DNA from: Deltaproteobacteria bacterium
GTDB taxonomy: Bacteria; Desulfobacterota; BSN033; UBA1163
Length of the DNA stretch: 64,000 nucleotides
Direction of reading: 5' to 3'
Assembly (NCBI GenBank): GCA_020059605.1
Contig: JAGVBT010000028.1
Span: 1-64,000, forward strand
Shown: in pieces, positions 1-64,000 of the stretch
Position numbering within the stretch: position 1 is the stretch's first letter
How the letters are laid out: each line of letters opens with the position of its first letter
Program-made: the position numbers and the translations under genes
The notes under the pieces: model-generated
What the model saw: the letters and a program-made list of their open reading frames with translations, nothing else
The model's database searches: none
What the model was told of the DNA's origin: nothing

Positions 1-5
1 ATTTT

Positions 6-28
6 GGACTTCACTGAGAGTGAAGTCC
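6..28. repeat. Perfect hairpin at the window start
   Basis: A perfect 10-bp stem (GGACTTCACT / AGTGAAGTCC) closes on a 3-nt loop. No T-run follows, so it is not an obvious intrinsic terminator. The reading frame from base 1 stops at 31-33 after ten codons and could be the end of an upstream gene, but that is too little to call. I see nothing else in the rest of 1-189. Confidence 0.4.
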
Positions 29-189
29 TGTAATGGCTGTTGAACACTCTTCGGAAGAAGAAATGACAAGGTGTTTCAGATGATAGCATCTGTTTTTAAC
101 AACAACGGGGTTAATGAAACTTCAAGAGAAAAAGCGAGAACAGGAACCGGTGACGTTTAGACTTCGCCGGTTACGTTGGACAGCGCCCG

Positions 190-1305
190 ATGCTCATCAG
201 CAATAAAGGTTTGAATCCGGAATTCGACAGGGTTAACCGGATCCTGGTCAGGGGGGTGAATTGGGTGGGAGACACCATCCTCACCTATCCATCGGTCCAG
301 GGATTGAGAGATCTCTTTCCACATGCCCGGCTGAGCGTTCTTGTTCCGGACCATCTCGTTGACCTTTGGAAGACATTTCCCCGTGTGGATGAAATCATTC
401 CTTTTAAAAAAAAGGGGGGGACCGGATCCGCTTGGGAGGACCTGCGGTTCAGCCGGAGCTTGAGAAATGAGAGGTTCGATCTTGCCCTCATTCTTCCCAG
501 GTCTTTCCGCTCCGCATTTCAGACTTTTCTGGCCGGGATTCCTATCCGGATAGGTTATCAGGATGAGGGCCGTTCCCTTTTTCTCACTCATAAAATCAAA
601 AGGGAGAAAGAGATCCTCCAAATCCACCGTGTCCATTATTATCGAAGGCTGACCGCGGTTCTGGGGAAATTGGAGGGCATCCCTTCGCCAAGACTTTTTC
701 CCCGGGAGGAGGATCGAGATTGGGCTCGGAGGAAACTGGAGGCGTTGAATCTTACGGACGGGACGCTCCTGGTCGGCATCAACCCCGGGGCTGCTTATGG
801 ATTGGCAAAGTGCTGGCCTCCCGCTCGATTCGGTGAACTGGGAAAAAGGCTGACCGAGAAATGGAAGGCCGCCGTGCTCATTTTCGGAAGGGAAGAGGAG
901 CGGGATATTGCCGGGAGAATCATGAAATCTTCGGGGGGCAAGGGATTCGATTTCACGGGGAAGACCAGCCTCCTCCAACTTGCGGCTCTTCTGGAACGGT
1001 GCCGACTGCTGGTGACGAATGATACGGGACCGATGCATGTGGCTTCGGCAGTTGGGACCCCGGTGGTGGCAATCTTCGGGCCGACGGATTCCGTCGCCAC
1101 CGGCCCCTGGGGAGAAGGCCATGTGGTGGTGAAAAAAAATGTCGAATGCAGCCCGTGTCTAAAAAGGGTTTGCCCCACGGACCACCGATGCATGGAGCTG
1201 ATCACGGTGGATGAAGTGGAAGAAGTGGTTGAGAAAAGATTGAGGGGCTTGTTGAATAACCAAACACCAATAACCAAACATCAAATAATATCCAATAACC
1301 AATGA
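190..1305 (+). CDS. waaF: LPS heptosyltransferase II-type glycosyltransferase (GT9)
   Basis: Cytoplasmic GT9 enzyme expected to add the second L-glycero-D-manno-heptose to the LPS inner core. The N-terminal RGVNWVGDT motif (about residues 21-29, conserved Asp28) and the C-terminal NDTGPMH donor-site motif are both present. The cysteine cluster CSPCLKRVCP followed by HRCM is characteristic of WaaF/RfaF rather than WaaC. At 371 residues it is slightly long, because the last 15 or so codons (about 1258-1303) lie in an AATAACCAA-rich repeat. The original C-terminus was probably shorter. No clear Shine-Dalgarno precedes the ATG. It is the first gene of the plus-strand glycan locus and the best sign that the cell makes heptose-containing LPS. 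Confidence 0.9.
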   Translation: MLISNKGLNPEFDRVNRILVRGVNWVGDTILTYPSVQGLRDLFPHARLSVLVPDHLVDLWKTFPRVDEIIPFKKKGGTGSAWEDLRFSRSLRNERFDLALILPRSFRSAFQTFLAGIPIRIGYQDEGRSLFLTHKIKREKEILQIHRVHYYRRLTAVLGKLEGIPSPRLFPREEDRDWARRKLEALNLTDGTLLVGINPGAAYGLAKCWPPARFGELGKRLTEKWKAAVLIFGREEERDIAGRIMKSSGGKGFDFTGKTSLLQLAALLERCRLLVTNDTGPMHVASAVGTPVVAIFGPTDSVATGPWGEGHVVVKKNVECSPCLKRVCPTDHRCMELITVDEVEEVVEKRLRGLLNNQTPITKHQIISNNQ

Positions 1306-1336
1306 ACAAAATTGAAATTATTTATGCTTTGATTAT

Positions 1337-1461
1337 CTCGTAAAAAGTCGTCATTCCCGTGGAAACGGGAATCCAGGAAATTCTAACCATTTGAAAACAT
1401 CCCGCTAAGAGCGGGACTTGCTCAGGAATGACAAAAATTCCTTTTTCAGACTTTTTACGAG
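1337..1461. repeat. MITE-like element with TCGTAAAAAGTC inverted ends
   Basis: The inverted ends CTCGTAAAAAGTC (1337-1349) and GACTTTTTACGAG (1449-1461) bound about 125 bp with no coding capacity. The inside contains a second inverted pair built on GTCATTCC and GGAATGAC. The element sits in the 1306-1549 spacer, between an AATAACCAA-rich stretch (1255-1303) and its inverted counterpart TTGGTTATT (1496-1534), so repeats are nested. A second element with the same ends lies at 42501-42662. Confidence 0.75.
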
Positions 1462-1549
1462 GCCATTATGTTTTGTCTGGTGCTTGGAATTTGGTGATTG
1501 GTTATTATTTGGTTATTGGGATTTGGTTATTGATGATTGGACTCTTGTC

Positions 1550-2437
1550 ATGTCTATTATGACAATTAAGATGGTTCATAAACTTCCCATTTCCGTTTAT
1601 GTCCTGACCTATAACAACCTCAGGACGATTGAGCGGTGCCTGAAGAGCCTGGGCTGGGCCGAGGAGTTGGTGATCGTTGACTCGTTCAGCACGGACGGCA
1701 CGTTTGAGGTCTGTCAACAATATACGGACAAAGCCATCCGGGTTGCCTGGAAAGGCCATCGGGATCAGTATCAGTGCGCTGCCGACCTGACCACCGGCGA
1801 ATGGATCATGTTCGTCGATGCCGACGAGGAGATTCCTCCGGAATTGGTCGAAGAGATCGGACAGAAGTTCAGGGAGGGTATCGGGGACGTCGATGGGTTC
1901 TTTGTCTATCGGCGGACCTATTACCTTGGCCAGTGGATCCGTTATGGGGGATGGTATCCGGACGGAGAAATCAGGCTCTACCGGCGAGATAAGGGCCGAT
2001 GGGAGGGAGGACTTCATGCGAAGGTGGAGGTTGACGGGAAGGTCGTCCCCTTGAAAAGCCAGTACCTCCATTACACCTATCGGGATATTTCGGATCAGAT
2101 CCGGACGATCGATCGATACTCTCAAATCGCGGCCGAGGACATGGCCGGAAGGGGAGAAAAATTCAGCGTTTTTAAGCTTTTTTTTCATCCCCCGCTTCGT
2201 TTCATCAAGGAGTATCTTTTAAAATTCGGTTTCCGGGATGGGTTGCCCGGCATCATCGTCATCGTTTCGACGATGTTCTATGTTTTCATGAAGTATGCCA
2301 AGCTCTGGGAAATAAAAAATTCAAATAAATCCCTCCCGACCTCCTTTTTTCAAAGGGAGGAGATCGCTGCCCCCAAGGTCACTCCCCCCTTGGGAAACGG
2401 GGATAAAGGGGGATTTAATAATGGGTCAAACAGCTAA
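1550..2437 (+). CDS. GT2 glycosyltransferase, WaaE/KdtX-like
   Basis: GT-A fold inverting glycosyltransferase. The start PISVYVLTYNN, the DSFSTDGT segment and the metal-binding FVDADEE motif are as in the LPS-core beta-1,4-glucosyltransferase group (WaaE/KdtX), so a role in core-sugar addition at the inner membrane face is likely. An open frame extends upstream to 1418 but is repeat-derived. I chose ATG 1550; ATG 1559 and 1571 are equally possible because no ribosome site is convincing. The last 35 or so codons (from about 2320) fall in another repeat (CCCTCCC / GGGAGG and CCCCC / GGGGG pairs), so the natural C-terminus is probably shorter. Confidence 0.8.
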   Translation: MSIMTIKMVHKLPISVYVLTYNNLRTIERCLKSLGWAEELVIVDSFSTDGTFEVCQQYTDKAIRVAWKGHRDQYQCAADLTTGEWIMFVDADEEIPPELVEEIGQKFREGIGDVDGFFVYRRTYYLGQWIRYGGWYPDGEIRLYRRDKGRWEGGLHAKVEVDGKVVPLKSQYLHYTYRDISDQIRTIDRYSQIAAEDMAGRGEKFSVFKLFFHPPLRFIKEYLLKFGFRDGLPGIIVIVSTMFYVFMKYAKLWEIKNSNKSLPTSFFQREEIAAPKVTPPLGNGDKGGFNNGSNS

Positions 2438-2469
2438 AGTGATCTAAAATACTTCAAAGGAGAAGGAAG

Positions 2470-3462
2470 ATGCCTCCTGATGAGAAAGCCTTTCAAGGGA
2501 AGAGCGTCCTGGTTACCGGCGGATTGGGGTTTGTCGGATCGAACCTTTCCGCCCGGTTGATCGAATTGGGGGCCGATGTTCTGCTGGTGGACAGCCTGAT
2601 TCCAGAATATGGAGGGCTCCTGTTTAATATCTCCGGAATCAAAAACAGGGTCCTGGTGAATATCTCCGACGTCCGGGACGAGCACAGCATGCGCCACCTG
2701 GTCCAGGGGCGGGATTACCTTTTCAACCTGGCGGGCCAGACAAGCCATATCGATTCGATGCAGGACCCTTACACGGACCTGGAAATCAATGCGAAGGCCC
2801 AACTGTTTATCCTGGAAGCCTGTCGCAAGCACAATCCTCACATCAAGCTGGTCTTTGCGAGCACCCGGCAGATTTACGGTAAACCGGAATATTTGCCGGT
2901 TGACGAAAAACACCCGCTCCGTCCCGTCGATGTAAACGGCGTCAACAAGATGGCGGGGGAGCGTTACCATCTCCTTTACAATGATGTCTATGGCGTCCGG
3001 TCCTGTGTCCTTCGCCTCACCAATACCTATGGGCCGCGCATGCGGGTGAAGGATGCCCGCCAGACCTTCCTCGGAATCTGGATTCGACTCCTTGTTGAAG
3101 AGAAAACCTTCGAAGTCTGGGAAGGGGATCAACTGCGTGATTTTACGTACGTGGATGATGTGGTCGATGCTCTATTAATGGCGGCGGTAAGCCGGAGGGC
3201 CGACGGCCGGGTTTTCAACCTCGGGGGCGATGCCGCCATCAGTCTGAAGGACCTTGCCGCCCTGCTGATCGAAGTCAACGGAGGCGGCGATTATCGTGTC
3301 CATCCATTCCCCCCGGAGCGGAAACGAATCGACATCGGCGATTACTATGCCGACTTCGGACACATCCGGACCGTTCTGGGGTGGAGCCCGAATGTCCCCC
3401 TCCGCCAGGGACTGGAACAAACGATCTCGTTCTATCGTGAGCATCTGGAGCACTACCGATAA
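2470..3462 (+). CDS. NAD-dependent epimerase/dehydratase (extended SDR) with Asn at the catalytic Tyr position
   Basis: Nucleotide-sugar short-chain dehydrogenase of the extended SDR type. The Rossmann motif GGLGFVG is at residues 17-23, the serine region FASTRQIYG at about 129-137, and [10 protein letters not shown] marks the C-terminal half. The usual YxxxK catalytic pair reads N156-G-V-N-K160, so the general acid Tyr is Asn while Lys is kept. The enzyme may therefore catalyse a different step or use another acid. A strong AAGGAGAAGG lies just before the ATG. The DegT aminotransferase starts 8 nt after its stop, suggesting the two act on the same NDP-sugar. Confidence 0.8.
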
Positions 3463-3470
3463 GGAAACCT

Positions 3471-4589
3471 ATGTCCGTATCCCGCTTGATTGTGAACAAT
3501 GATGTGAGGGCAGGTTATCTTTCAATAAAAGACGAAATCGATGCGGCCGTCGCCCGCGTGATGGATAGCGGACGTTACATCCTCGGGGAGGAAGTCCGCG
3601 CATTTGAGGATGAGTTTTCATCCTACCTCGGGGTTCGATTCGGAATCGGCGTTGGCAGCGGGACAGAAGCCTTGCACCTGGCATTAAGGGTTTGTGGAAT
3701 CACTTCGACTGATGAAATCATCACCGTTTCTCACACGGCAGTGGCCACCGTTGCCGCGATTGGGCTTTGTGGGGCAAAACCGGTACTGATCGACATCGAC
3801 GCCTCAACGTTTTTGATCGATCCGGAGCGGATTGAACGCGCAATCACTCCTCGAACCAAAGCGATCATCCCTGTTCATCTTTATGGGTATGTTGCGGACA
3901 TGGAAGCCATCCGATTCATTGCGGATCGACATGGGTTGCGCGTGATCGAGGATTGCGCCCAATCGCACGGAGCCTTATTGAAGGGGCGTCAAAGCGGTTC
4001 ATGGGGGGATCTGTCCGCCTTCAGTTTTTATCCGACCAAGAACCTGGGCGCCCTGGGCGACGGGGGGATGGTGTTGACCGATGACCCGGAGCTTGCCGAA
4101 CGGGTCCGATGGATACGGCAATACGGATGGCGCCATCGTTATGTCAGTGAGATCCCCGGCTTCAACTCTCGTTTGGATGAGTTGCAGGCGGCGATCCTGA
4201 GGGTGAAATTGAAGTATCTGGACCAACGGAACGAGGCAAGAAGACAAAAGGCACAACTTTATGCCGCACGGTTGAAGGCCATGGGCATCCGGTGTCCCGT
4301 GGAAGAGGACCCGAAGAGACACGTTTATCACCTTTATGTCATCCAGGCAAGGGACAGGGACGCCCTGCAAACCTTCCTCAAAGAGAAGGGAATTGAAACG
4401 CTTATTCACTATCCGGTTCCCGTCCATCTCCAGAGGGCGTATCAATATTTGGGATATCAACAAGGGGATCTCCCCGCGACGGAAAGATGTTCGAAAGAAA
4501 TTCTTTCCCTTCCACTGTACCCGGAAATGCCCGAATCGGATGTCGAGGAGGTTGCGGCCTGGGTCGGCCGTTTTTATCAAGGTCAATGA
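3471..4589 (+). CDS. DegT/DnrJ/EryC1/StrS sugar aminotransferase
   Basis: PLP-dependent aminotransferase that converts a keto-sugar nucleotide to an amino sugar. The PLP lysine is K190 in [24 protein letters not shown] (about 159-168) provides the Asp and Gln that contact the cofactor, and [11 protein letters not shown] (about 62-72) the phosphate cup. The length of 372 residues is normal. It directly follows the epimerase-like gene. Its substrate could be the product of that enzyme. It could also be the 3-keto-uronate of the WbpB/WbpD/WbpI-like module 14 kb downstream, which has no aminotransferase beside it; this is inference. Confidence 0.88.
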
Positions 4590-4650
4590 TCGACCGTCCG
4601 GCCTTGAGTCGTCATGCCCTGAATTTCTGACAGGGTTTACTTGAAAAGCA

Positions 4651-5820
4651 ATGAAGATCCTTCACCTCTTCAGCGATTGGAAATGGACAGGGCCCTCCGA
4701 GCCTATTTTGAACCTGTGTAAAGAATTGGAGAGGAGAGGCCATGACGTAACCCTGGCTTACCGGAAGCCTCCTTTTCCCGTCGGAGACAGTATCGAAAAG
4801 ATGGTCCTTGAGAAAAAGGTTCATGGAATGAACCGATTTCGATTGAATCGCCCCTTGAAACTTTACTCCCTCTCTTCGCTCAGGGATAATCTCTCAGATC
4901 TTATGGGGCTCACGGATTATCTCCGTTCGGGGAAGGCGGATATTCTCAATGTCCATCAATCTCACGACCATATTCTGGGAGGTTTGGCAGCAAGAAGGTC
5001 AAGCCATCCTGTGGCAATCATCCGAACCGATCATAAAAGAGACCCATTAAAGCCCGGTTTGGGAAACCGTCTTCTCATCTCGAAACTCACGGATGGGATG
5101 ATCACCTTTTCCGAGAAAGCGAGGAAAGAGAGCGTAAAACATTTCGGGCTTCCGGCAGAAAGGGTGGGAAAAATCTCTCCCGCACTGGATTTCGAACGAT
5201 ACCATTCGAACAGGCCCTATAAAGATATGAAGACCGCGTTCGGGATCGCTCACGACGAGCTGGTCATCGGGATGGTGGCCCGGTTCCAGAAATATCGGAG
5301 GACGGAGGTTTTCCTGGAAGCCGTGAAAAGGATCGTTAAAGAGTTTCCCGGGATCAAGGTGCTTTTAGTGGGCCGTTCGAGCCAGATGAACGAGAGCGTC
5401 GTCGAACCGATGAAGAGGCTTGGCATCGAGCCATGGGTGGTTCTTGGAGGGTATCAGACGGAAAACTATTTTGATACATTGGCCTGCATGGATATCTTTG
5501 TTTTTTTGATGGCCGGGTCGGATGGCACGGCCCGTGCCCTGAGAGAGGCCATGGCCATGGGAAAACCGGCCATCGTGGCAGATCGGGGGATGTTGCCCGA
5601 ACTGGTGGAAAATGGCGTTTCTGGTTTTGTGGTTGAGGACTCTCCCGAAAAATTAGCCGAAGCCACCCTTAACATGCTCCGGCATCCGGAACGAAGGCTG
5701 GCCATGGGTAAGGCAGCCCACGAAAAAGCGCACCGGGAATTCCGGCTGGATCGCCAGGCGGAAGAGGTTGAGGCATTCTATCAGGAGATGCTCAGACTGG
5801 GTCGATGGAAAAGCCAATAA
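4651..5820 (+). CDS. GT4 family glycosyltransferase
   Basis: GT-B fold retaining glycosyltransferase. The N-terminal acceptor domain begins MKILHLFSDWKWTGPSEP. The C-terminal donor domain shows VIGMVARFQKYRR, LLVGRSS and the E-x7-E region AMAMGKPAIVADRGMLPELVENGVSGFVV. It is expected to add a hexose to the LPS core or a surface glycan on the cytoplasmic face. Its 3' end overlaps the next gene by 16 bp, indicating translational coupling. Donor and acceptor cannot be predicted. Confidence 0.82.
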   Translation: MKILHLFSDWKWTGPSEPILNLCKELERRGHDVTLAYRKPPFPVGDSIEKMVLEKKVHGMNRFRLNRPLKLYSLSSLRDNLSDLMGLTDYLRSGKADILNVHQSHDHILGGLAARRSSHPVAIIRTDHKRDPLKPGLGNRLLISKLTDGMITFSEKARKESVKHFGLPAERVGKISPALDFERYHSNRPYKDMKTAFGIAHDELVIGMVARFQKYRRTEVFLEAVKRIVKEFPGIKVLLVGRSSQMNESVVEPMKRLGIEPWVVLGGYQTENYFDTLACMDIFVFLMAGSDGTARALREAMAMGKPAIVADRGMLPELVENGVSGFVVEDSPEKLAEATLNMLRHPERRLAMGKAAHEKAHREFRLDRQAEEVEAFYQEMLRLGRWKSQ

Positions 5821-6983
5821 AATTCGCCACAGCCATTGCCCATTTCTCCAGAGGCAAAGGGGGAGCGGAGAGATATCTCGTAGATCTGTGCTGTCGAATG
5901 TCGGCAGAAGGCCATGAAGTGCATGTCTATGCCGAAGACTGGGAGCAGGAACATCCGGGGGTGCATTGCCACCGGATAAAAACCATCCCGTTTCCCAAAA
6001 GCCTTCGTCTCCTCTCGTTTGCCATGAAAGCGACCCGAGAGATGAAGCGGGGAGATTATGATGTCACCCTCGGGGTGGGAAACACCCTGGAGGCGGATGT
6101 GCTTCAACCACACGGGGGGGTTCACCGGGCATGGTTCTGGCGAAGCCTCAGGGCTTATGATCATCCGGCTTTGTGGACGATCAAACTGTTGGGGAGGCTT
6201 CTGAGCCTCAAACAGTGGGCGCAGGGGGTTATTGAAAGCGCGCCTTATAAAAAAAATCATTTCAGCAAGATCATCGCCATCTCGGAGATGGTGAAGCGGG
6301 ATATCATTCGCTGGTATGGCGTTTCGAATGATCACATTGAGGTCATCTATAATGGAGTGGATATTGAACGCTTTCATCCCCGAAATCGTCAATCCTGCGA
6401 GGACATCAGGAAACGACACGGCATCTCCAATGAATGGGTCATCCTTTTTGTATCGAATAATTTCAGGATGAAAGGGCTGGTTTTTTTGATGAAGGCGCTG
6501 GCTGAAATCAAGAAAGGGAGGTCGGCTCCCTTTAAACTCCTTGTTCTGGGCAGGGATCGCAAGGAACCTTATCTCCGTTTGGCCAAACACTGGGGTTTGT
6601 CAGAAGAGGTCGTCTTTGCCGGGTCAACCGATGTGCCGGAGCAATACTATGGGGCGGCCGACCTGTTGGTCCACCCGACCTTCTATGACGCCTGTTCATT
6701 GACCGTCCTGGAGGCGATGGCAAGCGGGGTGCCCGTCATTACCACCATTTATAATGGAGCCAGCGGGGTGATGACCGGAGGGGAGGAGGGCGCCGTCATT
6801 CCCGATCCGAGGGATGTCCGGGATCTCGCAAGCAGAATTTCAGGAATTTTAAAACCCGGAGTGATCGAACAGGCCTCGATCGCTGCCCGGCGTATTTGTG
6901 AATCTCATTCCCTGGAGAGAAACTGGAAAGAGATGGAAAAGGTTTTCCAACAGTGTGTCGGAGAAGGAGCAGGCAAAGGATGA
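5805..6983 (+). CDS. GT4 glycosyltransferase, WaaG-like
   Basis: GT-B enzyme resembling UDP-glucose:(heptosyl)LPS glucosyltransferase WaaG. SRGKGGAERYLVDL near the N-terminus and the segment around LQPHGGVHRAWFWRS are typical of that group. The donor domain has NGVDIERFHP, FAGSTDVPEQYYGAADLLVHPTFYDACSLTVLEAMASGVPVI and the E-x7-E glutamates. With the heptosyltransferase and WaaE-like gene upstream, this suggests an outer-core assembly operon. The stop overlaps the ATG of the next gene (ATGA at 6980-6983). Confidence 0.82.
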   Translation: MEKPIKFATAIAHFSRGKGGAERYLVDLCCRMSAEGHEVHVYAEDWEQEHPGVHCHRIKTIPFPKSLRLLSFAMKATREMKRGDYDVTLGVGNTLEADVLQPHGGVHRAWFWRSLRAYDHPALWTIKLLGRLLSLKQWAQGVIESAPYKKNHFSKIIAISEMVKRDIIRWYGVSNDHIEVIYNGVDIERFHPRNRQSCEDIRKRHGISNEWVILFVSNNFRMKGLVFLMKALAEIKKGRSAPFKLLVLGRDRKEPYLRLAKHWGLSEEVVFAGSTDVPEQYYGAADLLVHPTFYDACSLTVLEAMASGVPVITTIYNGASGVMTGGEEGAVIPDPRDVRDLASRISGILKPGVIEQASIAARRICESHSLERNWKEMEKVFQQCVGEGAGKG

Positions 6984-7576
6984 AGAAGAAGAGGTTCTGG
7001 TATCCCTTGGCCAACATGAAAAACCGATTCCTGTTCGGTTCCTATGGAAAGGATGTCTATATCGAGGGAGGGGTGGTGATCAACCGGCCCCGGTTCGTCC
7101 ACATCGGAGATCATGTCCGGATCAAGCGAAACACCAGCATCAACCTCCATCCCCCGGACAAGCGATCCAAGGAAGGGTTATTGTTCATCGGTAACGATGT
7201 GATCATTTCAGAGGGTTGCATTATCAGCGCCTGCCATCGGATTGTGATCGAGGAGAACGTAGGGGTTTCACCCAATGTGATGATCATTGACGCTTCCCGG
7301 AAGCCCGGGACGATTGATCGGCCCAGCAAGGAGCAGGATCTGGATGTCGGATTCGTCCACATCGGAGCCGATTCGTGGATTGCCTATGGATCCTGTATCA
7401 TGCCCAACGTGACGATCGGGAGGCACTGCATCATCGGCGCCCTTTCCGTCGTGAATAGCGATATTCCGCCCTACTCGGTTGCGGTCGGTTCGCCAGCCAG
7501 GGTGATCAAACGGTATGATTTCGACCGCAAGGAATGGGTGAAAACAATTGACGATAAAAACCGTCAGGAGGAGTGA
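6980..7576 (+). CDS. Hexapeptide-repeat acyltransferase (left-handed beta-helix), first of a tandem pair
   Basis: Acetyl/acyl-CoA-dependent O- or N-acyltransferase of the WbbJ/maltose-acetyltransferase type. Imperfect hexapeptide turns such as IGDHVRI, IGNDVII, VGVSPNVMII, IGADSWI and IGRHCIIGALSVV build the parallel helix, ending with the usual PPYSVAVGSPARVIKRYDF. ATG 6980 is chosen because it overlaps the previous TGA and has GGAGC upstream; the longer frame from 6953 has no support. It is a paralogue of the following gene, sharing the NRFLFGSYG/NRMIFGHYG start and the same C-terminal signature, consistent with tandem duplication. Confidence 0.85.
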   Translation: MKKKRFWYPLANMKNRFLFGSYGKDVYIEGGVVINRPRFVHIGDHVRIKRNTSINLHPPDKRSKEGLLFIGNDVIISEGCIISACHRIVIEENVGVSPNVMIIDASRKPGTIDRPSKEQDLDVGFVHIGADSWIAYGSCIMPNVTIGRHCIIGALSVVNSDIPPYSVAVGSPARVIKRYDFDRKEWVKTIDDKNRQEE

Positions 7577-7585
7577 TCCAGGCAG

Positions 7586-8161
7586 ATGAAAAGGGGACTT
7601 TGGAGGCATATGAAGAATTTGAAAAACCGGATGATTTTCGGCCATTACGGCCGGAATGTCCACATCCAATCCGGTGTCTGTATCGTAAGGCCGAAATACA
7701 TATCCATCGGGGACGACGTCACCATCGGAAAAGATTCGGACATCTATGTCCATCCGGCGGATTCGAACCCGAAGAAATTCGTCATCGAGATCGGTAATCA
7801 TGTGGTGCTCGCAAGAAATAATATCGTCGGAGCGAGATACGGCATTGTGCTGGAGGATTATGTCGGGTTAAGCGCTTATTCCATGGTGGGCGACTTCAGC
7901 CGTCACTATGAAAATATCGATGTTCCTTTCCAGTTACAGGAGGTGACCGAGAAGGGACCCGTTCACATCGGGAAATGGACATGGGTAGGAGCCCATGCGT
8001 TCATCATGCCCAATGTAACCATCGGCCGTAATTCGGTCATCGGGGCCAATGCCGTCGTCAATCGCGATATTCCGCCTTATTCCGTGGCCGTGGGCGTTCC
8101 GGCCAGGGTGATTAAAAGATACGATTTTGATCAAAAGAAATGGGTGAGAACCGATGGGTGA
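7586..8161 (+). CDS. Hexapeptide-repeat acyltransferase, second of the tandem pair
   Basis: Left-handed beta-helix acyltransferase of 191 residues with the same architecture as its upstream neighbour. It has hexapeptide turns from VNIQSGV-like positions through IGDDVTIGKDSDIYV, IGKWTWVGAHAFI and IGRNSVIGANAVV, and the tail PPYSVAVGVPARVIKRYDFDQKKWV. The last twenty residues nearly match the paralogue (DFDRKEWV against DFDQKKWV). It probably acetylates a different position or sugar of the same glycan. It overlaps the following methyltransferase gene by 8 bp. Confidence 0.85.
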   Translation: MKRGLWRHMKNLKNRMIFGHYGRNVHIQSGVCIVRPKYISIGDDVTIGKDSDIYVHPADSNPKKFVIEIGNHVVLARNNIVGARYGIVLEDYVGLSAYSMVGDFSRHYENIDVPFQLQEVTEKGPVHIGKWTWVGAHAFIMPNVTIGRNSVIGANAVVNRDIPPYSVAVGVPARVIKRYDFDQKKWVRTDG

Positions 8162-8789
8162 ATCGACCTCCTGGAGCCGGCTCTTCGAATACCGGGGCCA
8201 GATCCACGAAAAGTATCCTGACATCTGGGATTTAAAGATCCTCCGGAAGCGATTTCCTCTGATGCTGAGGAACCTCAGGGATGGCGAGAAGGTCCTGGAT
8301 ATCGGGGCATCGAACCGGAACCTTCAGGATCGCTTGAGGCGTCACTTCCCCCGACTGATTTATAAGAGTATGGATATTGACCGGGAGCAATTCCACGATT
8401 TTTACAGCCTGGAGGAGATTCAAGAGCACTTCGATGTTATTTTCCTTTTTGAGGTCATTGAGCACCTGGACCTGGAGGAGGGCATCGGCCTCCTGAAAAG
8501 AGCGTATGAACTTCTCACTCCGGGGGGGCGGTTGATCCTGACCACTCCCAATGTTTTCAATCCGAACCGGTTCTGGAGGGATGCCACCCATCGGGTGGCT
8601 TATTGCTATGATGAGCTTGGAGGCATTCTGCTGGCGCAGGGGTTTCATATCAAGGAGATGTATCGAACGTACAGTGATGCTTATCACCGCTATTTGTTAC
8701 GGGTTTATGTGATGGCCCCTCTTCACCGGTATTTGGGCATTGACTTCGCCAAATCCATTTTGGCGGTTGCGGAAAAACAGGGGAGATGA
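8154..8789 (+). CDS. Class I SAM-dependent methyltransferase
   Basis: Rossmann-fold methyltransferase. Motif I is VLDIGASNRNLQDRL, followed by the acidic residue region KSMDID. The post-I block is FDVIFLFEVIEHL and the motif III region LLTPGGRLILTTPNVFNPNRFWRD. It is similar to methyltransferases found beside glycan genes (Methyltransf_11/23 type). The substrate is unknown; a sugar hydroxyl of the glycan is inferred from context. It overlaps the preceding acyltransferase by 8 bp and is followed within 6 bp by a glycosyltransferase, so it belongs to the same operon. Confidence 0.82.
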   Translation: MGESTSWSRLFEYRGQIHEKYPDIWDLKILRKRFPLMLRNLRDGEKVLDIGASNRNLQDRLRRHFPRLIYKSMDIDREQFHDFYSLEEIQEHFDVIFLFEVIEHLDLEEGIGLLKRAYELLTPGGRLILTTPNVFNPNRFWRDATHRVAYCYDELGGILLAQGFHIKEMYRTYSDAYHRYLLRVYVMAPLHRYLGIDFAKSILAVAEKQGR

Positions 8790-8795
8790 ACCGGG

Positions 8796-9803
8796 ATGAG
8801 AATCATGTTCCTCACCCACTCAAGCGATCAGGGGCACCGGTTCCGGGTGGAGCAGTATTTCCCTTACCTCAAGGCCCATCAGGTCGAGCCGAAATGGCAA
8901 CCCCTTGCCGGTTCGGTCATGGATAGGTTTTCCGTTTACCGGGAACTCCCTTCGTATGATGTTGTCTGTATTCAGAGGAGATTGCTTTCTCCCATCGAGT
9001 TTTGTTGGATACGTAGAAAGGCGCCTAAAATCCTTTTCGATCTCGATGATGCCATCATGTACCGGTCTTCGAGCTCATCCACGCCTTATTCCTTTTCGAG
9101 ATGGTTCAAATTCAGATGGATGGTCCGGATGAGCGATATCGTGATCGCAGGGAACAAATTTCTGAAGGGCGAGGTCCTCAAGGCCGCTCCCGGTAAAAGC
9201 GTCTTTGTGATCCCGACCGCAATTGATCCGAATCTCTATCCGAAGAAAAAAGAGGCCTCCGGGGGGGCTGAAATCGTCCTGGGATGGATCGGGACGAAGG
9301 GAAATTTGAGATACCTCCGGAGGCTCGATCCGGTCTTCGAGTCCCTCGGCCGGCGGTTTTCCCATGCTCGGCTAAAGATCGTCAGCGACGGGAGGTTTGA
9401 CTCTGCGCGCCTTCCCGTCACGAATAAATCCTGGGCGCTGGAGGAAGAGAACGAGGATTTGATCTCCTTTGATATCGGCCTGATGCCCCTCGATGATCAT
9501 CCCTGGTCGAAGGGCAAGTGCGGAGTGAAGATGATCCAGTATCTCAGCGTCGGGGTTCCGGTCGTCTGCGACCCTGTCGGGATCAACCGCGATATTGTGG
9601 AAGATGGAGCGAATGGGTTCTGGGCGGCGACCGACCGGGAATGGGTGGATCGTCTATCGACTCTCATTCAAAACCCGGCCTTGCGGCAGCAGATGGGGCT
9701 GAAGGGGATCGAAACCGTGGAGAAAGAGTATTCCCTTGCCGTCACCTCTGAGAAATTCCTCCGGGTTCTTCAAATCCTGGTCCCGGACAGGAGGACGCCA
9801 TGA
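8796..9803 (+). CDS. GT-B glycosyltransferase, first of a tandem pair
   Basis: Glycosyltransferase with a GT-B layout. The N-terminal domain has SDQGHRFRVEQYFPYL and ILFDLDDAIMYRSSSS; the C-terminal domain has LGWIGTKGNLRYL, FDIGLMPLDDHPWSKGKCGVKMIQYLSVGVPVV and GINRDIVEDGANGFWA. The FDLDDA and KGKCGxKxIQY motifs are shared with the next gene. The two proteins align along their length, so they arose by duplication. They overlap by 4 bp (ATGA). Substrates are unknown. Confidence 0.82.
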   Translation: MRIMFLTHSSDQGHRFRVEQYFPYLKAHQVEPKWQPLAGSVMDRFSVYRELPSYDVVCIQRRLLSPIEFCWIRRKAPKILFDLDDAIMYRSSSSSTPYSFSRWFKFRWMVRMSDIVIAGNKFLKGEVLKAAPGKSVFVIPTAIDPNLYPKKKEASGGAEIVLGWIGTKGNLRYLRRLDPVFESLGRRFSHARLKIVSDGRFDSARLPVTNKSWALEEENEDLISFDIGLMPLDDHPWSKGKCGVKMIQYLSVGVPVVCDPVGINRDIVEDGANGFWAATDREWVDRLSTLIQNPALRQQMGLKGIETVEKEYSLAVTSEKFLRVLQILVPDRRTP

Positions 9804-10804
9804 ACGTCCTCTTTCTCATCCAGGGTTATTCCGTAGCCGCCAGCCGATATCGCGTGCTGCAGTATCTGCCGTACCTCGAGTCGAAGGGGGTGAAGGCGAC
9901 CGTCAGTCTCTATCCCAGGACCCTTAAAACAAACATTCAATTTTTTAAGAACCTTTCCGAATATGATATCGTTTTTTTACAGCGAAAGAGATTTCATCAG
10001 CCCCGACTTGGCCTGCTGAGAAGGAAGGCCAGGGCGATCATCTATGATTTCGATGACGCCGTGATGTATCGTAATTCGAAGGCGGCGACCCCGGGGTCCT
10101 GGACCCGGAAGGGACGTTTTGCCCGGATGATCCGGGCCTCGGATTTCGTCATTGCCGGCAATGAATTCTTAAAAAAGGAAGCGCTGGCTTATCACTCCGG
10201 TGTGGAGGTCCTTCCCTCTCCCATCGATCAAGGCAGGTATGCTCCAAAGGATTATACCCTTCCGAAAGAGAGGGTGACCATCGGATGGATCGGGGATCAC
10301 GGGTCGATCCATTACCTGGAGAAAATGCGGCCCCTCTTTGAGAAATTGGGAAGGCGCCATCCGAATGTCGAGTTAAAGGTCGTATGCGACACCTTTTTCG
10401 ACTGTGATGGGATGAGGGTGGTCAAGAAACCCTGGCGTTCGGAAGAGGAGGTCTCCGATCTCCAGAGTTTTGATATCGGGGTCATGCCCCTGATCGACGA
10501 CCCATGGTCCTGGGGAAAGTGCGGACTGAAGATCATTCAATACCAGGGGGTCGGCCTCCCCGTGGTGTGCACTCCCGTGGGGATCAACCGCGACCTGGTG
10601 GAGGATGGGCGCAATGGGTTCTATGCGGCGAGTCCCGGAGACTGGGAGGAAAAATTATCCATCCTCATCCAAGATGGACCCCTGCGGGAAAAGATGGGAC
10701 AGGCAGGGAGGCAGAAGGTGCTGGAGCAGTATACCCTTCAAGCCTGCGCCCCCCGCCTCTTTTCCATTTTGGAGCGCGTGGCGGGGAAAACTTCAAAGAA
10801 ATAA
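9800..10804 (+). CDS. GT-B glycosyltransferase, second of the tandem pair
   Basis: 334-residue paralogue of the upstream gene. The same landmarks appear: SRYRVLQYLPYL, IIYDFDDAVMYRNSK, ASDFVIAGNEFL, IGWIGDHGSIHYL, FDIGVMPLIDDPWSWGKCGLKIIQYQGVGLPVV and GINRDLVEDGRNGFYA. Its ATG lies inside the stop of the previous gene. Two consecutive related transferases often add two successive sugars of the same kind; this is inference. Confidence 0.82.
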   Translation: MNVLFLIQGYSVAASRYRVLQYLPYLESKGVKATVSLYPRTLKTNIQFFKNLSEYDIVFLQRKRFHQPRLGLLRRKARAIIYDFDDAVMYRNSKAATPGSWTRKGRFARMIRASDFVIAGNEFLKKEALAYHSGVEVLPSPIDQGRYAPKDYTLPKERVTIGWIGDHGSIHYLEKMRPLFEKLGRRHPNVELKVVCDTFFDCDGMRVVKKPWRSEEEVSDLQSFDIGVMPLIDDPWSWGKCGLKIIQYQGVGLPVVCTPVGINRDLVEDGRNGFYAASPGDWEEKLSILIQDGPLREKMGQAGRQKVLEQYTLQACAPRLFSILERVAGKTSKK

Positions 10805-10822
10805 AGGCGTGAGACGTTTTTT

Positions 10823-12286
10823 ATGCTATTTAACTCTTTTTCCTTTTTAGTTTTTTTCCCCACCGTCGTCTTTCTCTATTTTCTTACCCCCCATGCTCTC
10901 CGATGGGTTTTACTGTTGGCGGCCAGCGCCGTTTTTTACATGGCGTTTATTCCGGGCTACATCTTCATTTTGATCTTTACGATTACGATCACTCATATTC
11001 TGGGGGGCTTAATCGAACGGTATCAGGGAAGAACGAGACCATGGATCTTCGGGGTTGGCATTGTGTTGATTTGCAGCCCCCTGTTTCTCTTCAAATATTT
11101 TAATTTTTTTAATGCGAATCTTGCCCAGATCGCAAGTTTCCTCCGTTGGAATTATTCGATAGAAAACTTATCGTGGGTGCTGCCCATCGGGTTGTCCTTC
11201 TATACCTTCCAGAGTCTCAGTTACCTCATCGAAGTCTATCGAAAAAATCGTGATCCCGAGCGTCGTTTCCATATCCTGGCATCCTACATCATGTTCTTTC
11301 CCCAACTCGTGGCAGGTCCGATCGAGCGGCCGGGAAATTTGATACCTCAGTTTGACGTCCAGCATTCCTTCGATGGCCAGAGGGTGCTCGGCGGGTTAAA
11401 GCTCATGGTGTGGGGTTTTTTTAAAAAGGTGGTCATCGCGGACAAGATTGCCATCGTGGTCGAACAGGTTTATCAGGATCCGACCCAATACACAGGAATC
11501 CCGCTGATCACGGCGGCTCTTTTTTTCGGCATTCAGGTTTATTGCGATTTTTCAGGGTATTCGGATATCGCCATCGGTTCGGCCCAGGTGATGGGATTCC
11601 GGCTGATGGACAATTTTGACCGGCCCTTTGCCTCCCGTTCGGTGACTGAATTCTGGAGAAGATGGCATATCTCCCTGATGACCTGGTTCAGGGATTATGT
11701 CTATATTCCGCTGGGCGGAAAACGGGTGAAAACATGGAGATGGCATCTGAATATCTTCATCACCTTCACCTTAAGCGGATTATGGCATGGAGCGGGCTGG
11801 GGGTTTGTCCTCTGGGGATCGTTAAACGGGTGTTATCTCATTATTTCGGATTTGACGCAGGGGCTCCGCAAAAGAGGGGTCCGATGGATGAGACTCGACC
11901 GGGTTCCGGCGTTTCACCACGCCCTTCAAGTCATTTTGGGGTTTTTGCTTTTCTGTTTTACGCTGGTTATCTTCAGATCCAGAAACCTTTCTGATGCCTA
12001 TTATGTCCTGACCCATCTCGGGGCCGGGCTGGGCGACGTTGAAGGGATCCGCCTGTCTCTTAAGAGCTTGTATGGGTTGGGGTTGGGCCGCTATGAATTG
12101 GTGATCGCTTTGATCTCCATCGGGGTGATGGAAGGCCTGCAGTGGATGGTCCCCCAGAGATACATGAGGCAAATGCTGTCGGACAAGCCCATCTTTTTTC
12201 GATGGCCTGTCTATTATGCGCTCATCCTCTTTCTCATCCTTTTCGGAGAGTATAATGATCACGCATTCATCTATTTTCAATTTTAG
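10823..12286 (+). CDS. MBOAT O-acyltransferase, AlgI-like
   Basis: Multi-spanning inner-membrane O-acyltransferase that passes acetyl groups across the membrane for transfer to a surface polysaccharide. Around ten hydrophobic segments are visible. The MBOAT signature is in SVTEFWRRWHISLMTWFRDYVYIPLGG (about 273-299) with His282, and TFTLSGLWHGAGWGFVLWG contains the putative catalytic His322. The length of 487 residues matches AlgI/PatA proteins. The next gene is a membrane-anchored SGNH protein, the usual partner that completes transfer in the periplasm (as AlgJ/AlgX or PatB). Confidence 0.9.
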   Translation: MLFNSFSFLVFFPTVVFLYFLTPHALRWVLLLAASAVFYMAFIPGYIFILIFTITITHILGGLIERYQGRTRPWIFGVGIVLICSPLFLFKYFNFFNANLAQIASFLRWNYSIENLSWVLPIGLSFYTFQSLSYLIEVYRKNRDPERRFHILASYIMFFPQLVAGPIERPGNLIPQFDVQHSFDGQRVLGGLKLMVWGFFKKVVIADKIAIVVEQVYQDPTQYTGIPLITAALFFGIQVYCDFSGYSDIAIGSAQVMGFRLMDNFDRPFASRSVTEFWRRWHISLMTWFRDYVYIPLGGKRVKTWRWHLNIFITFTLSGLWHGAGWGFVLWGSLNGCYLIISDLTQGLRKRGVRWMRLDRVPAFHHALQVILGFLLFCFTLVIFRSRNLSDAYYVLTHLGAGLGDVEGIRLSLKSLYGLGLGRYELVIALISIGVMEGLQWMVPQRYMRQMLSDKPIFFRWPVYYALILFLILFGEYNDHAFIYFQF

Positions 12287-12298
12287 CGGGGAGAGCTG

Positions 12299-13219
12299 AT
12301 GCACAACGGGGTCAGGAAAACCGTCCTCTTCTTTTCCATCCTGCTCATCCTTTTGATCCTGTTGGACCGATGGATGGACCGGGAATTAAATCCCCATTAT
12401 CCCCTCCAGTACGGCGAAGCGTTTCGTCCGACGGTCAACGCCAATGTGATTATCCTCGGGGCGTCCCATGCGACCCACGGGATGAATCCCGTTTACCTCG
12501 AAGGGGATCCCTTCAGGGTCTATAACTTTTCTCTGAACGGAGCCGGCCCCTTGTTCAATTTGAACTGGTACGAAAAGATTTTTAAAAAACACCACCCCCG
12601 CCCACGCTATGTGATTTACGCGGTTCATTGGATTATGTTTGACGGCCAGCTTCTCAAGCGAAGGTTCGAACAGGACAGTCCTTACTTTCCTCTCCCCTTT
12701 CTTTTGAAAGAATTGAAAGACTTCAAATCCGCCGGGGGATTCCTCCTGAATCGTTTTGCCCTGATCCGGGAGAGAAAACATGTGGCCGGCCGGTTGTTCG
12801 GGAAAAAGTTCCGAGCGGTCTATCTACCGTCGAAATATTACAATGGATTCATCCCGTTCGAAAGAAAGGGGACGCTGGATGAAGAAGAAAGTGTTCATCC
12901 CAGGATCGACCCCGTCCAGGTCAAGGCGTTTGAAAAACTGCTGGATGAATTTAAGAGGGACGGGATCCAGGTGATCTTCGTTCACATCCCGGGGTATCTC
13001 CCGACCCGCGGGGACTCCACTCTCTCGGAGGGCATGGAGGTGTTGAATCAACTGTCCCGGGAGAGGAACATTCCTTTTTTAAATTACGAAACGGAGAGGA
13101 TATCCGATATCAATATGGATCCAACGCTCTTCTCGGATAGCGTCCATTTAAATGAAAGAGGGAGCGGTCGTTTTTCAAGATTATTGAAGAGAGACCTGCA
13201 ACAGTATTTAAGAGGTTGA
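12299..13219 (+). CDS. Membrane-anchored SGNH-hydrolase-fold acetyltransferase partner
   Basis: One N-terminal hydrophobic helix (about residues 9-23) anchors a periplasmic domain of the SGNH/GDSL fold. Block I is IILGASHATHG with nucleophile Ser56. Block V is DSVHLN with Asp280 and His283, giving a complete Ser-Asp-His set. Directly behind the MBOAT gene, it most likely transfers acetyl groups to a glycan rather than hydrolysing esters. GGGGAGAG precedes the ATG. It is shorter than AlgX and lacks its carbohydrate-binding module. Confidence 0.75.
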   Translation: MHNGVRKTVLFFSILLILLILLDRWMDRELNPHYPLQYGEAFRPTVNANVIILGASHATHGMNPVYLEGDPFRVYNFSLNGAGPLFNLNWYEKIFKKHHPRPRYVIYAVHWIMFDGQLLKRRFEQDSPYFPLPFLLKELKDFKSAGGFLLNRFALIRERKHVAGRLFGKKFRAVYLPSKYYNGFIPFERKGTLDEEESVHPRIDPVQVKAFEKLLDEFKRDGIQVIFVHIPGYLPTRGDSTLSEGMEVLNQLSRERNIPFLNYETERISDINMDPTLFSDSVHLNERGSGRFSRLLKRDLQQYLRG

Positions 13220-13223
13220 GCCG

Positions 13224-14849
13224 GTGGTGAAATTATCCTCTTTTAAAAAAGTATCGAAGGGGGAGATGAGGGGGTGGTTGAGAGAGGACCTTTGCCGGCT
13301 TCTTCCGGGGCCTTTTTTTGATGATCCGGAGGCTTATGTCCGCGGGGGAGGGGGGGAGATGATCAAAGAGTCCAGATTACGGTGGGCCGCCATTCTTCCC
13401 ATCACGGAAAACAGAAAAATATTTTTAAAGAGAGACCGGACGCAAGGGAAGGGCGGATTCTTAAAATTCTTCTTCTTTCCATCCAAGGCCAAGAAAGAAT
13501 GGTTTCATGCCTATCGGCTCCAAAACATGAACCTTCCTGTTCCTACCCCCTATGGATGGATGGAAAGGGTTCGCAGAGGAAGCGTGACGGAGAGTTATTA
13601 TCTGTCGGAAGCCATCGGGAGAGGGGGGGCATTGATCGAAGAAGCGGCGCTCTTAAAAGAGGAGGGAAGCTTGAAGGCCCTTGCGAAAACGGTTAAAAGA
13701 CTTCACCGGTCGGGATTCTTCCACCAGGACCTCCACGCCGGGAACTTCTTATGGGATGGGGATGCCTTCTTTCTCGTCGACCTTCACCGCGCAAGAATTC
13801 TTTCGTCCCTTTCCATCGACAAGAAATTGTGGAATCTTTCCCATCTCTTCCATTCGTTGAGATCCGTCTTGACAGCAGGGGACCGCTCCGGATTTCTGGA
13901 AACTTACTTTGAAGGGGAGTCCCTGTCTTCCCGGAAGAAAGAGGAATATCTCAGAAGGATCCATGCGCGGATGGATCGCCTTCAGAGGAGGCAATGGCGG
14001 AGCCGGACGAAACGGTGCCTGAAAGAGAGCACCGAATTTTCGGTGGTGAAAGAAGCAGGGAGGACCATTTACCATCGGAAAGAATTTCCCCTGGAACGGG
14101 TCCGCCAGGCGATCGAAGAGCACCATTGCATTCTCCGGGAGAATCCGGCCCTGCTGGTCAAACAATCGCCGGAGGTCGTGGTGTCCCTTTCGAGAGGCAG
14201 CCGGGACCGGGTCTGCGTGAAGCAATTTCGCCATTCCCGCTTATGGGATGTTTTCAAGGACTGCTTCCGCACGTCAAGGGGGCGGAAGGCCTGGATTTCC
14301 GGGAATGGCTTGAGAGCAAGAGGGATGGCGTCTCTAAGGGCCCTGGCCCTCATCGAAAAGAAGCGCGGATGGGCCCGGCAGGAGAGTTTTTTGGTGATGG
14401 AAACCCCGGAACGCGGACGGGAGATGGATCGCACTATTTTGGAAGGATGGGAAGACATCCGGGAAAAGAGGGCCTTTATCCGGGCCTTTGCCCGGTGGCT
14501 TTCCGATCTTCACCGCAGCGATCTTTACCATCAAGACATGAAAACGTGCAACCTCATTGTTTCCAGAGAGGGGAAGAGTTGGGTGTTTTTTCTCCTCGAC
14601 CTGGAGGATGTGTCGCTGGATAATCGGGTGGATGAAAATAAATTGTTCGTCAATTTCCTCCAGCTCAACACCTCCGTCCCAAGGGTCCTGTCGCGGACGG
14701 ATCGCTTGAGGTTTTACCGAGAGTATCAACGCCATCGCCCGGCGGTCAAAAACGATCAAGACTTCCTTTCCCGGCTCATAGAGAAAAGCCGGGAAAGGGG
14801 AATCGTCTATGTTTCATCGGATGGAGTGGTTGAGGAGAGATCATGCTGA
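13224..14849 (+). CDS. Tandem double-domain LPS-type kinase (Kdo/heptose kinase-like)
   Basis: Two eukaryotic-like kinase domains of the WaaP/KdkA/InaA type are fused in one 541-residue protein. Domain 1 (about 50-265) has the catalytic loop FFHQDLHAGN (Asp169) and metal-binding FLVDLHRAR (Asp186). Domain 2 (about 310-540) has Lys333 in CVKQF, LYHQDMKTCN (Asp438) and FLLDLEDV (Asp459). Both keep all key residues, so both may be active. It is expected to phosphorylate inner-core sugars (Kdo or heptose). The start is GTG 13224, 4 nt after the previous stop, and the 3' end overlaps the next gene by 7 bp. Standard family members have a single domain. Confidence 0.8.
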   Translation: MVKLSSFKKVSKGEMRGWLREDLCRLLPGPFFDDPEAYVRGGGGEMIKESRLRWAAILPITENRKIFLKRDRTQGKGGFLKFFFFPSKAKKEWFHAYRLQNMNLPVPTPYGWMERVRRGSVTESYYLSEAIGRGGALIEEAALLKEEGSLKALAKTVKRLHRSGFFHQDLHAGNFLWDGDAFFLVDLHRARILSSLSIDKKLWNLSHLFHSLRSVLTAGDRSGFLETYFEGESLSSRKKEEYLRRIHARMDRLQRRQWRSRTKRCLKESTEFSVVKEAGRTIYHRKEFPLERVRQAIEEHHCILRENPALLVKQSPEVVVSLSRGSRDRVCVKQFRHSRLWDVFKDCFRTSRGRKAWISGNGLRARGMASLRALALIEKKRGWARQESFLVMETPERGREMDRTILEGWEDIREKRAFIRAFARWLSDLHRSDLYHQDMKTCNLIVSREGKSWVFFLLDLEDVSLDNRVDENKLFVNFLQLNTSVPRVLSRTDRLRFYREYQRHRPAVKNDQDFLSRLIEKSRERGIVYVSSDGVVEERSC

Positions 14850-15601
14850 ATGCCCGGACGGAACACCGGTTTGAATGGCGCCATGGGACGGTGGCCCTCT
14901 CAAGGAATGAGACTCACGACAGGGTGGTCGAGATGATGGCGGAAGAGCCCGGGGGAAAGGTGCTGGATGTTCCGACCGGGACAGGGATTCTTGCCGAACG
15001 CTTGCAAAAAATGGGGTTTGACGTCCGCTGCTGTGACATCAACCCGGACTATTTTTCAGCCCCCGGCCTGAAGGTGGAGATCGGCGACTTGAACGGGCAT
15101 TTGCCTTACGGAGACGGTCTTTTCGATTACGTCCTCTGCATAGACGGCATCGAACACGTGGAGAACCCCTTTCATGCCCTCCGGGAATTCAGGAGGGTTC
15201 TAAAAAAAGGAGGAAGATTGTTCCTCTCGATCCCCAATTATTTGAATATTGAGCGAAGACTCCGATTTCTCTTCATGGGCACGTTTTCAAAAATCCCCTC
15301 CCATGAGACGGTTGAGGAGATCTGGAAGGGAGATCTCTCCATGGCTCACCTGAGCCCGCTCGGATATCCTCTCCTGAAATTCATGCTGGAACATTACGGG
15401 TTTCGAATTCTCCGTTTAGAGAAAGACCGGAAGAAGAGGCGGATGATCTGGTTGAAACCGCTCGTCTGGATGGTTCGTTTTTACGGGCTTTTCGTTTCCG
15501 GAAGGAGGAGAAAGGATTACCGATTGGAAGAGACGCTTGATGAAGCTATCCTCATGGGAGGGAATACCTTGATCATCATGGGGGAAAAATTGATTTATTA
15601 A
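14843..15601 (+). CDS. Class I SAM-dependent methyltransferase
   Basis: Methyltransf_11-type protein of 252 residues. Motif I is VLDVPTGTGILAERL, motif II CCDINPDYF, post-motif FDYVLCIDGIEHVENPFHALREFRRVLKKGGRLFLSIPN. Motif I has Pro in place of the usual Gly-Cys (VPTGTG rather than VGCGTG), as seen in ubiquinone and glycan methyltransferases. It is coupled to the double kinase by a 7-bp overlap. The substrate is unknown, probably the same core or glycan. It is the last gene before a repeat-filled spacer. Confidence 0.8.
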   Translation: MLNARTEHRFEWRHGTVALSRNETHDRVVEMMAEEPGGKVLDVPTGTGILAERLQKMGFDVRCCDINPDYFSAPGLKVEIGDLNGHLPYGDGLFDYVLCIDGIEHVENPFHALREFRRVLKKGGRLFLSIPNYLNIERRLRFLFMGTFSKIPSHETVEEIWKGDLSMAHLSPLGYPLLKFMLEHYGFRILRLEKDRKKRRMIWLKPLVWMVRFYGLFVSGRRRKDYRLEETLDEAILMGGNTLIIMGEKLIY

Positions 15602-15662
15602 GAGTCTCAAAATAGTCCCTACATGAAAAATCACAACCTCAAAGACTCATAACCCCACCCAC

Positions 15663-15716
15663 CCTCCCCTTAATATAAGGGGAGGAATATACCCCCTCTT
15701 AAATTAAGAGGGGGGA
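15663..15716. repeat. Two adjacent palindromes in a spacer
   Basis: CCTCCCCTTA / TAAGGGGAGG (15663-15685, 3-nt centre) is followed by CCCCCTCTTAA paired with TTAAGAGGGGG (about 15692-15716). Both could form strong RNA hairpins, but no T-run follows either. The spacer 15602-15812 is otherwise without a supported gene; a short TTG frame from 15771 is an upstream extension of the next gene. Confidence 0.6.
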
Positions 15717-15812
15717 GGGGGGGTTATTTAATCGACGGAACCCTTCTCGCACCGGGATCATTCCCAGTCCTTGCGATTGCGGGTTGATCGGAAGAGAAGG
15801 CCTGGGAGACCC

Positions 15813-16424
15813 ATGAAAAGAAGGATACGGTTTAAACTCTTTCGGAACCGGGTGAGAAAGAAGCTGTTTCGTTTGCCCGAAGAACCCCTCTATACCAAGG
15901 ATTTCCTGGGAGACCGTTTTCAGATCGGGGACCACACGTATGGGAAGCCGAAGGTGGTCTCGCACGGGGAAGGGGCGTCGTTGAAAATCGGCAAATACTG
16001 CTCGATTGCAACAGGGGTCACCATCTTTCTCGGAAGCGAACACCGGGTCGATTGGGTCAGCACCTATCCTTTTCCCTTCCTGTGGGAAGAGGCCAAGGGG
16101 ATTGAAGGACATCCAGCCACCAAAGGGGACGTGGTGATTGGGAATGATGTGTGGATTGGTTATGGAACCACCATCCTTTCCGGTGTGACCATAGGGGATG
16201 GAGCGGCCATCGGAGCGTGTTCTTTAGTGATTAAAGATATCCCGCCTTATGCGATTGGAGCCGGAAATCCCGTTCAAATCATCCGATATCGCTTTGATGA
16301 GGAAACAATCAAAACATTGCTCAGGATCAGATGGTGGGACTGGCCGGATCAACAGATCAGGGAAAAAATCCATCACATTTGCAGTCCCTCCATCGACGAA
16401 TTTATCAACCGGTTTGGATCATAG
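15813..16424 (+). CDS. CatB-like hexapeptide acetyltransferase
   Basis: Left-handed beta-helix acetyltransferase of the xenobiotic-acetyltransferase (CatB/VatD) type, about 203 residues. Landmarks are the turn region SLKIGKYCSIATGVTIFLGSEHRVDWVSTYPF and then VVIGNDVWIGYGTTILSGVTIGDGAAIGACSLVIKDIPPYAIGAGNPVQIIRYRF. The HRVDWVSTYPF loop is typical of the CatB branch used in O-antigen and capsule acetylation. ATG 15813 is chosen because GGAGAC lies 6 nt upstream; the TTG at 15771 has no ribosome site. Confidence 0.82.
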   Translation: MKRRIRFKLFRNRVRKKLFRLPEEPLYTKDFLGDRFQIGDHTYGKPKVVSHGEGASLKIGKYCSIATGVTIFLGSEHRVDWVSTYPFPFLWEEAKGIEGHPATKGDVVIGNDVWIGYGTTILSGVTIGDGAAIGACSLVIKDIPPYAIGAGNPVQIIRYRFDEETIKTLLRIRWWDWPDQQIREKIHHICSPSIDEFINRFGS

Positions 16425-16434
16425 GTCGTCTCCG

Positions 16435-17364
16435 ATGGATGTATCCATCATTATCGTCAACTGGAATACGAAAGACCTCTTGGTTCCGTGCCTGAGGTCG
16501 ATTTATCGGAAATCGGGTAATGTGAAAGCCGAGGTCTTCGTGGTTGATAACGGGTCCATGGACGGAAGCAAAGAAGCGGTGGAGGCTGAATTCCCTGAAG
16601 TGATCCTGATCGATAATCCGATGAATTTCGGATTTGCCAAAGCGAGTAATCAGGGGATCGATTTATCGAAAGGGAAATATGTCCTTCTTCTCAATCCGGA
16701 TACTGAGTTAAAGGAAGGGGCCATTGCAACCCTGAACACTTTTCTGGATCACCATCCCGAGGCGGGAGTGGCGGGGGCACAGCTCTTGAATGCGGATGGC
16801 GCCAAGCAGAACGCCATCGCCAATTTTCCATCCTTAGCCACAGAGCTGCTGAATAAAAGTCTGCTGAGGCGGTTGTTTCCGGATCGTTTTCCCGGAAAGG
16901 AAAGAGAATATGCGCTGCCGATTGAAGTCGATTCGGTGATCGGGGCCTGTATGATGGTGAGACGAGAGGCGATGGAGGAGGTTGGACTGCTGGACGAAGA
17001 CTATTTTCTCTTCCTGGAAGAGACCGATTGGTGTTACCGGATGAAGAAAGCGGGATGGAAGGTCTATCATGTCCCCGGGGCAGAGGTCATTCACTACCAG
17101 GGAAAGGGCGCGGAGCGGGATAAAAAGAGGGCGAAGGTTGAATATTACCGCTCCCGTTACCTTTTTTTCAAAAAGAATCGAGGGTTTTGGGAGAGGTTTT
17201 TTCTCCGGATCGGGTTGATGATAAAATTGTGTTTTGAGTTTTTTGCCATGGCGTTCGTCTGTATCCTGACCGGGTTTGCAGTAAAAAATTGGAGAAGAAA
17301 GTTGACCCTGTACGCTTATCTCCTCTGGTGGCACCTCAAAAAGGGGACAGGCTACTTTTTATAA
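16435..17364 (+). CDS. GT2 glycosyltransferase, rhamnosyltransferase-like; C-terminus supplied by a repeat element
   Basis: GT-A enzyme of the WbbL/RfbF type. It has DVSIIIVNWNTKDLLVPCL, VVDNGSMDGS, NPMNFGFAKASNQGI, metal motif LLNPDTEL and the acceptor region VIGACMMVRREAMEEVGLLDEDYFLFLEETDWCYRMKKAGW. A hydrophobic stretch near the end (about residues 265-290) may tether it to the membrane. ATG 16435 is 10 nt after the previous stop; the frame runs further upstream only by overlapping the acetyltransferase. The last residues (KKGTGYFL) and the TAA lie at the left end of repeat element 1 (17338-17457), so the original C-terminus has been replaced. Confidence 0.84.
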   Translation: MDVSIIIVNWNTKDLLVPCLRSIYRKSGNVKAEVFVVDNGSMDGSKEAVEAEFPEVILIDNPMNFGFAKASNQGIDLSKGKYVLLLNPDTELKEGAIATLNTFLDHHPEAGVAGAQLLNADGAKQNAIANFPSLATELLNKSLLRRLFPDRFPGKEREYALPIEVDSVIGACMMVRREAMEEVGLLDEDYFLFLEETDWCYRMKKAGWKVYHVPGAEVIHYQGKGAERDKKRAKVEYYRSRYLFFKKNRGFWERFFLRIGLMIKLCFEFFAMAFVCILTGFAVKNWRRKLTLYAYLLWWHLKKGTGYFL

Positions 17365-17457
17365 AAAACTATTTCATTTTGATATAATGGATGATATTTT
17401 GTGAAATCAACATAAATGAACGAATGGAATTCTTAAAAAGTAGCCTGTCCCCTTTTT
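17338..17457. mobile_element. RAYT-type REP element 1, non-autonomous (120 bp)
   Basis: Inverted ends of 23 bp with the core GGGGACAGGCTAC: 17338-17360 and, reversed, 17435-17457. The inside (74 bp) is AT-rich with no gene. The left end lies inside the GT2 gene 3' end and gives it its last codons and stop. The right end is 9 nt before the AGGAGG of the next gene. The same ends bound element 2 and the transposase-bearing element 3, so it is probably mobilised in trans. Confidence 0.85.
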
Positions 17458-17476
17458 CTTTTTATAGGAGGATTTT

Positions 17477-18487
17477 ATGGTCAGTATAGCTGTAGTGGGA
17501 GCGGGAGCGTGGGGGAAAAATCATATCCGCGTCTTTTCTGAAATTCCCAATGTACGGTTGAAATACATCTGCGATTCCGACCCGTCCAGACTGACTCAAC
17601 TCCAGAGATTCTATCCCCAGCCCAAAATGGTGAAAGGAATCTCCTCAATCTTAGAAGACCCTGAGATCAAAGGGATTGTGATCGCCTCTTCCGCAGTTTC
17701 CCACTATCCTCTGGCCAAAGAGTCATTACTGGCGGGAAAAGATGTGCTGGTTGAAAAACCTATGGCCATGAGGTCAGAAGAGGCGAAAGAGATGGTGGAG
17801 ATCGCGGAGAAGAAGGGAAGGATTCTCATGGTGGGCCATCTGCTTGTTTACCACCCGGTGGTGGACAGGCTGAGGGAAATGGTCCGCTCCGGAGCAATGG
17901 GAAAGATCTATTATATTTATACTCAACGCGTTAACCTTGGGGTCATCCGCCAGGATGAAAATACCCTCTGGTCCTTTGCCCCTCATGACCTTTCGGTTAT
18001 CCTTTATCTCATCGATGAAGAACCGGTTGCCGTAACCGCTCACGGGGAAAGCTATATCCAGAAAGGTATTGAGGATGTGGTCTTCGTCAGTCTTCGATTT
18101 AACGATGGGAAAATGGCGAACATCCATTTAAGCTGGCTGGACCCTCATAAGCTGAGAAAGGTTACCATTGTGGGGTCGGAGAAAATGGTTGTTTTTGATG
18201 ACATGGAATCCTCTGAAAAACTGAAGATATATGACAAAGGGGTCAAGAACCTCTCTTACGACACCTACGGGGAATACCTGAGTCTGAGGTTTGGTGATAT
18301 CACCATTCCGAATATCAAGATGGTCGAACCCCTCAGGGCAGAGGCCGACCATTTCATCCAATGTCTTGAATCGAGAAAAGAGCCGAAAACAGGGGGCCGG
18401 GATGGTTTAAGGGTGATCAACATTCTGATGGCAGCCCAGCAGTCTTTAAAAGAGAAGGGTGTTCCGGTCAAGATAGGACAGGAATGA
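17477..18487 (+). CDS. Gfo/Idh/MocA oxidoreductase, WbpB/WlbA-like
   Basis: NAD(P)-dependent sugar dehydrogenase. The Rossmann motif is VAVVGAGAWGKNH-like at residues 4-16 (IAVVGAGAWG), and the family signature is LVEKPMAM (about 95-102). In the WbpB/WlbA group it oxidises C3 of UDP-GlcNAcA before transamination. That role is supported here by a WbpD-like N-acetyltransferase next door and a 2-epimerase further on. AGGAGG at 17466-17471 sets the ATG. RAYT-type elements lie on both sides (ending 17457 and starting 18494), so the module is physically split by repeats. The specific substrate is inferred from neighbours only. Confidence 0.8.
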   Translation: MVSIAVVGAGAWGKNHIRVFSEIPNVRLKYICDSDPSRLTQLQRFYPQPKMVKGISSILEDPEIKGIVIASSAVSHYPLAKESLLAGKDVLVEKPMAMRSEEAKEMVEIAEKKGRILMVGHLLVYHPVVDRLREMVRSGAMGKIYYIYTQRVNLGVIRQDENTLWSFAPHDLSVILYLIDEEPVAVTAHGESYIQKGIEDVVFVSLRFNDGKMANIHLSWLDPHKLRKVTIVGSEKMVVFDDMESSEKLKIYDKGVKNLSYDTYGEYLSLRFGDITIPNIKMVEPLRAEADHFIQCLESRKEPKTGGRDGLRVINILMAAQQSLKEKGVPVKIGQE

Positions 18488-18493
18488 TGGGAT

Positions 18494-18565
18494 AAAAAGG
18501 GGACAGGCTACTTTTTTCTCAAAAACAATAGTGTTCATCGCAAAAAAGTAGCCTGTCCCCTTTTT
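18494..18565. mobile_element. RAYT-type REP element 2, non-autonomous (72 bp)
   Basis: Same 23-bp inverted ends as element 1 (18494-18516 and 18543-18565), with only 26 bp between them. It could form a long hairpin in the transcript of the operon. It lies 6 nt after the oxidoreductase stop and 21 nt before the acetyltransferase start. Confidence 0.85.
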
Positions 18566-18586
18566 TGGGGTGAGAGGGAGAGAAAA

Positions 18587-19159
18587 ATGAAAAAGAATTA
18601 TTTTATTCATCCTACAGCCGTCGTTGATGAACCTGTGGAGATTGGCGAAGGGACCCGGATCTGGCACTTCTCCCATGTTATGTCGGGTGCAACCATTGGG
18701 GAACGATGTGTCATCGGACAGAATGTTTTTATTGCCTCCGGTGCCGTCCTTGGGAAAAACATCAAAGTTCAAAACAATGTCTCGGTATTTAAAGGCGTTG
18801 TACTGGAGGATGATGTTTTTTGCGGGCCATCCATGGTTTTTACGAATGTCTTCAACCCCCGGAGCTTTATTTCGAGGATGAAAGAGATCCGGCAAACACG
18901 GGTCAAAAAGGGGGCGACGATCGGAGCGAATGCCACGATTGTCTGTGGAAATACGGTCGGGCAGTATGCCTTGATCGGGGCTTCTTCCGTTGTCACGAAA
19001 GATGTTCCGGATTACGCCCTGGTTTATGGCAATCCGGGAAAAGTGAAGGGTTGGGTTTGTCAGTGCGCAGAGGAGATCAAATTCCGTGCGGGAAAATCGG
19101 AATGCAAAGCCTGTGGCAAGCGCTACCAAAAAGATCGCACCGGGGTAAGATTGATCTAA
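18587..19159 (+). CDS. WbpD/WlbB-like sugar-nucleotide N-acetyltransferase
   Basis: Left-handed beta-helix N-acetyltransferase of 190 residues. GEGTRIWHFSHVMSGATIGERCVIGQNVFIASG is the signature start of the WbpD/WlbB family, which acetylates the 3-amino group of UDP-GlcNAc3NA. The helix runs to about residue 150 ([27 protein letters not shown]). The tail CQCAEEIKF...CKACGKRY has two Cys pairs, looking like a small zinc ribbon. GAGAGGGAGAG precedes the ATG. Elements 2 and 3 flank the gene (21 nt before the start, immediately after the stop). Confidence 0.85.
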   Translation: MKKNYFIHPTAVVDEPVEIGEGTRIWHFSHVMSGATIGERCVIGQNVFIASGAVLGKNIKVQNNVSVFKGVVLEDDVFCGPSMVFTNVFNPRSFISRMKEIRQTRVKKGATIGANATIVCGNTVGQYALIGASSVVTKDVPDYALVYGNPGKVKGWVCQCAEEIKFRAGKSECKACGKRYQKDRTGVRLI

Positions 19160-19891
19160 AAAAAGGGGACAGGCTACTTTTTAGAGGAGTTTTAGATGCC
19201 AAGAATTTCAAGAGGATTGGTTGATGAATCAATATATCATGTCATCAATCGAGGAAATGGTGGCCAAATAGTATTTCATAAAGATAAAGATTATGAGGCA
19301 TTTATAGAATTAATGAAAAAAGCAAAGGACCGTTATGAAGTTAAGATTTTCGGTTATTGTCTTATGCCCACCCATTTTCATATCATTGTAATGCCCCATC
19401 TTGCTGAAGATTTAAGCAGATGGATGCAATGGCTAATGACAAGTCATGTTCGCCGATATCATCGGCATTATGAAACGAGAGGTCATGTTTGGCAGGGACG
19501 TTATAAGAGCTTTCTTATTCAAAAGGACAATCATTTATTGATTGTGATGCGTTATGTGGAAGGGAATCCAAAACGAGCTGGGTTGGTTAACTCAACGAAG
19601 GACTGGTTGTGGTCGTCAAGCCAAGAATCATTGGGAATGAGAAATCGTGTTTTGATTGATACCATTCCTTTAGAATTACCTGCAGATTGGGAAGATTATG
19701 TGAACGAACCGGTTACTGCAAAAGAATTAGAAAGAATTCGACAAAGTGTTATTCGACAGGCTCCGTATGGAGATGAATCTTGGAGATTGCAATTAAGCAA
19801 AGATTTGGGATTAGAATCCACAGTTAGGCCAATTGGAAGGCCAAGGAAAATTTATGCCGGGTAATAAAAAAAGTAGCCTGTCCCCCTTTTT
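19160..19891. mobile_element. RAYT-type element 3, autonomous, carries the transposase (732 bp)
   Basis: The same inverted ends as elements 1 and 2 (19160-19182, and 19868-19891 reversed) enclose a Y1/HUH transposase gene. The right end differs from the other two copies by one extra C (CCCCC instead of CCCC), making it 24 bp. That base decides the reading frame into the following epimerase gene. The left end starts at the end of the WbpD-like gene's stop codon (TAA 19157-19159). Confidence 0.88.
19196..19864 (+). CDS. REP-associated tyrosine transposase (RAYT, Y1/HUH)
   Basis: Single-strand DNA transposase of 222 residues with the Y1_Tnp fold. The HUH motif is H60-F-H62 in MPTHFHIIVMPH, and the catalytic tyrosine is Y120 in MRYVEGNPKRAG; both are intact. 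RGHVWQGRYKSFLI is a typical family block. GAGGAG stands 7 nt before the ATG. Its composition is visibly more AT-rich than the neighbouring glycan genes, in keeping with a mobile origin. It probably acts on the flanking GGGGACAGGCTAC ends and could move elements 1 and 2. Its 3' end overlaps the proposed start of the 2-epimerase. Confidence 0.92.
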   Translation: MPRISRGLVDESIYHVINRGNGGQIVFHKDKDYEAFIELMKKAKDRYEVKIFGYCLMPTHFHIIVMPHLAEDLSRWMQWLMTSHVRRYHRHYETRGHVWQGRYKSFLIQKDNHLLIVMRYVEGNPKRAGLVNSTKDWLWSSSQESLGMRNRVLIDTIPLELPADWEDYVNEPVTAKELERIRQSVIRQAPYGDESWRLQLSKDLGLESTVRPIGRPRKIYAG

Positions 19892-21014
19892 TAAGGTTGT
19901 TACCATTGTGGGCGCAAGACCTCAGTTCATTAAAGCCGCTGCGGTCAACCGGGCCATCGCAGCGTTCAATAAGAATGGAAGGCAAATCGAGGAGATCCTC
20001 ATCCATACAGGCCAGCACTACGATTACCTGATGGATCGGGTTTTTTTTGAAGAACTGGAGATTCCCAAACCCCATTACCACCTCGGAGTCGGGTCTGGCT
20101 CACATGGCAAACAAACCGGGATCATGCTTGAAAGAATCGAGGAGGTACTACAAAAGGAAAAGCCTGGCCTGGTTCTTGTTTACGGCGATACGAATTCGAC
20201 CCTCGCCGGAGCTCTGAGCGCAGCGAAAATGCATCTCCCGGTAGCCCATGTGGAAGCAGGCCTGAGAAGCTATAACCGGGATATGCCCGAAGAGATCAAC
20301 CGCGTCCTGACGGATCATCTATCCACGTTTCTCTTCTGTCCGACCCAACAGGCGGTTAAAAATTTATCGAAAGAGGGAATCAAGCCGTCTCAGGGAAAGC
20401 TTGTTGAGAATGTCGGCGATGTCATGTACGATTCGATCCTTTACTATTCCAGGATCGCCGAAAAAAAATCCACCATCCTTCATGATTTGAACTTGGCCAA
20501 TCCGCAATCCGAAATCCGCAATCCGCAATATTACCTCGCCACTCTCCACCGGGCCGAAAATACGGATGATCCCCGAAGGTTAACCTCCATTTTAAAGGCC
20601 TTGAATCAACTTGGAAAAGAGGCGCCCGTCGTCTTCCCCCTCCATCCCCGGACAAGGAAAATGATGGAAATCTTCGATCTTTTTAAAAAGAACCGGCGGA
20701 TTCGATTCATCGAACCGGTCTCCTATTTCGATATGCTTCTCCTGGAAAAAAGGGCCAGGGCCGTCCTGACCGATTCGGGAGGAGTCCAGAAGGAGGCTTA
20801 CTGGTTCAAGGTCCCCTGCTTCACCTTAAGGGAAGAGACGGAATGGGTGGAGACGGTCCGCAGCGGATGGAACAGGTTGGTCGGGGTGGATGTGAAGAGA
20901 ATCGCGGCAGGGGTGCGGCACAATCCAAGGAGGAACCCTGCGGGAGAGAAGATGTTCGGAGATGGGACGGCGAGTAAAACAATTGTTCATCGATTATGGA
21001 GGGCTTTCCATTAG
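19854..21014 (+). CDS. wecB: Non-hydrolysing UDP-GlcNAc 2-epimerase (WecB/WbpI type), start codon inside a transposable element
   Basis: Epimerase that converts UDP-GlcNAc (or its 2,3-diacetamido uronate form, as WbpI) to the manno epimer. VVTIVGARPQFIKAA, HTGQHYDYLMDRVFFEELEIP, YGDTNSTLAGALSAAK, HVEAGLRSYNRDMPEEINR and LTDSGGVQKEAYWF are all family motifs. Homologues start MKVVTIVGARPQF; here that Met is absent and the frame continues upstream into element 3. The best start is ATG 19854 inside the element, with AAGGA 6 nt upstream, overlapping the transposase stop and adding the residues PGNKKSSLSPFF. TTG 19833 is possible but weaker. An earlier standard start was probably lost on insertion. 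Confidence 0.85.
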   Translation: MPGNKKSSLSPFFKVVTIVGARPQFIKAAAVNRAIAAFNKNGRQIEEILIHTGQHYDYLMDRVFFEELEIPKPHYHLGVGSGSHGKQTGIMLERIEEVLQKEKPGLVLVYGDTNSTLAGALSAAKMHLPVAHVEAGLRSYNRDMPEEINRVLTDHLSTFLFCPTQQAVKNLSKEGIKPSQGKLVENVGDVMYDSILYYSRIAEKKSTILHDLNLANPQSEIRNPQYYLATLHRAENTDDPRRLTSILKALNQLGKEAPVVFPLHPRTRKMMEIFDLFKKNRRIRFIEPVSYFDMLLLEKRARAVLTDSGGVQKEAYWFKVPCFTLREETEWVETVRSGWNRLVGVDVKRIAAGVRHNPRRNPAGEKMFGDGTASKTIVHRLWRAFH

Positions 21015-21015
21015 C

Positions 21016-22575
21016 ATGAGAGGAATGATGTCAACCCTGACACAGTCCATTGACTCGGCTTTTCAAAAGGGAGAGGCATGGAAAATGCTTCTGCTCATTC
21101 TGGTCTTTGCCTCGGGGCTTCGCTTTTTTCTGCTGATCAGCCCCGAGGTGATCCACAATGATGGAATTGAATATCTAAACCATGCCAAACGAATTGCCTC
21201 CGGGGACTGGTCCGGGGGAAGGGTGCCGCCCCTTTATCCCGCCCTCATTGCTTTCTTTTACTCGTTCACGGGGATTGATGAGCTGGCCGGGATATTGGTC
21301 TCTGCCCTCTTTGGAAGCCTCATCGTCCTTCCCGTCTTCTACCTGGGGAGGGCGCTCTTTAATGATAAGATCGGAATCCTTTCAGCCCTCCTGACCTCGG
21401 TCCACCCCCTTCTTTTTGTCTCCTCCGGTTCGGTATTGACCGAATCAACCTATCGTTTTTTGCTGACCGCATCGGTTCTGTTCGGCTGGTGGGCTTTCGC
21501 CGGGGGTGCCTTTCATTGCATTCTTCTGTTCAGCCTTTTTACGACGTTCGCCTATCTTACGAAGCCCGAAGCGATTGGAATCCTTTTTATCTTTTCTCTC
21601 TGGGTCCTGTCGCTCCACCCCCCGGCCGGAAAACGGTCATGGAAAAAAAGAGCCGGAATTCTCCTGGTGGCCCTCTTCGGTTTTATAGCTTTTGCCTCTC
21701 CCTATCTGGTCAAGATACGGATGGAAACGGGAAAGTGGGGAATTTCACAGAAGATCGTCATCTCGATCGGTTCGCTCGCAGAGGAAGAAGGAGTTCCTTC
21801 CATCGATGAGATTAGAAGGAGAAAGGAGTTCCCCCTGGTGTCGATTCTTACGGATCCCTTCACTGCCTTGAGAAAGGCAGGGCTGGGGTTGTTCGCCTCC
21901 TTCTATAAATTTCAACAGGTTTTTCATCCCCTGCTCTTTTTGTTTGCCGTTCTGGGATGGGTCTTTCTGTTGAGAGGGAGAAATGATTTCTCGATCAAGG
22001 GAAATTTATTCCTCGTCATGCACTTCGTCTTTTTCTTCGCCCTGGTGTTTCCGTTTTTCTGGATCACCCGGAGGTATACATCGCAGATGATCGCCCTGTC
22101 GATCCCCTGGGCAGCGGCGGGATGCCTCTGGTTTTTAGGGTGGCTTTCGCAGCGGTTTAAAAAAGAACAGGTTCAAAGGAATATCCCTGCCTTTTTTCTC
22201 ATCTTTCTGGTGATCGGGCTGTTGGTCCAGGGAAGCTTCCTCCACCGGCGCGAGCATCGTCTCATTCAACGGGATGTAGGACGGTGGATGAAAGAAAACC
22301 TGGACCGGGACGTTAGGATGATGAGCCGTATGCCCCAGGAGGCCTTTTATGCAGAGTTGCCCTGGGTGAGAATACCGGATGCAGGCTACGGGGAAATCCT
22401 GCGGGAGGCCCGGGAAAAGGGGATTCGATACCTCGTGGTCGACGAAGAGATCGAGAGCTACTCTCCCGGCTTCTGGGAACAATTCAAAGGGGGGGGGTTG
22501 ATTCGGATATACGATTGGGAAAAAAAGGGCCGGCGCATGAGCATATTTGAAATCACAGGCCAGGCCGGGCAATAA
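21016..22575 (+). CDS. GT39/ArnT-like membrane glycosyltransferase (GT-C)
   Basis: Polytopic inner-membrane transferase of the PMT/ArnT type that uses polyprenyl-phosphate sugars. The first periplasmic loop carries PEVIHNDGIEYLNHAKRI, where the Asp is the expected catalytic base, and RVPPLYPALIAFF follows. About ten hydrophobic segments are visible up to residue 425, then a soluble C-terminal part (about 430-519). ATG 21016 is 2 nt after the epimerase stop; ATG 21025 or 21028 are close alternatives. Likely to add a sugar to lipid A, core or a lipid-linked glycan; the acceptor is unknown. Confidence 0.78.
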   Translation: MRGMMSTLTQSIDSAFQKGEAWKMLLLILVFASGLRFFLLISPEVIHNDGIEYLNHAKRIASGDWSGGRVPPLYPALIAFFYSFTGIDELAGILVSALFGSLIVLPVFYLGRALFNDKIGILSALLTSVHPLLFVSSGSVLTESTYRFLLTASVLFGWWAFAGGAFHCILLFSLFTTFAYLTKPEAIGILFIFSLWVLSLHPPAGKRSWKKRAGILLVALFGFIAFASPYLVKIRMETGKWGISQKIVISIGSLAEEEGVPSIDEIRRRKEFPLVSILTDPFTALRKAGLGLFASFYKFQQVFHPLLFLFAVLGWVFLLRGRNDFSIKGNLFLVMHFVFFFALVFPFFWITRRYTSQMIALSIPWAAAGCLWFLGWLSQRFKKEQVQRNIPAFFLIFLVIGLLVQGSFLHRREHRLIQRDVGRWMKENLDRDVRMMSRMPQEAFYAELPWVRIPDAGYGEILREAREKGIRYLVVDEEIESYSPGFWEQFKGGGLIRIYDWEKKGRRMSIFEITGQAGQ

Positions 22576-22581
22576 GAACGG

Positions 22582-23649
22582 ATGGAAAAGATTCGACGCT
22601 GGACTGTCCAGGACGGAGATGAAAAAGATTATCCCGGGATCTTATCTCTCAGAAAAATTGTGTTCGGAGAGATGGAGAAGGATAAACTGGAGCCTCGTTT
22701 CTGGAAATGGGAATTCATGGAAGCCCCTGACGGCAAGGGCTTCATCTATCTCGTCCGGGATGGGGAGAAGATCATCGCCCATTTTGCGGACATCCCCAGG
22801 CGGTTTTCGATCAACGGCGGGACGGTCCTTGCAACGGTCTCCCTCGATTTGATGGTCCATCCCGATTACCGCCGGGAAGGCCTCTTCATGGCCATGGGGA
22901 AATATGGCGCCCGGAGGGTCAAACGGGAGAGCGTGCTTTTTATGATGACCTTTCCGATTCGTCCGGAAACCATCCGGGGGTTGATCAAAATCGGGTGGGA
23001 GAAGGTCGTCCCGCTTCCCGTCATCGTCCGCCCGATACGATTCAGCGCCATCCTGGACCGTTACCTCCGTTTTAAACCCTTGAGCCTTATCCTGGGAGGG
23101 GTTGCAGCCGGCGCTTATTTTCTTCTTTTCGCGTGGAGACAGGGGAAGAAACCGGGGGGAATACGCATTGAGGAAGTGAACCGACTGGACGGGGCCTTTG
23201 ATGATTTCCTTGAAGATGCCTCCCGGCTTTTTCCTGCGATGGGAATCCGTACACGCCAATATTTGAACTGGCGATATGTTCAACATCCCACACGGCGTTA
23301 CACGATATGCCGGGCCGTCGAAAAAGGGAAGATGAGAGGCTATATTGTGTTAAGAAAAGTGGAGCTTCTCGGTTTTAACAGCACGGCCATTGTCGACCTG
23401 CTCGCACTGGACGAAGGGGCCTTGCATGCACTCGTGGAAAAGGGGGTTCAACACAGCAGGGCGGCGGCGGCGGATCTTTTAAGCTTTATGGTTCCGAAAA
23501 CGCATCCGTATTATCGAAGCCTGAAGCGCGGGGGGTTCCTCCGGAGCCCCAAGGCCTTCACGTTCATGATTTTTTCCCATGCGAAGGAAAAGAACCTCCC
23601 CCGGTTGGATGGGTGGTATGTAACCTGGGGGGATACGGATGTCCTTTAA
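22582..23649 (+). CDS. GNAT-family N-acetyltransferase
   Basis: Acetyl-CoA-dependent transferase. The N-terminal GNAT domain has VSLDLMVHPDYRREGLFMAMGKYGARR (about residues 87-113), with the acetyl-CoA pyrophosphate loop HPDYRREGLF. After a basic and hydrophobic middle (about 160-180) comes a second, SCP2/Eis-like C-terminal half. Members of this family next to polysaccharide genes often acylate amino sugars; the substrate here is unknown. It starts 6 nt after the GT39 stop, so the two are likely cotranscribed. Confidence 0.7.
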   Translation: MEKIRRWTVQDGDEKDYPGILSLRKIVFGEMEKDKLEPRFWKWEFMEAPDGKGFIYLVRDGEKIIAHFADIPRRFSINGGTVLATVSLDLMVHPDYRREGLFMAMGKYGARRVKRESVLFMMTFPIRPETIRGLIKIGWEKVVPLPVIVRPIRFSAILDRYLRFKPLSLILGGVAAGAYFLLFAWRQGKKPGGIRIEEVNRLDGAFDDFLEDASRLFPAMGIRTRQYLNWRYVQHPTRRYTICRAVEKGKMRGYIVLRKVELLGFNSTAIVDLLALDEGALHALVEKGVQHSRAAAADLLSFMVPKTHPYYRSLKRGGFLRSPKAFTFMIFSHAKEKNLPRLDGWYVTWGDTDVL

Positions 23650-23689
23650 CCGGCCCTCCGTTTCGCCGGAAAAACAAACAGGTTAAGAC

Positions 23690-24697
23690 ATGCTCAGCAA
23701 AAGGGCCAAGACCATTTTGCAGTGGGGACTTGTCATCGTCATCATGGCCGTCCTCGTCCATGTCGGGGATGTGTCCGATCTTGTCCGGATGCCCGCCCTT
23801 CACCTGCCTTCCCTCCTCTGGGTTTTTCTCAGCATGGTTATTTTCACGCTGGTCCACAATCTTCGATGGACAGCGATCATCAAAGCCATCTCCAGCTCGC
23901 CTCAGGATAAGAAATGCGAATTCTTCCAGTGCTACCAGTGGCTGATGAACAGTTATGTCCTGGGGACCGTCATCCCCAGTGACATCAGCCTGGCCGGGGT
24001 GAGAACATTTTATATCAACCGTTCACAGATCCTTCCATTGCCCGTGGCTCTTTTTTCCGTCCTGGTTGACCGGTTTTTTGATTTTGTCGTCTTTCTCCTC
24101 CTGGCCATCCCCGCCGCCCTCCTGATCACGGGGGCTGTCGTCGAGACGGATGCGCTGTTTCTTGCCGGGATCATCTGCATGGGCTTCTTCCTGTTCGCTT
24201 CTCAAAAGAAACAGGGGGGGCGACGGATCATGGGGATATACCGGTTCGGGATGGACCGTGTATTGAGGCTGCCGGTCCTCGGCAAACGGGTCAGAGAGAG
24301 GTGGGGGGATGCGATCAGTCGCACCTCGTTCGACGAGAGATCCTTATCCCGGATGATCGGGTGGAGTCTTCTGAAGTACCTCTTCATGGCGATCCGGTTC
24401 TATTTTACGGGGCAATCGCTGGGGGTCGATTTCTCACTCCTTCAGAGTATATTTTTTATCCCCTTCATTCAAGTGTTCGCGATGTTGAACATTACGCCCG
24501 GAGGACTGGGTGTGGTCGAAGCGAGTTCCTACGGGGCGCTGAAGTTGATGGGCGTGACCGAACCCAGGATCATGGTTTTTGTGGTCGGCCAGAGGATCCT
24601 TACCTACGGGATCACGATCGCCATTGCGCTGATCAGTTATCTCCTCTTGACCTTCCGTTCGAAAACCGGGAAGGTTGAAGTCCGGCAAGAACCTTGA
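23690..24697 (+). CDS. Flippase-like (UPF0104 / LPG synthase TM domain) membrane protein
   Basis: Inner-membrane protein of 335 residues with about eight hydrophobic helices, of the lysylphosphatidylglycerol-synthetase TM-region family (AglD/UPF0104). Typical landmarks are the early LHNLRWTAIIKAI-like segment (HNLRW), a central SLAGVRTFYIN and PGGLGVVEAS near the end. Family members are thought to handle lipid-linked sugars or glycolipids across the membrane. No synthase domain is attached. The gene sits in the same plus-strand run as the GT39 and AlkP genes. Confidence 0.8.
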   Translation: MLSKRAKTILQWGLVIVIMAVLVHVGDVSDLVRMPALHLPSLLWVFLSMVIFTLVHNLRWTAIIKAISSSPQDKKCEFFQCYQWLMNSYVLGTVIPSDISLAGVRTFYINRSQILPLPVALFSVLVDRFFDFVVFLLLAIPAALLITGAVVETDALFLAGIICMGFFLFASQKKQGGRRIMGIYRFGMDRVLRLPVLGKRVRERWGDAISRTSFDERSLSRMIGWSLLKYLFMAIRFYFTGQSLGVDFSLLQSIFFIPFIQVFAMLNITPGGLGVVEASSYGALKLMGVTEPRIMVFVVGQRILTYGITIAIALISYLLLTFRSKTGKVEVRQEP

Positions 24698-24721
24698 ACT
24701 TATAAAATGGATGGGTATAAT
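24694..24721 (+). promoter_or_regulatory. Candidate sigma-70 promoter before the AlkP operon
   Basis: TTGAAC (24694-24699), a 16-nt spacer, then a perfect TATAAT (24716-24721). A CCGCCG / CGGCGG hairpin (24733-24755) lies in the expected leader. It would give the AlkP gene and its downstream genes an internal promoter; the -35 box overlaps the previous gene's stop. Confidence 0.45.
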
Positions 24722-24783
24722 TAAACTTTGATCCGCCGGTCCGTGAAAACGGCGGGTGTCCATGGAAAGATTGGGAAATCAGG

Positions 24784-26454
24784 ATGTCTTCGGAAAAAGT
24801 TTTTATTTTAGGATTGGATGGGGCCAGCCCGGAGGTGATCGAATCGTTGATTGACCTTGGACAGCTTCCCGCCTTTGAGAAGTTGAAGAAGGATGGGGTG
24901 ATGGGAAAATTGAGAACCACCATTCCTCCCATTACCGGCTCGGCCTGGTCGTCCTTTATGACCGGGAAAAATCCGGGCAAGCATGGGATTTTCGATTTCA
25001 TCACACGAAAAGAGGGAACCTATCATCTCGCTCCGATCAACTCCAACCTCCGGGAAGGGAGATCCTTCTGGTCACGGGCAAGCGATGCCGGGAAAAAGGT
25101 CTGTATCATTAACGTCCCCATAACCTACCCGCCGGAGAAGGTAAACGGGGTGATGGTTTCCGGGATGTTGACCCCGCGTGGCAGGACCGATTACACGCAG
25201 CCTCCTTCGCTGGCAAGGGAGTTGGACCGGGTCACCCGGGGCTACCGGATCCACATGGAGGAATCTTTCTCAAAGGGCCGGGAAGAAACGTTTCTGAAGC
25301 ATCTTTACGAGGTGACGGAGAAGAGGATCGAGGCGATGGAATACCTTTTCAAAAGGGAGGACTGGGATCTCTTTGTCGGAATCATCGAAGGGATAGACCT
25401 GATCCAGCATGAACTCTGGCACTGCTGGGACCCGGCCCATTTCCGCCATCCGTCTCCAAGTGGGAAGTATTTGGACGTCATTCCTTCCTTTTACCGGAAG
25501 ATGGACGAGTTTCTGAATCGTATCCTGGAGGAATGGATCGACTCGCGATGGACGATCATCGTCATGTCCGACCACGGGGCAGGCCCCTTAAAAAAACTTT
25601 TCTACATCAACAATTTTTTAATGCGGAAAGGATTTCTGAAACTGAAGGGAGGCGCCCGCTCCTCGATCAAGCATCTCCTTTTTCAGGCGGGGTTTGTCCC
25701 CATGACCTTCTACCACCTCCTTCTCCGCATGGGTCTGGGAAGGTTGAAGAAAATGGCTCGGTTCGGCCAGGGTGAGTCCTGGTTAAAACCTTTTTTTCTG
25801 TCCTTTGAAGACGTGGAATGGAGCCGGACGAGGGCCTATTCCTTCGGGAGCACGGCCGGCCAGATCTACCTCAACTTAAAAGGCCGGGAGCCCCTCGGCA
25901 TTGTTTCTCCCGGGAAAGAGGAGGAGGAAGTCCGCAAAGAGATCATTCGAGAATTGCAACGTTTGGTGGATGAGGAGACCGGGGAACAGGTCGTGGGAGA
26001 AATCTATCGGAAGGAAGATCTCTACCACGGGCCCCATTTAAAAGATGCGCCGGATATTGTCTTTCTTCCCAAAACGCTCGAGATCGCTGCTTTCGGGGAA
26101 TACGAGTTTGCCTCTCACCGTATGATCGACTATTCATGGGGAGTCTCCGGATCTCATCGGATGGATGGCCTGATCACGATGAAAGGGAAACCCTTCCGAC
26201 AGGGAACAACTCTCCAGGGAGCAAGGATCATCGACCTGGCTCCCTCTGTTCTATATCTTTTAGGACTCCCTGTCCCCGGCGCCATGGATGGTGAAGTTCT
26301 CAGGCAGGCCTTTTTGGAGACCGCTTTCGAAGAGCGGCCTGTTCGAGTCATTGACGAAAAGACCTCTCCCGATTCCCTCCCGGAAGAGATTTATTCGGAC
26401 GAGGAGGAGGAAGAGTTGAAGAGGCGTTTGAAAACGTTGGGTTATTTTACATGA
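24784..26454 (+). CDS. AlkP-superfamily phosphodiesterase/phosphotransferase-like enzyme (first of two)
   Basis: Soluble alkaline-phosphatase-superfamily protein of the nucleotide-pyrophosphatase type. Metal and nucleophile motifs are in order: FILGLDGASP (Asp12), TGSAWSSFMTG (Ser/Thr nucleophile region), IIEGIDLIQHELWH (Asp and His), VMSDHGAGP (Asp-His) and SGSHRMDGLITM (His). The C-terminus is acidic and ends [17 protein letters not shown]. No signal peptide, so cytoplasmic. It may process a phosphorylated lipid or sugar intermediate of the glycan; this is inference. A related enzyme is encoded at 31996-33351. The last bases overlap the next ATG. Confidence 0.8.
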   Translation: MSSEKVFILGLDGASPEVIESLIDLGQLPAFEKLKKDGVMGKLRTTIPPITGSAWSSFMTGKNPGKHGIFDFITRKEGTYHLAPINSNLREGRSFWSRASDAGKKVCIINVPITYPPEKVNGVMVSGMLTPRGRTDYTQPPSLARELDRVTRGYRIHMEESFSKGREETFLKHLYEVTEKRIEAMEYLFKREDWDLFVGIIEGIDLIQHELWHCWDPAHFRHPSPSGKYLDVIPSFYRKMDEFLNRILEEWIDSRWTIIVMSDHGAGPLKKLFYINNFLMRKGFLKLKGGARSSIKHLLFQAGFVPMTFYHLLLRMGLGRLKKMARFGQGESWLKPFFLSFEDVEWSRTRAYSFGSTAGQIYLNLKGREPLGIVSPGKEEEEVRKEIIRELQRLVDEETGEQVVGEIYRKEDLYHGPHLKDAPDIVFLPKTLEIAAFGEYEFASHRMIDYSWGVSGSHRMDGLITMKGKPFRQGTTLQGARIIDLAPSVLYLLGLPVPGAMDGEVLRQAFLETAFEERPVRVIDEKTSPDSLPEEIYSDEEEEELKRRLKTLGYFT

Positions 26455-27158
26455 AAGGCTCTCCCCAGGAGTTTTTCGACCGGGAATCCTTGCGATACAG
26501 ACAGTTTGTCAAGCAGAGGGATTTCGTCCCTTTCCTTCGGGAGAAGATCAACCCCCTGTTGAAGGGAAGGGTGCTCGATGTAGGCAGCGGATGCATCTTT
26601 GATTTCGACAGCGAGAGGTTGGATCTCTATGTGGCCATGGATCTCTCCTTCGGAATGCTTTTGGGGCTGGAGCAGGACGGAAAGGTGAAGGCGGTTTGCG
26701 GCGACGCCAATCATCTCCCTTTCCGGGAGGGATTTTTCGATGCCGTCATCTATCGAGCCGTTCTTCACCATCTCAATCCGGAGGGAAAGGCTCTTCGTGA
26801 AATGAAGGAAACGGTGAAAAGGGTCTTTCTCGAGGTTGACAGGATATTGTCCAGGGATGGACAAATCCTCGTGATCGAACCCTGCTTTCCCGCCTGGCTT
26901 GAGAGGATAGAATCGGCTCTCACTCCCTTGATCCGATGGAGCATGAAGCGGCTGGGATTGCCCTATGTCTTCCTCTTTTCCAAAAAGGCGTTTTCGGATC
27001 TATTGAGAAAGGGGGGATGGCGGTTCCTTGAAATCGAACCGGTTCAAGGAGGCGGCAGAAAATGGGAGTGGATCGTGCCTGTTTTAGGATTGCCATTCAT
27101 AAAAATCCCCCGATGGGCTTCTCCTTCTGTCGTCCACCTTTTCCGGGGGAGGAGGTAA
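26451..27158 (+). CDS. Class I SAM-dependent methyltransferase
   Basis: Methyltransf_11-type protein of 235 residues. Motif I is [26 protein letters not shown], post-[25 protein letters not shown], motif [24 protein letters not shown]. The HHL and IEPC segments resemble lipid and quinone methyltransferases. ATGA overlap with the AlkP gene (26451-26454) shows translational coupling. The C-terminal 40 residues are basic and hydrophobic. The substrate is unknown. Confidence 0.78.
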
Positions 27159-27160
27159 GG

Positions 27161-27691
27161 TTGGAAGACCCCGTTTTTCTCAAAGAGGAAAAGCTGACTC
27201 GATTCTTTGTTTCCTTCAGACATGTTTATAAAATCCTGCTGGGCATGGTGGCCTATTATATTCCTTTCCCCTCCGTCCTGACGGCATTCGTTCACCGGTT
27301 AAGGGGAGTGAAGTTTAAAAAATTATCGAGGGTCTTCATCGGGTATCACGTCCTGATCGACTCCGTCACCCCGGAGTATCTCGAGGTCGAGGAGGATGTG
27401 GCGCTCGGACGCAACGTCACCATTATTACTCACTTTAACCCGACTGCGACCATCAAAGAATTCGTCGGCGGGAGATATGCCAGGAAGGTAGTGATCGGAA
27501 GGGGATCGCTGATCCTCATCGGCGCAATCATCCTGCCCGGGGTGAAGATCGGCAGGCAGTCGGTCGTTGCTCCGGGGTCGGTGGTTACAAAGGATGTACC
27601 GGATTTCACCTTTGTGGCGGGGAATCCGGCAAGGCCCATCAAATCCTTTGACAAGACCGAAAACCGGGAAGGAGAAGGCGTTGATCACTAA
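27161..27691 (+). CDS. Hexapeptide acyltransferase, TTG start
   Basis: Left-handed beta-helix acyltransferase of 176 residues. Turn segments include [89 protein letters not shown]. The start is TTG 27161, two bases after the methyltransferase stop, with a very strong GGAGGAGGTAAGG overlapping that stop. The longer frame from 27062 lies wholly inside the upstream gene and is not needed. A stretch near the N-terminus ([23 protein letters not shown]) is hydrophobic and may contact the membrane. Confidence 0.78.
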
Positions 27692-28535
27692 TGCCTTGAC
27701 CATCGATGTGGAAGATTGGTTTCATCCGGAGCTGGTCAGGGACCATGTGGATTTGGCAAAGGCGGAGGGCAGGGTTCCGGAGGCTGTCTATCTCCTTTTG
27801 AATTTGCTCAATAAGCACCGGGTGAAAGCCACCTTTTTCATCCTGGGGGAGGTTGCCCTGAGATATCCCGATCTCATCCGCCAACTCCACCGGGAAGGGC
27901 ATGAACTGGGGTGTCACGGCATGTCTCACCGGATGTTAAAGGATTTGGGGGAGGAGACTTTCAGGAAAGAGTTGCTCGATTTCCGGAGCCTGACGAAGGA
28001 GATTTTGGGAGATGTCGAAATCAAAGGATTCCGTGCCCCCACCTTTTCCCTCGACCGGGAATCCAGGTGGGCCTTGCCGATTCTTAGAGATTTCGGGTAT
28101 CGCTATGATTCGAGCATCTTTCCGGCAAAAATTTTTTTGAATCGAATGTATGGAATCAAGAACGGACCGCGCTTTCCTTATCGGATCTCTTTTGATGATC
28201 CCGGAAGGGAAGACCCAAGCAGCCCGCTCTGGGAATTTCCCGTGGCCCTCGGCCGGTTGATGGGTGTTCGATTTCCCTTCAGCGGAGGGTTTTACTTGAG
28301 AGCAACACCTTTCTCCCTGTTCAAGATCGCCTTGAAACGGATGAACCAAGAAGGCCCTTTCAATATATACCTCCATCCCTGGGAATGGGACCGGGGTACT
28401 CCCAGGGTGCCTCTCTCCCTTTATTCCCGACTGGTGACCTATTACGGCATGAACAATCTGCTTTTAAAATTGGAAGGCTTACTAAGGGCATTCTCTTTCT
28501 CGAGGATGGATGAAGTGCTTGGGAAAATGGCTTAA
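27681..28535 (+). CDS. Polysaccharide deacetylase (NodB homology, DUF3473 type), TTG start
   Basis: Carbohydrate esterase family 4 deacetylase of 284 residues. [11 protein letters not shown] holds the catalytic Asp and the metal Asp, [13 protein letters not shown] the two metal His, and [10 protein letters not shown] the catalytic-loop Arg. The C-terminal [11 protein letters not shown] is the signature of the subgroup found with exosortase and EPS loci. TTG 27681 with AAGGAGAAGG upstream overlaps the previous stop. No signal peptide is visible, so it probably acts in the cytoplasm on a lipid-linked or free intermediate. Confidence 0.82.
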
Positions 28536-28548
28536 CAAGGAGGGAAGA

Positions 28549-29268
28549 TTGGATCATCACGCCCTCATCCTGATTCCGGCCTACAATGAGGGGGAAAGGA
28601 TCGGCCGGGTTATCCGGGAGATCAAGGATATTTTCCCATCGATCGGGATCCTGGTCATTGATGACGGCTCAAAAGACGATACGAAATTGAGAGCCCTGGA
28701 GGCCGGCGCACAGGTCATCTCCCACCCCTTTAATCTCGGGTATGGAACAGCGCTCCAGACAGGCTACCGGTATGCCCTGCGAAAAGGGTGCGAAGAGATT
28801 GCCCAGATGGACGGGGACGGGCAGCATGATCCCACCTTTATCGAAACCCTTTTAAATACCGTTCGAAGGGGAGAGGGGGATATTGCCGTGGGGTCCCGAT
28901 TTCTCACCCCCGGACCGACCCGGCCGGAATACCTTCCCTATCGTCCCCCCTTCCTCCGGAAATTGGGGATGATCTTTTTCAGGACGATCACGTCGATGAT
29001 TATCCGCCGGAAGGTGACCGATCCCACCTCGGGGTATCAGGCGATGAACCGAAAGGTGCTGGAATGGGTTTCGGGAGAAAAATTCCCTACGGATTACCCG
29101 GATGCGGATGTGATCATCATGCTCCACCGGGCCGGATTCCGGATCAAAGAGGTGCCGGTGCGGATGTTTCCGAGCAAGGACAAGAAGTCGATGCATAGCG
29201 GATGGAAACCCGTCTACTATCTCTTCAAGATGTTGTTGTCCATCCTGGTCACGTTGATGAGAAAGTAA
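28549..29268 (+). CDS. GT2 glycosyltransferase, dolichyl-phosphate-sugar synthase-like, TTG start
   Basis: GT-A enzyme of the DPM1/polyprenyl-phosphate glycosyltransferase type, about 239 residues. HALILIPAYNEGERIG, VIDDGSKDDT, HPFNLGYGTALQTGY, metal motif QMDGDGQHDP, and VTDPTSGYQAMNR are canonical. A C-terminal amphipathic or hydrophobic segment (VYYLFKMLLSILVTLM) probably binds the membrane. TTG 28549 is preferred because AAGGAGGG stands just upstream; ATG 28510 lies inside the deacetylase gene. The DUF2304 gene that follows is a frequent partner. Confidence 0.82.
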   Translation: MDHHALILIPAYNEGERIGRVIREIKDIFPSIGILVIDDGSKDDTKLRALEAGAQVISHPFNLGYGTALQTGYRYALRKGCEEIAQMDGDGQHDPTFIETLLNTVRRGEGDIAVGSRFLTPGPTRPEYLPYRPPFLRKLGMIFFRTITSMIIRRKVTDPTSGYQAMNRKVLEWVSGEKFPTDYPDADVIIMLHRAGFRIKEVPVRMFPSKDKKSMHSGWKPVYYLFKMLLSILVTLMRK

Positions 29269-29284
29269 ATCGTCCCAATCAAGA

Positions 29285-29345
29285 AATGTAGGGGAGCCCC
29301 TCTGTGGGCTCCCTAAACGGGCGGCCACAGAGAGCCGCCCCTACG
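29285..29345. repeat. GTAGGGG...CCCCTAC inverted repeat
   Basis: GTAGGGGAGCCC and its imperfect inverted partner GCCGCCCCTAC bound two internal pairs, GGGGAGCCC / GGGCTCCC and CGGGCGGC / GCCGCCC. It is a dispersed REP-like palindrome with no coding potential, placed between the GT2 gene and the DUF2304 gene. Confidence 0.65.
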
Positions 29346-29380
29346 GTGATGAAATCATTTTTTCCCAAAGGAGGAGAGAG

Positions 29381-29770
29381 ATGCCTATCCGGAATCAGAT
29401 TGTTGCGCTGCTGATCGGCTTTGGAATGTTCTTCCTCATCATCGAGCTGGTCAGGAGAAGGAAATTGAGGGAGGAATATTCCTGGCTGTGGCTCATGACC
29501 GTATCGGTCATTCTCATTTTCGCTTTGTGGTTCGATTTTTTAAAGTGGGTCACCTCCCTGATCGGTGCGATCGCTCCGTCTTCGACGATCTTTATGTTCG
29601 CCTTCCTGTTCCTGATCTTCATCAGCCTCCATTTTTCCGTGGTCATTTCAAGGTTGACGGACCGGAACCGGGAACTGGCCCAGCAATTCGCCCTTCTGGA
29701 ATTGGAATACAGGGAGATCAGGAAAAAAGTGGATTCTTCTCATGGGAAGCAGTCTCCCGGGGCGGATTAA
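29381..29770 (+). CDS. DUF2304 small membrane protein
   Basis: 129-residue protein with three hydrophobic helices (about 6-22, 33-53, 63-88) and a charged C-terminal coiled-coil-like tail (LTDRNRELAQQFALLELEYREIRKKV). The charged YSWLW stretch after helix 1 is typical of DUF2304. These proteins commonly follow a GT2 polyprenyl-phosphate glycosyltransferase, as here, and may anchor or assist it. AAAGGAGGAGAG sets the ATG. Function is not established. Confidence 0.75.
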   Translation: MPIRNQIVALLIGFGMFFLIIELVRRRKLREEYSWLWLMTVSVILIFALWFDFLKWVTSLIGAIAPSSTIFMFAFLFLIFISLHFSVVISRLTDRNRELAQQFALLELEYREIRKKVDSSHGKQSPGAD

Positions 29771-29903
29771 CCCTAATACTGTTCAGTTAGGCTGTCCCCG
29801 TTCACCTCGGTTGCGAGTCGAAGCGACCTGAGCTTGTCGAAGGGTGCGTCGCTAAGCCGTTTATGCTTCGACAAGCTCAGCACGAACGGGTTAAATAAAC
29901 AGC
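29769..29903. repeat. TTCGACAAGCTCA-type repeat, copy 1
   Basis: Begins at the DUF2304 stop with AACCCTAATACTGTTCAG and contains GAGCTTGTCGAAGG and its inverse CTTCGACAAGCTCAG. The first 80 bases match the reverse complement of 37593-37672 at about 74 positions (hand alignment). It fills the spacer where the plus-strand glycan locus converges on the minus-strand cysN gene. Confidence 0.8.
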
Positions 29904-29910
29904 ATTGGGG

Positions 29911-31167
29911 TTAAAGGATGATTCCCCCTCCCACGGGCCTCCCCTCTTTTTCCAGAACGAACCGCCCCATTTCGGGGATGTCGTTGAAGGGGTCGACGAC
30001 TACCGGTCTGTCGAGGCGGATCTGGACATCGGCGACCTCCGCCCCGGAGATGGAGGTAGCCTCTTCCTGAATCAGCTCCATGGAGGCCGGATCAAATTTC
30101 TTGAAAATGTTTTCAATCCGGCATGGGACCTCTTGGGTCACGCATCTGAAAAGAAGGGGTTCCCCCATTTGATGGGTCCGGTGTTCCATCCAGAAAATGT
30201 TGGCCCTCAAGCGATCGGAGATGATGGAAGACCGGTCTCCGGTCAGGATTTGCCCCCTTGCCGCCTGCGTTCTCCCTTTCAGACGGATCCCCACCGATTC
30301 TTCAACATGGGCCGCAGTTACCTCCTTCTCGGGAAACTTCTCGATGCTTTGAACGGTGACCTTCTTTTTTTCGGGCAAAAGGAACAGGTCCTCCCCGGCT
30401 GCAAGGCGACCTGATTCGATTCGTCCGACCAGAATCTTTTTCCCTTTGATTCGGTAAGAGTCCTGGATGGGAAACCGGAGCGGTTTTTCCTCTATTTTCA
30501 ATTCGTGCAACATATCCAGCGCCTGCAGCACCGTGGGGCCATCAAACCAGTGGAGTTTCTCCGAAGGCCTGGCGACATTATCGCCGTGAATGGCCGACAT
30601 GGGGAGGATAAAGGTCGGATGGACGTTTAACGGATTTAAAAAAGCGGCAATCTCGACCTTTAATTCCGCGAATTTTTCACGGGAATAGTGGACCAGGTCG
30701 ATCTTATTTAAGAGCACGCACACCTGCTTCAGGCCGAGCAGGCTTAAAAGATAAGCATGCCGCCTGGTTTGGTCCCGGATTCCTTCGAACGAATCGATGA
30801 TCAAAAGAGCGGCCTCCGCCTGGCTGGAGCCGGTGATCATATTTTTTAAGAACTCCTTGTGTCCGGGGGCATCGATGATGACGTACCTTCTTTTCGATGT
30901 TTTAAAGAAGGTCTGGGTGGTGTCGATGGTGATGCCCCGCGACCTTTCCTCTTCAAGGCAGTCCATCACAAAGGCAAATTCCACAATTTTGCCAAGCATC
31001 TCGGAACTTTTCTGAATCTCGGAATATTTATCCGGGGGCAGGCAGCCCGTATCGTAAAGCAGCCGGCCGATCAGGGTGCTCTTCCCATGATCCACGTGCC
31101 CCACAATCACAATCGGCAACGCTCGTTCTTCTTGCAGCATGTCCGTCTCCTTATATTTCCCCATCAT
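29911..31167 (-). CDS. cysN: Sulfate adenylyltransferase subunit 1 (GTPase)
   Basis: Elongation-factor-like GTPase that drives APS synthesis by CysD. P-loop GHVDHGKS, G2/switch region [17 protein letters not shown] (G3) and NKID (G4) are all present, followed by the two beta-barrel domains. The 418-residue length means there is no fused APS kinase (CysC) domain. It is the last gene of the minus-strand operon, 15 nt after cysD. Supplies APS for sulfur assimilation or, with a separate APS kinase, PAPS for sulfation; the window does not show which. Confidence 0.92.
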
Positions 31168-31182
31168 TCCATTATTCCTGAT

Positions 31183-31986
31183 TTACATATATCCCAGCGC
31201 CCTCAATTTCTGCATCGTATAGATATTCTCTTTGTCCTGGGCGCGCCCCGATCTTTCGGAAGTCTTCGATTCCCTGATCTCTTCGACAATCTCATCGATT
31301 GTCCGTGCATTGGAATCGATCGGAGCACAGCAGGGGACGCATCCGAGGCTTCGGAACCTTTTCCCTTCCTTGCTGAAATAGAGGGGGACAATGGGAAGCC
31401 TTTCCCGTTTGACATAGTCCCAGACATCGAATTCCGTATAATGGAGAATGGGATGAATTCTGAAATGTTCTTCTTCCTCCACGGTCGACTGGTACTGGTC
31501 CCACAATTCGGCGGGCTGATTCTCATAGTCCCACTGAAACAGGGCGTCTCTCGGCGAGAAATATCTTTCCTTCGCTCTGATGCCATGCTCATCCCGGCGG
31601 ATTCCCAAAAGGATGGCCTTCAGCCGGTGCGCCTTCATGAGCTGTTTGAGAGCATTCGTTTTCAATTCGGTGCAGCAGTCGAGCTTGCTTCCCTGGTCCG
31701 GCCCCATGCCTTGCTTCAACTTCTCCTCATTTCTCCCGATCAACAAATTGAGTTTCCATGTCTTGGCGATCTCATCCCTGAATTGGTACATCTCCGGGTA
31801 TTTATAGCCGGTGTCGATATGAATGATCGGGAAAGGGATGCGTCCGAAGAAGGCTTTCCTGCATAGCCAGAGCAAGGTCGTCGAATCCTTTCCGACCGAC
31901 CAGAGCATGGCGATGTCTTTAAACTGGTAATAGGCCTCCCGGATAATGTAAATACTCTTGTTTTCCAACCGTGTCAGGTGATCCAT
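31183..31986 (-). CDS. cysD: Sulfate adenylyltransferase subunit 2
   Basis: ATP-pyrophosphatase-type catalytic subunit that forms adenosine 5'-phosphosulfate. The PP-loop SVGKDSTTLLWL, IHIDTGYKYPEMYQFRD, LLGIRRDEHGIRAKERYFSPRD and the C-terminal LGCVPCC / TIDEIVEEIRESKTSERSGRAQDK are characteristic of CysD. The 267-residue length is close to the usual of about 300. It partners with CysN downstream. An AlkP-superfamily gene and a TauE permease gene lie upstream in the same direction. Confidence 0.93.
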   Translation of the reverse strand: MDHLTRLENKSIYIIREAYYQFKDIAMLWSVGKDSTTLLWLCRKAFFGRIPFPIIHIDTGYKYPEMYQFRDEIAKTWKLNLLIGRNEEKLKQGMGPDQGSKLDCCTELKTNALKQLMKAHRLKAILLGIRRDEHGIRAKERYFSPRDALFQWDYENQPAELWDQYQSTVEEEEHFRIHPILHYTEFDVWDYVKRERLPIVPLYFSKEGKRFRSLGCVPCCAPIDSNARTIDEIVEEIRESKTSERSGRAQDKENIYTMQKLRALGYM

Positions 31987-31995
31987 GATGAGCTC

Positions 31996-33351
31996 CTATC
32001 GGGTAAAGTATTGAAGGACAGGACTTGCGAGTTGATCGATGGATGGTTTTTCCGTCCATCCGTAATCTCCAGGAAGGATACAAAAGGCATCATGCCGGGT
32101 ATGCATCCCGGTGAAGATATTCTGCCCGAAAATCTCCTTCCGGTCGATCCCTCCTTTTAAATCATATCCTGGCTTGGGGAGGCAGACCATGTCGGGAGCC
32201 TGATCCATCCGGGGCCCCCGGTAAATCTCCTCCCTGAGGTAAATACTGTCGATTACCTCTTCGTTCCCCTCGCCCCGGAGGGTATTCAGAGCCTCGCGAA
32301 TCTCTTTTAATAAGGCCGGCCCTTCTTCTTTCCGGACCGTCCCCCGGCCATAGACTTCTTCGTAGTTGACGTAAATCCGGCAGGGATCAAGATTGAAGGC
32401 CCTGGTTCCCCTGCCCAATTTTTGAAAGAACTGTCCTTCGGAGTTCAACTCCAGAAATCCCGCCTTCCGGAGGAATGGATTGATATAGACTTCTTTTTTG
32501 ATCGGGGCAAAACCGTGGTCGGAGAGGACCATGAAAAGGCCTTTTCCCCGCGACATTTTCATAAATTCTTCGAACATCATGTTCAACCAATCGTCTAAGG
32601 CCCCGTAGAATTCGATAAACTCCTCGTGAAAAGGGTGGGCCCGATCCATCGCCGCATCGAAAAAAAAGTGGTGAAGACGGTCGGTCTCGGTGATGCAGGC
32701 AAGAAAAAGGTCCCAGGGCTCATGGAGGAAGAAGTGATCGATCGCTTTCTTCCGCATCTCAAAGCATTCGAAGAGCTCATTGAGGAATTGTTTCTTGTCC
32801 TTCCGGATCGTTTCCGCCTCCACATCGATTTGATAATTAAACGACTTGAGATAGGAGTAGGCGGAGTCGGGGAAAACGGCCTTTTTAAGATCGATGGCCA
32901 CAAAGCCTGAGACAAGTATCCCGTGAATTGGAACGGCCGGGTAGGTATGGGGAAGGTTGAAGATAATCGACCGGCAAGGGGCTTGAACCTTTTTACGGTA
33001 GGCGTCGCCAAGCGTCGAGGTTCGTTGATCCGTCTTTCCCAGGATTTCCCAGAAAGGCGGCGCGTGGATATCCCTTGAATTTGGAAAATAGAGCGAGTAG
33101 TCACGGGGGTTCAAATCGACAAAACCATAGATCCCGTGCTCCCCGGGATTCACTCCGGTGGCGAAGGAAGTCCACGAAACGGAGGAGACATCCGGGATGG
33201 AGGCATTCATCGGATGAAGCCCCAACCCCTGGTCCAAAATCTTTCTTAAGCGGGGCATCACGCCCTGCTCGAGATAAGCGTTCAGCAGGGAGTAGGGCAC
33301 ACCGTCCAGGCCGATGATGAGCGCCTTCCTTTTTTCGGAATCATTCTTCAT
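31996..33351 (-). CDS. AlkP-superfamily enzyme (second), in the sulfate operon
   Basis: 451-residue alkaline-phosphatase-superfamily protein of the nucleotide-pyrophosphatase type. Motifs are ALIIGLDGVP, SSVSWTSFATGVNPGEHGIYGF (nucleophile region), CITETDRLHHFF (Asp, His), MVLSDHGFAPIKKEVYINPFL (Asp-His) and GMHTRHDAFCILPG (His). It resembles the protein at 24784-26454 over its length. The superfamily also contains sulfatases, but no CxPxR/SxPxR formylglycine motif is visible, so a phosphodiesterase-like role is more likely. ATG 33351 is chosen from the conserved start; the frame upstream overlaps the permease gene. Its link with sulfate activation is by position only. Confidence 0.8.
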   Translation of the reverse strand: MKNDSEKRKALIIGLDGVPYSLLNAYLEQGVMPRLRKILDQGLGLHPMNASIPDVSSVSWTSFATGVNPGEHGIYGFVDLNPRDYSLYFPNSRDIHAPPFWEILGKTDQRTSTLGDAYRKKVQAPCRSIIFNLPHTYPAVPIHGILVSGFVAIDLKKAVFPDSAYSYLKSFNYQIDVEAETIRKDKKQFLNELFECFEMRKKAIDHFFLHEPWDLFLACITETDRLHHFFFDAAMDRAHPFHEEFIEFYGALDDWLNMMFEEFMKMSRGKGLFMVLSDHGFAPIKKEVYINPFLRKAGFLELNSEGQFFQKLGRGTRAFNLDPCRIYVNYEEVYGRGTVRKEEGPALLKEIREALNTLRGEGNEEVIDSIYLREEIYRGPRMDQAPDMVCLPKPGYDLKGGIDRKEIFGQNIFTGMHTRHDAFCILPGDYGWTEKPSIDQLASPVLQYFTR

Positions 33352-33362
33352 CGCACTCTTTC

Positions 33363-34115
33363 TTAAAACCAAGCCAGGTAGATAATTCTGGCGCTCAAGC
33401 ATATAATGAGCAAACCCACCATCACCATCAGGATTCTTGTCGGCGCTTTTTTGCAGACATAGGCGGCAAGGGGGGCAGCCAGAACTCCTCCGATCAGGAG
33501 GCCGGCAATCTTTTCCCAGTGCTGCATTAATAGCATCCCGATGGTGAGCATAAAGGTTATGGATTGAGCGACAGTAACGAAAAACTCGGCAGAATTGACC
33601 GAACCGATAGCGAAGCGGGGATGGTTTCCGTTGGCCACGAGGGTGGTCGTAACGATTGGTCCCCAACCGCCTCCTCCGATGGCATCCAGGAACCCTCCGA
33701 CCAACCCTAATGGGGCCAGTTTCGTTTTCGTTTTTTCCAGGTAGGTTTTTCGGAAGACCTTGATCAGGATCACCAAGCCCATGATCAATAAATAGAGGGA
33801 GATGAAGGGTTTGATCCTATCCCCCGGCAATTCGGTAAGAATATAAGCCCCTGACACGCCTCCGATCACTCCCGGGATCAGAAGCCGTAAGAAAATATTC
33901 CGGTCCACGTTGCCGAATTTGAAATGGGAAATCCCCGAGACCGCCGTGGTGAAAACTTCGGAGATGTGGACGCAGGCGCTTGCGACCGCGGGAGGAATGC
34001 CGAGGCTGAGAAAAAAAGTCGTTGACGACACCCCATAGGCCATGCCGAGGCAGCCGTCGATCATTTGGGCAACAAAGCCGAAAAGAATAAAAATAAGAAT
34101 ATCCGGATCAATCAT
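33363..34115 (-). CDS. TauE/SafE-family sulfite/sulfonate-type membrane transporter
   Basis: 250-residue inner-membrane protein with about eight helices. The duplicated family motif is visible as GFVAQMIDGCLGMAYGVSSTTFFLSLG near the N-terminus and GLVGGFLDAIGGGGWGPIVTTTLVANG in the middle. Family members move small anions such as sulfite, sulfonates or sulfate-related compounds. First gene of a minus-strand run with the AlkP enzyme, CysD and CysN, so transport of a sulfur anion is likely. Direction and substrate are not determined. Confidence 0.85.
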   Translation of the reverse strand: MIDPDILIFILFGFVAQMIDGCLGMAYGVSSTTFFLSLGIPPAVASACVHISEVFTTAVSGISHFKFGNVDRNIFLRLLIPGVIGGVSGAYILTELPGDRIKPFISLYLLIMGLVILIKVFRKTYLEKTKTKLAPLGLVGGFLDAIGGGGWGPIVTTTLVANGNHPRFAIGSVNSAEFFVTVAQSITFMLTIGMLLMQHWEKIAGLLIGGVLAAPLAAYVCKKAPTRILMVMVGLLIICLSARIIYLAWF

Positions 34116-34222
34116 AATCTCTTAAGTAGAAAAGGTTTTCGTCACCGTCACCTTAACCGCCTGACCTTTAACCGAATGAACCTGGCTTCCATATTGCTTC
34201 CAGCTTGCCTGAAACGCCTATT

Positions 34223-34444
34223 TTATAAATAGCCCAAAGATTTAAGCCTTTTTTTAACCATTTCGATCTCCTTATTGGAAAGCGAGGATTCCTTTTCCAT
34301 TTCTCTCGAAGAGATGAGATCCCTAAGGACATAGACGATAAATTCAGTGACCGAGTGGAAGCCGCTCTCCGTTATGATTTTACCAAGATTATCATATAAA
34401 GGCCTTGGAATTTTAATCGTTACGTTATTTTCCTTTTTATTCAT
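34223..34444 (-). CDS. Small ribbon-helix-helix protein with a KRLKxLGY tail
   Basis: 73 residues from ATG 34444 (GTG 34450 adds two). NVTIKIPRPLYDNLGKIITESGFHSVTEFIVYVLRDLIS is a CopG-like RHH domain: beta strand NVTIKIP then two helices with the conserved G-F-x-S-V-x-E-F turn. The tail ends VKKRLKSLGYL, close to the end of the AlkP protein at 24784-26454 ([12 protein letters not shown]). Likely a DNA-binding autoregulator: its own promoter is overlaid by a palindrome. It may also control the adjacent sulfate operon, whose first gene starts 107 nt downstream; this is inference. I see no gene in 34116-34222. Confidence 0.7.
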   Translation of the reverse strand: MNKKENNVTIKIPRPLYDNLGKIITESGFHSVTEFIVYVLRDLISSREMEKESSLSNKEIEMVKKRLKSLGYL

Positions 34445-34457
34445 CGGCACTCCTATA

Positions 34458-34499
34458 ACACTCCTAAAAGAGTGTACACTGGGTTGTCCTATTTGTCAA
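34458..34499 (-). promoter_or_regulatory. Promoter and overlapping operator of the RHH gene
   Basis: On the minus strand, TTGACA (34499-34494), a 17-nt spacer and TACACT (34476-34471). The -10 box lies inside the perfect palindrome AGTGTACACT (34471-34480), and a further ACACTC / GAGTGT pair spans 34458-34475, giving three ACACT half-sites. This is a classic layout for autorepression by a short RHH dimer. Confidence 0.6.
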
Positions 34500-34556
34500 G
34501 TCTTTTTTCGATAAATGCTTGAAGTCCTATTCTGAATTCATTAAAATTCATCCGGT

Positions 34557-35504
34557 ATGGCCAAAGTGATGCTTCGGGACCAGCCTCGGCTGGTCATCCT
34601 GGTTGGTCCGACCGGTGTCGGGAAGTCCGGCCTGGCCATTGAACTGGCGGAATCGTTTGGGGGTGAAATCCTCAATGCCGATTCCATCCAGGTCTATCTC
34701 TACCTGGATATCGGCACGGCCAAGCCGACCCCGGAAGAACGGCGGAGGGTTAAGCACCACCTGATCGATATCCTCACCCCCGACCAACCCTTTAATGCGG
34801 CCATTTACCGGACACTTGGCCGGACGGTCATTGATTCATTGCATCGAAAAAGGAGCCCGATCTTCGTTGTGGGGGGAACCGGCCTCTATATTAAAACCCT
34901 CACCCAGGGACTTTTCACCGGCCCCGAAATAAAACCTGGCGTCCGCGAAAAGTTGAAGCAAGAAGCGGAGTGGAAAGGGAGACCATGTCTTTACGATCGA
35001 TTGGTGGAGGCGGACCCCGAATCAGCAGCCCATATCCACCCCAACGACCTTTTTCGGACCATCAGGGCGCTGGAGGTCTTTGAATCAACGGGACTTCCGA
35101 TCTCCTTTTTCAGAAATCAACACCGATTTGGAGATCGGCCCTATCTCACCTTCAAGATCGGCCTGGAAATGGACCGGGAAAAACTTTACCGCCGCATTGA
35201 TGAGAGGGTCGAGCAAATGATTGAAAGAGGCCTGCTTCGGGAAGTGGAGACGGTCATGAAGATGGGTTATGATTTAGAATTGAAGCCAATGCAAAGCCTG
35301 GGTTATAAACAGATGATTCAATATCTATCCGGAGAATGCGGATGGGCTGAGGCGGTCAGCCGCATCAAGAGAGAGACCCGGCGTTATGCCAAACGCCAAT
35401 GGACCTGGTTTAAGGCGGACGGGGAGGTCCACTGGCGGGATGAATCTTCGGACCGGAAAAAAATATCGGAGGAGGTCAGGTCTTTTTTAAAGGGAGGAGG
35501 TTAA
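34557..35504 (+). CDS. miaA: tRNA dimethylallyltransferase
   Basis: Adds the isopentenyl group to A37 of tRNAs reading UNN codons. The P-loop GPTGVGKSGLAIELA is at about residues 13-27. NADSIQVYLYLDIGTAKP is the substrate-binding segment (the usual xxxQVYxGxDIGTAKP), HHLIDI and VVGGTGLYI follow, and RETRRYAKRQWTWFK is the C-terminal signature. 315 residues is normal. No clear Shine-Dalgarno; ATG 34569 is a possible alternative. hfq follows after a 164-bp spacer filled by a palindromic repeat. Confidence 0.95.
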   Translation: MAKVMLRDQPRLVILVGPTGVGKSGLAIELAESFGGEILNADSIQVYLYLDIGTAKPTPEERRRVKHHLIDILTPDQPFNAAIYRTLGRTVIDSLHRKRSPIFVVGGTGLYIKTLTQGLFTGPEIKPGVREKLKQEAEWKGRPCLYDRLVEADPESAAHIHPNDLFRTIRALEVFESTGLPISFFRNQHRFGDRPYLTFKIGLEMDREKLYRRIDERVEQMIERGLLREVETVMKMGYDLELKPMQSLGYKQMIQYLSGECGWAEAVSRIKRETRRYAKRQWTWFKADGEVHWRDESSDRKKISEEVRSFLKGGG

Positions 35505-35660
35505 ACCCCGTTAGAAAGTTTTCGACTTTCCAACGGGAGGCTCACACGGGGCTTTAAATCCCTTATGAGCGCCGAAAGAAATTTAACCTTCATCCACGCT
35601 GCAGGCCTGGATAGGAAGCAGAGCTTCCCATGGGCAAACAGCGAGGCTTTCTAACGGGGT
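35505..35660. repeat. CCCCGTTAGAAAG-ended inverted element between miaA and hfq
   Basis: ACCCCGTTAGAAAG (35505-35518) and CTTTCTAACGGGGT (35647-35660) are perfect inverted ends bounding 156 bp without a gene. It fills the miaA-hfq spacer and starts right after the miaA stop. A degraded relative with CCCCATTAGGAA and TTTCTAACGGGG ends is nested in the repeat at 40185-40350. Confidence 0.75.
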
Positions 35661-35668
35661 AAAAGGGC

Positions 35669-35896
35669 ATGATGAAGAACCAGATCAATGTGCAGGACCA
35701 GTTTCTCAACCGTGTCCGGAGGGACCGGAGCCATGTTGTCGTTGAATTGATGACCGGCCGGAAACTCGAAGGGATCATCCAGAGTTTTGACAACTTCTGC
35801 CTTATTCTTCGAGGAAAGGCCGACGAGTTGATCTATAAGCATGCGATTTCCTCTGTCACCACAGGCGAAAAAATAGATTTATTGGAACAGAAATAG
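35669..35896 (+). CDS. hfq: RNA chaperone Hfq
   Basis: 75-residue Sm-like RNA-binding hexamer subunit. Sm1 spans QDQFLNRVRRDRSHVVVELMTGRKLEGIIQSFDNFCLIL, and the Sm2 motif is YKHAISSV (the usual YKHAIS). The proximal-face and rim residues (QDxFLN, FDNF) are conserved. It lacks the long acidic C-tail of enterobacterial Hfq. Position behind miaA is conserved across many bacteria. A second ATG follows immediately (MMKNQ), so the start may be one codon later. Confidence 0.96.
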   Translation: MMKNQINVQDQFLNRVRRDRSHVVVELMTGRKLEGIIQSFDNFCLILRGKADELIYKHAISSVTTGEKIDLLEQK

Positions 35897-35937
35897 GATA
35901 AGGTCGATCTCCGTTTGAATGCGGGCGCAGGACGCCA

Positions 35938-36582
35938 GTGAAAGCTCCGGCGTTTGAACATACGATGACGAACGAAAATGATCTAAAACCAATCCTTGAA
36001 AGTATCTTGTTTATATCGGAATCCCCGGTCAAGCTGGATACCCTTACCGAGATTCTCCCCGAATGGAACAGGGAAACCCTTCTGAATGGGGTCCGGCAGG
36101 TGAAAAAGGAATATGAGGAGGAGGTCAGGGGAATGGAACTGGTCGAAGTGGCGGGAGGTTACCAGTTTCGCACAAAACCTCAATGGGCCCAATGGGTCAA
36201 CCGGCTGAGAAAGGCGAAACCGGTGAAACTGAGCCAATCGGCGCTGGAGACCCTGGCGATCATTGCCTACCGGCAACCCGTTATTCGGCCGACGATCGAA
36301 GAGATTCGCGGTGTGGATTCGGGATGGGTCATCCGGACATTGGTGGAAAAAGGGCTGGTCCGGATCGTGGGGAGAAAGGACATTCCCGGGCGTCCCCTCA
36401 TCTATGGGACCACCAAGACTTTCCTGGAACTGTTCAACCTCAACACCCTTTCCGACCTTCCCACCCTGAAGGAAATCCAGCCCCCTCCAGAACCGGAGAC
36501 CGTTTTGGCAGGGGAGGATATCATCCCTTCCCCGGACAGAGTCGAAGTATCGGATGAACAGATCAATGGAAGATTGGAATAA
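35938..36582 (+). CDS. scpB: Segregation and condensation protein B
   Basis: SMC-condensin accessory subunit with two winged-helix domains. DLKPILESILFISESPVKLDTLTEIL starts the first, and KLSQSALETLAIIAYRQPVIRPTIEEIRGVDSGWVIRTLVEKGLVRIVGRKDIPGRPLIYGTTKTFLELFNL is the conserved second. GTG 35938 has AGGA seven bases upstream; ATG 35965 is the alternative and gives the more usual N-terminus. The last 35 residues are acidic and proline-rich. Located just before rluB, a common pairing. scpA is not in the window. Confidence 0.93.
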   Translation: MKAPAFEHTMTNENDLKPILESILFISESPVKLDTLTEILPEWNRETLLNGVRQVKKEYEEEVRGMELVEVAGGYQFRTKPQWAQWVNRLRKAKPVKLSQSALETLAIIAYRQPVIRPTIEEIRGVDSGWVIRTLVEKGLVRIVGRKDIPGRPLIYGTTKTFLELFNLNTLSDLPTLKEIQPPPEPETVLAGEDIIPSPDRVEVSDEQINGRLE

Positions 36583-36660
36583 TGGAATGATGAGAATTCA
36601 ATAATGAATCACGAAGTTTTACCCAATATTCCAGTGTTCCATTATTCCATCCTTCCAATG
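36569..36660. repeat. TGGAATAATGGAATGATG repeat (inverted pair)
   Basis: GGAATAATGGAATGATG at the end of scpB and an inverted TTCCATTATTCCATCCTTCC at about 36638-36657 bound a short AT-rich spacer. Similar strings recur at 48618-48650, 49212-49306 and 57558-57590, always between genes. No coding content. Confidence 0.6.
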
Positions 36661-36668
36661 GATTGGCT

Positions 36669-37409
36669 ATGGGCCTTGAACGAATTCAGAAAATATTGTC
36701 CAGGACCGGGGTTGCCTCTCGGCGGGAGGCCGAGAGGATGATCCTCGAGGGCAGAGTGGCGGTCAACGGCCGGGTCGTCGACCAACTCGGTTTCAGGGCT
36801 GATCCGCGAAAAGACCATATCAAAGTGGACGGGAAGAAATTGCCGCGGGCCGAGCCCAGAATTACGCTCGTCCTCAATAAACCGAAGGGGTATCTCTCCA
36901 CGGTCAAAGACCCTGCAGGAAGACCAACGGTGAGAGACCTCCTATCGGAGGTGAAGTGGAGAATCTACCCCCTCGGACGTCTTGATTACGATGCAGAAGG
37001 GCTTCTCCTGCTGACCAATGACGGCGATTTCGCCTATCGCCTCTCCCATCCCCGGTTTTCAATTTTCAGGATCTACTGGGCAAAAGTCAGGGGTGTGCCG
37101 GAAGAGAAGGATCTGATGCGGTTGAGGAAAGGAGTGGCGCTTGAGGACGGAAGGGCAAATGCCGTCTCCACCCGTATGCTCCGCCGGAAGGAAAAACATT
37201 CCTGGGTGGAAGCGGTCGTGACCGAGGGGAGAAACCACCTGGTGAAGAGGATGTTTGCAGCCATTGGGCACCCTGTCCTTAAGTTGAAACGGGTCGGATA
37301 CGGGCCGGTAAGACTGGGACATCTTCCCATCGGCCAATACCGTCCTCTCACCGCCCGGGAAATGGAAAAGCTAAAAGAACAAATCACTAAGTCTGGAAAT
37401 CAAAAATGA
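36669..37409 (+). CDS. rluB: 23S rRNA pseudouridine synthase B type
   Basis: RsuA/RluB-family enzyme that isomerises a uridine in the large ribosomal subunit. The N-terminal S4 domain is ERIQKILSRTGVASRREAERMILEGRVAVNGRVV. The catalytic domain has LVLNKPKGYLST, then PLGRLDYDAEGLLLLTNDG with the catalytic Asp in GRLDYD, and EGRNHLVKRMFAAIGHPVLKLKRVGYGPV. ATG 36669 is preferred to TTG 36663. Behind scpB, which is a widespread arrangement. Confidence 0.93.
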   Translation: MGLERIQKILSRTGVASRREAERMILEGRVAVNGRVVDQLGFRADPRKDHIKVDGKKLPRAEPRITLVLNKPKGYLSTVKDPAGRPTVRDLLSEVKWRIYPLGRLDYDAEGLLLLTNDGDFAYRLSHPRFSIFRIYWAKVRGVPEEKDLMRLRKGVALEDGRANAVSTRMLRRKEKHSWVEAVVTEGRNHLVKRMFAAIGHPVLKLKRVGYGPVRLGHLPIGQYRPLTAREMEKLKEQITKSGNQK

Positions 37410-37445
37410 ATCCTTTAAGCTTAATAATCAGTCCATAATTGTATG

Positions 37446-37675
37446 GACACTTTTGTTCATTAAAGCCGTTCGTGCTGAGCCCTTCCTTCTACTTCGCTCA
37501 GGACATTCGGTAAAAAACCGTTCGCCCTGAGGCTCTCGAAGGGTGAACGGTTTGCTCAGGACAGGCTTGTCGAAGTATGAACGGCGTGGCTGCGCACCCT
37601 TCGACAAGCTCAGGTCGCTTCGACTCGCAACCGAGGTGAACGGTGGAAGTCCCACTGAACAGTATTAGGGTTATG
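37446..37675. repeat. TTCGACAAGCTCA-type repeat, copy 2 (compound)
   Basis: Several related units occur here: CCGTTCGTGCTGAGC, AACCGTTCGCCCTGAGG, CGAAGGGTGAACGG, CTTGTCGAAG and CCTTCGACAAGCTCAGG, partly inverted to one another. 37593-37672 is the reverse complement of repeat copy 1 (about 74 of 80 bases). The repeat fills most of the 326-bp spacer between rluB and the polyprenol-kinase-like gene; nothing else is seen there. Confidence 0.8.
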
Positions 37676-37735
37676 GGAGATTGTCGGAAGAATATGTCTT
37701 CTCAATTATGGACTCCATATAGTAAAAGGTCTAAA

Positions 37736-38308
37736 ATGATTACGGGCATTGAGTTAAAAAGAAAGATGGTCCATCTGGGCACGCTCGTCATTCCCGCAGG
37801 TTACGCCCTCAGCTCCGAAACGGCCGTGCTGACCTTCCTCATCCCTTTCTTTCTGTTATACCTGTCCGTCGATCTTCTTCGCCACTTTCATCCGGGATTG
37901 GCGTCCTTGTTCCGGAAGCATTTTTTCGGAAGGGTATTGAGAGAGGAGGAGAAACCGTCCCTGATGGGTTCTACCTATTTCCTCTTTGCCTCCATCCTGA
38001 CCATCCTCCTCTTTCCCAGGCCGGTCGCCATTGCAAGCCTGCTGATCCTGATCCTTTCAGATACGGCGGCGGCCCTCGCAGGAAAAGGTTTGGGAAGAAT
38101 CCCGATTTTCAAAAAAACGCTGGAGGGGACACTCGCGTTTCTCTTCTCAGCCCTCATGATCGTCTGGCTTTATCCCTCCCTGGACCGGGTGTGGGGCAGC
38201 ATGGCCGCACTGGGAGCCGCATTCATTGAAGCTCTCCCCGTTCCCCTCGATGATAACCTGACGATCCCCCTGATCGCAGGGGGCATCATGTTTTTCGGAA
38301 TGAGATAA
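37736..38308 (+). CDS. Diacylglycerol/polyprenol kinase family protein (SEC59/CdsA-like)
   Basis: Small multi-spanning membrane protein of 190 residues. GIELKRKMVHLGTLVIPAGYAL at the N-terminus, LILILSDTAAALAGKGLGRIPIFKKTLEGTLAF (DTxAAxxGxxxG...KTxEGT) and the C-terminal EALPVPLDDNLTIPLIAG are the family blocks. It is expected to use CTP to phosphorylate an isoprenoid or diacylglycerol, or to act in related lipid metabolism. ATG 37736 has AAAAGG upstream; the upstream frame is repeat-derived. Its 3' end overlaps the convergent gene by 23 bp. Confidence 0.78.
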   Translation: MITGIELKRKMVHLGTLVIPAGYALSSETAVLTFLIPFFLLYLSVDLLRHFHPGLASLFRKHFFGRVLREEEKPSLMGSTYFLFASILTILLFPRPVAIASLLILILSDTAAALAGKGLGRIPIFKKTLEGTLAFLFSALMIVWLYPSLDRVWGSMAALGAAFIEALPVPLDDNLTIPLIAGGIMFFGMR

Positions 38309-39170
38309 GAGAGGGAATATGTTCCAGCCCGGAGAAGATGTCCTCGACTTGATCTTCGGAAGCAACCACTGCAATTGCTGAATGGATTTTCAGCTCATTG
38401 AACAGAAACGAGAAGGCTTCGTCCGCTTTCTTGAAAAGCTTCCCCTCCGCCAGTGGGTTGAGGCTGATGACAGGGTTCTCAAATTTTTTGATCAGGGCGC
38501 ACGCCTGGGCGAGATCGAAGAAACTCCCGCTCTGATTGATGGGGACGGCATAGGCCGACACCTCGAGAGGTTTTGCTTTCGGTAACGAGAAAGTCGCCCA
38601 TTGCCCCGAGAAGATGGGGATGAACCCTCTTTTTTTCGTTTCCGCAACCATCGCCTTCAAGAGGTCGATTCTTCCCAATCCCAGCAGCCAGTCGGCATAC
38701 TTGCCTCCGACCAGGAGAAATGGGACTTCGTTGGCCCGGTAGAGGGACAGGGTCCGTTCGAAGCGGTATGGATCAAAAGTCATTCGATCAATCTCTTTCT
38801 GTGTCAACACCTCGCCCGAAGGGGCGGCGGAAAGGACCGCCTTGACCGAGTCCTCGGGGACGATATTTTTCATGATCGTCGAAACCACCCTAACTTCAAA
38901 CTGGTGAAGGGGTTTTCCAAGGAGGGAGACGCCGGACTCCGCTTCGATATGGCCGCATCCGGTTAAATTTTCATTGCCGCTGGAGGTCCGGAGGACCGCA
39001 AAGGATTCGAGATGCCTCGACGTGGGAAGATCGAAACACCAGGCCCCCATTTCATAAGTTCTCTCCATCAGGGAGTAAATATCATGGACTCCGGGATGGG
39101 TAGGTCGGACGGAGAAGACGACCCTCTGAATCCTTCTTCCCTCTAAGGTGGCCAACGGGAGGCGCCTCAT
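38286..39170 (-). CDS. Uncharacterised protein, aldo-keto-reductase-like TIM barrel
   Basis: I do not recognise this 294-residue protein with certainty. DIYSLMERTYEMGAWCFDLPTSRHLESFAVLR near the start resembles the first barrel strands of aldo-keto reductases (in which the Asp begins the active site). SLNPLAEGKLF and the end AVVASEDQVEDIFSGLEHIP resemble the late-strand NPLxxG and SSxxQxEEN regions. The usual Tyr and Lys catalytic residues of that family are not evident, so it may be a non-reductase relative. It has no signal peptide. It is convergent with and overlaps the polyprenol-kinase-like gene, and divergent from the nitrilase gene. Confidence 0.5.
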   Translation of the reverse strand: MRRLPLATLEGRRIQRVVFSVRPTHPGVHDIYSLMERTYEMGAWCFDLPTSRHLESFAVLRTSSGNENLTGCGHIEAESGVSLLGKPLHQFEVRVVSTIMKNIVPEDSVKAVLSAAPSGEVLTQKEIDRMTFDPYRFERTLSLYRANEVPFLLVGGKYADWLLGLGRIDLLKAMVAETKKRGFIPIFSGQWATFSLPKAKPLEVSAYAVPINQSGSFFDLAQACALIKKFENPVISLNPLAEGKLFKKADEAFSFLFNELKIHSAIAVVASEDQVEDIFSGLEHIPSLISFRKT

Positions 39171-39237
39171 GAGTCCATTCTATGATGTTCCGAGCCGTTT
39201 TTCAATCCACCTGTTTTCAAGAGGGTGTTCAAGAGGG

Positions 39238-39267
39238 TTGACACCCGGCGATCAACTCTGTTAGCAT
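39238..39267 (+). promoter_or_regulatory. Candidate sigma-70 promoter before the nitrilase gene
   Basis: TTGACA (39238-39243), 18-nt spacer, TAGCAT (39262-39267). Two direct copies of TTCAAGAGGGT lie immediately upstream (about 39216-39238). The rest of 39171-39337 shows nothing else. Confidence 0.35.
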
Positions 39268-39337
39268 TTCCAAAAATTTACCCCCATAAGAAAGCAGAAG
39301 ACTTTCTATCGGGGTTTTCAATCGGGAGAGGTGAACA

Positions 39338-40150
39338 TTGATCAAACTGGCGGGAATCCAGATGGGCTGTGGTGAAGAAAAAGAGAAAAATATAGAAAAA
39401 GCCGTTAGATTTACGCATCTTGCCGCCGAGCGGGGAGCCAATGTGGTCTGTTTCCAGGAACTTTTTTCCACCCCGTGGTTCCCAAGAGAGATGAACCCGG
39501 AACATTTTCTCCTGGCGGAGCCGGCTGACGGTCCTACCATTCAGAGAATGCAGCATCTCTCTGAAGAGCTCGGGATTGTTTTGATCTGCCCGTTTTTTGA
39601 AAAAGACGGGCAGACCTTTTACAATTCTTCGGCGGTCATTGACGCGGGGGGGAAGGTCCTGGGAATCTATCGAAAAGTCCATGTTCCCCAGATTCCCCTC
39701 TGGGAGGAGCGATACTATTTTTCTTCAGGCAACCTGGGGTTTCCCGTTTTTACCACGAAGTTCGCCGCCGTCGGTATTCAAATTTGCTGGGACAATTTTT
39801 TTCCGGAGGGTTCTAGGATACTGGCTTTGAAAGGAGCCCAGGTCATCTTTTCGCCGACCGCGGCCGCCTTTGCCTCGCATGAGAAATGGAGGACAGTAAT
39901 CTCCGGCAATGCCATGACCAACGGGGTATTCATCTTCAGGGTCAACCGGGTCGGAAGCGAAGAAAAGCAGGATTTTTACGGGAAATCCTTTTGCGTCTCT
40001 CCGGAAGGAGAACTCATGGACAAACCCAGCGGCATGAAGGAGGGGATCACCTTCGTGGACATCGATCTCAAGAGCATTGACAGAGTCAGAAAAGAATGGC
40101 CTTTTTTAAAAGACAGGAAACCCGAAACCTATAAGGAGTTGGTTGGATAA
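39338..40150 (+). CDS. Carbon-nitrogen hydrolase (N-carbamoylputrescine amidase-like nitrilase)
   Basis: 270-residue nitrilase-superfamily amidase. The Glu-Lys-Cys triad is complete: E41 in CFQELF, K113 in YRKVHVP, C150 in GIQICWDNFFPE. The pattern QELF...YRKxHxPQ...ICWDxFFPE best fits the N-carbamoylputrescine amidase group (AguB), which would supply putrescine, but other C-N bonds are possible. TTG 39338 is used, with GGGAGAGGTG five bases upstream. It stands alone, with no agmatine deiminase in the window. Confidence 0.82.
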   Translation: MIKLAGIQMGCGEEKEKNIEKAVRFTHLAAERGANVVCFQELFSTPWFPREMNPEHFLLAEPADGPTIQRMQHLSEELGIVLICPFFEKDGQTFYNSSAVIDAGGKVLGIYRKVHVPQIPLWEERYYFSSGNLGFPVFTTKFAAVGIQICWDNFFPEGSRILALKGAQVIFSPTAAAFASHEKWRTVISGNAMTNGVFIFRVNRVGSEEKQDFYGKSFCVSPEGELMDKPSGMKEGITFVDIDLKSIDRVRKEWPFLKDRKPETYKELVG

Positions 40151-40184
40151 GGTCCAATTGAAGATGGGTTGCGTCCAACGGCAA

Positions 40185-40350
40185 CGAGGCCCGTTTCGGT
40201 TATCGGTAACGGTTAGGTGATAACCCCATTAGGAATTGCAGTCGTTGCCACTCGAAACCGAGGGGGGCATGATTTCTAACGGGGTAAAAAATTAAAAGAC
40301 GATCAACGTAACCTTTTACAAACGATACGGGCTTCGTAACCGTAACCGTT
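40185..40350. repeat. Internally deleted S23 cassette derivative, with a nested repeat
   Basis: The left end AACGAGGCCCGTTTCG then GGTTATCGGTAACGGTTA matches the left end of the S23 cassettes at 59091 and 61366. The right part (AAAAGACGATCAACGTAACC to CGATACGGGCTTCGTAACC, about 40294-40341) matches their right end, including the bases of the S23 gene's last codons. The gene itself is missing. In its place is a smaller inverted element (40226-40285, CCCCATTAGGAA / TTTCTAACGGGG) related to the one before hfq. Confidence 0.7.
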
Positions 40351-40385
40351 TAACTTTAACGGACCGTTAACCTAAAGGCAAAACC

Positions 40386-41018
40386 ATGAATAAGCGTAAA
40401 TTTATTAAAGAATATTTAGAACCGATACTCATTGCGATATTAATCGCACTCTTTATTCGAACCTTTGTGGTTCAGGCTTTCAAAATCCCCTCCAGTTCGA
40501 TGGAGCCCACCCTCCACGTGGGAGACCATATCCTTGTCAGCAAATTTATCTATGGGATTAAAATTCCCTTCACCGGCCAGAAGCTGGGTCAATTCCGAAC
40601 TCCAAAAAGAGGAGATGTCATCGTATTTATCTTTCCCAAAGATCCTTCCAAGGATTTCATCAAGAGGGTCATCGGAGTCGAAGGGGACCGGGTCGACATC
40701 GAGGGAAATAAAGTCTATATCAACGGAAAGCAAATCGATGATCCCTGGGGATATTACGACCGGAAAAACGAATGGATGAGAAGCCTCGGCCCGGTCGGCC
40801 CCTTTGAGCGCGTGGTGGTTCCGAAAGAGCACCTTTTTGTCCTCGGGGATAACCGTGACAATAGCCAGGATAGCCGTTTCTGGGGTTTTGTCAATGTCAA
40901 CCAGGTCAGGGGGCAGGCATTCATCATCTATTTTTCAGGTCCGGGTTTGTTAAATATCCTGCTTCCGTGGAATTGGGACGAAATTCAGTGGGGAAGGTTC
41001 GGCAAGCTGATTCGTTAA
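40386..41018 (+). CDS. lepB: Signal peptidase I
   Basis: Inner-membrane serine-lysine protease that removes Sec and Tat signal peptides. A hydrophobic anchor spans about residues 12-31. Box B is IPSSSMEPTLHVGDHIL with catalytic Ser38, box D KDFIKRVIGVEGD with general base Lys93, and box E VLGDNRDNSQDSRFWGFV. The length of 210 residues with a single N-terminal membrane span is typical outside enterobacteria. The upstream 235-bp spacer is filled mostly by the S23-derived repeat. No other lep-operon gene adjoins it. Confidence 0.95.
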   Translation: MNKRKFIKEYLEPILIAILIALFIRTFVVQAFKIPSSSMEPTLHVGDHILVSKFIYGIKIPFTGQKLGQFRTPKRGDVIVFIFPKDPSKDFIKRVIGVEGDRVDIEGNKVYINGKQIDDPWGYYDRKNEWMRSLGPVGPFERVVVPKEHLFVLGDNRDNSQDSRFWGFVNVNQVRGQAFIIYFSGPGLLNILLPWNWDEIQWGRFGKLIR

Positions 41019-41039
41019 TAAAAAATGGTATCAATTTAG

Positions 41040-41166
41040 AGCTTTGAAAAATGTCTGTAATGTAGGCCCTCGTGGACGTATATCTGGCTCGAAATCCCAC
41101 CGTTCCTGTTTGTTAACGGGCATAAAGCCCTTCACTACAAGGCACATTTTTTCATTTTTCAAAGCG
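41040..41166. repeat. GCTTTGAAAAATG inverted repeat
   Basis: GCTTTGAAAAATG (about 41040-41052) and CATTTTTCAAAGC (about 41152-41165) are inverted ends of about 125 bp. Inside is TGTAATGTAGGCCC and a partly inverted CTTCACTACAAGGC. No coding content. It lies in the 41019-41343 spacer beside the next repeat; nothing else is seen there. Confidence 0.6.
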
Positions 41167-41197
41167 CTAACGTGTTACAAAAAATGAAGATTACGTG

Positions 41198-41298
41198 TAA
41201 CGGTTACGAGACCGGTTTCGGTTATCGGTAACGGTTGTGTGATTATGATTTGAAGACGTCACCTGCAACCTTCTATGAACGATACGGGCGTCGTAGCC
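41198..41298. repeat. Deleted S23 cassette derivative (ends only, about 101 bp)
   Basis: The left end TAACGGTTACGAGACCGG then TTTCGGTTATCGGTAACGG and the right end CGATACGGGCGTCGTAGCC match the S23 cassette ends. The 40 or so bases between (GAAGACG...CAACCTTCTATGAA) correspond to the right inner flank. No part of the S23 gene body remains. Confidence 0.65.
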
Positions 41299-41343
41299 CT
41301 GACCGAAAAACGAAGGTCCGATTTCGATACGAGCCTCGCAGCC

Positions 41344-42279
41344 TTACTCCTTCCCCTCTGCAAAGACGTTTGTCCTTGCCCATTCAATATCTTTTTGAAT
41401 TTGGGCGACGAGTTCTTGAATGGAAGAAAAGCGAATTTCATCGCGGATCCTCTTAATGAAATAGACCTGAATCTCATCGCCGTATATCTCCCGGTCAAAA
41501 TCCAGGAGATGGACTTCCAGCGAGAGGGCGTTCGCATTGAAAGTCGGATTGAAGCCGATATTGGCCAGGGCGTTCAAGCATTGTTCTTTCCATTTTGCCC
41601 TCACGGCGTAAACACCCGCCTTGGGATAAAGCTCTTCCGTCATATCGAGGTTGGCCGTGGGGAAACCGAGGTCATGGCCCTTCCTGGTTCCCTCGATCAC
41701 CCGCCCAATAACCGGGTAATCCCTTCCCAGTAAGGCCGAAGCCTTTTCGACCTCCCCCTCCCGGATGAGTTCCCTGATTTTCGAACTGCTGACGGCCGTA
41801 TCCATGGCAATCAGGGCGTCTACGACTTCAACGTCGATTCCGAAAGAAGCGCAGATTTCTTTCAGGGATTCCACGTTCCCGCTCTTTTTTCTGCCGAACC
41901 GGTAATTGTAACCGACGACAATCTTTTTCGCCCCAACCTTCTCCACCAGGACACTTCTCACAAATTCAGAAGGCGAGATCTCTGCAAAGGCTCTGGTAAA
42001 CTCGATACAAAGGACTTTATCCACGCCGGTCTTTTCGATCAACATCATTTTCTTTTTAAAGGGCGTGAGAAGGGGAGGGCACTGCTCCGGGTAAAGGATT
42101 TTTAAGGGATGGGGCTCAAAAGTGATGACCACGGATTCGCCTTGTATCTTGGCGGCTTCCTGCCTGACTTTTTCAAATATTCTCCGGTGTCCGAGATGGA
42201 TGCCGTCAAAATTTCCCAGCGTCACCACAGGGTTTCTGAAGGGTCTCGTTAAATTTTCAATCCCTTTGATGATGTCCAT
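41344..42279 (-). CDS. ribF: Bifunctional riboflavin kinase / FAD synthetase
   Basis: Makes FMN and FAD. The N-terminal nucleotidyltransferase domain has VVTLGNFDGIHLGHRRIF (the HxGH motif), VITFEPHPLKIL and VVGYNYRFGRKKSGN, then TAVSSSKIRELI. The C-terminal kinase domain has GRVIEGTRKGHDLGFPTANL and AGVYAVRAKW...NIGFNPTF...LEVHLLDFDREIYG. 311 residues is normal. It stands alone on the minus strand between two repeat-rich spacers. Confidence 0.95.
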   Translation of the reverse strand: MDIIKGIENLTRPFRNPVVTLGNFDGIHLGHRRIFEKVRQEAAKIQGESVVITFEPHPLKILYPEQCPPLLTPFKKKMMLIEKTGVDKVLCIEFTRAFAEISPSEFVRSVLVEKVGAKKIVVGYNYRFGRKKSGNVESLKEICASFGIDVEVVDALIAMDTAVSSSKIRELIREGEVEKASALLGRDYPVIGRVIEGTRKGHDLGFPTANLDMTEELYPKAGVYAVRAKWKEQCLNALANIGFNPTFNANALSLEVHLLDFDREIYGDEIQVYFIKRIRDEIRFSSIQELVAQIQKDIEWARTNVFAEGKE

Positions 42280-42500
42280 AACGATTTTTGGTTAAAGGCT
42301 AAGGTGAGGAAGCCGGTTTGGTGAAAGGTCAATGGGTCAGGGCGAATGAATTAAAACCATTGCATTTATCCAAAGACAAAACAGGCTTCTTTGCCTTTAC
42401 ATTAACTTATTAACATCGCTCATTCTGATCACTTGACTTTAATGTAAAAAAATATAAAATAGTATTTGATGATTTTCAATCACCGTAACATGTGATACAT

Positions 42501-42662
42501 TCGTAAAAAGTCAAAAAACAAGAAAGACGTCATGCTGGACTCGGTTTCGAGTCGTACCGACTTGTTTCAGCATCTAACAAAATCAAGAACTTACGAGACC
42601 CTGAAACGATACTGAATCGAGTTCAGCACAAGGTTAGGGTGACATATCGGGACTTTTTACGA
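42501..42662. repeat. MITE-like element with TCGTAAAAAGTC inverted ends, second copy
   Basis: TCGTAAAAAGTC (42501-42512) and GACTTTTTACGA (42651-42662) bound 162 bp. A GTCATGCTGGACTCGG / GAATCGAGTTCAGCA pair inside resembles the common GTCATTCC-type repeat. It has the same ends as 1337-1461. It lies in the 42280-42776 spacer, which holds no supported gene. A weak TTGACT (42433) / TAAAAT (42455) promoter-like pair is the only other signal there. Confidence 0.7.
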
Positions 42663-42776
42663 GACCATCACATGTGAACTTTCAAAAAAAGACTTGTAGT
42701 GTCGGGCTTTATGCCCGACCGATTATCCATAGACGAAGCAGGTATCCTTACCCTAACCTTAACCCGGTTGTAAAAA

Positions 42777-42865
42777 GCCGAAGTGGCGGAATTGGTAGAC
42801 GCGCTAGATTCAGGGTCTAGTGGGATGTAAGTCCCGTGGGGGTTCAAGTCCCTTCTTCGGCACCA
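42777..42865 (+). tRNA. tRNA-Leu(CAG)
   Basis: Class II tRNA of 89 nt. The acceptor stem is GCCGAAG / CTTCGGC with discriminator A and an encoded CCA (42863-42865). The D-loop has GGCGGAATTGGTAGAC, and anticodon CAG is at 42811-42813 in a TTCAG/GG loop. A long variable arm (TGGGATGTAAGTCCCGT) and GGTTCAAGTCC T-arm follow. It decodes CUG. Confidence 0.97.
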
Positions 42866-42980
42866 TTTTAGAAATAAACACATCCGTCCCATTGCCCCGT
42901 TTGGAGATCCCCATTGATTGCCGGAAAGGGCTTCGGGTACTCTTCTGGGGAAGCGGATGGGCAAGCATGGAGGATTAGAA

Positions 42981-43187
42981 ATGTCAAGAAATATTGAAGC
43001 CATATACGAAGGCGGTATTCTAAAACCTTTGTCTCCATTGGAATTAAATGAACATCAAAAAGTAAGGATAACCGTTGAGGAGGGAGGGAGCGCAGTTAGA
43101 GCAACGAGCGGTCTGTTTAGCGGACTTAATCACGAAACCATCGAAGAGGTTGCCCTTTCACCAGATTTTTTACCCGAAGAGGCCTAA
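42981..43187 (+). CDS. DUF104 antitoxin (AF2212-like)
   Basis: 68-residue antitoxin. IEAIYEGGILKPLSPLELNEHQKVRITVEE is the DUF104 beta-strand domain. The C-terminal tail (SGLFSGLNHETIEEVALSPDFLPEEA) would wrap the toxin. GGAGG lies eight bases before ATG 42981. The normal partner, a PIN RNase, starts 1 nt downstream but is broken, so this antitoxin is probably an orphan. It sits directly after tRNA-Leu. Confidence 0.82.
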   Translation: MSRNIEAIYEGGILKPLSPLELNEHQKVRITVEEGGSAVRATSGLFSGLNHETIEEVALSPDFLPEEA

Positions 43188-43188
43188 C

Positions 43189-43544
43189 ATGTTACTCTCT
43201 GGCCTGAGAGATGGATCTTCGGTTTTCATTGACGCCAATATTTTCATTTATCATTTTTCTAAAGAGTCAAAATTAAATCCAGACAGCTCTAAGTTCTTGG
43301 AAAGATATCCTTATTCAATCTGAACATTTTGTCTCCAAACATGGAAACATTGGAGAGAAGCCAACAAATGAAAAAGCGATATGGATTTCTTTCTAATGAT
43401 GCACTCTCTCTCCAGATTATAGAAGACTTGAAAATTAGCAATTTGGCATCCAATGACTCCGACTTTGAGAGAGTGAACTTCATCACACTTTTTAAACCTT
43501 CCGTGTTGAACCCAAAAGATTTTCAAGCCGCTAAAGTTTTATAA
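43189..43544 (+). pseudogene. PIN-domain toxin, broken by internal deletion/frameshift
   Basis: The N-terminal part MLLSGLRDGSSVFIDANIFIYHFS (43189 on) contains the first PIN aspartate in FIDAN. That frame stops at 43321-43323. Another frame carries the C-terminal part YGFLSNDALSLQIIEDLKISNLASNDSDFERVNFITLFKP, with the second acidic cluster (NDSDF). The middle third of a normal PIN protein of about 145 residues is missing. It is a remnant of the toxin of the DUF104 pair and cannot make a working nuclease. Confidence 0.8.
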
Positions 43545-43600
43545 GACGATAAACGTAACCTTTTTTTAACCATACGGGCCTCATCATCTTAACCTTTTCA
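43545..43600. repeat. Solo right end of an S23 cassette
   Basis: AAGACGATAAACGTAACC, then ATACGGGCCTCATCATC, matches the right end of the cassette at 59091-59560 (GACGATAAACGTAGCC...GCGGGCCTCGTTACC). No left end is found nearby. It abuts the broken PIN toxin gene. Confidence 0.5.
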
Positions 43601-43603
43601 GAC

Positions 43604-45649
43604 CTAATTCGTTTTTAAAGAGTGATTCAATTCAAATTTGAAGAAATCGGTGGTGGGTTTTATCTTTGACGGAATATCTCGTGCCGGCCCGGTTCCTTCC
43701 TTAAAACATTCAAGAATCGCTCCCTTGGCGAGGCTCATTTGACCCGTTTTGGGATCGACTTTCATAAACTCAATGCCTTCGGGAACAAGAAAATCTTTTA
43801 CTTCTCTGTTCTTCAACGCCTTTGACATAAACGAAACCCAGATCGGAGCGGCCGCCCGGGCCCCGGTCTCATTTTCGCCGAGGGATTTATCTTCATCAAA
43901 CCCCACCCAGACGCCCGTGATGAGTTCCGGAGTATAACCGATAAACCAGGCATCATAAAATTGATCCGTTGTTCCTGTCTTGCCTGCAACGGGCCTTCCG
44001 AGCGATTTTGCCCTCCATCCCGTCCCGCTCTGAACAGCGCTCTCCAGGAGGTGTGTCATCAGGTAGGCGGTCTGCGGGCTGATCACCTGTTCCGGGTCCT
44101 CCTGAGGATGAAGGGGGAGATGCTCTTCGAGCAGGTTCCCTTCCCGGTCCAGGACCTTTTGGACGAAGACCGGCTTAAATGGCTTCCCCTGATTGGCAAA
44201 GACGGCATAGGCTTTTGTCAGCTCAAAGGGGGTAATGCTTGACGAACCCAGGGCCATGGCAAGGTGATCATGAAGGCCGGCGGAGATCCCCAGGTTTTTT
44301 GCATAATCCCTGATGTAATCGATTCCGATATCGCGGGCAATCTTAACTGTGACAACATTAACCGATTGGGCAAGGGCGTTCCTCAAGGTCGTCGGTCCGC
44401 TGAATTTTTCATCGTAATTTTTGGGCTTCCATTTTTTATTTCCGAATTCGAAAACAATCGGCGCGTCGACGATGACGGAGGCGGGGGTGTAGCCCTTATC
44501 CAGAGCGGAAGCAAAGACGATCGGCTTAAAGGCCGATCCGGTCTGGCGCAGGGCTTGGGTGGCGCGGTTGAACTGGCTTCTTTTAAAGTTTCTTCCTCCC
44601 ACCATGGCCCGGATATGGCCTGTTTCCAGGTCAAAACAGATCAGCGCTCCTTCTACGGCCGGAGAAGATTCTCTCGAAAGATATTTCTGCCTTTTTTCAA
44701 TCTCTCTTAACCCCGACTCAACCGCCGCATGGGCAAGGCGCTGGGTCTCAAGATCGATCGTGGTATAAACCTGCAGACCGCCTTTGTAGAGCGCATCCTT
44801 CCCATATTTCGATTCAATATATTTCCTCACATGCTCCACAAAATGGGGCGACTTTTCAGCATGGGGGGGGTGTTTTCCCGTGATCTTAATCGGAGTCCGC
44901 AAAGCCCTCAGCGATTCATCATGAGAGATGAGCCCTTCCTCAACCATTCGGTTCAGAACATAGATTTGCCTCCTTTTAGCCTGTTCCGGATTGGTGTGGG
45001 GGGAATATTTGCTTGGGGCCTGGGGGAGCCCGGCCAGTAAGGCGGACTCGGCCACGTTGATTTCCTCGACCGGCTTCCCGAAATAATTTTCAGCGGCCGC
45101 CGCCACTCCATAGGCGCCGTGCCCAAAATAGATCTGATTAAGATAGAGGTAGAGGATTTCCTCTTTGGATAGATACTTCTCTATTTTAAAGGCCAATATG
45201 GCCTCGCGTATCTTTCTTGTCAAACTCTTTTCCGGAGTGAGGAGAAGGGATTTGACCACCTGCTGGGTAATGGTGCTTCCGCCCTGTATCATCTCCCCGG
45301 AAAAGAGATTCTTAACCAGCGCCCTAAAGATGGCCCAGTAATCCAAGCCCTTGTGCTGGAAAAACCGCGCATCCTCACCCGCGACGATCGCCTGGATCAG
45401 ATGGTTGGGAATTTTTTCCAGGGGGACGACCGTTCTCTTTTCAATAAAAAATTCCCCGATTACTTCCCCATCCCCCGAATAAAATCTCGTTATAGTGGCC
45501 GGTTTGTAATTTTTAAGGTTCTCAATGCTCGGAAGACCGTGACTGAAATAAAAGTAGGAAGCGGCTCCGAAGACCATGACGAAGGTAACCGAAACCATTA
45601 CAATTAAAATCGAAACCTTTAATGTTTTTTCCGATAAAGATGACTTCAT
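43604..45649 (-). CDS. mrcA: Class A penicillin-binding protein 1A
   Basis: Bifunctional peptidoglycan synthase with an N-terminal membrane anchor (about 11-35). The GT51 transglycosylase has AIVAGEDARFFQHKGLD (catalytic Glu), QGGSTITQQVVKSLLL, KIREAILAFKIEKYLSKEEILYLYLNQIYFG. The transpeptidase has TGSAFKP (nucleophile Ser), SVN and GRPVAGKTGTTDQFYDAWFIGYTP. 681 residues is in the PBP1A/PonA range; the OB-like insert is short. It stands as a single minus-strand gene. Confidence 0.95.
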   Translation of the reverse strand: MKSSLSEKTLKVSILIVMVSVTFVMVFGAASYFYFSHGLPSIENLKNYKPATITRFYSGDGEVIGEFFIEKRTVVPLEKIPNHLIQAIVAGEDARFFQHKGLDYWAIFRALVKNLFSGEMIQGGSTITQQVVKSLLLTPEKSLTRKIREAILAFKIEKYLSKEEILYLYLNQIYFGHGAYGVAAAAENYFGKPVEEINVAESALLAGLPQAPSKYSPHTNPEQAKRRQIYVLNRMVEEGLISHDESLRALRTPIKITGKHPPHAEKSPHFVEHVRKYIESKYGKDALYKGGLQVYTTIDLETQRLAHAAVESGLREIEKRQKYLSRESSPAVEGALICFDLETGHIRAMVGGRNFKRSQFNRATQALRQTGSAFKPIVFASALDKGYTPASVIVDAPIVFEFGNKKWKPKNYDEKFSGPTTLRNALAQSVNVVTVKIARDIGIDYIRDYAKNLGISAGLHDHLAMALGSSSITPFELTKAYAVFANQGKPFKPVFVQKVLDREGNLLEEHLPLHPQEDPEQVISPQTAYLMTHLLESAVQSGTGWRAKSLGRPVAGKTGTTDQFYDAWFIGYTPELITGVWVGFDEDKSLGENETGARAAAPIWVSFMSKALKNREVKDFLVPEGIEFMKVDPKTGQMSLAKGAILECFKEGTGPARDIPSKIKPTTDFFKFELNHSLKTN

Positions 45650-45727
45650 AATGATTATAAGGTGTTACAGTCCACAATATCAGAAACTTCTTGACTTCTA
45701 ATAACATAATATACAACAGTGGTATCA

Positions 45728-45880
45728 AATTTACAATTAGGATTCGCCCTGGATTCCTGCTTTCCTGATTAGGAATCTTCTCATTAGAAACTCAGGAAGC
45801 CATGAATAAAGAATTTGGGTTTTAGAAATTTCCTGGATTCCTGGCTTCCTTATCGTTCATAATCCCTGGTTTCCTTATAA
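45728..45880. repeat. CCTGGATTCCTGGCTTCCTTA repeat cluster
   Basis: Imperfect direct and inverted copies of CTGGATTCCTG.TTTCC and GGAAGCC / GGCTTCC, with CAGGAAGCCATGAATAA. Related strings occur at 46838-46920 and 48970-49000. The 45650-45962 spacer holds no supported gene besides this. Confidence 0.55.
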
Positions 45881-45962
45881 GGGATCTTCAGAAATTTCGA
45901 TATCAAAAATGTTGCATTTTCATAGTATTTGAAACGGGGGGAAATGCGGTCAAGCGAAAATC

Positions 45963-46220
45963 TCAAGGCCTTTTGAGAAGGTCGTGGGTACCGATCCTCC
46001 GGAGTAAATAAAAATTCCCCTGGATTTGGAACGTGAAGCGGTAGTTCTTTGTAACCCGGGCTTCCCATATGTCCGGGAAGCCCTTCATCTTTTTGAGTCC
46101 TAAAGAGGGGTGCCGGGGGTTTTCTAAAAGGATTTTCAACTGCTCATCCGTCTTTTTGCGGAGCAGAGGCGGCAGGTTTTTGTAGTCATGAGCAAATTTG
46201 AGGCTGGGTTTTATTTCCAT
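45963..46220 (-). CDS. RelE/ParE-type toxin
   Basis: 85-residue type II toxin. EIKPSLKFAHDYKNLPPLLRKKTDEQLKILLENPRHPSLGLKKMKG and then IWEARVTKNYRFTFQIQGNFYLLRRIGTHDLLKRP are the RelE fold, with the conserved basic residues (RVTKNYR, RRIGTHD) used for RNA binding. The C-terminal H-D near the end fits the ribosome-dependent RNase group. It is downstream of and 11 nt from the AbrB-type antitoxin gene. No truncation is seen. Confidence 0.82.
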   Translation of the reverse strand: MEIKPSLKFAHDYKNLPPLLRKKTDEQLKILLENPRHPSLGLKKMKGFPDIWEARVTKNYRFTFQIQGNFYLLRRIGTHDLLKRP

Positions 46221-46231
46221 GGGCGTGGTTT

Positions 46232-46657
46232 TTAGCCCTCGATGGCGGTCTTAAACTGCTCCACTGTGCTAAAGGGGCCCATGAGCTTACCCTCGGTTAT
46301 CTCCTTTTGCGCTTCCCTCTCGCCTTTCTGCCATTCTTCGGTCCACCACCAGGCCTGGTCATGATCAATAATTCCTACCTTCACTGCCAAAGCAATTTCT
46401 TCTTCGGATAACCCTTTAGAATGAGCCATATCTTGTTTGATTTTTTCAATTTTAGCCTGGGTCTTTTTCAGGATTTTTTGCTCCTCTTTGCTGAGCGGGA
46501 TGACACCGGTTTTAGTAACTAACTTTTTGGGGACGAGGACAATTTTTTGGTCTTCGGCCTTGGCCTCGATAAAATCCCCCTCTTCAAGTTGGAGCTTGTT
46601 GAAAATCTCTTTTGGTATTGTCACCTGGCGCCTTGGCCTGACTTTGACTACAGACAT
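46232..46657 (-). CDS. AbrB/SpoVT-type antitoxin
   Basis: 141-residue protein. The N-terminal swapped-hairpin DNA-binding domain is VVKVRPRRQVTIPKEIFNKLQLEEGDFIEAKAEDQKIVLVPKK. A helical linker rich in Lys and Glu (KEEQKILKKTQAKIEKIKQDM) and a toxin-binding tail follow. It presumably represses its own promoter, which is visible just upstream, and neutralises the RelE-like toxin. Its tail is longer than in most AbrB antitoxins. Confidence 0.85.
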   Translation of the reverse strand: MSVVKVRPRRQVTIPKEIFNKLQLEEGDFIEAKAEDQKIVLVPKKLVTKTGVIPLSKEEQKILKKTQAKIEKIKQDMAHSKGLSEEEIALAVKVGIIDHDQAWWWTEEWQKGEREAQKEITEGKLMGPFSTVEQFKTAIEG

Positions 46658-46720
46658 GGTCTTGTCTCCTCAAAAATGTTTGCCAATCATATAATACGAT
46701 TTTCTTACATTCTTGCTACT

Positions 46721-46749
46721 ATAATAGAGAATTAAAAAAGGCGTGTCAA
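46721..46749 (-). promoter_or_regulatory. Sigma-70 promoter of the AbrB/RelE operon
   Basis: On the minus strand, perfect TTGACA (46749-46744), 17-nt spacer, TATTAT (46726-46721). It lies about 65 nt before the antitoxin ATG, which has TGAGGAGAC as ribosome site. Confidence 0.65.
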
Positions 46750-46837
46750 GATGTAGTGTCTGGCGATCACCAAAATTAAAAGGGATGGCGTGGTATATCG
46801 CCTCGATGCTATGAATCCATGAAAAAAGATTTTGAGT

Positions 46838-46925
46838 GTTAGAATTCTCCTGGATTCCTGGGTTCCTTATTGTTCATGGTTCATTGTCCATAGTTCATCG
46901 TTAATCGCCGGCCTCCTTATAGCAA
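46838..46925. repeat. CCTGGATTCCTGG / GTTCATGGTTCAT repeat
   Basis: CCTGGATTCCTGGGTTCC followed by GTTCATGGTTCATTGTCC and similar GTTCAT units. Same family as 45728-45880. It lies in the 46658-47235 spacer, together with the AbrB promoter and the pilA leader; there is no gene. Confidence 0.5.
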
Positions 46926-47081
46926 AAATTGTCACTTTCCGGACAAAAAGCGTGAATGAAAATGGATTTTTATTATTGGATTGGATCCTGAAATAAAACT
47001 TCATAAATCATATCTAAAAATAAGTTCATAATATCAAACAAATAGATAGTTATTTAATTTATGTTTCCGTCTTTATTGATT

Positions 47082-47098
47082 TGGCATAGATTGTGCTT
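47082..47098 (+). promoter_or_regulatory. Sigma-54 promoter of the pilin genes
   Basis: TGGCATAGATTGTGCTT matches the -24/-12 pattern (GG-N10-GC, consensus TGGCAC-N5-TTGCW), with GG at 47083-47084 and GC at 47095-47096. Start of transcription is expected near 47108, giving a leader of about 128 nt. The window also encodes PilS/PilR-type regulators, the usual activators of such a promoter. Confidence 0.75.
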
Positions 47099-47118
47099 AA
47101 ATACAATTAAAAATTTGT

Positions 47119-47130
47119 AAAAGGAGGTGA
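47119..47130 (+). promoter_or_regulatory. Orphan Shine-Dalgarno in the pilA leader
   Basis: AAAAGGAGGTGA is a near-complete complement of the 16S rRNA 3' end, but no plausible gene starts behind it. The nearest ATG (47150-47152) is 20 nt away and stops after two codons. A second ribosome site (AAAGGAGG) directly before pilA makes this one unnecessary. A standby or leader-peptide role is possible. Confidence 0.4.
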
Positions 47131-47235
47131 GCAAAAGAAGGTTTCGTTTATGGGTTAGGGTGAAGAGGTCCCTTATGGGTGTCAACTAACAAACAAAAGG
47201 CCATTTACAAAAAACAATAAAGGAGGAAAAAAATT

Positions 47236-47679
47236 ATGTTAAGAATGAAGAAACAGATGGGTTTTACATTGATCGAGTTGTTGATCGTTATCGCCATCAT
47301 CGGCATCCTGGCCGCCATCGCCATCCCGATGTATAAGGCGCAAACAATCAAGGCAAAATTGACCGAAGTGACCAATGCCATGAGTAATGTGGCAAGCGCA
47401 GTAGCGGCTTTTATGCAGGAAAATCCGGGAGTTGCCTGGCCCAGTGCTCCTTCAATCGTTGAGATCAGAAACAGCCTTGGAGTTGCATTAGGCCAAATAG
47501 GCAGGATCTCACAAATGAATGTCAACGTCGGTGTTATTACAGCAACAGTACAGGGTATTGATAATTCAGTGAATGGAGAGAATTTGATTCTTACCCCAAC
47601 TTCTGCAGACGATGGATCGATTGTATGGAATTGGACTGGATCTGCCGCAATGCCACCGGCCTATGTTCCGAAGCGTTAA
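47236..47679 (+). CDS. pilA: Major type IV pilin
   Basis: Prepilin of 147 residues. It has a short leader ending in Gly, cut before Phe (MG / FTLIELLIVIAIIGILAAIAIPMY), with Glu5 and the hydrophobic N-terminal helix of type IVa pilins. The C-terminal globular part has no cysteines. AAAGGAGG precedes the ATG, and a sigma-54 promoter lies 140 nt upstream, which marks it as the main pilin gene. Processed by the PilD encoded at 58319-59080. The next gene is a close relative (NAMSNV/NAMAVL, VEIRNSLGVALG/VEVRNSLGVGLG). Confidence 0.93.
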   Translation: MLRMKKQMGFTLIELLIVIAIIGILAAIAIPMYKAQTIKAKLTEVTNAMSNVASAVAAFMQENPGVAWPSAPSIVEIRNSLGVALGQIGRISQMNVNVGVITATVQGIDNSVNGENLILTPTSADDGSIVWNWTGSAAMPPAYVPKR

Positions 47680-47708
47680 TTTAGGCATTTGACAGAATCA
47701 ATGATGGT

Positions 47709-47757
47709 GGTGCCCCGAAGGCCTGAAATTAAAGGCTTTTGGGGCACCAATGGTTTT
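47709..47757 (+). terminator. Strong hairpin between the first two pilin genes
   Basis: GGTGCCCCGAAGGCC pairs with GGCTTTTGGGGCACC over an 8-nt loop (47709-47748), followed by AATGGTTTTTAA. The T-run is short, so it may act as a partial terminator or RNA stabiliser that makes the first pilin mRNA more abundant. Confidence 0.55.
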
Positions 47758-47763
47758 TAAATA

Positions 47764-48204
47764 ATGACCCAAATGAAAAACTCCAGCTCAGGATTTACCC
47801 TGATCGAATTGTTAATCGTTATTGCTATTATTGGAATATTAGCAGCAGTGGCGGTTCCATACTATATGAATCACCAGATTAAGGCTAAAATGACCGAGGT
47901 TACGAATGCCATGGCGGTTTTAAAAAGCGCTATCTCGGCGTATCGCCAGGAAATAGAATTCTGGCCAACGTGCCCAACCATTGTCGAAGTAAGAAATAGC
48001 CTGGGGGTGGGATTAGGAAATATTGATAGAATTTTATCAGTTTCAGTTATAAATGGGTTAATCACAGTAGTAATACAAAATATACACCCCACAGTAGATG
48101 GTAAAACGCTAACATTAACACCAACTGCTAATTTAGATGGATCCATTAGTTGGTCTTGGGGATGGTCTTCTGACTTTCCCACGCATCTGAGGCCAAAGAG
48201 CTAA
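47764..48204 (+). CDS. Type IV pilin, paralogue of the first
   Basis: 146-residue prepilin with SSSG / FTLIELLIVIAIIGILAAVAVPYYMNHQIKAKMTEVTNAMAV. Beyond the helix it follows the first pilin along its length (PTIVEVRNSLGVGLGNIDRILSVSV..., then LTLTPTANLDGSISWSW), so it arose by duplication. There is one Cys, unlike the first. No clear Shine-Dalgarno precedes the ATG. May be an alternative or minor subunit. Confidence 0.9.
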   Translation: MTQMKNSSSGFTLIELLIVIAIIGILAAVAVPYYMNHQIKAKMTEVTNAMAVLKSAISAYRQEIEFWPTCPTIVEVRNSLGVGLGNIDRILSVSVINGLITVVIQNIHPTVDGKTLTLTPTANLDGSISWSWGWSSDFPTHLRPKS

Positions 48205-48226
48205 CCGGAAAAAAACGGGGTTTAAA

Positions 48227-48613
48227 ATGTTTCGCAATAAAGGTCTTACGTTGGTTGAATTACTGATTACAATCGTTATTATAGGTGTTCTTGCCGCTAT
48301 AGCAATCCCCAGCTATAGCAATTATATGGTGAGGGCACGACGGGCAGATGCTAAAACAGGTCTGGAACAGTTTAGAGCTGCCCAGGAGATGCGAAGGGCT
48401 GAGCGTGGTAGTTATTCCGTTGACATAGCAGAGCTTCGAAATACCTGGGGAGTGCCGGGAGCGGCTGGAGATTATGATATATTGTTAATTAATACAGGCG
48501 CAAATGCTTTTACCGGGGAAGCTAGGCCTCGCTTGGCCAGACAATTAGCCGATGGGAGTTTATTTATTGACCACCTGGGGAATAAAACTCCTGCCGATAA
48601 ATGGGCCAAGTAA
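48227..48613 (+). CDS. Minor type IV pilin, PilE-like
   Basis: 128-residue prepilin with MFRNKG / LTLVELLITIVIIGVLAAIAIPSYSNYMVRARRADAKTGLEQFRAAQEMRRAERGSYS. The ARRADAKTGLEQFRAAQEMRRAERGSY stretch is typical of PilE-type minor pilins. A Leu rather than Phe follows the cleavage site, and Glu5 is kept. The transcript ends at the terminator at 48741-48776. Confidence 0.88.
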   Translation: MFRNKGLTLVELLITIVIIGVLAAIAIPSYSNYMVRARRADAKTGLEQFRAAQEMRRAERGSYSVDIAELRNTWGVPGAAGDYDILLINTGANAFTGEARPRLARQLADGSLFIDHLGNKTPADKWAK

Positions 48614-48740
48614 ACAATACTGGAATAATGGCATAGTGGAATGATGGATAAAAACAAGTCACAGGTTGCATGTTTCAGGTTACAGGTTAAAAAAATGGGC
48701 TAAACCTGAGCCTAACCCTGACATCCTAACCACTTCTTTT

Positions 48741-48776
48741 AAAAGCAAGATGATGATTTGTCTTGCTTTTTTGTTT
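48741..48776 (+). terminator. Intrinsic terminator after the pilin operon
   Basis: AAAGCAAGA and TCTTGCTTT form a 9-bp stem around a 10-nt loop, followed by TTTGTTT. Good rho-independent layout, about 130 nt after the third pilin gene. Confidence 0.75.
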
Positions 48777-48843
48777 AATCATTATAATAAGAAAGTTAGT
48801 ACTATGAAGGCAAGAAAATTAGGAATGGGTGTTGGGATACAAA

Positions 48844-48978
48844 ATGAGCCCTGAACTGAATAGAAACCAGAAAGAGGCGATAAACCGTTACCTGGAAATC
48901 CTGAACCAACTCTATAGAGAGCAGATCTCAAAGGTAATCCTTTTGGGATCTGTTGCTCTTCCTGAAGAATTCTCCTGA
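48844..48978 (+). pseudogene. N-terminal fragment of a MNT-type nucleotidyltransferase
   Basis: MSPELNRNQKEAINRYLEI then LNQLYREQISKVILLGSVA matches the start of minimal nucleotidyltransferases (…VILFGSRARG). It ends at a stop after 44 codons where CCTGAGTTCCTGGCTTC repeat sequence begins, so the GSxAxG/DxD catalytic core is lost. The remnant sits in the 48614-49319 spacer, beside TGGAATAATGG-type repeats (48618-48650, 49212-49306); there is no other gene. Confidence 0.65.
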
Positions 48979-49211
48979 GTTCCTGGCTTCTTTATATAAT
49001 ATTCCTCAAAAATGGCATATTATTTGCTATTTCATACCTTTAGTATTTGTCATTTTTCCTCTTCCGTTCCTTTAATTTTGAATTTATAAAATAAAATCAA
49101 TTAGTTATTTGATTTTATTTTTTTCGGTATGATGTTCGGTAAATGAACGGTGATCAGAATTTATCCTTTAATTTACAAAACTTGCCAAAAAACAGGAAAC
49201 AAAGAGATAGA

Positions 49212-49306
49212 AAGGTTGGATTATTGGAATGGTGAAATAATGGATTAACAAGTCTTTTTTCTTGGCCTTTTCAACATTCCATGATTCCAATATTCCATTA
49301 TTCCGG
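49212..49306. repeat. GGATTATTGGAATGG repeat, inverted pair
   Basis: GGTTGGATTATTGGAATGGTG and the inverted ATTCCATGATTCCAATATTCC lie about 75 bp apart, ending just before the GT2 start. Same family as 36569-36660. Confidence 0.6.
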
Positions 49307-49319
49307 GTTTTTTAAAACC

Positions 49320-50297
49320 ATGGATCTTTCCATTATCATCCCCATGTTCAATGAAGCTGAAAACGCGGAGCATACCCTTGTGAGGGTGGAGGAGTCGCTG
49401 GGTTCTTTTCAGGGAAATTACGAAATTGTTGCGGTCAATGATGGGAGTACGGACAATACCCTGCAGGTTTTAGAAAGGATTTCCGCCCAGAATAAGAAGA
49501 TTAATATCGTCTCTTATCCAAGAAATGTTGGCCGCGGAATGGCGTTGAGGAAAGGATTCCAGGAGTCGAAAGGGAAAATCGTCGTTTCAATAGACGCTGA
49601 TCTGAGTTACGATCCCCATTATATCATTGATCTCGTAAAGATAATGAAAGAAGACTCTCAAATTGATTTTGTTCTCGGCTCCCCCTATATGCCGGGGGGG
49701 GGCGTCGAAAATGTGCCCTTCCTTCGGTTATGGATCAGTAAAATGGGAAACAAAATTCTTCGTTTTGCCATGCCCAGCAGGATCTACACTTCCACAGGCA
49801 TCTTTAGGGCCTATCGCCGGAAGGTCCTCGATTCACTCGAGCTGGAGTCCGACGGCAAAGAGATACACCTCGAAATCCTTTCAAAAGCAGTAGCCCTTGG
49901 ATATCGCCCAAAAGAATTCCCGGCAATACTCACGGGCAGAAAAAAGGGGAGATCAAAATTCAAATTCAAAAAGACCGCCGTTTCGCACCTCATCTTTTCA
50001 GCTTTCGAGAAGCCTATGATGATTTTCGGTTTTCTTGGCCTGTTGACCCTTGGCATTGGAGTGCTGATGGGTCTCTATGTAGCCTACCTCAGATTTACGG
50101 GAGGTTTAACTCCAGGAAGACCACTCATAACGTTTGTTATTTTATTGATTCTGGGAGGAATACAGATTCTATCCTTCGGATTTATAGCACTTCAGATTGT
50201 TTCAATCCGAAAAGAAATCCTCCGCGTCCAAAAAGAAAATATGGATTTGAAAAAATATATCACGGAAGGATTCCAGGCAAACGAGATTAATGAATAA
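49320..50297 (+). CDS. GT2 polyprenyl-phosphate-type glycosyltransferase with C-terminal membrane helices
   Basis: DPM1-like enzyme of 325 residues. MDLSIIIPMFNEAENAEHTL, VNDGSTDNT, YPRNVGRGMALRKGF and metal motif SIDADLSYDP are canonical. The acceptor half has YTSTGIFRAYRRKVLDSL. Two hydrophobic helices at the end (FGFLGLLTLGIGVLMGLYVAY and LITFVILLILGGIQILSFGFIALQIV) anchor it. Likely to make a lipid-linked sugar for the glycan cluster that begins here. ATG 49320 is chosen because upstream codons are repeat. It overlaps the next gene by 8 bp. Confidence 0.85.
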   Translation: MDLSIIIPMFNEAENAEHTLVRVEESLGSFQGNYEIVAVNDGSTDNTLQVLERISAQNKKINIVSYPRNVGRGMALRKGFQESKGKIVVSIDADLSYDPHYIIDLVKIMKEDSQIDFVLGSPYMPGGGVENVPFLRLWISKMGNKILRFAMPSRIYTSTGIFRAYRRKVLDSLELESDGKEIHLEILSKAVALGYRPKEFPAILTGRKKGRSKFKFKKTAVSHLIFSAFEKPMMIFGFLGLLTLGIGVLMGLYVAYLRFTGGLTPGRPLITFVILLILGGIQILSFGFIALQIVSIRKEILRVQKENMDLKKYITEGFQANEINE

Positions 50298-51459
50298 AAA
50301 ATCTATTCTGTTTTTGACCGGGGCTTATCCGGACTTCGATACTTCTTACAGGGGTATTTTTATTCAGAAAATAGTCCTCTCACTTAGAGAAGAGGGATAT
50401 CAGATTTCTATAGTTACACCAAAAATTTATAATAAAAGCCCATCATATGAAAAACAAAATGGTATCCGGATATATCGGTTTCCGTTTTTATCTAAAAATA
50501 GACCCTTGATTCAATACAAAAAGGTCCCTTATATTCGAATGCTTCTCTATTACCTGACAGGATTTGTTGTAACCGTTTATGCCTCCCTAAAAAATAAGTG
50601 CGACCTCATCCATGCTCACTGGGCGATACCCATAGGGTTGATTGGGGCGCTAACTGGATGGTTGCTACAAAAGCCGCTTGTTGTTACGGTTCATGGTTCC
50701 GACCACCGGATGGCCGCGGAGAGATCGACAATATTCAGGAGACTCTTTCTTTTTGTATGCAGAAGGGGCAAACATGTTCACTGCGTTTCGGCTTCTATGA
50801 AGGAAGAGATTGAAGAATGGGGAATTGAGGAAGGGAAAATATCGGCCTTTCCCATGGCTGTTGACAGTTCTTTCCTTCAGGTTGGAAGAAATCGAAAATT
50901 TGACGGCAAGGATCATTCTTTTACTGTCATTAGTAATAGGAACCTCCACTCTCTTTACAATGTTTCTCTGCTTGTTCGATCCATTCCGCACGTGATTAAA
51001 AATAATTCAAAATGGAGATTCGTGATAGCAGGGGAGGGTCCGGAAAAACCGGGCCTGGAAAACCAGGCGAAGGATTTAGCTATAACCCCTTATCTTTCCT
51101 TTCTAGGTAAAGTTCCCCACGAAGAAATGTCAGGCCTCTTGGAAGGCGCTGATATTTACGTATCCACCTCGAAGTCAGATGGCACTTCTGTTTCATTACT
51201 GGAAGCCATGGCATCAGGAGCCTTTCCTATTGTGACAGATATAATTTCTAATCAAACATGGATTTTGGATGGTCAGAATGGATATTTGGTTCCGTTGGAG
51301 GATGAGGTATTTCTCGCAAATAAAATTATAGATGCTGCTAAAAACATTTCGTTAAGGACAGAGGCGAGCAAAAAGAACATTCAAATCATTGAAGATCGGG
51401 CGGAAGAGAAAAGGAATACGGCAAGGATCATTAGCATTTATGAAAAGGCATTTGACTAA
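50290..51459 (+). CDS. GT4 glycosyltransferase
   Basis: GT-B enzyme of 389 residues. The N-terminal domain has ILFLTGAYPDFDTSYRGIFIQKIVLSL and DLIHAHWAIPIGLIGALTG. The C-terminal domain has FTVISNRNLHSLYNVSLLVRSIP, VIAGEGPEKPGL and the donor motif YVSTSKSDGTSVSLLEAMASGAFPIVTD. Donor sugar is unknown. It overlaps the upstream GT2 and is followed by another GT4 gene. Confidence 0.82.
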   Translation: MNKKSILFLTGAYPDFDTSYRGIFIQKIVLSLREEGYQISIVTPKIYNKSPSYEKQNGIRIYRFPFLSKNRPLIQYKKVPYIRMLLYYLTGFVVTVYASLKNKCDLIHAHWAIPIGLIGALTGWLLQKPLVVTVHGSDHRMAAERSTIFRRLFLFVCRRGKHVHCVSASMKEEIEEWGIEEGKISAFPMAVDSSFLQVGRNRKFDGKDHSFTVISNRNLHSLYNVSLLVRSIPHVIKNNSKWRFVIAGEGPEKPGLENQAKDLAITPYLSFLGKVPHEEMSGLLEGADIYVSTSKSDGTSVSLLEAMASGAFPIVTDIISNQTWILDGQNGYLVPLEDEVFLANKIIDAAKNISLRTEASKKNIQIIEDRAEEKRNTARIISIYEKAFD

Positions 51460-51530
51460 TATTCATTTTTTTCTTTTTAATGTTCAGGGAACGAACGGTC
51501 TCGAAGAATAAGCCAGAAGCAAAGAGGCAG

Positions 51531-52724
51531 ATGAAAATCCTTTACATTACTTTAGAAAACATATCTCTTCATAAGGGTTCGGTCGTTCACATTAAGGAAA
51601 CAATCAATGGGCTTAAAGAACGGGGACATAAAATCGGTTTGATTGCCAGAGCGTCAGCCCCATTTGATGGAGCAGATGCTTTCTGGAACCTCAACCCTTT
51701 TCTTTATCCTGTTTTAAAAAATAATTGGATAAGAAGATGGGCCAACAGGCATTCTATGATGGTCTCCCTATTTTTTCTCCTTTTTTATCTTTTCAGAAAG
51801 GTGTCGAATTACGATATCATTTATGCACGGGACTATCACGCAGCAACCATGGCCATATTTCCCCGGGTTCTTTTTAAAAAACGGATTGTATATGAAATAA
51901 ATGGATTGGCAAGCGAGGAACATAAATTATACAGAAAATCGACTCTAGGGACCATCCTCGTCGCTGCGATTAAAAAAGCGGAGCATCTTGCGGGAAGATG
52001 TTCAGATAAAGTGATAGCGGTTACTCCCCAGATTGCTTCATATCTGATCTCACACCACGGATGCCAACCTGTAAAAGTGGCCGTCATCAGTAATGGGGTT
52101 AACCTTAAATTATTCCATCCGGTTCATGACCCTGCTTTGATTAACACTGCACGGAGAAACTTAGGGATTCGGGAGAATGATGTTGTTGTGATCTTTGTCG
52201 GAAACTTAGCTCCATGGCAAGGGATCGAATACTTGATCCAAGCCGCCCCTGAGTTGATCAAGTTGTTTAAAGACCTTAAATTTTTAATTGTTGGAGACGG
52301 AATGTTGAAAAGGGAAATAGAGGCTGAAATCAAAATGCGAAATATTTCGGAGCATTTTCTCATGACAGGAATGGTTGAATACTCGAAGATCCCTCTCTAT
52401 ATCAATGCGGCAGACATTTGTATTCTTCTCAAGCGAAAACTTGCATCAGGCTTTTCTCCGCTTAAGCTTTATGAATATATGGCCTGCGGAAAACCCATAT
52501 TGGCATCCAGGGTTGAAGGTTTAGAATTCATTGAAAAAGAAGGGATAGGCCGTTTAGTGGAACCCGAAGATTCGGGAGAAGTTCAAAAAGCCCTTTACGA
52601 AATGATTCAGGACCAGGAAGGTAGAGGTAACATGGGGCTCCGTGGTTTTCGTTTAGCCTCTGATAAATTTAGCTGGGAATCGAAAGTTGCTGAAATCGAA
52701 AATCTTTTAGAAACATTAAGATAA
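51531..52724 (+). CDS. GT4 glycosyltransferase
   Basis: GT-B enzyme of 397 residues. It has MKILYITLENISLHKGSVVHIKETINGLKERGHKI, YDIIYARDYHAATMAIFP, VISNGVNLKLFHPV, VVIFVGNLAPWQGIEYLIQAAPEL, LIVGDGMLKREIE and ASGFSPLKLYEYMACGKPILAS. Compatible with a GT4 fucosyl/mannosyltransferase. ATG 51531 with AGAGG is preferred to ATG 51480, which adds a basic 17-residue extension not expected for the family. Confidence 0.82.
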   Translation: MKILYITLENISLHKGSVVHIKETINGLKERGHKIGLIARASAPFDGADAFWNLNPFLYPVLKNNWIRRWANRHSMMVSLFFLLFYLFRKVSNYDIIYARDYHAATMAIFPRVLFKKRIVYEINGLASEEHKLYRKSTLGTILVAAIKKAEHLAGRCSDKVIAVTPQIASYLISHHGCQPVKVAVISNGVNLKLFHPVHDPALINTARRNLGIRENDVVVIFVGNLAPWQGIEYLIQAAPELIKLFKDLKFLIVGDGMLKREIEAEIKMRNISEHFLMTGMVEYSKIPLYINAADICILLKRKLASGFSPLKLYEYMACGKPILASRVEGLEFIEKEGIGRLVEPEDSGEVQKALYEMIQDQEGRGNMGLRGFRLASDKFSWESKVAEIENLLETLR

Positions 52725-52808
52725 ATTTAGCTTCATCGAGTATGCGATTCATTTTTGTGAAGGAAATAGACACCAATTGGATAAAATAGCAAAAATGGCG
52801 GGAAGGTT

Positions 52809-53432
52809 ATGAGCAATTTTCAAGTTTTTGGCCCTCTCCCTCAATTGAGAGAATTAAGTTTATTGGTGGAACTTGAAAATACCCCTATCGTTTCCCAGCG
52901 GAAATTGGCCATAAGATCTGGAATGGCTCTTGGCGCAACCAATACATGCTTGAGACGCATGATCGAAAGAGGATGGATTCAAGTACGGAATGAGAACAGG
53001 CACAGGACAGAATATTATCTGACAAAAAGAGGACTGTCAGAAAAAGACAGGCTCACCGCTGAAATAATGCGTCGGGCCGTGAACCATTATGTATGGATGA
53101 AGGACCAGATCATGGTTAAACTTCTCGAGATGCAGAGCGCTGGTGTCCGCCGAGTCGCATTCTACGGAACCAGTGACGAAGTTGAAATTGCATATATGAC
53201 GATCCAAGGAATGGATCTTAAATTGGTAGGAATTATTGAAGATGGAGAAACATCATACCCGAAAGAATTGTTTGGAGTCAAACTCAAACCAGTGGATGAG
53301 ATAATCTCCTTGCACCCTGAAGGAATTCTTGTGATGTCGTTTTCTGGGATCGAAAATAGGATAAGAAAATTAGAAAAATATATAGAATCTTCCAAAATCA
53401 AATTCCTATATTTTCCAGGCGTTAGGGATTAA
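52809..53432 (+). CDS. Winged-helix regulator fused to a Rossmann-like domain
   Basis: 207 residues. The N-terminal half (about 10-85) is a winged helix: QRKLAIRSGMALGATNTCLRRMIERGWIQVRNENRHRTEYYLTKRGLSEKDR, as in EPS-associated MarR-type regulators. The C-terminal half (about 105-205) contains RRVAFYGTSDEVEIAYMTIQGMDLKLVGIIEDGE, a strand-glycine-loop start like CoA- or nucleotide-binding folds. It probably controls the glycan cluster in response to a small ligand. No other regulator adjoins this cluster. The ligand is unknown. Confidence 0.65.
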   Translation: MSNFQVFGPLPQLRELSLLVELENTPIVSQRKLAIRSGMALGATNTCLRRMIERGWIQVRNENRHRTEYYLTKRGLSEKDRLTAEIMRRAVNHYVWMKDQIMVKLLEMQSAGVRRVAFYGTSDEVEIAYMTIQGMDLKLVGIIEDGETSYPKELFGVKLKPVDEIISLHPEGILVMSFSGIENRIRKLEKYIESSKIKFLYFPGVRD

Positions 53433-53463
53433 GAAACAGTGTAATTATGTAAAGAGGAATTGA

Positions 53464-54261
53464 ATGAAATTGAAAGAAACTTTCCAGCACAAATACTACG
53501 ACAGGCCCTCTATCTGGGCTGAGAATTATTGGAATGAAGTTCAACGAAATCGAGCAAAAATGACTGTAGAACTTCTACCCCCTGGGATCAAGTCTGTTAT
53601 AGATGTCGGATGCGGTGCCGGAATCATTACGAAGGCATTGGCACCCAATATTTCGAACATTGTTGCAATCGACTTTGCCCTTTCACCATTGCTTCAAGTG
53701 AAACAACCTCATGTTCAGCCAATCCAAGGGGATGCGCGCTTTTTACCTTTAGGGAATAAGACTTTTGATGCCGTTGTTTCCGCAGAACTCATAGAACACT
53801 TGAGCGAATCCGCTCGTAAACAAGCTTTGAGGGAAATGGCGAGGGTCTCGAGGAAAATCATTCTTCTCACTGTCCCATGGAGGGAAGTATTGGAAAGGGA
53901 ACAAGTAAGGTGTGGAGATTGCGGGTGTGTGTTTCACGGATCATACCATACAAAATCGTTTGAAGAATCTGAAATGTATTCTTTATTTAAAGGGTTATTT
54001 CATGTTTGCATGATAAAAAAATTTGGACCAGCTAAGAAGAGACTTCCTCGTTTTTTGGTTATGTTGGCTCAGATATTCGGGGGGTATGCGAAGGTTAAGC
54101 CTGGACGGAGCCTGTGTCCCCAGTGTGGGAATACGGAACATTGTTTAAATCATTACAACAGTATAACCCGGCTTCTTTTAGAAATTCCGTCACGGGCACT
54201 ACCTTTGCCAAAATATCCTTCTTGGATGGCGGTGCTCTATGAACGCAATTCCCAGGATTAA
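53464..54261 (+). CDS. Class I SAM methyltransferase with two Cys pairs
   Basis: 265 residues. Motif I is SVIDVGCGAGIITKAL, motif II VAIDFALSPL, then GDARFLPLGNKTFDAVVSAELIEHLSESARKQALREMARVSRKIILLTVPW. Two metal-ribbon-like pairs occur, CGDCGC (near 144-149) and CPQCG (near 219-223), both outside the methyltransferase core. They may bind zinc. AGAGGAATTG precedes the ATG. The substrate is unknown; it lies between the regulator and the flippase gene. Confidence 0.75.
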   Translation: MKLKETFQHKYYDRPSIWAENYWNEVQRNRAKMTVELLPPGIKSVIDVGCGAGIITKALAPNISNIVAIDFALSPLLQVKQPHVQPIQGDARFLPLGNKTFDAVVSAELIEHLSESARKQALREMARVSRKIILLTVPWREVLEREQVRCGDCGCVFHGSYHTKSFEESEMYSLFKGLFHVCMIKKFGPAKKRLPRFLVMLAQIFGGYAKVKPGRSLCPQCGNTEHCLNHYNSITRLLLEIPSRALPLPKYPSWMAVLYERNSQD

Positions 54262-54268
54262 GAAGGGA

Positions 54269-55600
54269 ATGATGCTTAAAAGACCTTTTTATGTAGATGT
54301 GATGGGCAGGTTTGTCACATCTGCTCTGACAACCTTGGTCAGTCTTCTTACAAGTATCCTCATTGCACGTTTTCTTGGACCCGAAGGGAAAGGGGTACTC
54401 ACGATCGTGTCGCTAGTGTTAGGGCAGGTCGCACTGTTTTTAACCCTGGGTGTGGAGATCGCAATTATCCATTACGGTGCAAGAAACTCCAGAGATTTTT
54501 GCAACCTTGCCAATATATCGATTGGGCTTGGAATTCTATTGGGTTTTATTGGGATGGTATTTGCAAGTGCTATCTTTACACTTGTATCGAATGATGTGAT
54601 CCCAACTCGTCTCTTGCCGTTTCTCATCCTCATGGCATCAACGATTCCCATGGTGCAGACAACGCTCTTTCTTCGCAGTCTCATACGTGTGTCCGGAAGA
54701 ATCGTTGAAGAAGGTTTGTTGGGGATGATCGGTGCATTTCTCAACCTCGCATTGATAGGGGCGGTCTTCATAGCCGGTTTACATCTGAAAGGGGTCCTAA
54801 TAGGGCTATGGTTAAGCACCGTTCTCTTGACCCTTCTCATTTTCGTTCTTGGGGTCCGTTGGAATCTTGTGACCTCGTGGCCGATTTTTTCCATCTCAGG
54901 CTGGAAACCTCTTGTTACGTACGGATTGAAATTACATGTTGGAAGCGTGTTTCAGACTTTGAACCTCCGATTTGACATGTATCTGGTAGCATTCTTCCTC
55001 GGATCGGCCTCGGTGGGGCTCTATTCCGTGGGGGTGGCCATGGGAGAATGGCTTTGGCTGATTCCAGGGGCTTTAGGAACTTCCCTGATGCACAGGGTGG
55101 CCACTGGTCCTGAAGGGGAAGTGAACCGGATGGTGGGGATAATCAATCGTCTTTCTTCTGCGATTCTTGCATTGGGTGCACTGGTTCTGGCGTTGGTGGG
55201 AAGCGGGTTGATCAAGCTCCTCTTCGGAGACGTATTCTCGGCATCCTATTACCCTCTATTGCTGTTGCTACCTGGAATTTGGGCACTTGGGTTATGGAAG
55301 AATTTCATCAACGACTTATCGGTGAGAGGATATCCCACCATCAAATCCTATACCTCAGGGGTTGCAATGCTGCTTACCGTGTTCTTGGATATTCTTCTAA
55401 TTCCCCGGTGGGGTATCATCGGAGCGGCCATTGCTTCAAGCACAGCTTACTTAATCGCGTGGGGGTTTGCTTTAAGAGTCTATTGTCGGATTACAGGTTA
55501 CCACCCATGGGATCTCCTGGTCATCCGTCTGGCAGATATTACTTTGGCTTTTCACTTGATTAAGAATAGTCTACGCCACCTGCAAACGAGGTCGGTTTGA
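54269..55600 (+). CDS. Wzx-type polysaccharide/lipid-linked oligosaccharide flippase
   Basis: Polytopic inner-membrane protein of about 443 residues and 12-14 helices of the MOP/MATE superfamily. YVDVMGRFVTSALTTLVSLLTSILIARFLGPEGKGVLTIV is the characteristic start. The later loops carry DMYLVAFFLGSASVGLYSVGVAMGEWLWLIPGALGTSLMHR and INDLSVRGYPTIKSYTSGVAM. It moves lipid-linked glycan repeats across the membrane. ATG 54269/54272 follow AGAAGGGA and avoid overlap; ATG 54239 overlaps the methyltransferase by 23 bp and is less likely. No Wzy polymerase is recognised here. Confidence 0.85.
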   Translation: MMLKRPFYVDVMGRFVTSALTTLVSLLTSILIARFLGPEGKGVLTIVSLVLGQVALFLTLGVEIAIIHYGARNSRDFCNLANISIGLGILLGFIGMVFASAIFTLVSNDVIPTRLLPFLILMASTIPMVQTTLFLRSLIRVSGRIVEEGLLGMIGAFLNLALIGAVFIAGLHLKGVLIGLWLSTVLLTLLIFVLGVRWNLVTSWPIFSISGWKPLVTYGLKLHVGSVFQTLNLRFDMYLVAFFLGSASVGLYSVGVAMGEWLWLIPGALGTSLMHRVATGPEGEVNRMVGIINRLSSAILALGALVLALVGSGLIKLLFGDVFSASYYPLLLLLPGIWALGLWKNFINDLSVRGYPTIKSYTSGVAMLLTVFLDILLIPRWGIIGAAIASSTAYLIAWGFALRVYCRITGYHPWDLLVIRLADITLAFHLIKNSLRHLQTRSV

Positions 55601-55610
55601 GGAGAAAAAA

Positions 55611-57557
55611 TTGCATATTGAGACAAAAGAGATGGAATCTGGAATTGCAGACATCAATCGGGAAGGGGCATCTCAAGCAGCAGGCCGTTCCTTGAACAGA
55701 GGGCCCGCACAAAAACAAAGGGTTTTCTATTTCGCAGTTATACTTGGAATTGCTATCCTAACTTTTGGAATTTACTTCAATTCCCTCAAAAACCATTTTG
55801 TGAATTGGGATGATCCGGGGTTAATTTTAAAAAACCAAAAAATACGAAGCTTGGAACGGGAGAATATCAGGGAACTATTTACTCCAAAGAGAGCTTCGAC
55901 CTATCAGCCCGTTCGGGTTTTGAGTTATGCGGTTGATTTTCACTTCTGGAAGCTTAATCCGATGGGGTATCGGATCACGAATATTTTGTTTTACATGGTT
56001 ACCTGCATCATGGTTTTTTTCACTCTCCGAATCTTATCCTCCCATTTGAGAGATAGGGCGTCGCCGGATTCTCATTTCAGGGTGGCCCTGTTTGGAAGCC
56101 TTCTCTTTGCGGCTCATCCTGTCCATGTAGAGGCGGTAACCTGGCTGTCTGCAAGAAAAGAGGTGCTCCAGGGATTCTTCTTCTTTCTTGCCTTCTATCT
56201 TTACATGAGAGGAAAAGAAAGGGAAGAGAGAAGGAGGCTTATATTTTTAGGACTTGTCCTTTTTTCCATCCTTTTAGCCACACTCTCAAAGCCATCCGCC
56301 GTTGTCTTTCCCGGGGTCATCATGGTTTATGAAATCGCCATGGGAAAGGAAAAGATCTTTGAGTACCTGAAACGACACTGGCTTTTTTGCTCTGTTTCTT
56401 TAATCATTTCAGCAGTATTCATTTTTATTTTGATGAAGGTAATGATTGAATCCGGGGGAATCAAGGCCTACCGGGGAGAAAACATTTTAAGCAATGTCCT
56501 TATCACGGTCTATGCATTTCTGAGCTATATCAAGCTTCTGATTAGTACCATTAACTTTTCGGCGGCCTATACCATCCAGATCAGTCTTCCAATACTTTGT
56601 CTTAAAAATATCGTTTTGATTATCGTCATCCTCTCCCTATTGGTAATTAGCCTGATTTCACTTCGAAAGACTAAAGTCATATTCTTCTCCTTCTTTTTCT
56701 TTCTCGCCACTCTCCTGCCATACCTGAATATCATACCCATCAGTACGCTTCTGGCTGACCGGTATGTTTTTATTGCCTCCTTTTCCTATGCCTTTTTGTT
56801 GGGTATTTTGTTTGACCGCTTCTATGTCTACCGGCAGAAACGATTTTCAGAAGGGTTCTTTAAATTGCTTTCGGTCGCAATATTCCTGTTTCTACTGGTT
56901 GGTTACTCCTTCATGACCGTACGGCAGAACACGATCTGGGAGAACAGTTATACCCTGTGGGCCGATGCGGTAGAAAAGCATCCGGAGAGCAATACGGCCA
57001 ATGCGCTGATGGGGGTGGTCTATATGGAATTGGGGATGGACCAGGACGCATTGAAGTATCTTGAAAAAGCCGTTGAAATATTACCTTACGATTATCAATC
57101 CAGAAACAACAAGGGCATCGTTTATGGAAGACTAGGGGAGTATGAGAGGGCGGTCAACGAACTTCTGACAGCAATCCGGCTAAGGCCGGATAATGACTCG
57201 ATCAAGATTAACCTGTCCGTGATCCACCAGAGGGAAAAAAAATACGATGAAGCAAAAAAAATAATAGACTATCTGATTGATAAAAGTCCACAGAATTCTG
57301 CTAATCTCCGGTTCCGGCTGGCAATGATCCATAAAGAAACGGGGCAATATCGGGCAGCGATTTCGGAGCTGAATAAATCTTCCGAATTATCCCCCCATAT
57401 CATCAACCCCTACGAAGAGATGGGGAACATCTATGCCAGCAGGCTGGGGGACCGGGAGAAGGCTATCTATTATTATACGAGAGGAATTGAGGCGGCGCCG
57501 CAGGCGAAAACAAGAGTGGAAGACTTGCGATGGATGGTCCAGGACCTACAGAGATAA
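55611..57557 (+). CDS. TMTC-like membrane protein with C-terminal TPR repeats
   Basis: 648 residues. The first 450 residues contain about 11 hydrophobic helices of a GT-C-like fold. Early loops have FVNWDDPGLILKNQ, STYQPVRVLSYAVDFHFWKLNPMGYRITNILFY and FAAHPVHVEAVTWLSARKEVLQGFFFFLAF, typical of the TMTC/PMT-related family. From about residue 460 come tetratricopeptide repeats (ALMGVVYMELGMDQDALKYLEKAVEI; NKGIVYGRLGEYERAVNELLTAI and two or three more). Probably a lipid-linked-sugar-dependent transferase or assembly factor. TTG 55611 has TGAGGAG upstream; ATG 55632 is the alternative. Confidence 0.78.
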   Translation: MHIETKEMESGIADINREGASQAAGRSLNRGPAQKQRVFYFAVILGIAILTFGIYFNSLKNHFVNWDDPGLILKNQKIRSLERENIRELFTPKRASTYQPVRVLSYAVDFHFWKLNPMGYRITNILFYMVTCIMVFFTLRILSSHLRDRASPDSHFRVALFGSLLFAAHPVHVEAVTWLSARKEVLQGFFFFLAFYLYMRGKEREERRRLIFLGLVLFSILLATLSKPSAVVFPGVIMVYEIAMGKEKIFEYLKRHWLFCSVSLIISAVFIFILMKVMIESGGIKAYRGENILSNVLITVYAFLSYIKLLISTINFSAAYTIQISLPILCLKNIVLIIVILSLLVISLISLRKTKVIFFSFFFFLATLLPYLNIIPISTLLADRYVFIASFSYAFLLGILFDRFYVYRQKRFSEGFFKLLSVAIFLFLLVGYSFMTVRQNTIWENSYTLWADAVEKHPESNTANALMGVVYMELGMDQDALKYLEKAVEILPYDYQSRNNKGIVYGRLGEYERAVNELLTAIRLRPDNDSIKINLSVIHQREKKYDEAKKIIDYLIDKSPQNSANLRFRLAMIHKETGQYRAAISELNKSSELSPHIINPYEEMGNIYASRLGDREKAIYYYTRGIEAAPQAKTRVEDLRWMVQDLQR

Positions 57558-57590
57558 AAATTGGAATAATGGAATGTTGGAATGTTGGTA
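57558..57590. repeat. TTGGAATAATGGAATGTTGG repeat
   Basis: Short repeat of the same family as 36569-36660, just after the TMTC-like gene stop. Confidence 0.5.
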
Positions 57591-57647
57591 AGAGAAAATT
57601 AAAAATTTGTAATCAATTGATTTAACTTTAAAAATTTAAAATATAGT

Positions 57648-57676
57648 TTGACATGACACATTATTTAGGCCATGAT
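57648..57676 (+). promoter_or_regulatory. Sigma-70 promoter of the RHH/MazF operon
   Basis: Perfect TTGACA (57648-57653), 17-nt spacer, CATGAT (57671-57676). It lies 35 nt before the antitoxin start. Confidence 0.6.
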
Positions 57677-57711
57677 AAGTGTGCCTTAAATATAAGTTTT
57701 GGAGGTGTATT

Positions 57712-57954
57712 GTGAGTGTTGTTAGAATGAACATAACAATTCCAAAAGAATTGGCAGACGAAATTGAAAAATTGACTCCATCCAGAAAAAGAAGTTCCTT
57801 TATTGCTGAAGCGTTAAGACAAAAAGTTAAGGATCTTCAACGGGAAAGAATAGAAAAAGAACTTGAAGAGGGGTACAAAGTAAGAAGAAATGAAAGCTTA
57901 ACTTTTGCGCGAGAATTTGAATGTGTCGATATGGAGGGGTGGGATGAATATTAG
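57712..57954 (+). CDS. RHH antitoxin (MazE-like role)
   Basis: 80-residue ribbon-helix-helix antitoxin. VVRMNITIPKELADEIEKLTPSRKRSSFIAEALRQKVKDLQRERI is the RHH domain, and an acidic tail (FECVDMEGWDEY) follows that would bind the MazF groove. GTG 57712 with GGAGG six bases upstream; ATG 57727 is the alternative. The stop overlaps the toxin start by 11 bp. Confidence 0.83.
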   Translation: MSVVRMNITIPKELADEIEKLTPSRKRSSFIAEALRQKVKDLQRERIEKELEEGYKVRRNESLTFAREFECVDMEGWDEY

Positions 57955-58288
57955 GAGAGGAGACATTTATCTTGCGGCTTTGGACCCGGTTTTGGGAAAA
58001 GAAATTTCTAAGACGAGACCTGTCGTTATCATGTCGAATGATAAAAATAATCTATTTTCGGCTACGGTGACCATTCTTCCCATTACTTCAAAGAATGTTG
58101 ATCAAACCTACCCGTTTGAGGTGTTTTTACCTTCAGGAACCGCAGATCTTCCTAAGGACTCAAAGGTTAAAGCTGACCAGATCCGGACTATCGACAGATC
58201 AAGAATCATCAAACACATCGGGGCGCTCAAATCCTCTGAGGTAAAGAGTATTGAAAACGCTATCAGGCTTCACCTGGGATTGACATGA
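57944..58288 (+). CDS. mazF: MazF/PemK-type mRNA endonuclease toxin
   Basis: 114-residue type II toxin. MNIRRGDIYLAALDPVLGKEISKTRPVVIMSNDKNNLF is the fold start with GDIY and the RPVVI strand, and VKADQIRTIDRSRI holds the Asp-Gln-Arg region needed for RNA cutting. It seems intact. GGAGGGGTGGG precedes the ATG inside the antitoxin gene. Confidence 0.88.
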   Translation: MNIRRGDIYLAALDPVLGKEISKTRPVVIMSNDKNNLFSATVTILPITSKNVDQTYPFEVFLPSGTADLPKDSKVKADQIRTIDRSRIIKHIGALKSSEVKSIENAIRLHLGLT

Positions 58289-58318
58289 AGCCTTAAAATT
58301 CGAGGATGGGATACTTAT

Positions 58319-59080
58319 ATGCTGACCTTTGCTTCTATTCTTTTTGGGGCGGTGGTGGGGAGTTTTTTGAATGTGTGCATTCACAGGCTCCCTAAAGAAG
58401 AATCCATTGTGAGGCCGGGATCTCACTGTCCCGAGTGCAAGACCCCGATTCGATTTTATGATAATATTCCGTTGATCAGTTATCTATTGTTGGAGGGAAA
58501 ATGCCGGTATTGCGGGGTCTCGATCTCCCTGCAATATCCCCTCGTTGAAGGAATCACTGCTTTAGGTTCGCTTCTCGTTTTCGTCAAATTCGGATTTTCT
58601 CTCAATTATTTATTTTACTTCTTTTTTGTCGCCGCCCTCATCGTTATTACCGTCATCGACCTTTACCATCAGATCATTCCGGATGTGATCAGTCTTCCGG
58701 GTATTGTGATCGGACTCCTGGGGTCGCTGAGTATTTCTCCGATCACTTTCTCGACCTCTTTGATCGGTGCGATTGCGGGAGGGGGAAGCCTTTTTTTGGT
58801 GGCCGCGGGCTACCAGTGGCTGTTCAAAAGAGAAGGGATGGGGGGAGGGGATGTGAAACTTCTGGCCATGATCGGGTCTTTCCTGGGCTGGAAATCCGTG
58901 ATCCTGACCATTCTCTTAAGCTCATTCATCGGATCCATCATCGGCATTGCCGTCATGCTCATCAAGGGGAAAGATTTTAAATACGCCATCCCCTTCGGGC
59001 CCTTTTTATCCATGGGGGCCGTCATTTCGCTTTTTATCGGGGAAGAATTGATAAGGTGGTACCTTTATTTTAACAGGTAA
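58319..59080 (+). CDS. pilD: Prepilin peptidase / N-methyltransferase
   Basis: Eight-helix membrane aspartic protease of 253 residues that cuts and methylates prepilins at the cytoplasmic face. The zinc-binding pairs are CPECKTPI and CRYCGVSI (about 40-68), the first catalytic Asp is in VIDLYHQIIPD and the second in the GxGD motif GMGGGDVKLLAM. The three pilins at 47236-48613 are its natural substrates. The cassette containing a broken S23 gene starts 10 nt after its stop. Confidence 0.93.
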   Translation: MLTFASILFGAVVGSFLNVCIHRLPKEESIVRPGSHCPECKTPIRFYDNIPLISYLLLEGKCRYCGVSISLQYPLVEGITALGSLLVFVKFGFSLNYLFYFFFVAALIVITVIDLYHQIIPDVISLPGIVIGLLGSLSISPITFSTSLIGAIAGGGSLFLVAAGYQWLFKREGMGGGDVKLLAMIGSFLGWKSVILTILLSSFIGSIIGIAVMLIKGKDFKYAIPFGPFLSMGAVISLFIGEELIRWYLYFNR

Positions 59081-59090
59081 AGGTAAGGGC

Positions 59091-59560
59091 AACGAAGCCC
59101 GTTTCGTAAATCGGTAACGGTTACGTAAAATGAAAAGGATAACAAGTTTTCGGGATATTTGGAAGTTTATCAGGGCACCTATCAGGGATGTATTGAAGTA
59201 ATGACAAAGATTATTCCAAATATCCCTGATATTGAAAACAATGACCTGAAAGGCCAACTTAGACGCTCGGTCAAAGCTATCCCCAGATTGATTGCTGAAG
59301 GTTATGCCAAAAGGCACCAAAGACGTGGATTTCAGAAATATCTCGACGATGCCATGGGGGAATGTAACGAAACGATTGTTGGATTGGAACAATGTAAGGA
59401 TTTATATGGGGCGAGTGTAGATAGAAATTTATATGAAGAGTTAATTGATTTGTATGATAAATCCGGAAGACAGCTCTATAACTTGTCATCTGCATGGAGT
59501 GGATTCAAAAGACGATAAACGTAGCCTTCTCTAAACGATGCGGGCCTCGTTACCGTTACC
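59091..59560. mobile_element. S23 four-helix-bundle cassette, copy A (470 bp)
   Basis: Left end AACGAAGCCCGTTTCG (59091-59106), then ATCGGTAACGGTTACGTAAA up to the S23 ATG. Right end CGATGCGGGCCTCGTTACC (59536-59554) is the inverse of the left end with a few changes. Same organisation as copy B (61366-61833), and an internally deleted relative at 40185-40350. It lies between pilD and the pilS-like gene, ending 17 nt before the latter's ATG. Confidence 0.75.
59130..59518 (+). pseudogene. Four-helix-bundle protein (S23/IVP family), N-terminal frameshift
   Basis: ATG 59130 starts MKRITSFRD, but an extra AT at about 59155-59156 shifts the frame relative to copy B. The remaining 119 codons (from TTG 59159, LEVYQGTYQGCIEVMTKIIP...) are intact and match copy B at about 105 of 119 residues. 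Translation might still start at TTG 59159, without a ribosome site. Members of this family are the proteins of 23S rRNA intervening sequences and relatives of Avd; here no rRNA is near. Confidence 0.7.
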
Positions 59561-59577
59561 TTTATACGATAAACTTT

Positions 59578-61350
59578 ATGGGGAAACCATCCTGGCTTTT
59601 TAAACGATTAAATCTCACCCTCAGGACGGAGGTGGTTGTCAACATCTCCCTTCTGATGTTAGCCGCCATTTTCCTGATCGGATTTACCACCTTTAGGGCC
59701 AATGAAAAAAACATCATTCAATCGAAGATCAGGAGCTGTGAGGGCATGGTTCAGGATTTTCAAACGATCGTGGACTTTATTCTGCGGGAGAAGGGGAAGC
59801 AGGGGTTAAACGCTTCGTCCCTGAGCATGGAGATACAGGATTTCATCCAGGTCTACGGGAAAGATCGAAATTTCTACGAGTTGGTGGTTACCGACCGGGA
59901 AAGGAGAGTCATCGCAAGCCCGAACTCCGACCGGATGGAAAAGAGCTACGATTCTGCCCTGCTGAAATATGCCATGGAAACAGCGAGCATTCAAACAGAG
60001 TTTGAAAAAGAGGGGGGTCTTCTGGCATCGGAATATAAAAAACTGTCACTCGCCTCCCCCCTATGGATCAGGGGAAAGATAGCGGGGGGCATTTTGATGG
60101 AAGTGCCCACCGGAGATGTGATGAGACGCTTATTGGATTATCAAAAGATGTTTCTCGTTTTAATCATCCTGGACTCCATGGTCCTGGTCGTGTTCGGAAG
60201 CTTCTTGCTCTCACGGGTGCTCGTCAGGCCCCTGAAGGACCTGGTCCGGCTGACTCAGAAGATCAGCCAGGGGGATTTTAATCAAACGATTGAGGTAAAC
60301 TCAACGAATGAGATCGGGCAACTGGTCACATCGTTCAACAGGATGATCGAACGCTTAAAAGAAAACCAGGAAAATATAAAAATTCATCTGGACTCCCTCG
60401 AACTGGCCAACGAAAAGCTGAAACAGGCGCAGGAGGAGCTGATCCGGACAGAGAAACTCGCCTCGATCGGGAGGTTTGCCGCAGGGGTCGCTCACGAAGT
60501 CGGCAACCCGCTGGGCTCCATTCTGGGTTATACCAGTATCCTGGCCCGGGAGGATGTGACCCATGATGAGACACGGGATTATTTAAAAAGGATCGAGAAA
60601 GAGATTGAGAGGATCAACCGGATCGTGAAGGAATTGCTCAATTTTGCAAGACCCTCCAGGCTGGAAATTCAAGAAGTCAAAGTCAACAAGGTCATTGAGG
60701 ATGCCCTTTCGTTGCTTTCCTATCAGAAAGGGTTTAAAGATATCGAGACTCGCCTCCATCTTCAGCCCGATCTTCCCATGATCAAGGGAGATGAATCCCA
60801 GCTTTCCCAGGTTTTTATCAATATCATCCTCAATGCAATCGATGCCATGCCCCGGGGAGGGGTGTTAGGCATCGGGACGGAGGATTATGTGGTGGGAACG
60901 GGGGAAAAAAACTATTTTGACCAGGCCTATTTGCCGAGGCGCAAAGATGATCCCCTGGAGACCGATTATTCCCACCTTCGAAGCCCCAATCCTCTTTTTA
61001 CCACGATAGAAAGCTCCCCTGCCTATGACGGAGACGGAATAGATAAGATCTTCATCCCATACAGAATGGGTGGGGTAAAAACCAGGTCTTTATTAACAGG
61101 GTTTGCAAAGTTTACACGGGGCGACCGGTTGATCAAGGTGACCATATCGGATACGGGGACGGGAATCCTGAAAGAGGACATGGAGAAAATATTTGACCCT
61201 TTCTTTACGACAAAAGATCCTGACCGGGGCACAGGGCTTGGGTTATCGATTTCGCTCCGGATTATTGAATCCCTGGGAGGAGAGATCAAGGTCAGGAGCG
61301 AAGCAGACAAAGGGACGGCGTTTGAGATATATTTTCCGGTCACGACATGA
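59578..61350 (+). CDS. pilS: PilS-like sensor histidine kinase with an insert in the ATPase domain
   Basis: 590-residue membrane sensor kinase. Helix 1 (about 19-37), a periplasmic region of about 150 residues, helix 2 (about 192-213), HAMP (about 214-266) and a coiled coil lead to HisKA with GRFAAGVAHEVGNPLGSILGY (phospho-His306). The ATPase has QVFINIILNAIDAM (N box), DTGTGI, and GTGLGLSISLRI. About 60 extra residues separate the N box from the D box (GTGEKNYFDQAYLPRRKDDP to FTRGDRLIKVTI). ATG 59578 is used; the frame upstream is cassette sequence. Probably the partner of PilR downstream. Confidence 0.82.
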   Translation: MGKPSWLFKRLNLTLRTEVVVNISLLMLAAIFLIGFTTFRANEKNIIQSKIRSCEGMVQDFQTIVDFILREKGKQGLNASSLSMEIQDFIQVYGKDRNFYELVVTDRERRVIASPNSDRMEKSYDSALLKYAMETASIQTEFEKEGGLLASEYKKLSLASPLWIRGKIAGGILMEVPTGDVMRRLLDYQKMFLVLIILDSMVLVVFGSFLLSRVLVRPLKDLVRLTQKISQGDFNQTIEVNSTNEIGQLVTSFNRMIERLKENQENIKIHLDSLELANEKLKQAQEELIRTEKLASIGRFAAGVAHEVGNPLGSILGYTSILAREDVTHDETRDYLKRIEKEIERINRIVKELLNFARPSRLEIQEVKVNKVIEDALSLLSYQKGFKDIETRLHLQPDLPMIKGDESQLSQVFINIILNAIDAMPRGGVLGIGTEDYVVGTGEKNYFDQAYLPRRKDDPLETDYSHLRSPNPLFTTIESSPAYDGDGIDKIFIPYRMGGVKTRSLLTGFAKFTRGDRLIKVTISDTGTGILKEDMEKIFDPFFTTKDPDRGTGLGLSISLRIIESLGGEIKVRSEADKGTAFEIYFPVTT

Positions 61351-61365
61351 AGAACCAAATCGATT

Positions 61366-61833
61366 AACGGTTACGAAGCCCGTTTCGTCATTCGGTAACG
61401 GTTACGTAAAATGAAAAAGATAACAAGTTTCCGGGATTTGGAAGTTTATCAAGGAACCTATCAAGGATGTATTGAAGTAATGACAAAGATTATTCCAAAT
61501 ATCCCTGATATTGAAAAAAATGACCTAAAAAACCAGCTTAGACGTTCTGTCAAGGCTGTCCCAAGATTGATTGCCGAAGGGTATGCCAAAAAGCATCAAA
61601 AACATGGTTTCCAGAAATATCTCGATGATGCCATGGGTGAATGTAACGAGACTATTGTGGGATTAGAACAAAGTAAAGATTTATATGGTGAGAAAGTTGA
61701 CAAGGTACTATGTGAAAAGCTCATTGATCTGTATGATAAATCTGGAAGACAACTCTATAATTTATCGTCTGCGTGGAGCAAATTTAAAAGACGGCTAACG
61801 TAAACTTTTTCTAACGAAACGGGCCTCGTAGCC
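61366..61833. mobile_element. S23 four-helix-bundle cassette, copy B (468 bp)
   Basis: Left end AACGGTTACGAAGCCCG then TTTCG (61366-61387), with a second TAACGGTTACG just before the gene. Right end CGAAACGGGCCTCGTAGCC (61815-61833), which matches the inverse of the left end at 17 of 19 positions. In the same orientation as copy A, and on the other side of the pilS-like gene. Confidence 0.78.
61411..61803 (+). CDS. Four-helix-bundle protein (S23/IVP family), intact copy
   Basis: 130 residues, all alpha. MKKITSFRDLEVYQGTYQGCIEVMTKIIPNIP opens helix 1; the family blocks LRRSVKAVPRLIAEGYAKK and FQKYLDDAMGECNETIVGLEQSKDLY and SGRQLYNLSSAWSKFKRRL follow. Related proteins form homopentamers (as S23 and the reverse-transcriptase accessory Avd). 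No Shine-Dalgarno lies upstream because the left repeat abuts the ATG. The gene interrupts the spacing of the pilS-like and pilR genes. Function unknown. Confidence 0.85.
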   Translation: MKKITSFRDLEVYQGTYQGCIEVMTKIIPNIPDIEKNDLKNQLRRSVKAVPRLIAEGYAKKHQKHGFQKYLDDAMGECNETIVGLEQSKDLYGEKVDKVLCEKLIDLYDKSGRQLYNLSSAWSKFKRRLT

Positions 61834-61858
61834 GAAACCTAAACCCGAGGAGGAATTA

Positions 61859-63232
61859 ATGGTTCCCAGACGCATTCTGATTGTAGATGACGAAGAGAGT
61901 TTTCGAAATGTATTGACGGTGATCCTTAAAAAGGAAGGCTATGAGGTAGAGGGCGCCGCCAATGGAGAGGAAGGGTTGAAAAAGATTTTCGATTCGGCGT
62001 TTGACCACATTCTTTGCGATATCCGGATGCCGCAGATGGATGGGCTCGAATTTTTGCAGGAATCCAAGAAGAGGGGAGAAGAGTCTCCGATCATCATGAT
62101 GTCGGCCTATGGAACCGTGGATACCGCCATCGAGGCCATGAAGTTGGGAGCCTACGATTACATCTCAAAACCATTCCGGCCGGACGAGATTATTCTCACT
62201 CTGAAAAAAGCAGAAGAGAGGGAAAGGCTCAGAAAAGAAAACGAACTGCTGAAGAGGGAAGTCCGAAAGGAATATAGCTTTGAGAACATCGTGAGTAAAA
62301 ATGAGAAGATGATCAAATTGTTTGAGATTATAAGGAAAGTGGCCCCCTATAAATCGACCATCCTCATCACAGGAGAAAGCGGAACGGGCAAAGAATTAGT
62401 TGCCAGGGCCCTCCACTATAGCAGCGATCGGGAGAAAATGCTTTTCGTTCCGGTTAATTGCGGCGCCATCCCCGAGAATCTCCTCGAAAGCGAGCTGTTT
62501 GGCCATGTGAAGGGGGCCTTTACCGATGCCATTCGAACGAAAAAGGGCCTTTTTGAGGAAGCCGATGAGGGAACCATCTTTCTGGACGAGATAGGAGAAC
62601 TGCCCTCTCAGCTTCAGGTGAAGCTTTTGCGGGTGCTTCAGGACGGGGAGATCCGGAGGGTAGGGGAATCGAAGTCAATCCGAATCGATGTCAGAATCGT
62701 TGCGGCAACGGTCAAGGATCTTGTCCGGGAGGTAAACGAGGGAAGATTCAGGGAGGACCTCTTCTACCGTTTAAATGTGCTCCATCTTAATCTTCCGCCG
62801 CTGCGGGAAAGGAAGGAGGATATCCCCCTGCTTGTCCGGCATTTTATTAACAAGTATAACCAGGTCCTGAACAAACAGGTCAAAGACGTTGATCCTAAGG
62901 CTCTGGAGTCATTGATGAACTATAAATGGTCCGGAAATGTGAGGGAATTGGAAAATACGATCGAACGGGCTCTGGTTCTGACGGACGAAGAAAAAATAGA
63001 CCTGGAATATTTGCCTTTGGGGATTCAGAATTTTCAGAACGATGTTCCGGTGGTTCCCATAGTTGAGGAGGAATATTCGATTAAGAAAACATCGAGGTTC
63101 ATGGAGATGAGTCTCATCAAAAAGGCATTGAAAAAGACGAAGGGAAATCATACCCAGGCCGCCCGCCTGCTGGAGATCAGCCACCGGGCCCTCCTCTATA
63201 AGATCAAGGATTATGGGATCGTAGAGAGTTAA
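61859..63232 (+). CDS. pilR: PilR/NtrC-type sigma-54 transcription activator
   Basis: 457 residues in three parts. The receiver domain has DDEE at the start, phosphoacceptor Asp54 in [12 protein letters not shown], Ser82 and Lys104. The AAA+ domain has Walker A GESGTGKE (172-179), GAFTDA (219-224) at the sigma-54 contact loop in place of the usual GAFTGA, and Walker [12 protein letters not shown]. The HTH_8 C-terminus is [31 protein letters not shown] is well placed. Expected to activate the sigma-54 promoter of the pilins at 47082. A terminator lies at 63281. Confidence 0.9.
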
Positions 63233-63280
63233 CCTTATTGCTGCAAAAAAAGGAACACAAATGGTCCACCCCCACTCTCG

Positions 63281-63320
63281 CCCTCCCCCATCAACGGGGG
63301 AGGGGATGATTTTTTTGTTT
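63281..63320 (+). terminator. Intrinsic terminator after pilR
   Basis: CCCTCCCCC and GGGGGAGGG form a 9-bp stem around ATCAAC (63281-63304), followed by a run of T (63311-63320). Confidence 0.75.
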
Positions 63321-63348
63321 TGACATTTTATTTATTCGGGAGTATAAA
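63320..63348 (+). promoter_or_regulatory. Sigma-70 promoter of the lipoprotein gene
   Basis: Perfect TTGACA (63320-63325), 17-nt spacer and TATAAA (63343-63348). The start codon of the next gene is at 63368 after GGGAGGAG, leaving a short leader. Confidence 0.75.
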
Positions 63349-63367
63349 ATACCGGGAGGAGACAAGA

Positions 63368-64000
63368 ATGCCTATAAAAATATTCCCCCTCCTTTTAATG
63401 CTTACCCTTCTCCCCGGAATATCCTCATGCGGACGATCCGGGGGGGATGCCCCCGAAATGAAAACCAATTCCCCGCCTGTGATCACATCGGTGATCATTT
63501 TACCGGAGAAACCGAAACGGGAAAAGGACCTTGGCGTGATCGTTCAGGGGACGGATCCGGACCAGGATGCCGTTTCCTACCATTACCAATGGATTCAAAA
63601 TGATGCCGAGATGATCGGAGAGAACGGGAATGTGTTAAAAAGCGGGACGTTTAAAAAGGGGGACCTCATCCGTATAAGGGTCACCCCATCTGACGGGAAA
63701 GTGGAAGGAACGCCTTTTCTATCCGCTCCGGTCGAGGTCCTGAATTCTCCGCCGCTGATACAGGAAGTCAAAATAGAGCCTCCGGTGGCCTCTGCCAGGG
63801 AGGATTTAAAAGCGGTGGTTCAGGGATTTGATCCCGATGGGGATTTTATCTATTTCGATTACAAATGGGAAAGAAACGGGATGGTGTTGCCAGAGGAAAG
63901 AAAAGAGATACTGGAACGGACTCGATTTAAAAAGGGCGATTCCATAGCCGTTACGGTAACCCCGAACGACCAGGAAGCATTAGGCCTTCCGAAAAAATCG
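63368..64000 (+). CDS. Lipoprotein with tandem Ig/cadherin-like domains (runs off the window)
   Basis: 211 codons are seen, with no stop before the end. The signal peptide KIFPLLLMLTLLPGISSC ends in a lipobox (GISSC), so it is a lipoprotein. Two similar beta-sandwich repeats follow: NSPPVITSVIILPEKPKREKDL...GTDPDQDAVSYHYQWIQND and NSPPLIQEVKIEPPVASAREDL...GFDPDGDFIYFDYKWERNG. Each has a DPDxD calcium-type loop and a W, as in bacterial Ig-like/cadherin-like domains, and each is followed by a KKGDxIxVxVTPxD block. Probably cell-surface. Downstream gene content is not visible. Confidence 0.7.
   Translation, partial: MPIKIFPLLLMLTLLPGISSCGRSGGDAPEMKTNSPPVITSVIILPEKPKREKDLGVIVQGTDPDQDAVSYHYQWIQNDAEMIGENGNVLKSGTFKKGDLIRIRVTPSDGKVEGTPFLSAPVEVLNSPPLIQEVKIEPPVASAREDLKAVVQGFDPDGDFIYFDYKWERNGMVLPEERKEILERTRFKKGDSIAVTVTPNDQEALGLPKKS

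Follow-up and report, generated by a model that had tools for sequence, protein, structure and literature searches.

TIRtrons (TIRYT elements) have been defined as elements bounded by terminal inverted repeats (TIRs) that share GGGGWSAS (Di Nocera et al., 2013; PMC3733652). HUH and Tyr are hallmarks of the RAYT/TIRYT transposases (PMC3733652), and most TIRYTs fall in subclass 2.1 (PMC6006769). The termini of REPs often provide the TAG stop codon of flanking open reading frames, and some REPs are located at predicted N-termini (PMC3733652). Similarly, in-frame insertions into protein-coding genes have been described for Rickettsia palindromic elements (RPEs) (PMC10969869, PMC3733652). In searches of open-access full texts, we found no report of a host gene that starts inside a RAYT. 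While mobile repeats at gene ends were known before, what appears to be new at the locus described here is a gene that lacks a start of its own and whose best start is situated inside a transposase gene.

The window, that is, the whole stretch of 64,000 nucleotides that was analyzed, originates from contig C111 (JAGVBT010000028.1) of the draft genome of a Deltaproteobacteria bacterium (4.38 Mb; GCA_020059605.1; here called G000). Profile searches revealed the gene order glycosyltransferase, Gfo/Idh oxidoreductase, hexapeptide acetyltransferase, RAYT transposase and epimerase, and the window thereby contains part of a surface-sugar gene cluster. A RAYT element fills the tiny gap between the acetyltransferase stop TAA (19157-19159) and the second codon of the epimerase (AAG, 19893). 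The elements of this region and the epimerase are the following.

17343-17452, no strand assigned: short element of the same family (E1), whose left arm encodes the C-terminal end of the upstream glycosyltransferase together with its stop (arm motif scan)
18499-18560, no strand assigned: E2, another short family member that lacks a transposase, situated between the Gfo/Idh and acetyltransferase genes, with CCCC on both arms (arm motif scan)
19160-19182, plus strand: left TIR, AAAAAGGGGACAGGCTACTTTTT, touching the acetyltransferase stop TAA (sequence reading and arm motif scan)
19196-19864, plus strand: intact open reading frame of 222 amino acids for a RAYT/TIRYT tyrosine transposase (Y1_Tnp) with HFH and YVEGNPKRAG stretches (PF01797)
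19866-19892, plus strand: right TIR, composed of an A-run, GTAGCCTGTCCCCC and a T-run, which in frame reads KKSSLSPFF (sequence reading)
19854-21014, plus strand: epimerase with a putative element-derived leader of 13 residues, MPGNKKSSLSPFF (PF02350, 2.9e-108; TIGR00236, 327 bits)

With scores above the cut-offs of both profiles (cut-off of 210 bits for TIGR00236; 362 bits with a cut-off of 30.6 for PF02350), the epimerase is assigned by its sequence to the non-hydrolysing UDP-GlcNAc 2-epimerase family of the WecB/WbpI type. The nearest solved structures are those of WbpI-type UDP-diNAcGlcA 2-epimerases (PDB 8sxv/8sxy/8sy9/8syd), and these best matches together with the upstream Gfo/Idh and acetyltransferase genes make UDP-2,3-diacetamido-glucuronate a candidate substrate.

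The transposase reading frame matched PF01797 with 3.6e-15 and 56.6 bits (cut-off 23), as expected for a Y1 (HUH) tyrosine transposase, and it scored 71.3 bits with the NCBIfam model REP_Tyr_transpos (NF047646), which is under the curated cut-off of 80. Its HFH and YVEGNP stretches are what we take to be the places of the HUH and Tyr hallmarks. The element spans from the A-run ahead of GGGGACAGGCTAC (19165) to the T-run past GTAGCCTGTCCCCC (19873-19886), and the motif GGGGACAG is present at 19165-19172 with its complement on the right arm. In the window, the arm motif was found seven times at two or fewer mismatches, compared to 0.97 matches expected, and none of 100 shuffled sequences reached seven; the arm motif is not due to chance. 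The whole genome of G000 harbors six elements of the family, that is, five short TIR pairs and the RAYT copy. The locus resembles TIRtrons in that a RAYT-type Y1 transposase lies between TIRs with a motif fitting GGGGWSAS and in that small families of transposase-less TIR pairs occur (PMC3733652, PMC6006769), and the element fits this class of TIR-associated tyrosine transposases. Of the six copies in the genome, three occupy consecutive gene gaps of one cluster within 2.6 kb (17343-19892), which looks like local spread.

The original prediction stated that the epimerase has lost its canonical Met, that the right arm abuts the conserved KVVTIV and that an ATG inside the element reads into the gene. 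All of this can be read directly from the DNA: codon 19890-19892 is TTT where orthologues have Met, TTTTTT is followed by AAG (19893) GTT GTT ACC ATT GTG GGC, and an ATG among the last RAYT codons, with AAGGA upstream and a frame that overlaps the RAYT stop, leads in frame into the epimerase.

19843-19847, plus strand: Shine-Dalgarno (SD)-like AAGGA in the stretch that encodes the C-terminal GRPRK of the transposase (AAGGAA, -5.3 kcal/mol, spacing of 5 nt)
19854-19856, plus strand: proposed start codon of the epimerase, within the RAYT 3' end (sequence reading; same ATG in the related genome G004)

This ATG is out of frame with the RAYT gene, the stop TAA of which is found at 19862-19864, and the overlap with the RAYT gene end amounts to 11 bases (ATGCCGGGTAA). 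The frame ATG CCG GGT AAT AAA AAA AGT AGC CTG TCC CCC TTT TTT AAG stays open to 21014. Apart from this ATG, the in-frame starts in the vicinity are limited to TTG 19833, which lies upstream in the RAYT gene, and GTG 19908, in KVVTIVG. The SD score of -5.3 kcal/mol at 19854 is close to the -6.4 at the native site of the relative G015 and weaker than the -6.9 to -9.3 of the operon neighbors. It is moderate and, taken alone, weak evidence, because -5 kcal/mol or better is reached by about 24% of the 1224 plus-strand ATGs that were scanned in the window. By chance, an ATG would be in frame in about one in three cases; the in-frame ATG is lifted above chance by the loss of the native start and the recurrence of the same arrangement in G004. 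The SD-like bases at the same time encode the GRPRK tail of the transposase, so that use of this start would amount to an exaptation. Matches to known structures begin at residue 22 of 8syd_A, 27 of 3ot5_A and 26 of 3dzc_A, and therefore a short N-terminal leader ahead of the first strand would be compatible with folding.

Of 40 related genomes searched for the epimerase, 22 gave a match. Twelve genomes with a close orthologue (69-75% amino acid identity in the best segment; G000 included) were compared and 10 more distant ones were left out. Relatives had been proposed as the place to look for the original start, and in 10 of the 12 an ATG or GTG is indeed present directly ahead of the conserved Lys or two codons ahead of it. 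The exceptions are G000 (TTT) and G004 (TTG without Shine-Dalgarno), a MAG of the same genus (VGSS01000001.1; Deltaproteobacteria bacterium K_DeepCast_250m_m2_302). Among 17 family genomes, this RAYT subfamily occurs only in G000, G004 and G015 (100, 91 and 68% amino acid identity), the next match being at 35%, and each of the three has a single copy located in the acetyltransferase-epimerase gap (L022, L014 and window 19160-19892). In the case of G004, the element occupies the same site, carries AAGGA and ATG as in G000 together with CCCCC, and likewise can be read in frame into the epimerase. The junction there exceeds that of G000 by 9 bases and contains CCCCTTTTT twice, apparently by tandem duplication; the putative leader would read MASNKKSSLSPFFPFL. 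In the case of G015, the gap contains a related RAYT element, the right arm of which has four Cs and is followed by GGAG and the gene's own ATG; its own start was retained and therefore no fusion exists. The site is free of the element in G001, G005, G008 and G016, where stop and start are separated by 0 to about 17 bases. The element is thus absent from the site in most relatives compared, which indicates transposition itself at most indirectly. Among 67 RAYT loci surveyed in genome contigs, only L108, which is that of G004, adjoins a WbpI-type epimerase. If the elements of G000 and G004 have a single origin, G004 is partly dependent evidence and not a fully independent case.

Alternatively, the epimerase might start outside the element, at GTG 19908 or at some non-standard codon around 19890. 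A weak AAGG precedes the in-frame GTG 19908 by 10 nt, and many REPs at predicted N-termini, including REP/GTAG cases, have been argued to be extragenic with initiation downstream (Di Nocera et al., 2013; PMC3733652). However, a start at this GTG would remove the conserved first strand KVVTIV, which in this form or as variants is found in 12/12 orthologues and which is preceded by the orthologue starts. Also, its SD is weaker and more distant than the one at 19854 (-3.7 kcal/mol at 10 nt; the TTG of G004 scores +1.5 kcal/mol). In contrast to the N-terminal REP/GTAG cases (PMC3733652), the epimerase has no native start left downstream of the element. We consider initiation outside the element unlikely.

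The original prediction had interpreted the CCCCC of the right arm as a compensating change, meaning that a fifth C arose after insertion and restored the frame. Its premises are correct. Both other elements in the window, E1 and E2, have four G/C, and with one C fewer the ATG would be out of frame with the epimerase. In the RAYT element, the left arm has four and only the right arm has five, and in a phylum draw of 395 genomes (without G004) the five-C pattern was rare, being found in 2/395 compared to 17/395 for four Cs. However, the interpretation itself was not supported. The element of G004 has five Cs on both arms, as do short elements on contig C5 of G000 and contig C33 of G004, which are away from the epimerase. 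Including the right arm in G000, these account for the seven five-C arms among 49 arms in seven family genomes (41 with four, one with three). Five Cs, rare at large, thus seem to be a standing variant in the genus, shared with G004, and no compensating insertion is needed, which makes such an event quite improbable. In the simplest reading, CCCCC was already present when the element arrived, and in G000 it is the left arm, with four, that deviates. The fifth C may also have arisen earlier under selection, before both lineages acquired the element, and have been copied to the short elements later.

A gene that recently lost its own start could be a young pseudogene, and the insertion might have killed the epimerase, leaving the open frame as a remnant. 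The native start and SD are gone and the dS of 0.31 for the RAYT against G004 permits a fairly recent event, but the body of 373 codons is intact, G004 is in the same state with an intact frame, and the only other epimerase match in G000 is a 32% paralogue (contig C81). The low dN of 0.19 versus a dS of 1.74 for the epimerase between G000 and G004 also speaks against decay, though much of this signal may predate the insertion. A dead gene is therefore judged to be quite unlikely. Although both assemblies are drafts and homopolymers are error-prone, an assembly or homopolymer error at the fused junction is highly improbable, as five Cs and a junction that keeps the frame are also found in G004, a separate assembly (VGSS01000001.1), and as both arms of the contig C5 element in G000 carry five.

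Pairwise dS values between G000 and G004 were 0.31 for the RAYT, 0.69 for recA, 1.48 for the acetyltransferase, 1.74 for the epimerase and 2.27 for the glycosyltransferase, with saturation for Gfo/Idh. The RAYT value is far below those of the flanks, and therefore the element is younger than its flanks, yet it is found at the same site with a near-identical junction. Plain vertical inheritance of one insertion is disfavored, given a dS of 0.31 for the RAYT versus 0.69 for recA and 1.48 to saturation for the flanks, and given that G008, which is nearer to G004 in recA (dS 0.31), lacks the element there. Homologous transfer of a longer piece fits poorly as well, for the high identity between G000 and G004, judged by eye, starts and stops at the element ends. 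Either two separate insertions struck this site, or the element passed from one lineage to another with site fidelity. In the RAYT tree, the G015 copy is placed beside the G000/G004 pair with a support of only 73/86, and an alternative tree that joins an Elusimicrobia copy with this pair was not rejected (p-AU 0.39). For G015, one old insertion and separate insertions would both fit the tree.

Other gene ends have been remade by the same element family, and in this the family is like REP/GTAG elements, which overlap with gene ends at stops or N-termini (PMC3733652). The glycosyltransferase (16249-17364) takes its C-terminus and stop from the E1 arm (17338-17360), ending in HLKKGTGYFL. Its C-termini read WWHLKKGTGYFL in G000, WWHLKGCPEGMGLK in G004 and KWHLKFCPAEMGLRAIS in G015, each directly before the stop, and the last residues in G004 are HLKGCPEGMGLK versus HLKKGTGYFL in G000. 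KRGQATF from an arm forms the last residues of a MurJ (L058) and of a GT9 heptosyltransferase (L065). In L074 (3-1547, minus strand; contig C141 of G015), a short transposase-less element has, in frame, taken the place of a membrane protein's start and of about 20 of its codons; the orthologues of this protein begin about 20 codons upstream. The native start replaced there was apparently a GTG, and L074 probably is a second N-terminal capture by this family. Thirteen genes start just past an arm and read outward, and three of them, the epimerases of G000 and G004 and L074, are without a supported start of their own. These 13 were chosen by eye from 19 rows, six being dropped where the opposite strand looked like a real gene. 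Among 22 arms outside the family, no further clear N-terminal start capture was found.

In 10 of 49 arms, the stop codon of a long open reading frame touches the outer A-run (L001, L007, L011, L022, L055, L068, L176, L178, L179), which suggests insertion at, or selection for, stop codons. Also, the window contains a second dispersed repeat family of about 53 nt with the core CGTTTCGGTTATCGGTAACGGTT (40169-40248, 41191-41243, 59077-59156 and 61358-61437), and similar strings also occur close to the L001 element and ahead of the L015 gene. Furthermore, an inverted pair of 109 nt (29768-29876 and 37565-37673) is 89% complementary over a distance of 7.7 kb, and one of its arms contains an imperfect match to the element end (29787-29799).

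Of the original prediction, the proposal that the epimerase took its start from the RAYT element stands, given the absent native Met, the in-frame SD and ATG and the same arrangement in G004, and only the compensating C lacks support. Capture of the start is well supported by comparison of the sequences, and translation of the epimerase most likely begins within the RAYT 3' end. We infer the following order of events. A TIRtron-type RAYT element, its right arm most likely already with five Cs on arrival, would have come to lie between the acetyltransferase stop and epimerase codon 2, with loss of the native start. Ribosomes would bind via the AAGGA inside the sequence encoding the C-terminal GRPRK of the transposase and most likely initiate at ATG 19854, and ribosomes that finish at the overlapping RAYT stop would probably assist this initiation by translational coupling. 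The product would be the epimerase extended by the 13-residue element-made leader, presumably active as an enzyme.

Unlike TIRtrons as described in the sources cited here, the locus thus has the only good start of a host gene in the transposase 3' end (PMC3733652, PMC6006769). The situation is similar to that of RPEs in that a mobile palindromic repeat would be translated as part of a host protein, some RPEs being found at the N-terminus, but RPEs are in-frame inserts within open reading frames whereas here a transposase-bearing element provides SD and ATG at its edge (PMC10969869, PMC3733652).

A further-reaching idea is that the RAYT 3' end is a transferable unit of ribosome-binding site plus start codon which ties translation of the epimerase to the upstream transposase gene and so locks a single-copy transposase into the operon, in a gap that was invaded more than once; we regard this as speculative and rather doubtful. 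RAYT genes are usually single-copy and long-lived, and the reason why hosts keep them is an open question. If the capture is true, a host gene that can be translated only from inside a RAYT would be one concrete reason to keep the RAYT. It would also mean that small mobile repeats can replace the 5' ends of genes, and gene callers would miss such genes or annotate them with ordinary N-termini.

Follow-up and report, generated by a model that had tools for sequence, protein, structure and literature searches.

Two spacers of a single gene cluster in the 64,000-nt window, the whole stretch of DNA analysed here, each hold a compact unit in which one small gene is enclosed by inverted ends. The question raised by this locus is whether such a unit, whose only gene is established to be one for an S23/IVP protein, is mobile DNA, and what might move it. 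We regard the mobility of these units as very probable, on the strength of genome comparison, and are more guarded about the mechanism.

The intact unit, copy 2 (61366-61841), lies between a sensor histidine kinase gene (59578..61350), whose synteny with relatives gives the empty sites described below, and a sigma-54 response regulator gene (61859..63232), recognised by profile match and synteny. Its four-helix-bundle gene (61411..61803; ATG start, 130 aa) is a member of the S23/IVP family, matching PF05635 at E 2.7e-15 (56.9 bits against a curated cut-off of 33.8) and TIGR02436 at E 2.2e-13 (50.3 bits, cut-off 24), with a match of the protein to PDB 2GSC at E 1e-3. The left arm (61366..61402) comprises GGTTAC-type units, with the palindrome CGAAGCCCGTTTCG at 61374-61387 and then CGGTAACGGTTACG, and is common to the gene-less elements described below; the right arm (61810..61841) has the inverse palindrome at 61815-61828. 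Copy 1 (59080-59571) is located between a type IV leader peptidase gene (58319..59080; PF06750 and PF01478) and the kinase gene. Its left arm (59080..59125; palindrome 59093-59106) and right arm (59525..59571; inverse palindrome 59536-59549) enclose an S23 gene (59130..59518) that still matches PF05635, and in which the ATG frame is disrupted by a 2-bp insertion after approximately codon 9, leaving a TTG-started ORF of 119 aa (59159-59518). All of these features are on the + strand. In both copies GGTTAC-like units and CGAAGCCCGTTTCG come first, as the left arm, and the right arm has the inverse. To the left of the leader peptidase gene, at 57679-58288, two small overlapping ORFs appear by reading to be antitoxin-like and MazF/PemK-type toxin-like.

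A sequence-only reading of this DNA had proposed two copies, at 59091-59560 and 61366-61833, sharing a gene and ends built on the palindrome and its inverse. Both copies are present there, 84% identical over 459 nt (88% between the S23 products); CGAAGCCCGTTTCG opens both with no mismatches, and its inverse closes them with one and three mismatches. The shared S23 gene and the related inverted ends thus stand, with the correction that the copy 1 gene is broken. Taken alone, the palindrome shows just a mild enrichment in the window (17 matches with up to three mismatches, 8.3 expected), so the significance of the ends rests on their full length. Segmental duplication is ruled out as the origin of the two copies, because similarity halts at the unit ends and the repeats do not run on beyond them. 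The placement of both units in protein-gene spacers, not in rRNA, is also borne out, as the neighbours are leader peptidase, kinase and regulator genes.

The gene order leader peptidase-kinase-regulator is common to eight genomes, which differ in what their spacers hold. Between kinase and regulator, the window's genome (G000) and G015 share an S23 gene with one kind of arm, G011 contains a gene-less element, and G002 has a related S23 gene flanked by arms of another kind. The same spacer is empty in G005, G009, G010 and G012, and arrays are absent from it in G009 and G012. The peptidase-kinase spacer contains S23 in G000 only, among the compared syntenic genomes. By its kinase (71–74% identity to G000) G002 is nearer to the window's genome than G015 is (58–60%), yet by its S23 it is farther (66% compared to 81%), so a simple vertical history cannot accommodate all three together; a tree of five close S23 copies did not resolve their branching. 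Inverted elements of another family, with ends of the type CGATGCTCGTATCGAA...TTCGATACGAGTTTCGACAACG, were seen at L023 (1544-1707), at L124 in G002, and at L134, the leader peptidase-kinase spacer of G015; in G002, ends of this type surround an S23 gene.

The gene-less derivatives that had been suspected elsewhere proved to be numerous. A covariance model, R1, built from 18 of them, found at least 56 in the window's genome, and its search of 16 family relatives found 14 with gene-less elements, from 10 to at least 56 each, and none in G009 and G010. Aligned genome copies share a constant form of approximately 130 bp that retains the two arms and has a short A-rich run at the S23 position; this looks like the product of a deletion between A-runs. 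Three are found in the window, at 41188..41323 (+ strand, E 5.8e-19), at 40166..40366 (+ strand, E 1.7e-18), where an insertion of about 65 bp is nested near the S23 position of full units, and at 42290..42420 (+ strand, matched on both strands, E 1.1e-7), a weak and degenerate case. The nested insertion has near-inverted ends of its own, CCCCGTTAGAAAT / ATTCCTAATGGGG, and the gene-less elements L014, L015 and L016 are split within the end palindrome by a CCTGCC/GGCAGG-rich repeat. The gene-less consensus folds at -44.8 kcal/mol with its arms paired, but terminal repeats pair by construction, and as the covariation term was approximately zero, with one pair changed on both sides, the fold is no proof of RNA structure.

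Insertions can be seen with base precision on related Nostoc plasmids that have a common operon. At site 1, 53789 pC reads TTCTAG-gtt-ATG, and the 3-bp spacer is found in four further plasmids, while in C052 pD, 53789 pA and N6 a unit with CAGGAGT-type arms and S23, approximately 420 bp where whole, occupies exactly the interval from stop to start codon. One spacer downstream, 53789 pC has a different S23 unit with AGGGGAAA-type arms, in a spacer of 0–4 bp in eight other compared plasmids. The empty Nostoc sites contain no array at all. In N6 the S23 gene is interrupted by a gene-less element with arms of the same kind, and what remains in C052 pE, at a site where Trichormus and Scytonema have the whole unit, is the left arm and a partial S23. 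The Nostoc-plasmid unit also occurs on Aulosira, Trichormus and Scytonema plasmids at 78–81% nucleotide identity, with the query alignment halting at the unit ends. TTCTA stands at both edges of site 1, which may reflect unit similarity only; no target-site duplication was seen at the nested insertion in N6, and no convincing one was found. Elsewhere on Nostoc plasmids (L292 on N6 pNPM1, L293 on C052 pB), heptamer-bounded gene-less elements have a hairpin-rich cargo containing GAATCCCCCACT, which we take to look like an IS200/IS605-type end. On plasmids 1 and 2 of one Calothrix brevissima strain (L284, L285), a shared small block of genes following a phage-integrase-family gene includes S23.

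Mobility is supported by the occurrence among relatives of one spacer in filled, gene-less and empty form, together with the base-exact Nostoc sites. Insertion places the element as one precise block in the interval between genes, mostly in the sense orientation within operons, and gene-less derivatives reduced to the arms either remain behind or are found alongside it. These comparisons uphold the earlier proposal of a mobile element that has S23 as its only gene or is moved in trans, and the outcome that had been named as its refutation, copies at two places only with no empty sites, is countered by empty sites both in relatives and on Nostoc plasmids.

The anatomy of the window units turns out to be general. 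In the window's phylum, comparing each upstream flank with the reverse-complemented downstream flank placed most S23 genes between inverted short-unit arrays. A cross-phylum scan of named genomes, using an eight-sequence S23 alignment as query since a 20-sequence alignment was too diverse, recovered 80 S23 loci, bacterial and archaeal and spread over many phyla, of which 76 were testable. With an inverted arm called at a score of at least 30 and controls drawn from the same contigs, inverted arrays of approximately 7-nt repeats were found at 55 of these 76 loci (72%), outside the window's family. The same call was made in 0.6% of 1866 shifted windows and, among other genes, at 7 of 125 (Fisher p 4.5e-24). 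Roughly 28% of the S23 loci show no detectable inverted arm. The best repeat period was 7 at 42 of the 55 inverted-arm loci and 8 at seven, and the left arms are rich in AG/GG steps (672, against 170 for CT/CC), which are the commoner kind at 49 of the 55. An independent draw from Xanthomonadales, the order of Rhodanobacter, gave inverted arms at 25 of 30 S23 loci and in 1 of 138 windows, with arm units that include GGGACTC and GGGATTC; S23 itself is patchily spread in that order (115 of 299 genomes). A one-sided array test, set at the 99% control level, was positive at 26 of 94 loci, a low figure because control windows also hold long repeat runs, and the inverted test is the stronger of the two. 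Arrays at some S23 loci are very long and slipped. The arms in the window, with 6-nt units plus a palindrome, are an outlying form, and what the sequence-only reading missed is that they are one case of the inverted arrays of 6–8-nt units that surround S23 across bacteria.

S23 genes are thus typically the sole gene of a mobile element. Between co-directional genes they lie in the sense direction at 40 of 60 loci and in antisense at 4, an orientation that would fit a gene read from the host operon; gene-less elements are less biased (21 in sense against 9). A motif test, as distinct from an rRNA model, detected 23S rRNA-like motifs at none of the 80 cross-phylum loci, and no S23 relatives were found in viral contigs.

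Gene-less arrays follow the S23 units with which they share a genome, matching the resident S23 arm type in eight of nine genomes and in none of three others. Eight of the nine genomes with S23 arms of the CAGTNNTCAGT... type, or close to it, contain that pattern, at up to 210 matches, and it is absent from all three with other S23 arms. Reversed, it gave no matches in most genomes, 7 in G062 and 19 in G064. The converse repeat TTAGTGG has 15 matches in G068, the S23 of which has such arms, and occurs weakly in G062. Gene-less pairs are convergent as S23 arms are (for example, 1021+ and 1070- on contig C177 of G060). Arm similarity also tracks S23 protein similarity (Mantel rho 0.19, p 0.001; p 0.003 for the cross-phylum set), a correlation expected in part from the two travelling together.

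Our preferred explanation, which as a whole we consider rather probable, is of an inverted-arm S23 element whose arrays are read by S23 and whose joining is left to a host or other enzyme. Each unit would be one insertion, in which a lone S23 gene is enclosed by inverted arms of short units (usually 7 nt; in the window 6 nt, with a palindrome added). In the solved S23 protein XCC0516 (2GSC), four-helix bundles are assembled into a pentamer (PMC4990558). Such a ring could bind the arrays, in single-stranded or hairpin form, with approximately one unit per subunit, and could act in trans on gene-less copies built on the matching repeat. The breaking and joining would fall to the host or another enzyme, probably via a hairpin formed during replication. 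TRAP is a ring that reads repeated units, and by analogy a ring of this kind would explain both arms of approximately 4–5 units and the relation in trans. We favour binding of the arrays and action on gene-less copies in trans, and put the chance that S23 acts on the ends of its own element at about even. To our knowledge the four-helix bundle has no nuclease or transposase chemistry, which counts against S23 as the mover, and the related S23 at the same site between other ends in G002 also weighs against this explanation.

The S23-only arrangement has a precedent in rRNA. The intervening sequence (IVS) of the Coxiella burnetii 23S rRNA is a single S23p ORF between terminal inverted repeats, with heptameric repeats just upstream of the ORF; it is considered selfish, and its origin has been called unclear, with transposition long suspected (PMC4990558). 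The window units likewise have a single S23 ORF in the loop of a stem that their terminal inverted repeats would form. IVSs, however, are located in rRNA, from which RNase III excises them, whereas neither copy is inside a 23S rRNA gene and both are between protein genes. S23 genes in 23S rRNA may belong to the same class, as elements that landed in rRNA. Heptamers are the most abundant intergenic tandem repeats, with no clear clue to their function (PMC6344855), and have been described as GGGAATC in Xanthomonas, often in convergent pairs (PMC4692102), as TAACTGA in Beggiatoaceae (PMC4679880) and as paired sites in Geobacter that were read as regulator sites (PMC2700814). They share with S23 arms the unit length and, in Xanthomonas and Geobacter, the convergent pairs on opposite strands, but in these descriptions they are not connected to S23 and have no accepted origin; no paper linking heptamer or flanking repeats to S23 was found in the open-access literature. 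Since the same layout surrounds S23 genes in many phyla, an explanation for common bacterial 7-nt repeats can be offered. Three puzzles meet here, namely the role of the S23 protein, the origin of rRNA intervening sequences and the dominance of 7-nt tandem repeats in prokaryotic intergenic DNA, and one class of S23-only elements would answer all three in outline and make them testable. The boldest form of this proposal, which we put forward tentatively and give somewhat less than an even chance, is that S23 represents a novel kind of mobility protein. As a pentameric ring it would recognise approximately five 7-nt units at each end and mobilise both its own element and the gene-less copies that match it, with no transposase, integrase or reverse transcriptase belonging to the element; it would also have given rise to the intergenic heptamer repeats and the rRNA intervening sequences.

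The arrays might instead be immobile. If S23 were a regulator round which binding arrays grew by repeat slippage, on the pattern of TRAP and its triplets, the very long slipped arrays at some loci would follow, as would the published reading of such arrays as regulator sites (PMC2700814). We hold this very improbable, because gene-less copies are dispersed and sister plasmids have filled and empty sites that match to the base; these sites refute a purely vertical history, which would require exact excision everywhere. Arrays could also have come first, as hotspots between which recombination drops S23 genes, and the numerous gene-less arrays suit that order of events; with no array in the empty Nostoc sites or in the empty spacers of G009 and G012, we give it hardly any credence. 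Among mechanisms of movement, an RNA route would have the operon transcript fold at the arms and be copied by a reverse transcriptase, with S23 as a helper similar to Avd, the accessory protein of diversity-generating systems (DGRs). Avd is a homologous four-helix bundle (PMC10053308), the NCBIfam Avd model matches an S23 at E 9e-9, and the strong sense orientation within operons is as this route predicts. That bias may reflect only a need for expression, and gene-less copies show less of it. The partners of Avd, moreover, are a reverse transcriptase and a template and variable repeat, and S23 units show no link to such a system in the reverse-transcriptase search: six element-rich genomes (G001, G002, G004, G013, G014, G015) gave no reverse-transcriptase match, and the only one in G000 is on contig C5, not the window's contig. 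We therefore consider this route improbable.

Somewhat less improbable, though still unlikely in our view, is that the units resemble REPINs, are mobilised in trans by a REP-associated Y1 (HUH) transposase, and have S23 as passenger or helper. The ends are palindromic hairpins in inverted pairs and, as with REPINs, there are many intergenic gene-less copies; the window's genome has 18 Y1 genes, and G009 lacks both Y1 genes and elements. S23 units differ from REPINs in carrying a gene and in having arms that are generally heptamer arrays, which across phyla are not REP palindromes. Abundance does not agree either, as G001 has one Y1 match yet at least 54 elements, and G010, which has two Y1 genes, lacks elements. 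Many Y1 genes (L031-L043, including the domain at 19226..19564 on the + strand of the window) have inverted ends of their own, of two types, GGGGTCAGGC/GGGGACAGGC and GGGACGTTG. No S23-type paired ends occur within 1.5 kb of the Y1 genes of G000, where only two distant palindrome matches with three mismatches were seen, and no RAYT flanked by such ends was found. The gene-less copies also resemble MITEs, being short and non-autonomous with inverted ends, but their full-length relative codes for S23 only, and neither a clear target duplication nor a parent transposase was found; the search for a parent with the same ends, non-exhaustive for larger units, returned only S23-bearing full units. 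The transposase or reverse transcriptase sharing these ends for which a search had been advised was not found. In G012, identical Y1 transposase fragments stand at positions 3-134 or at the far end of many contigs, so that this assembly seems to be broken at a recent IS200-like element.
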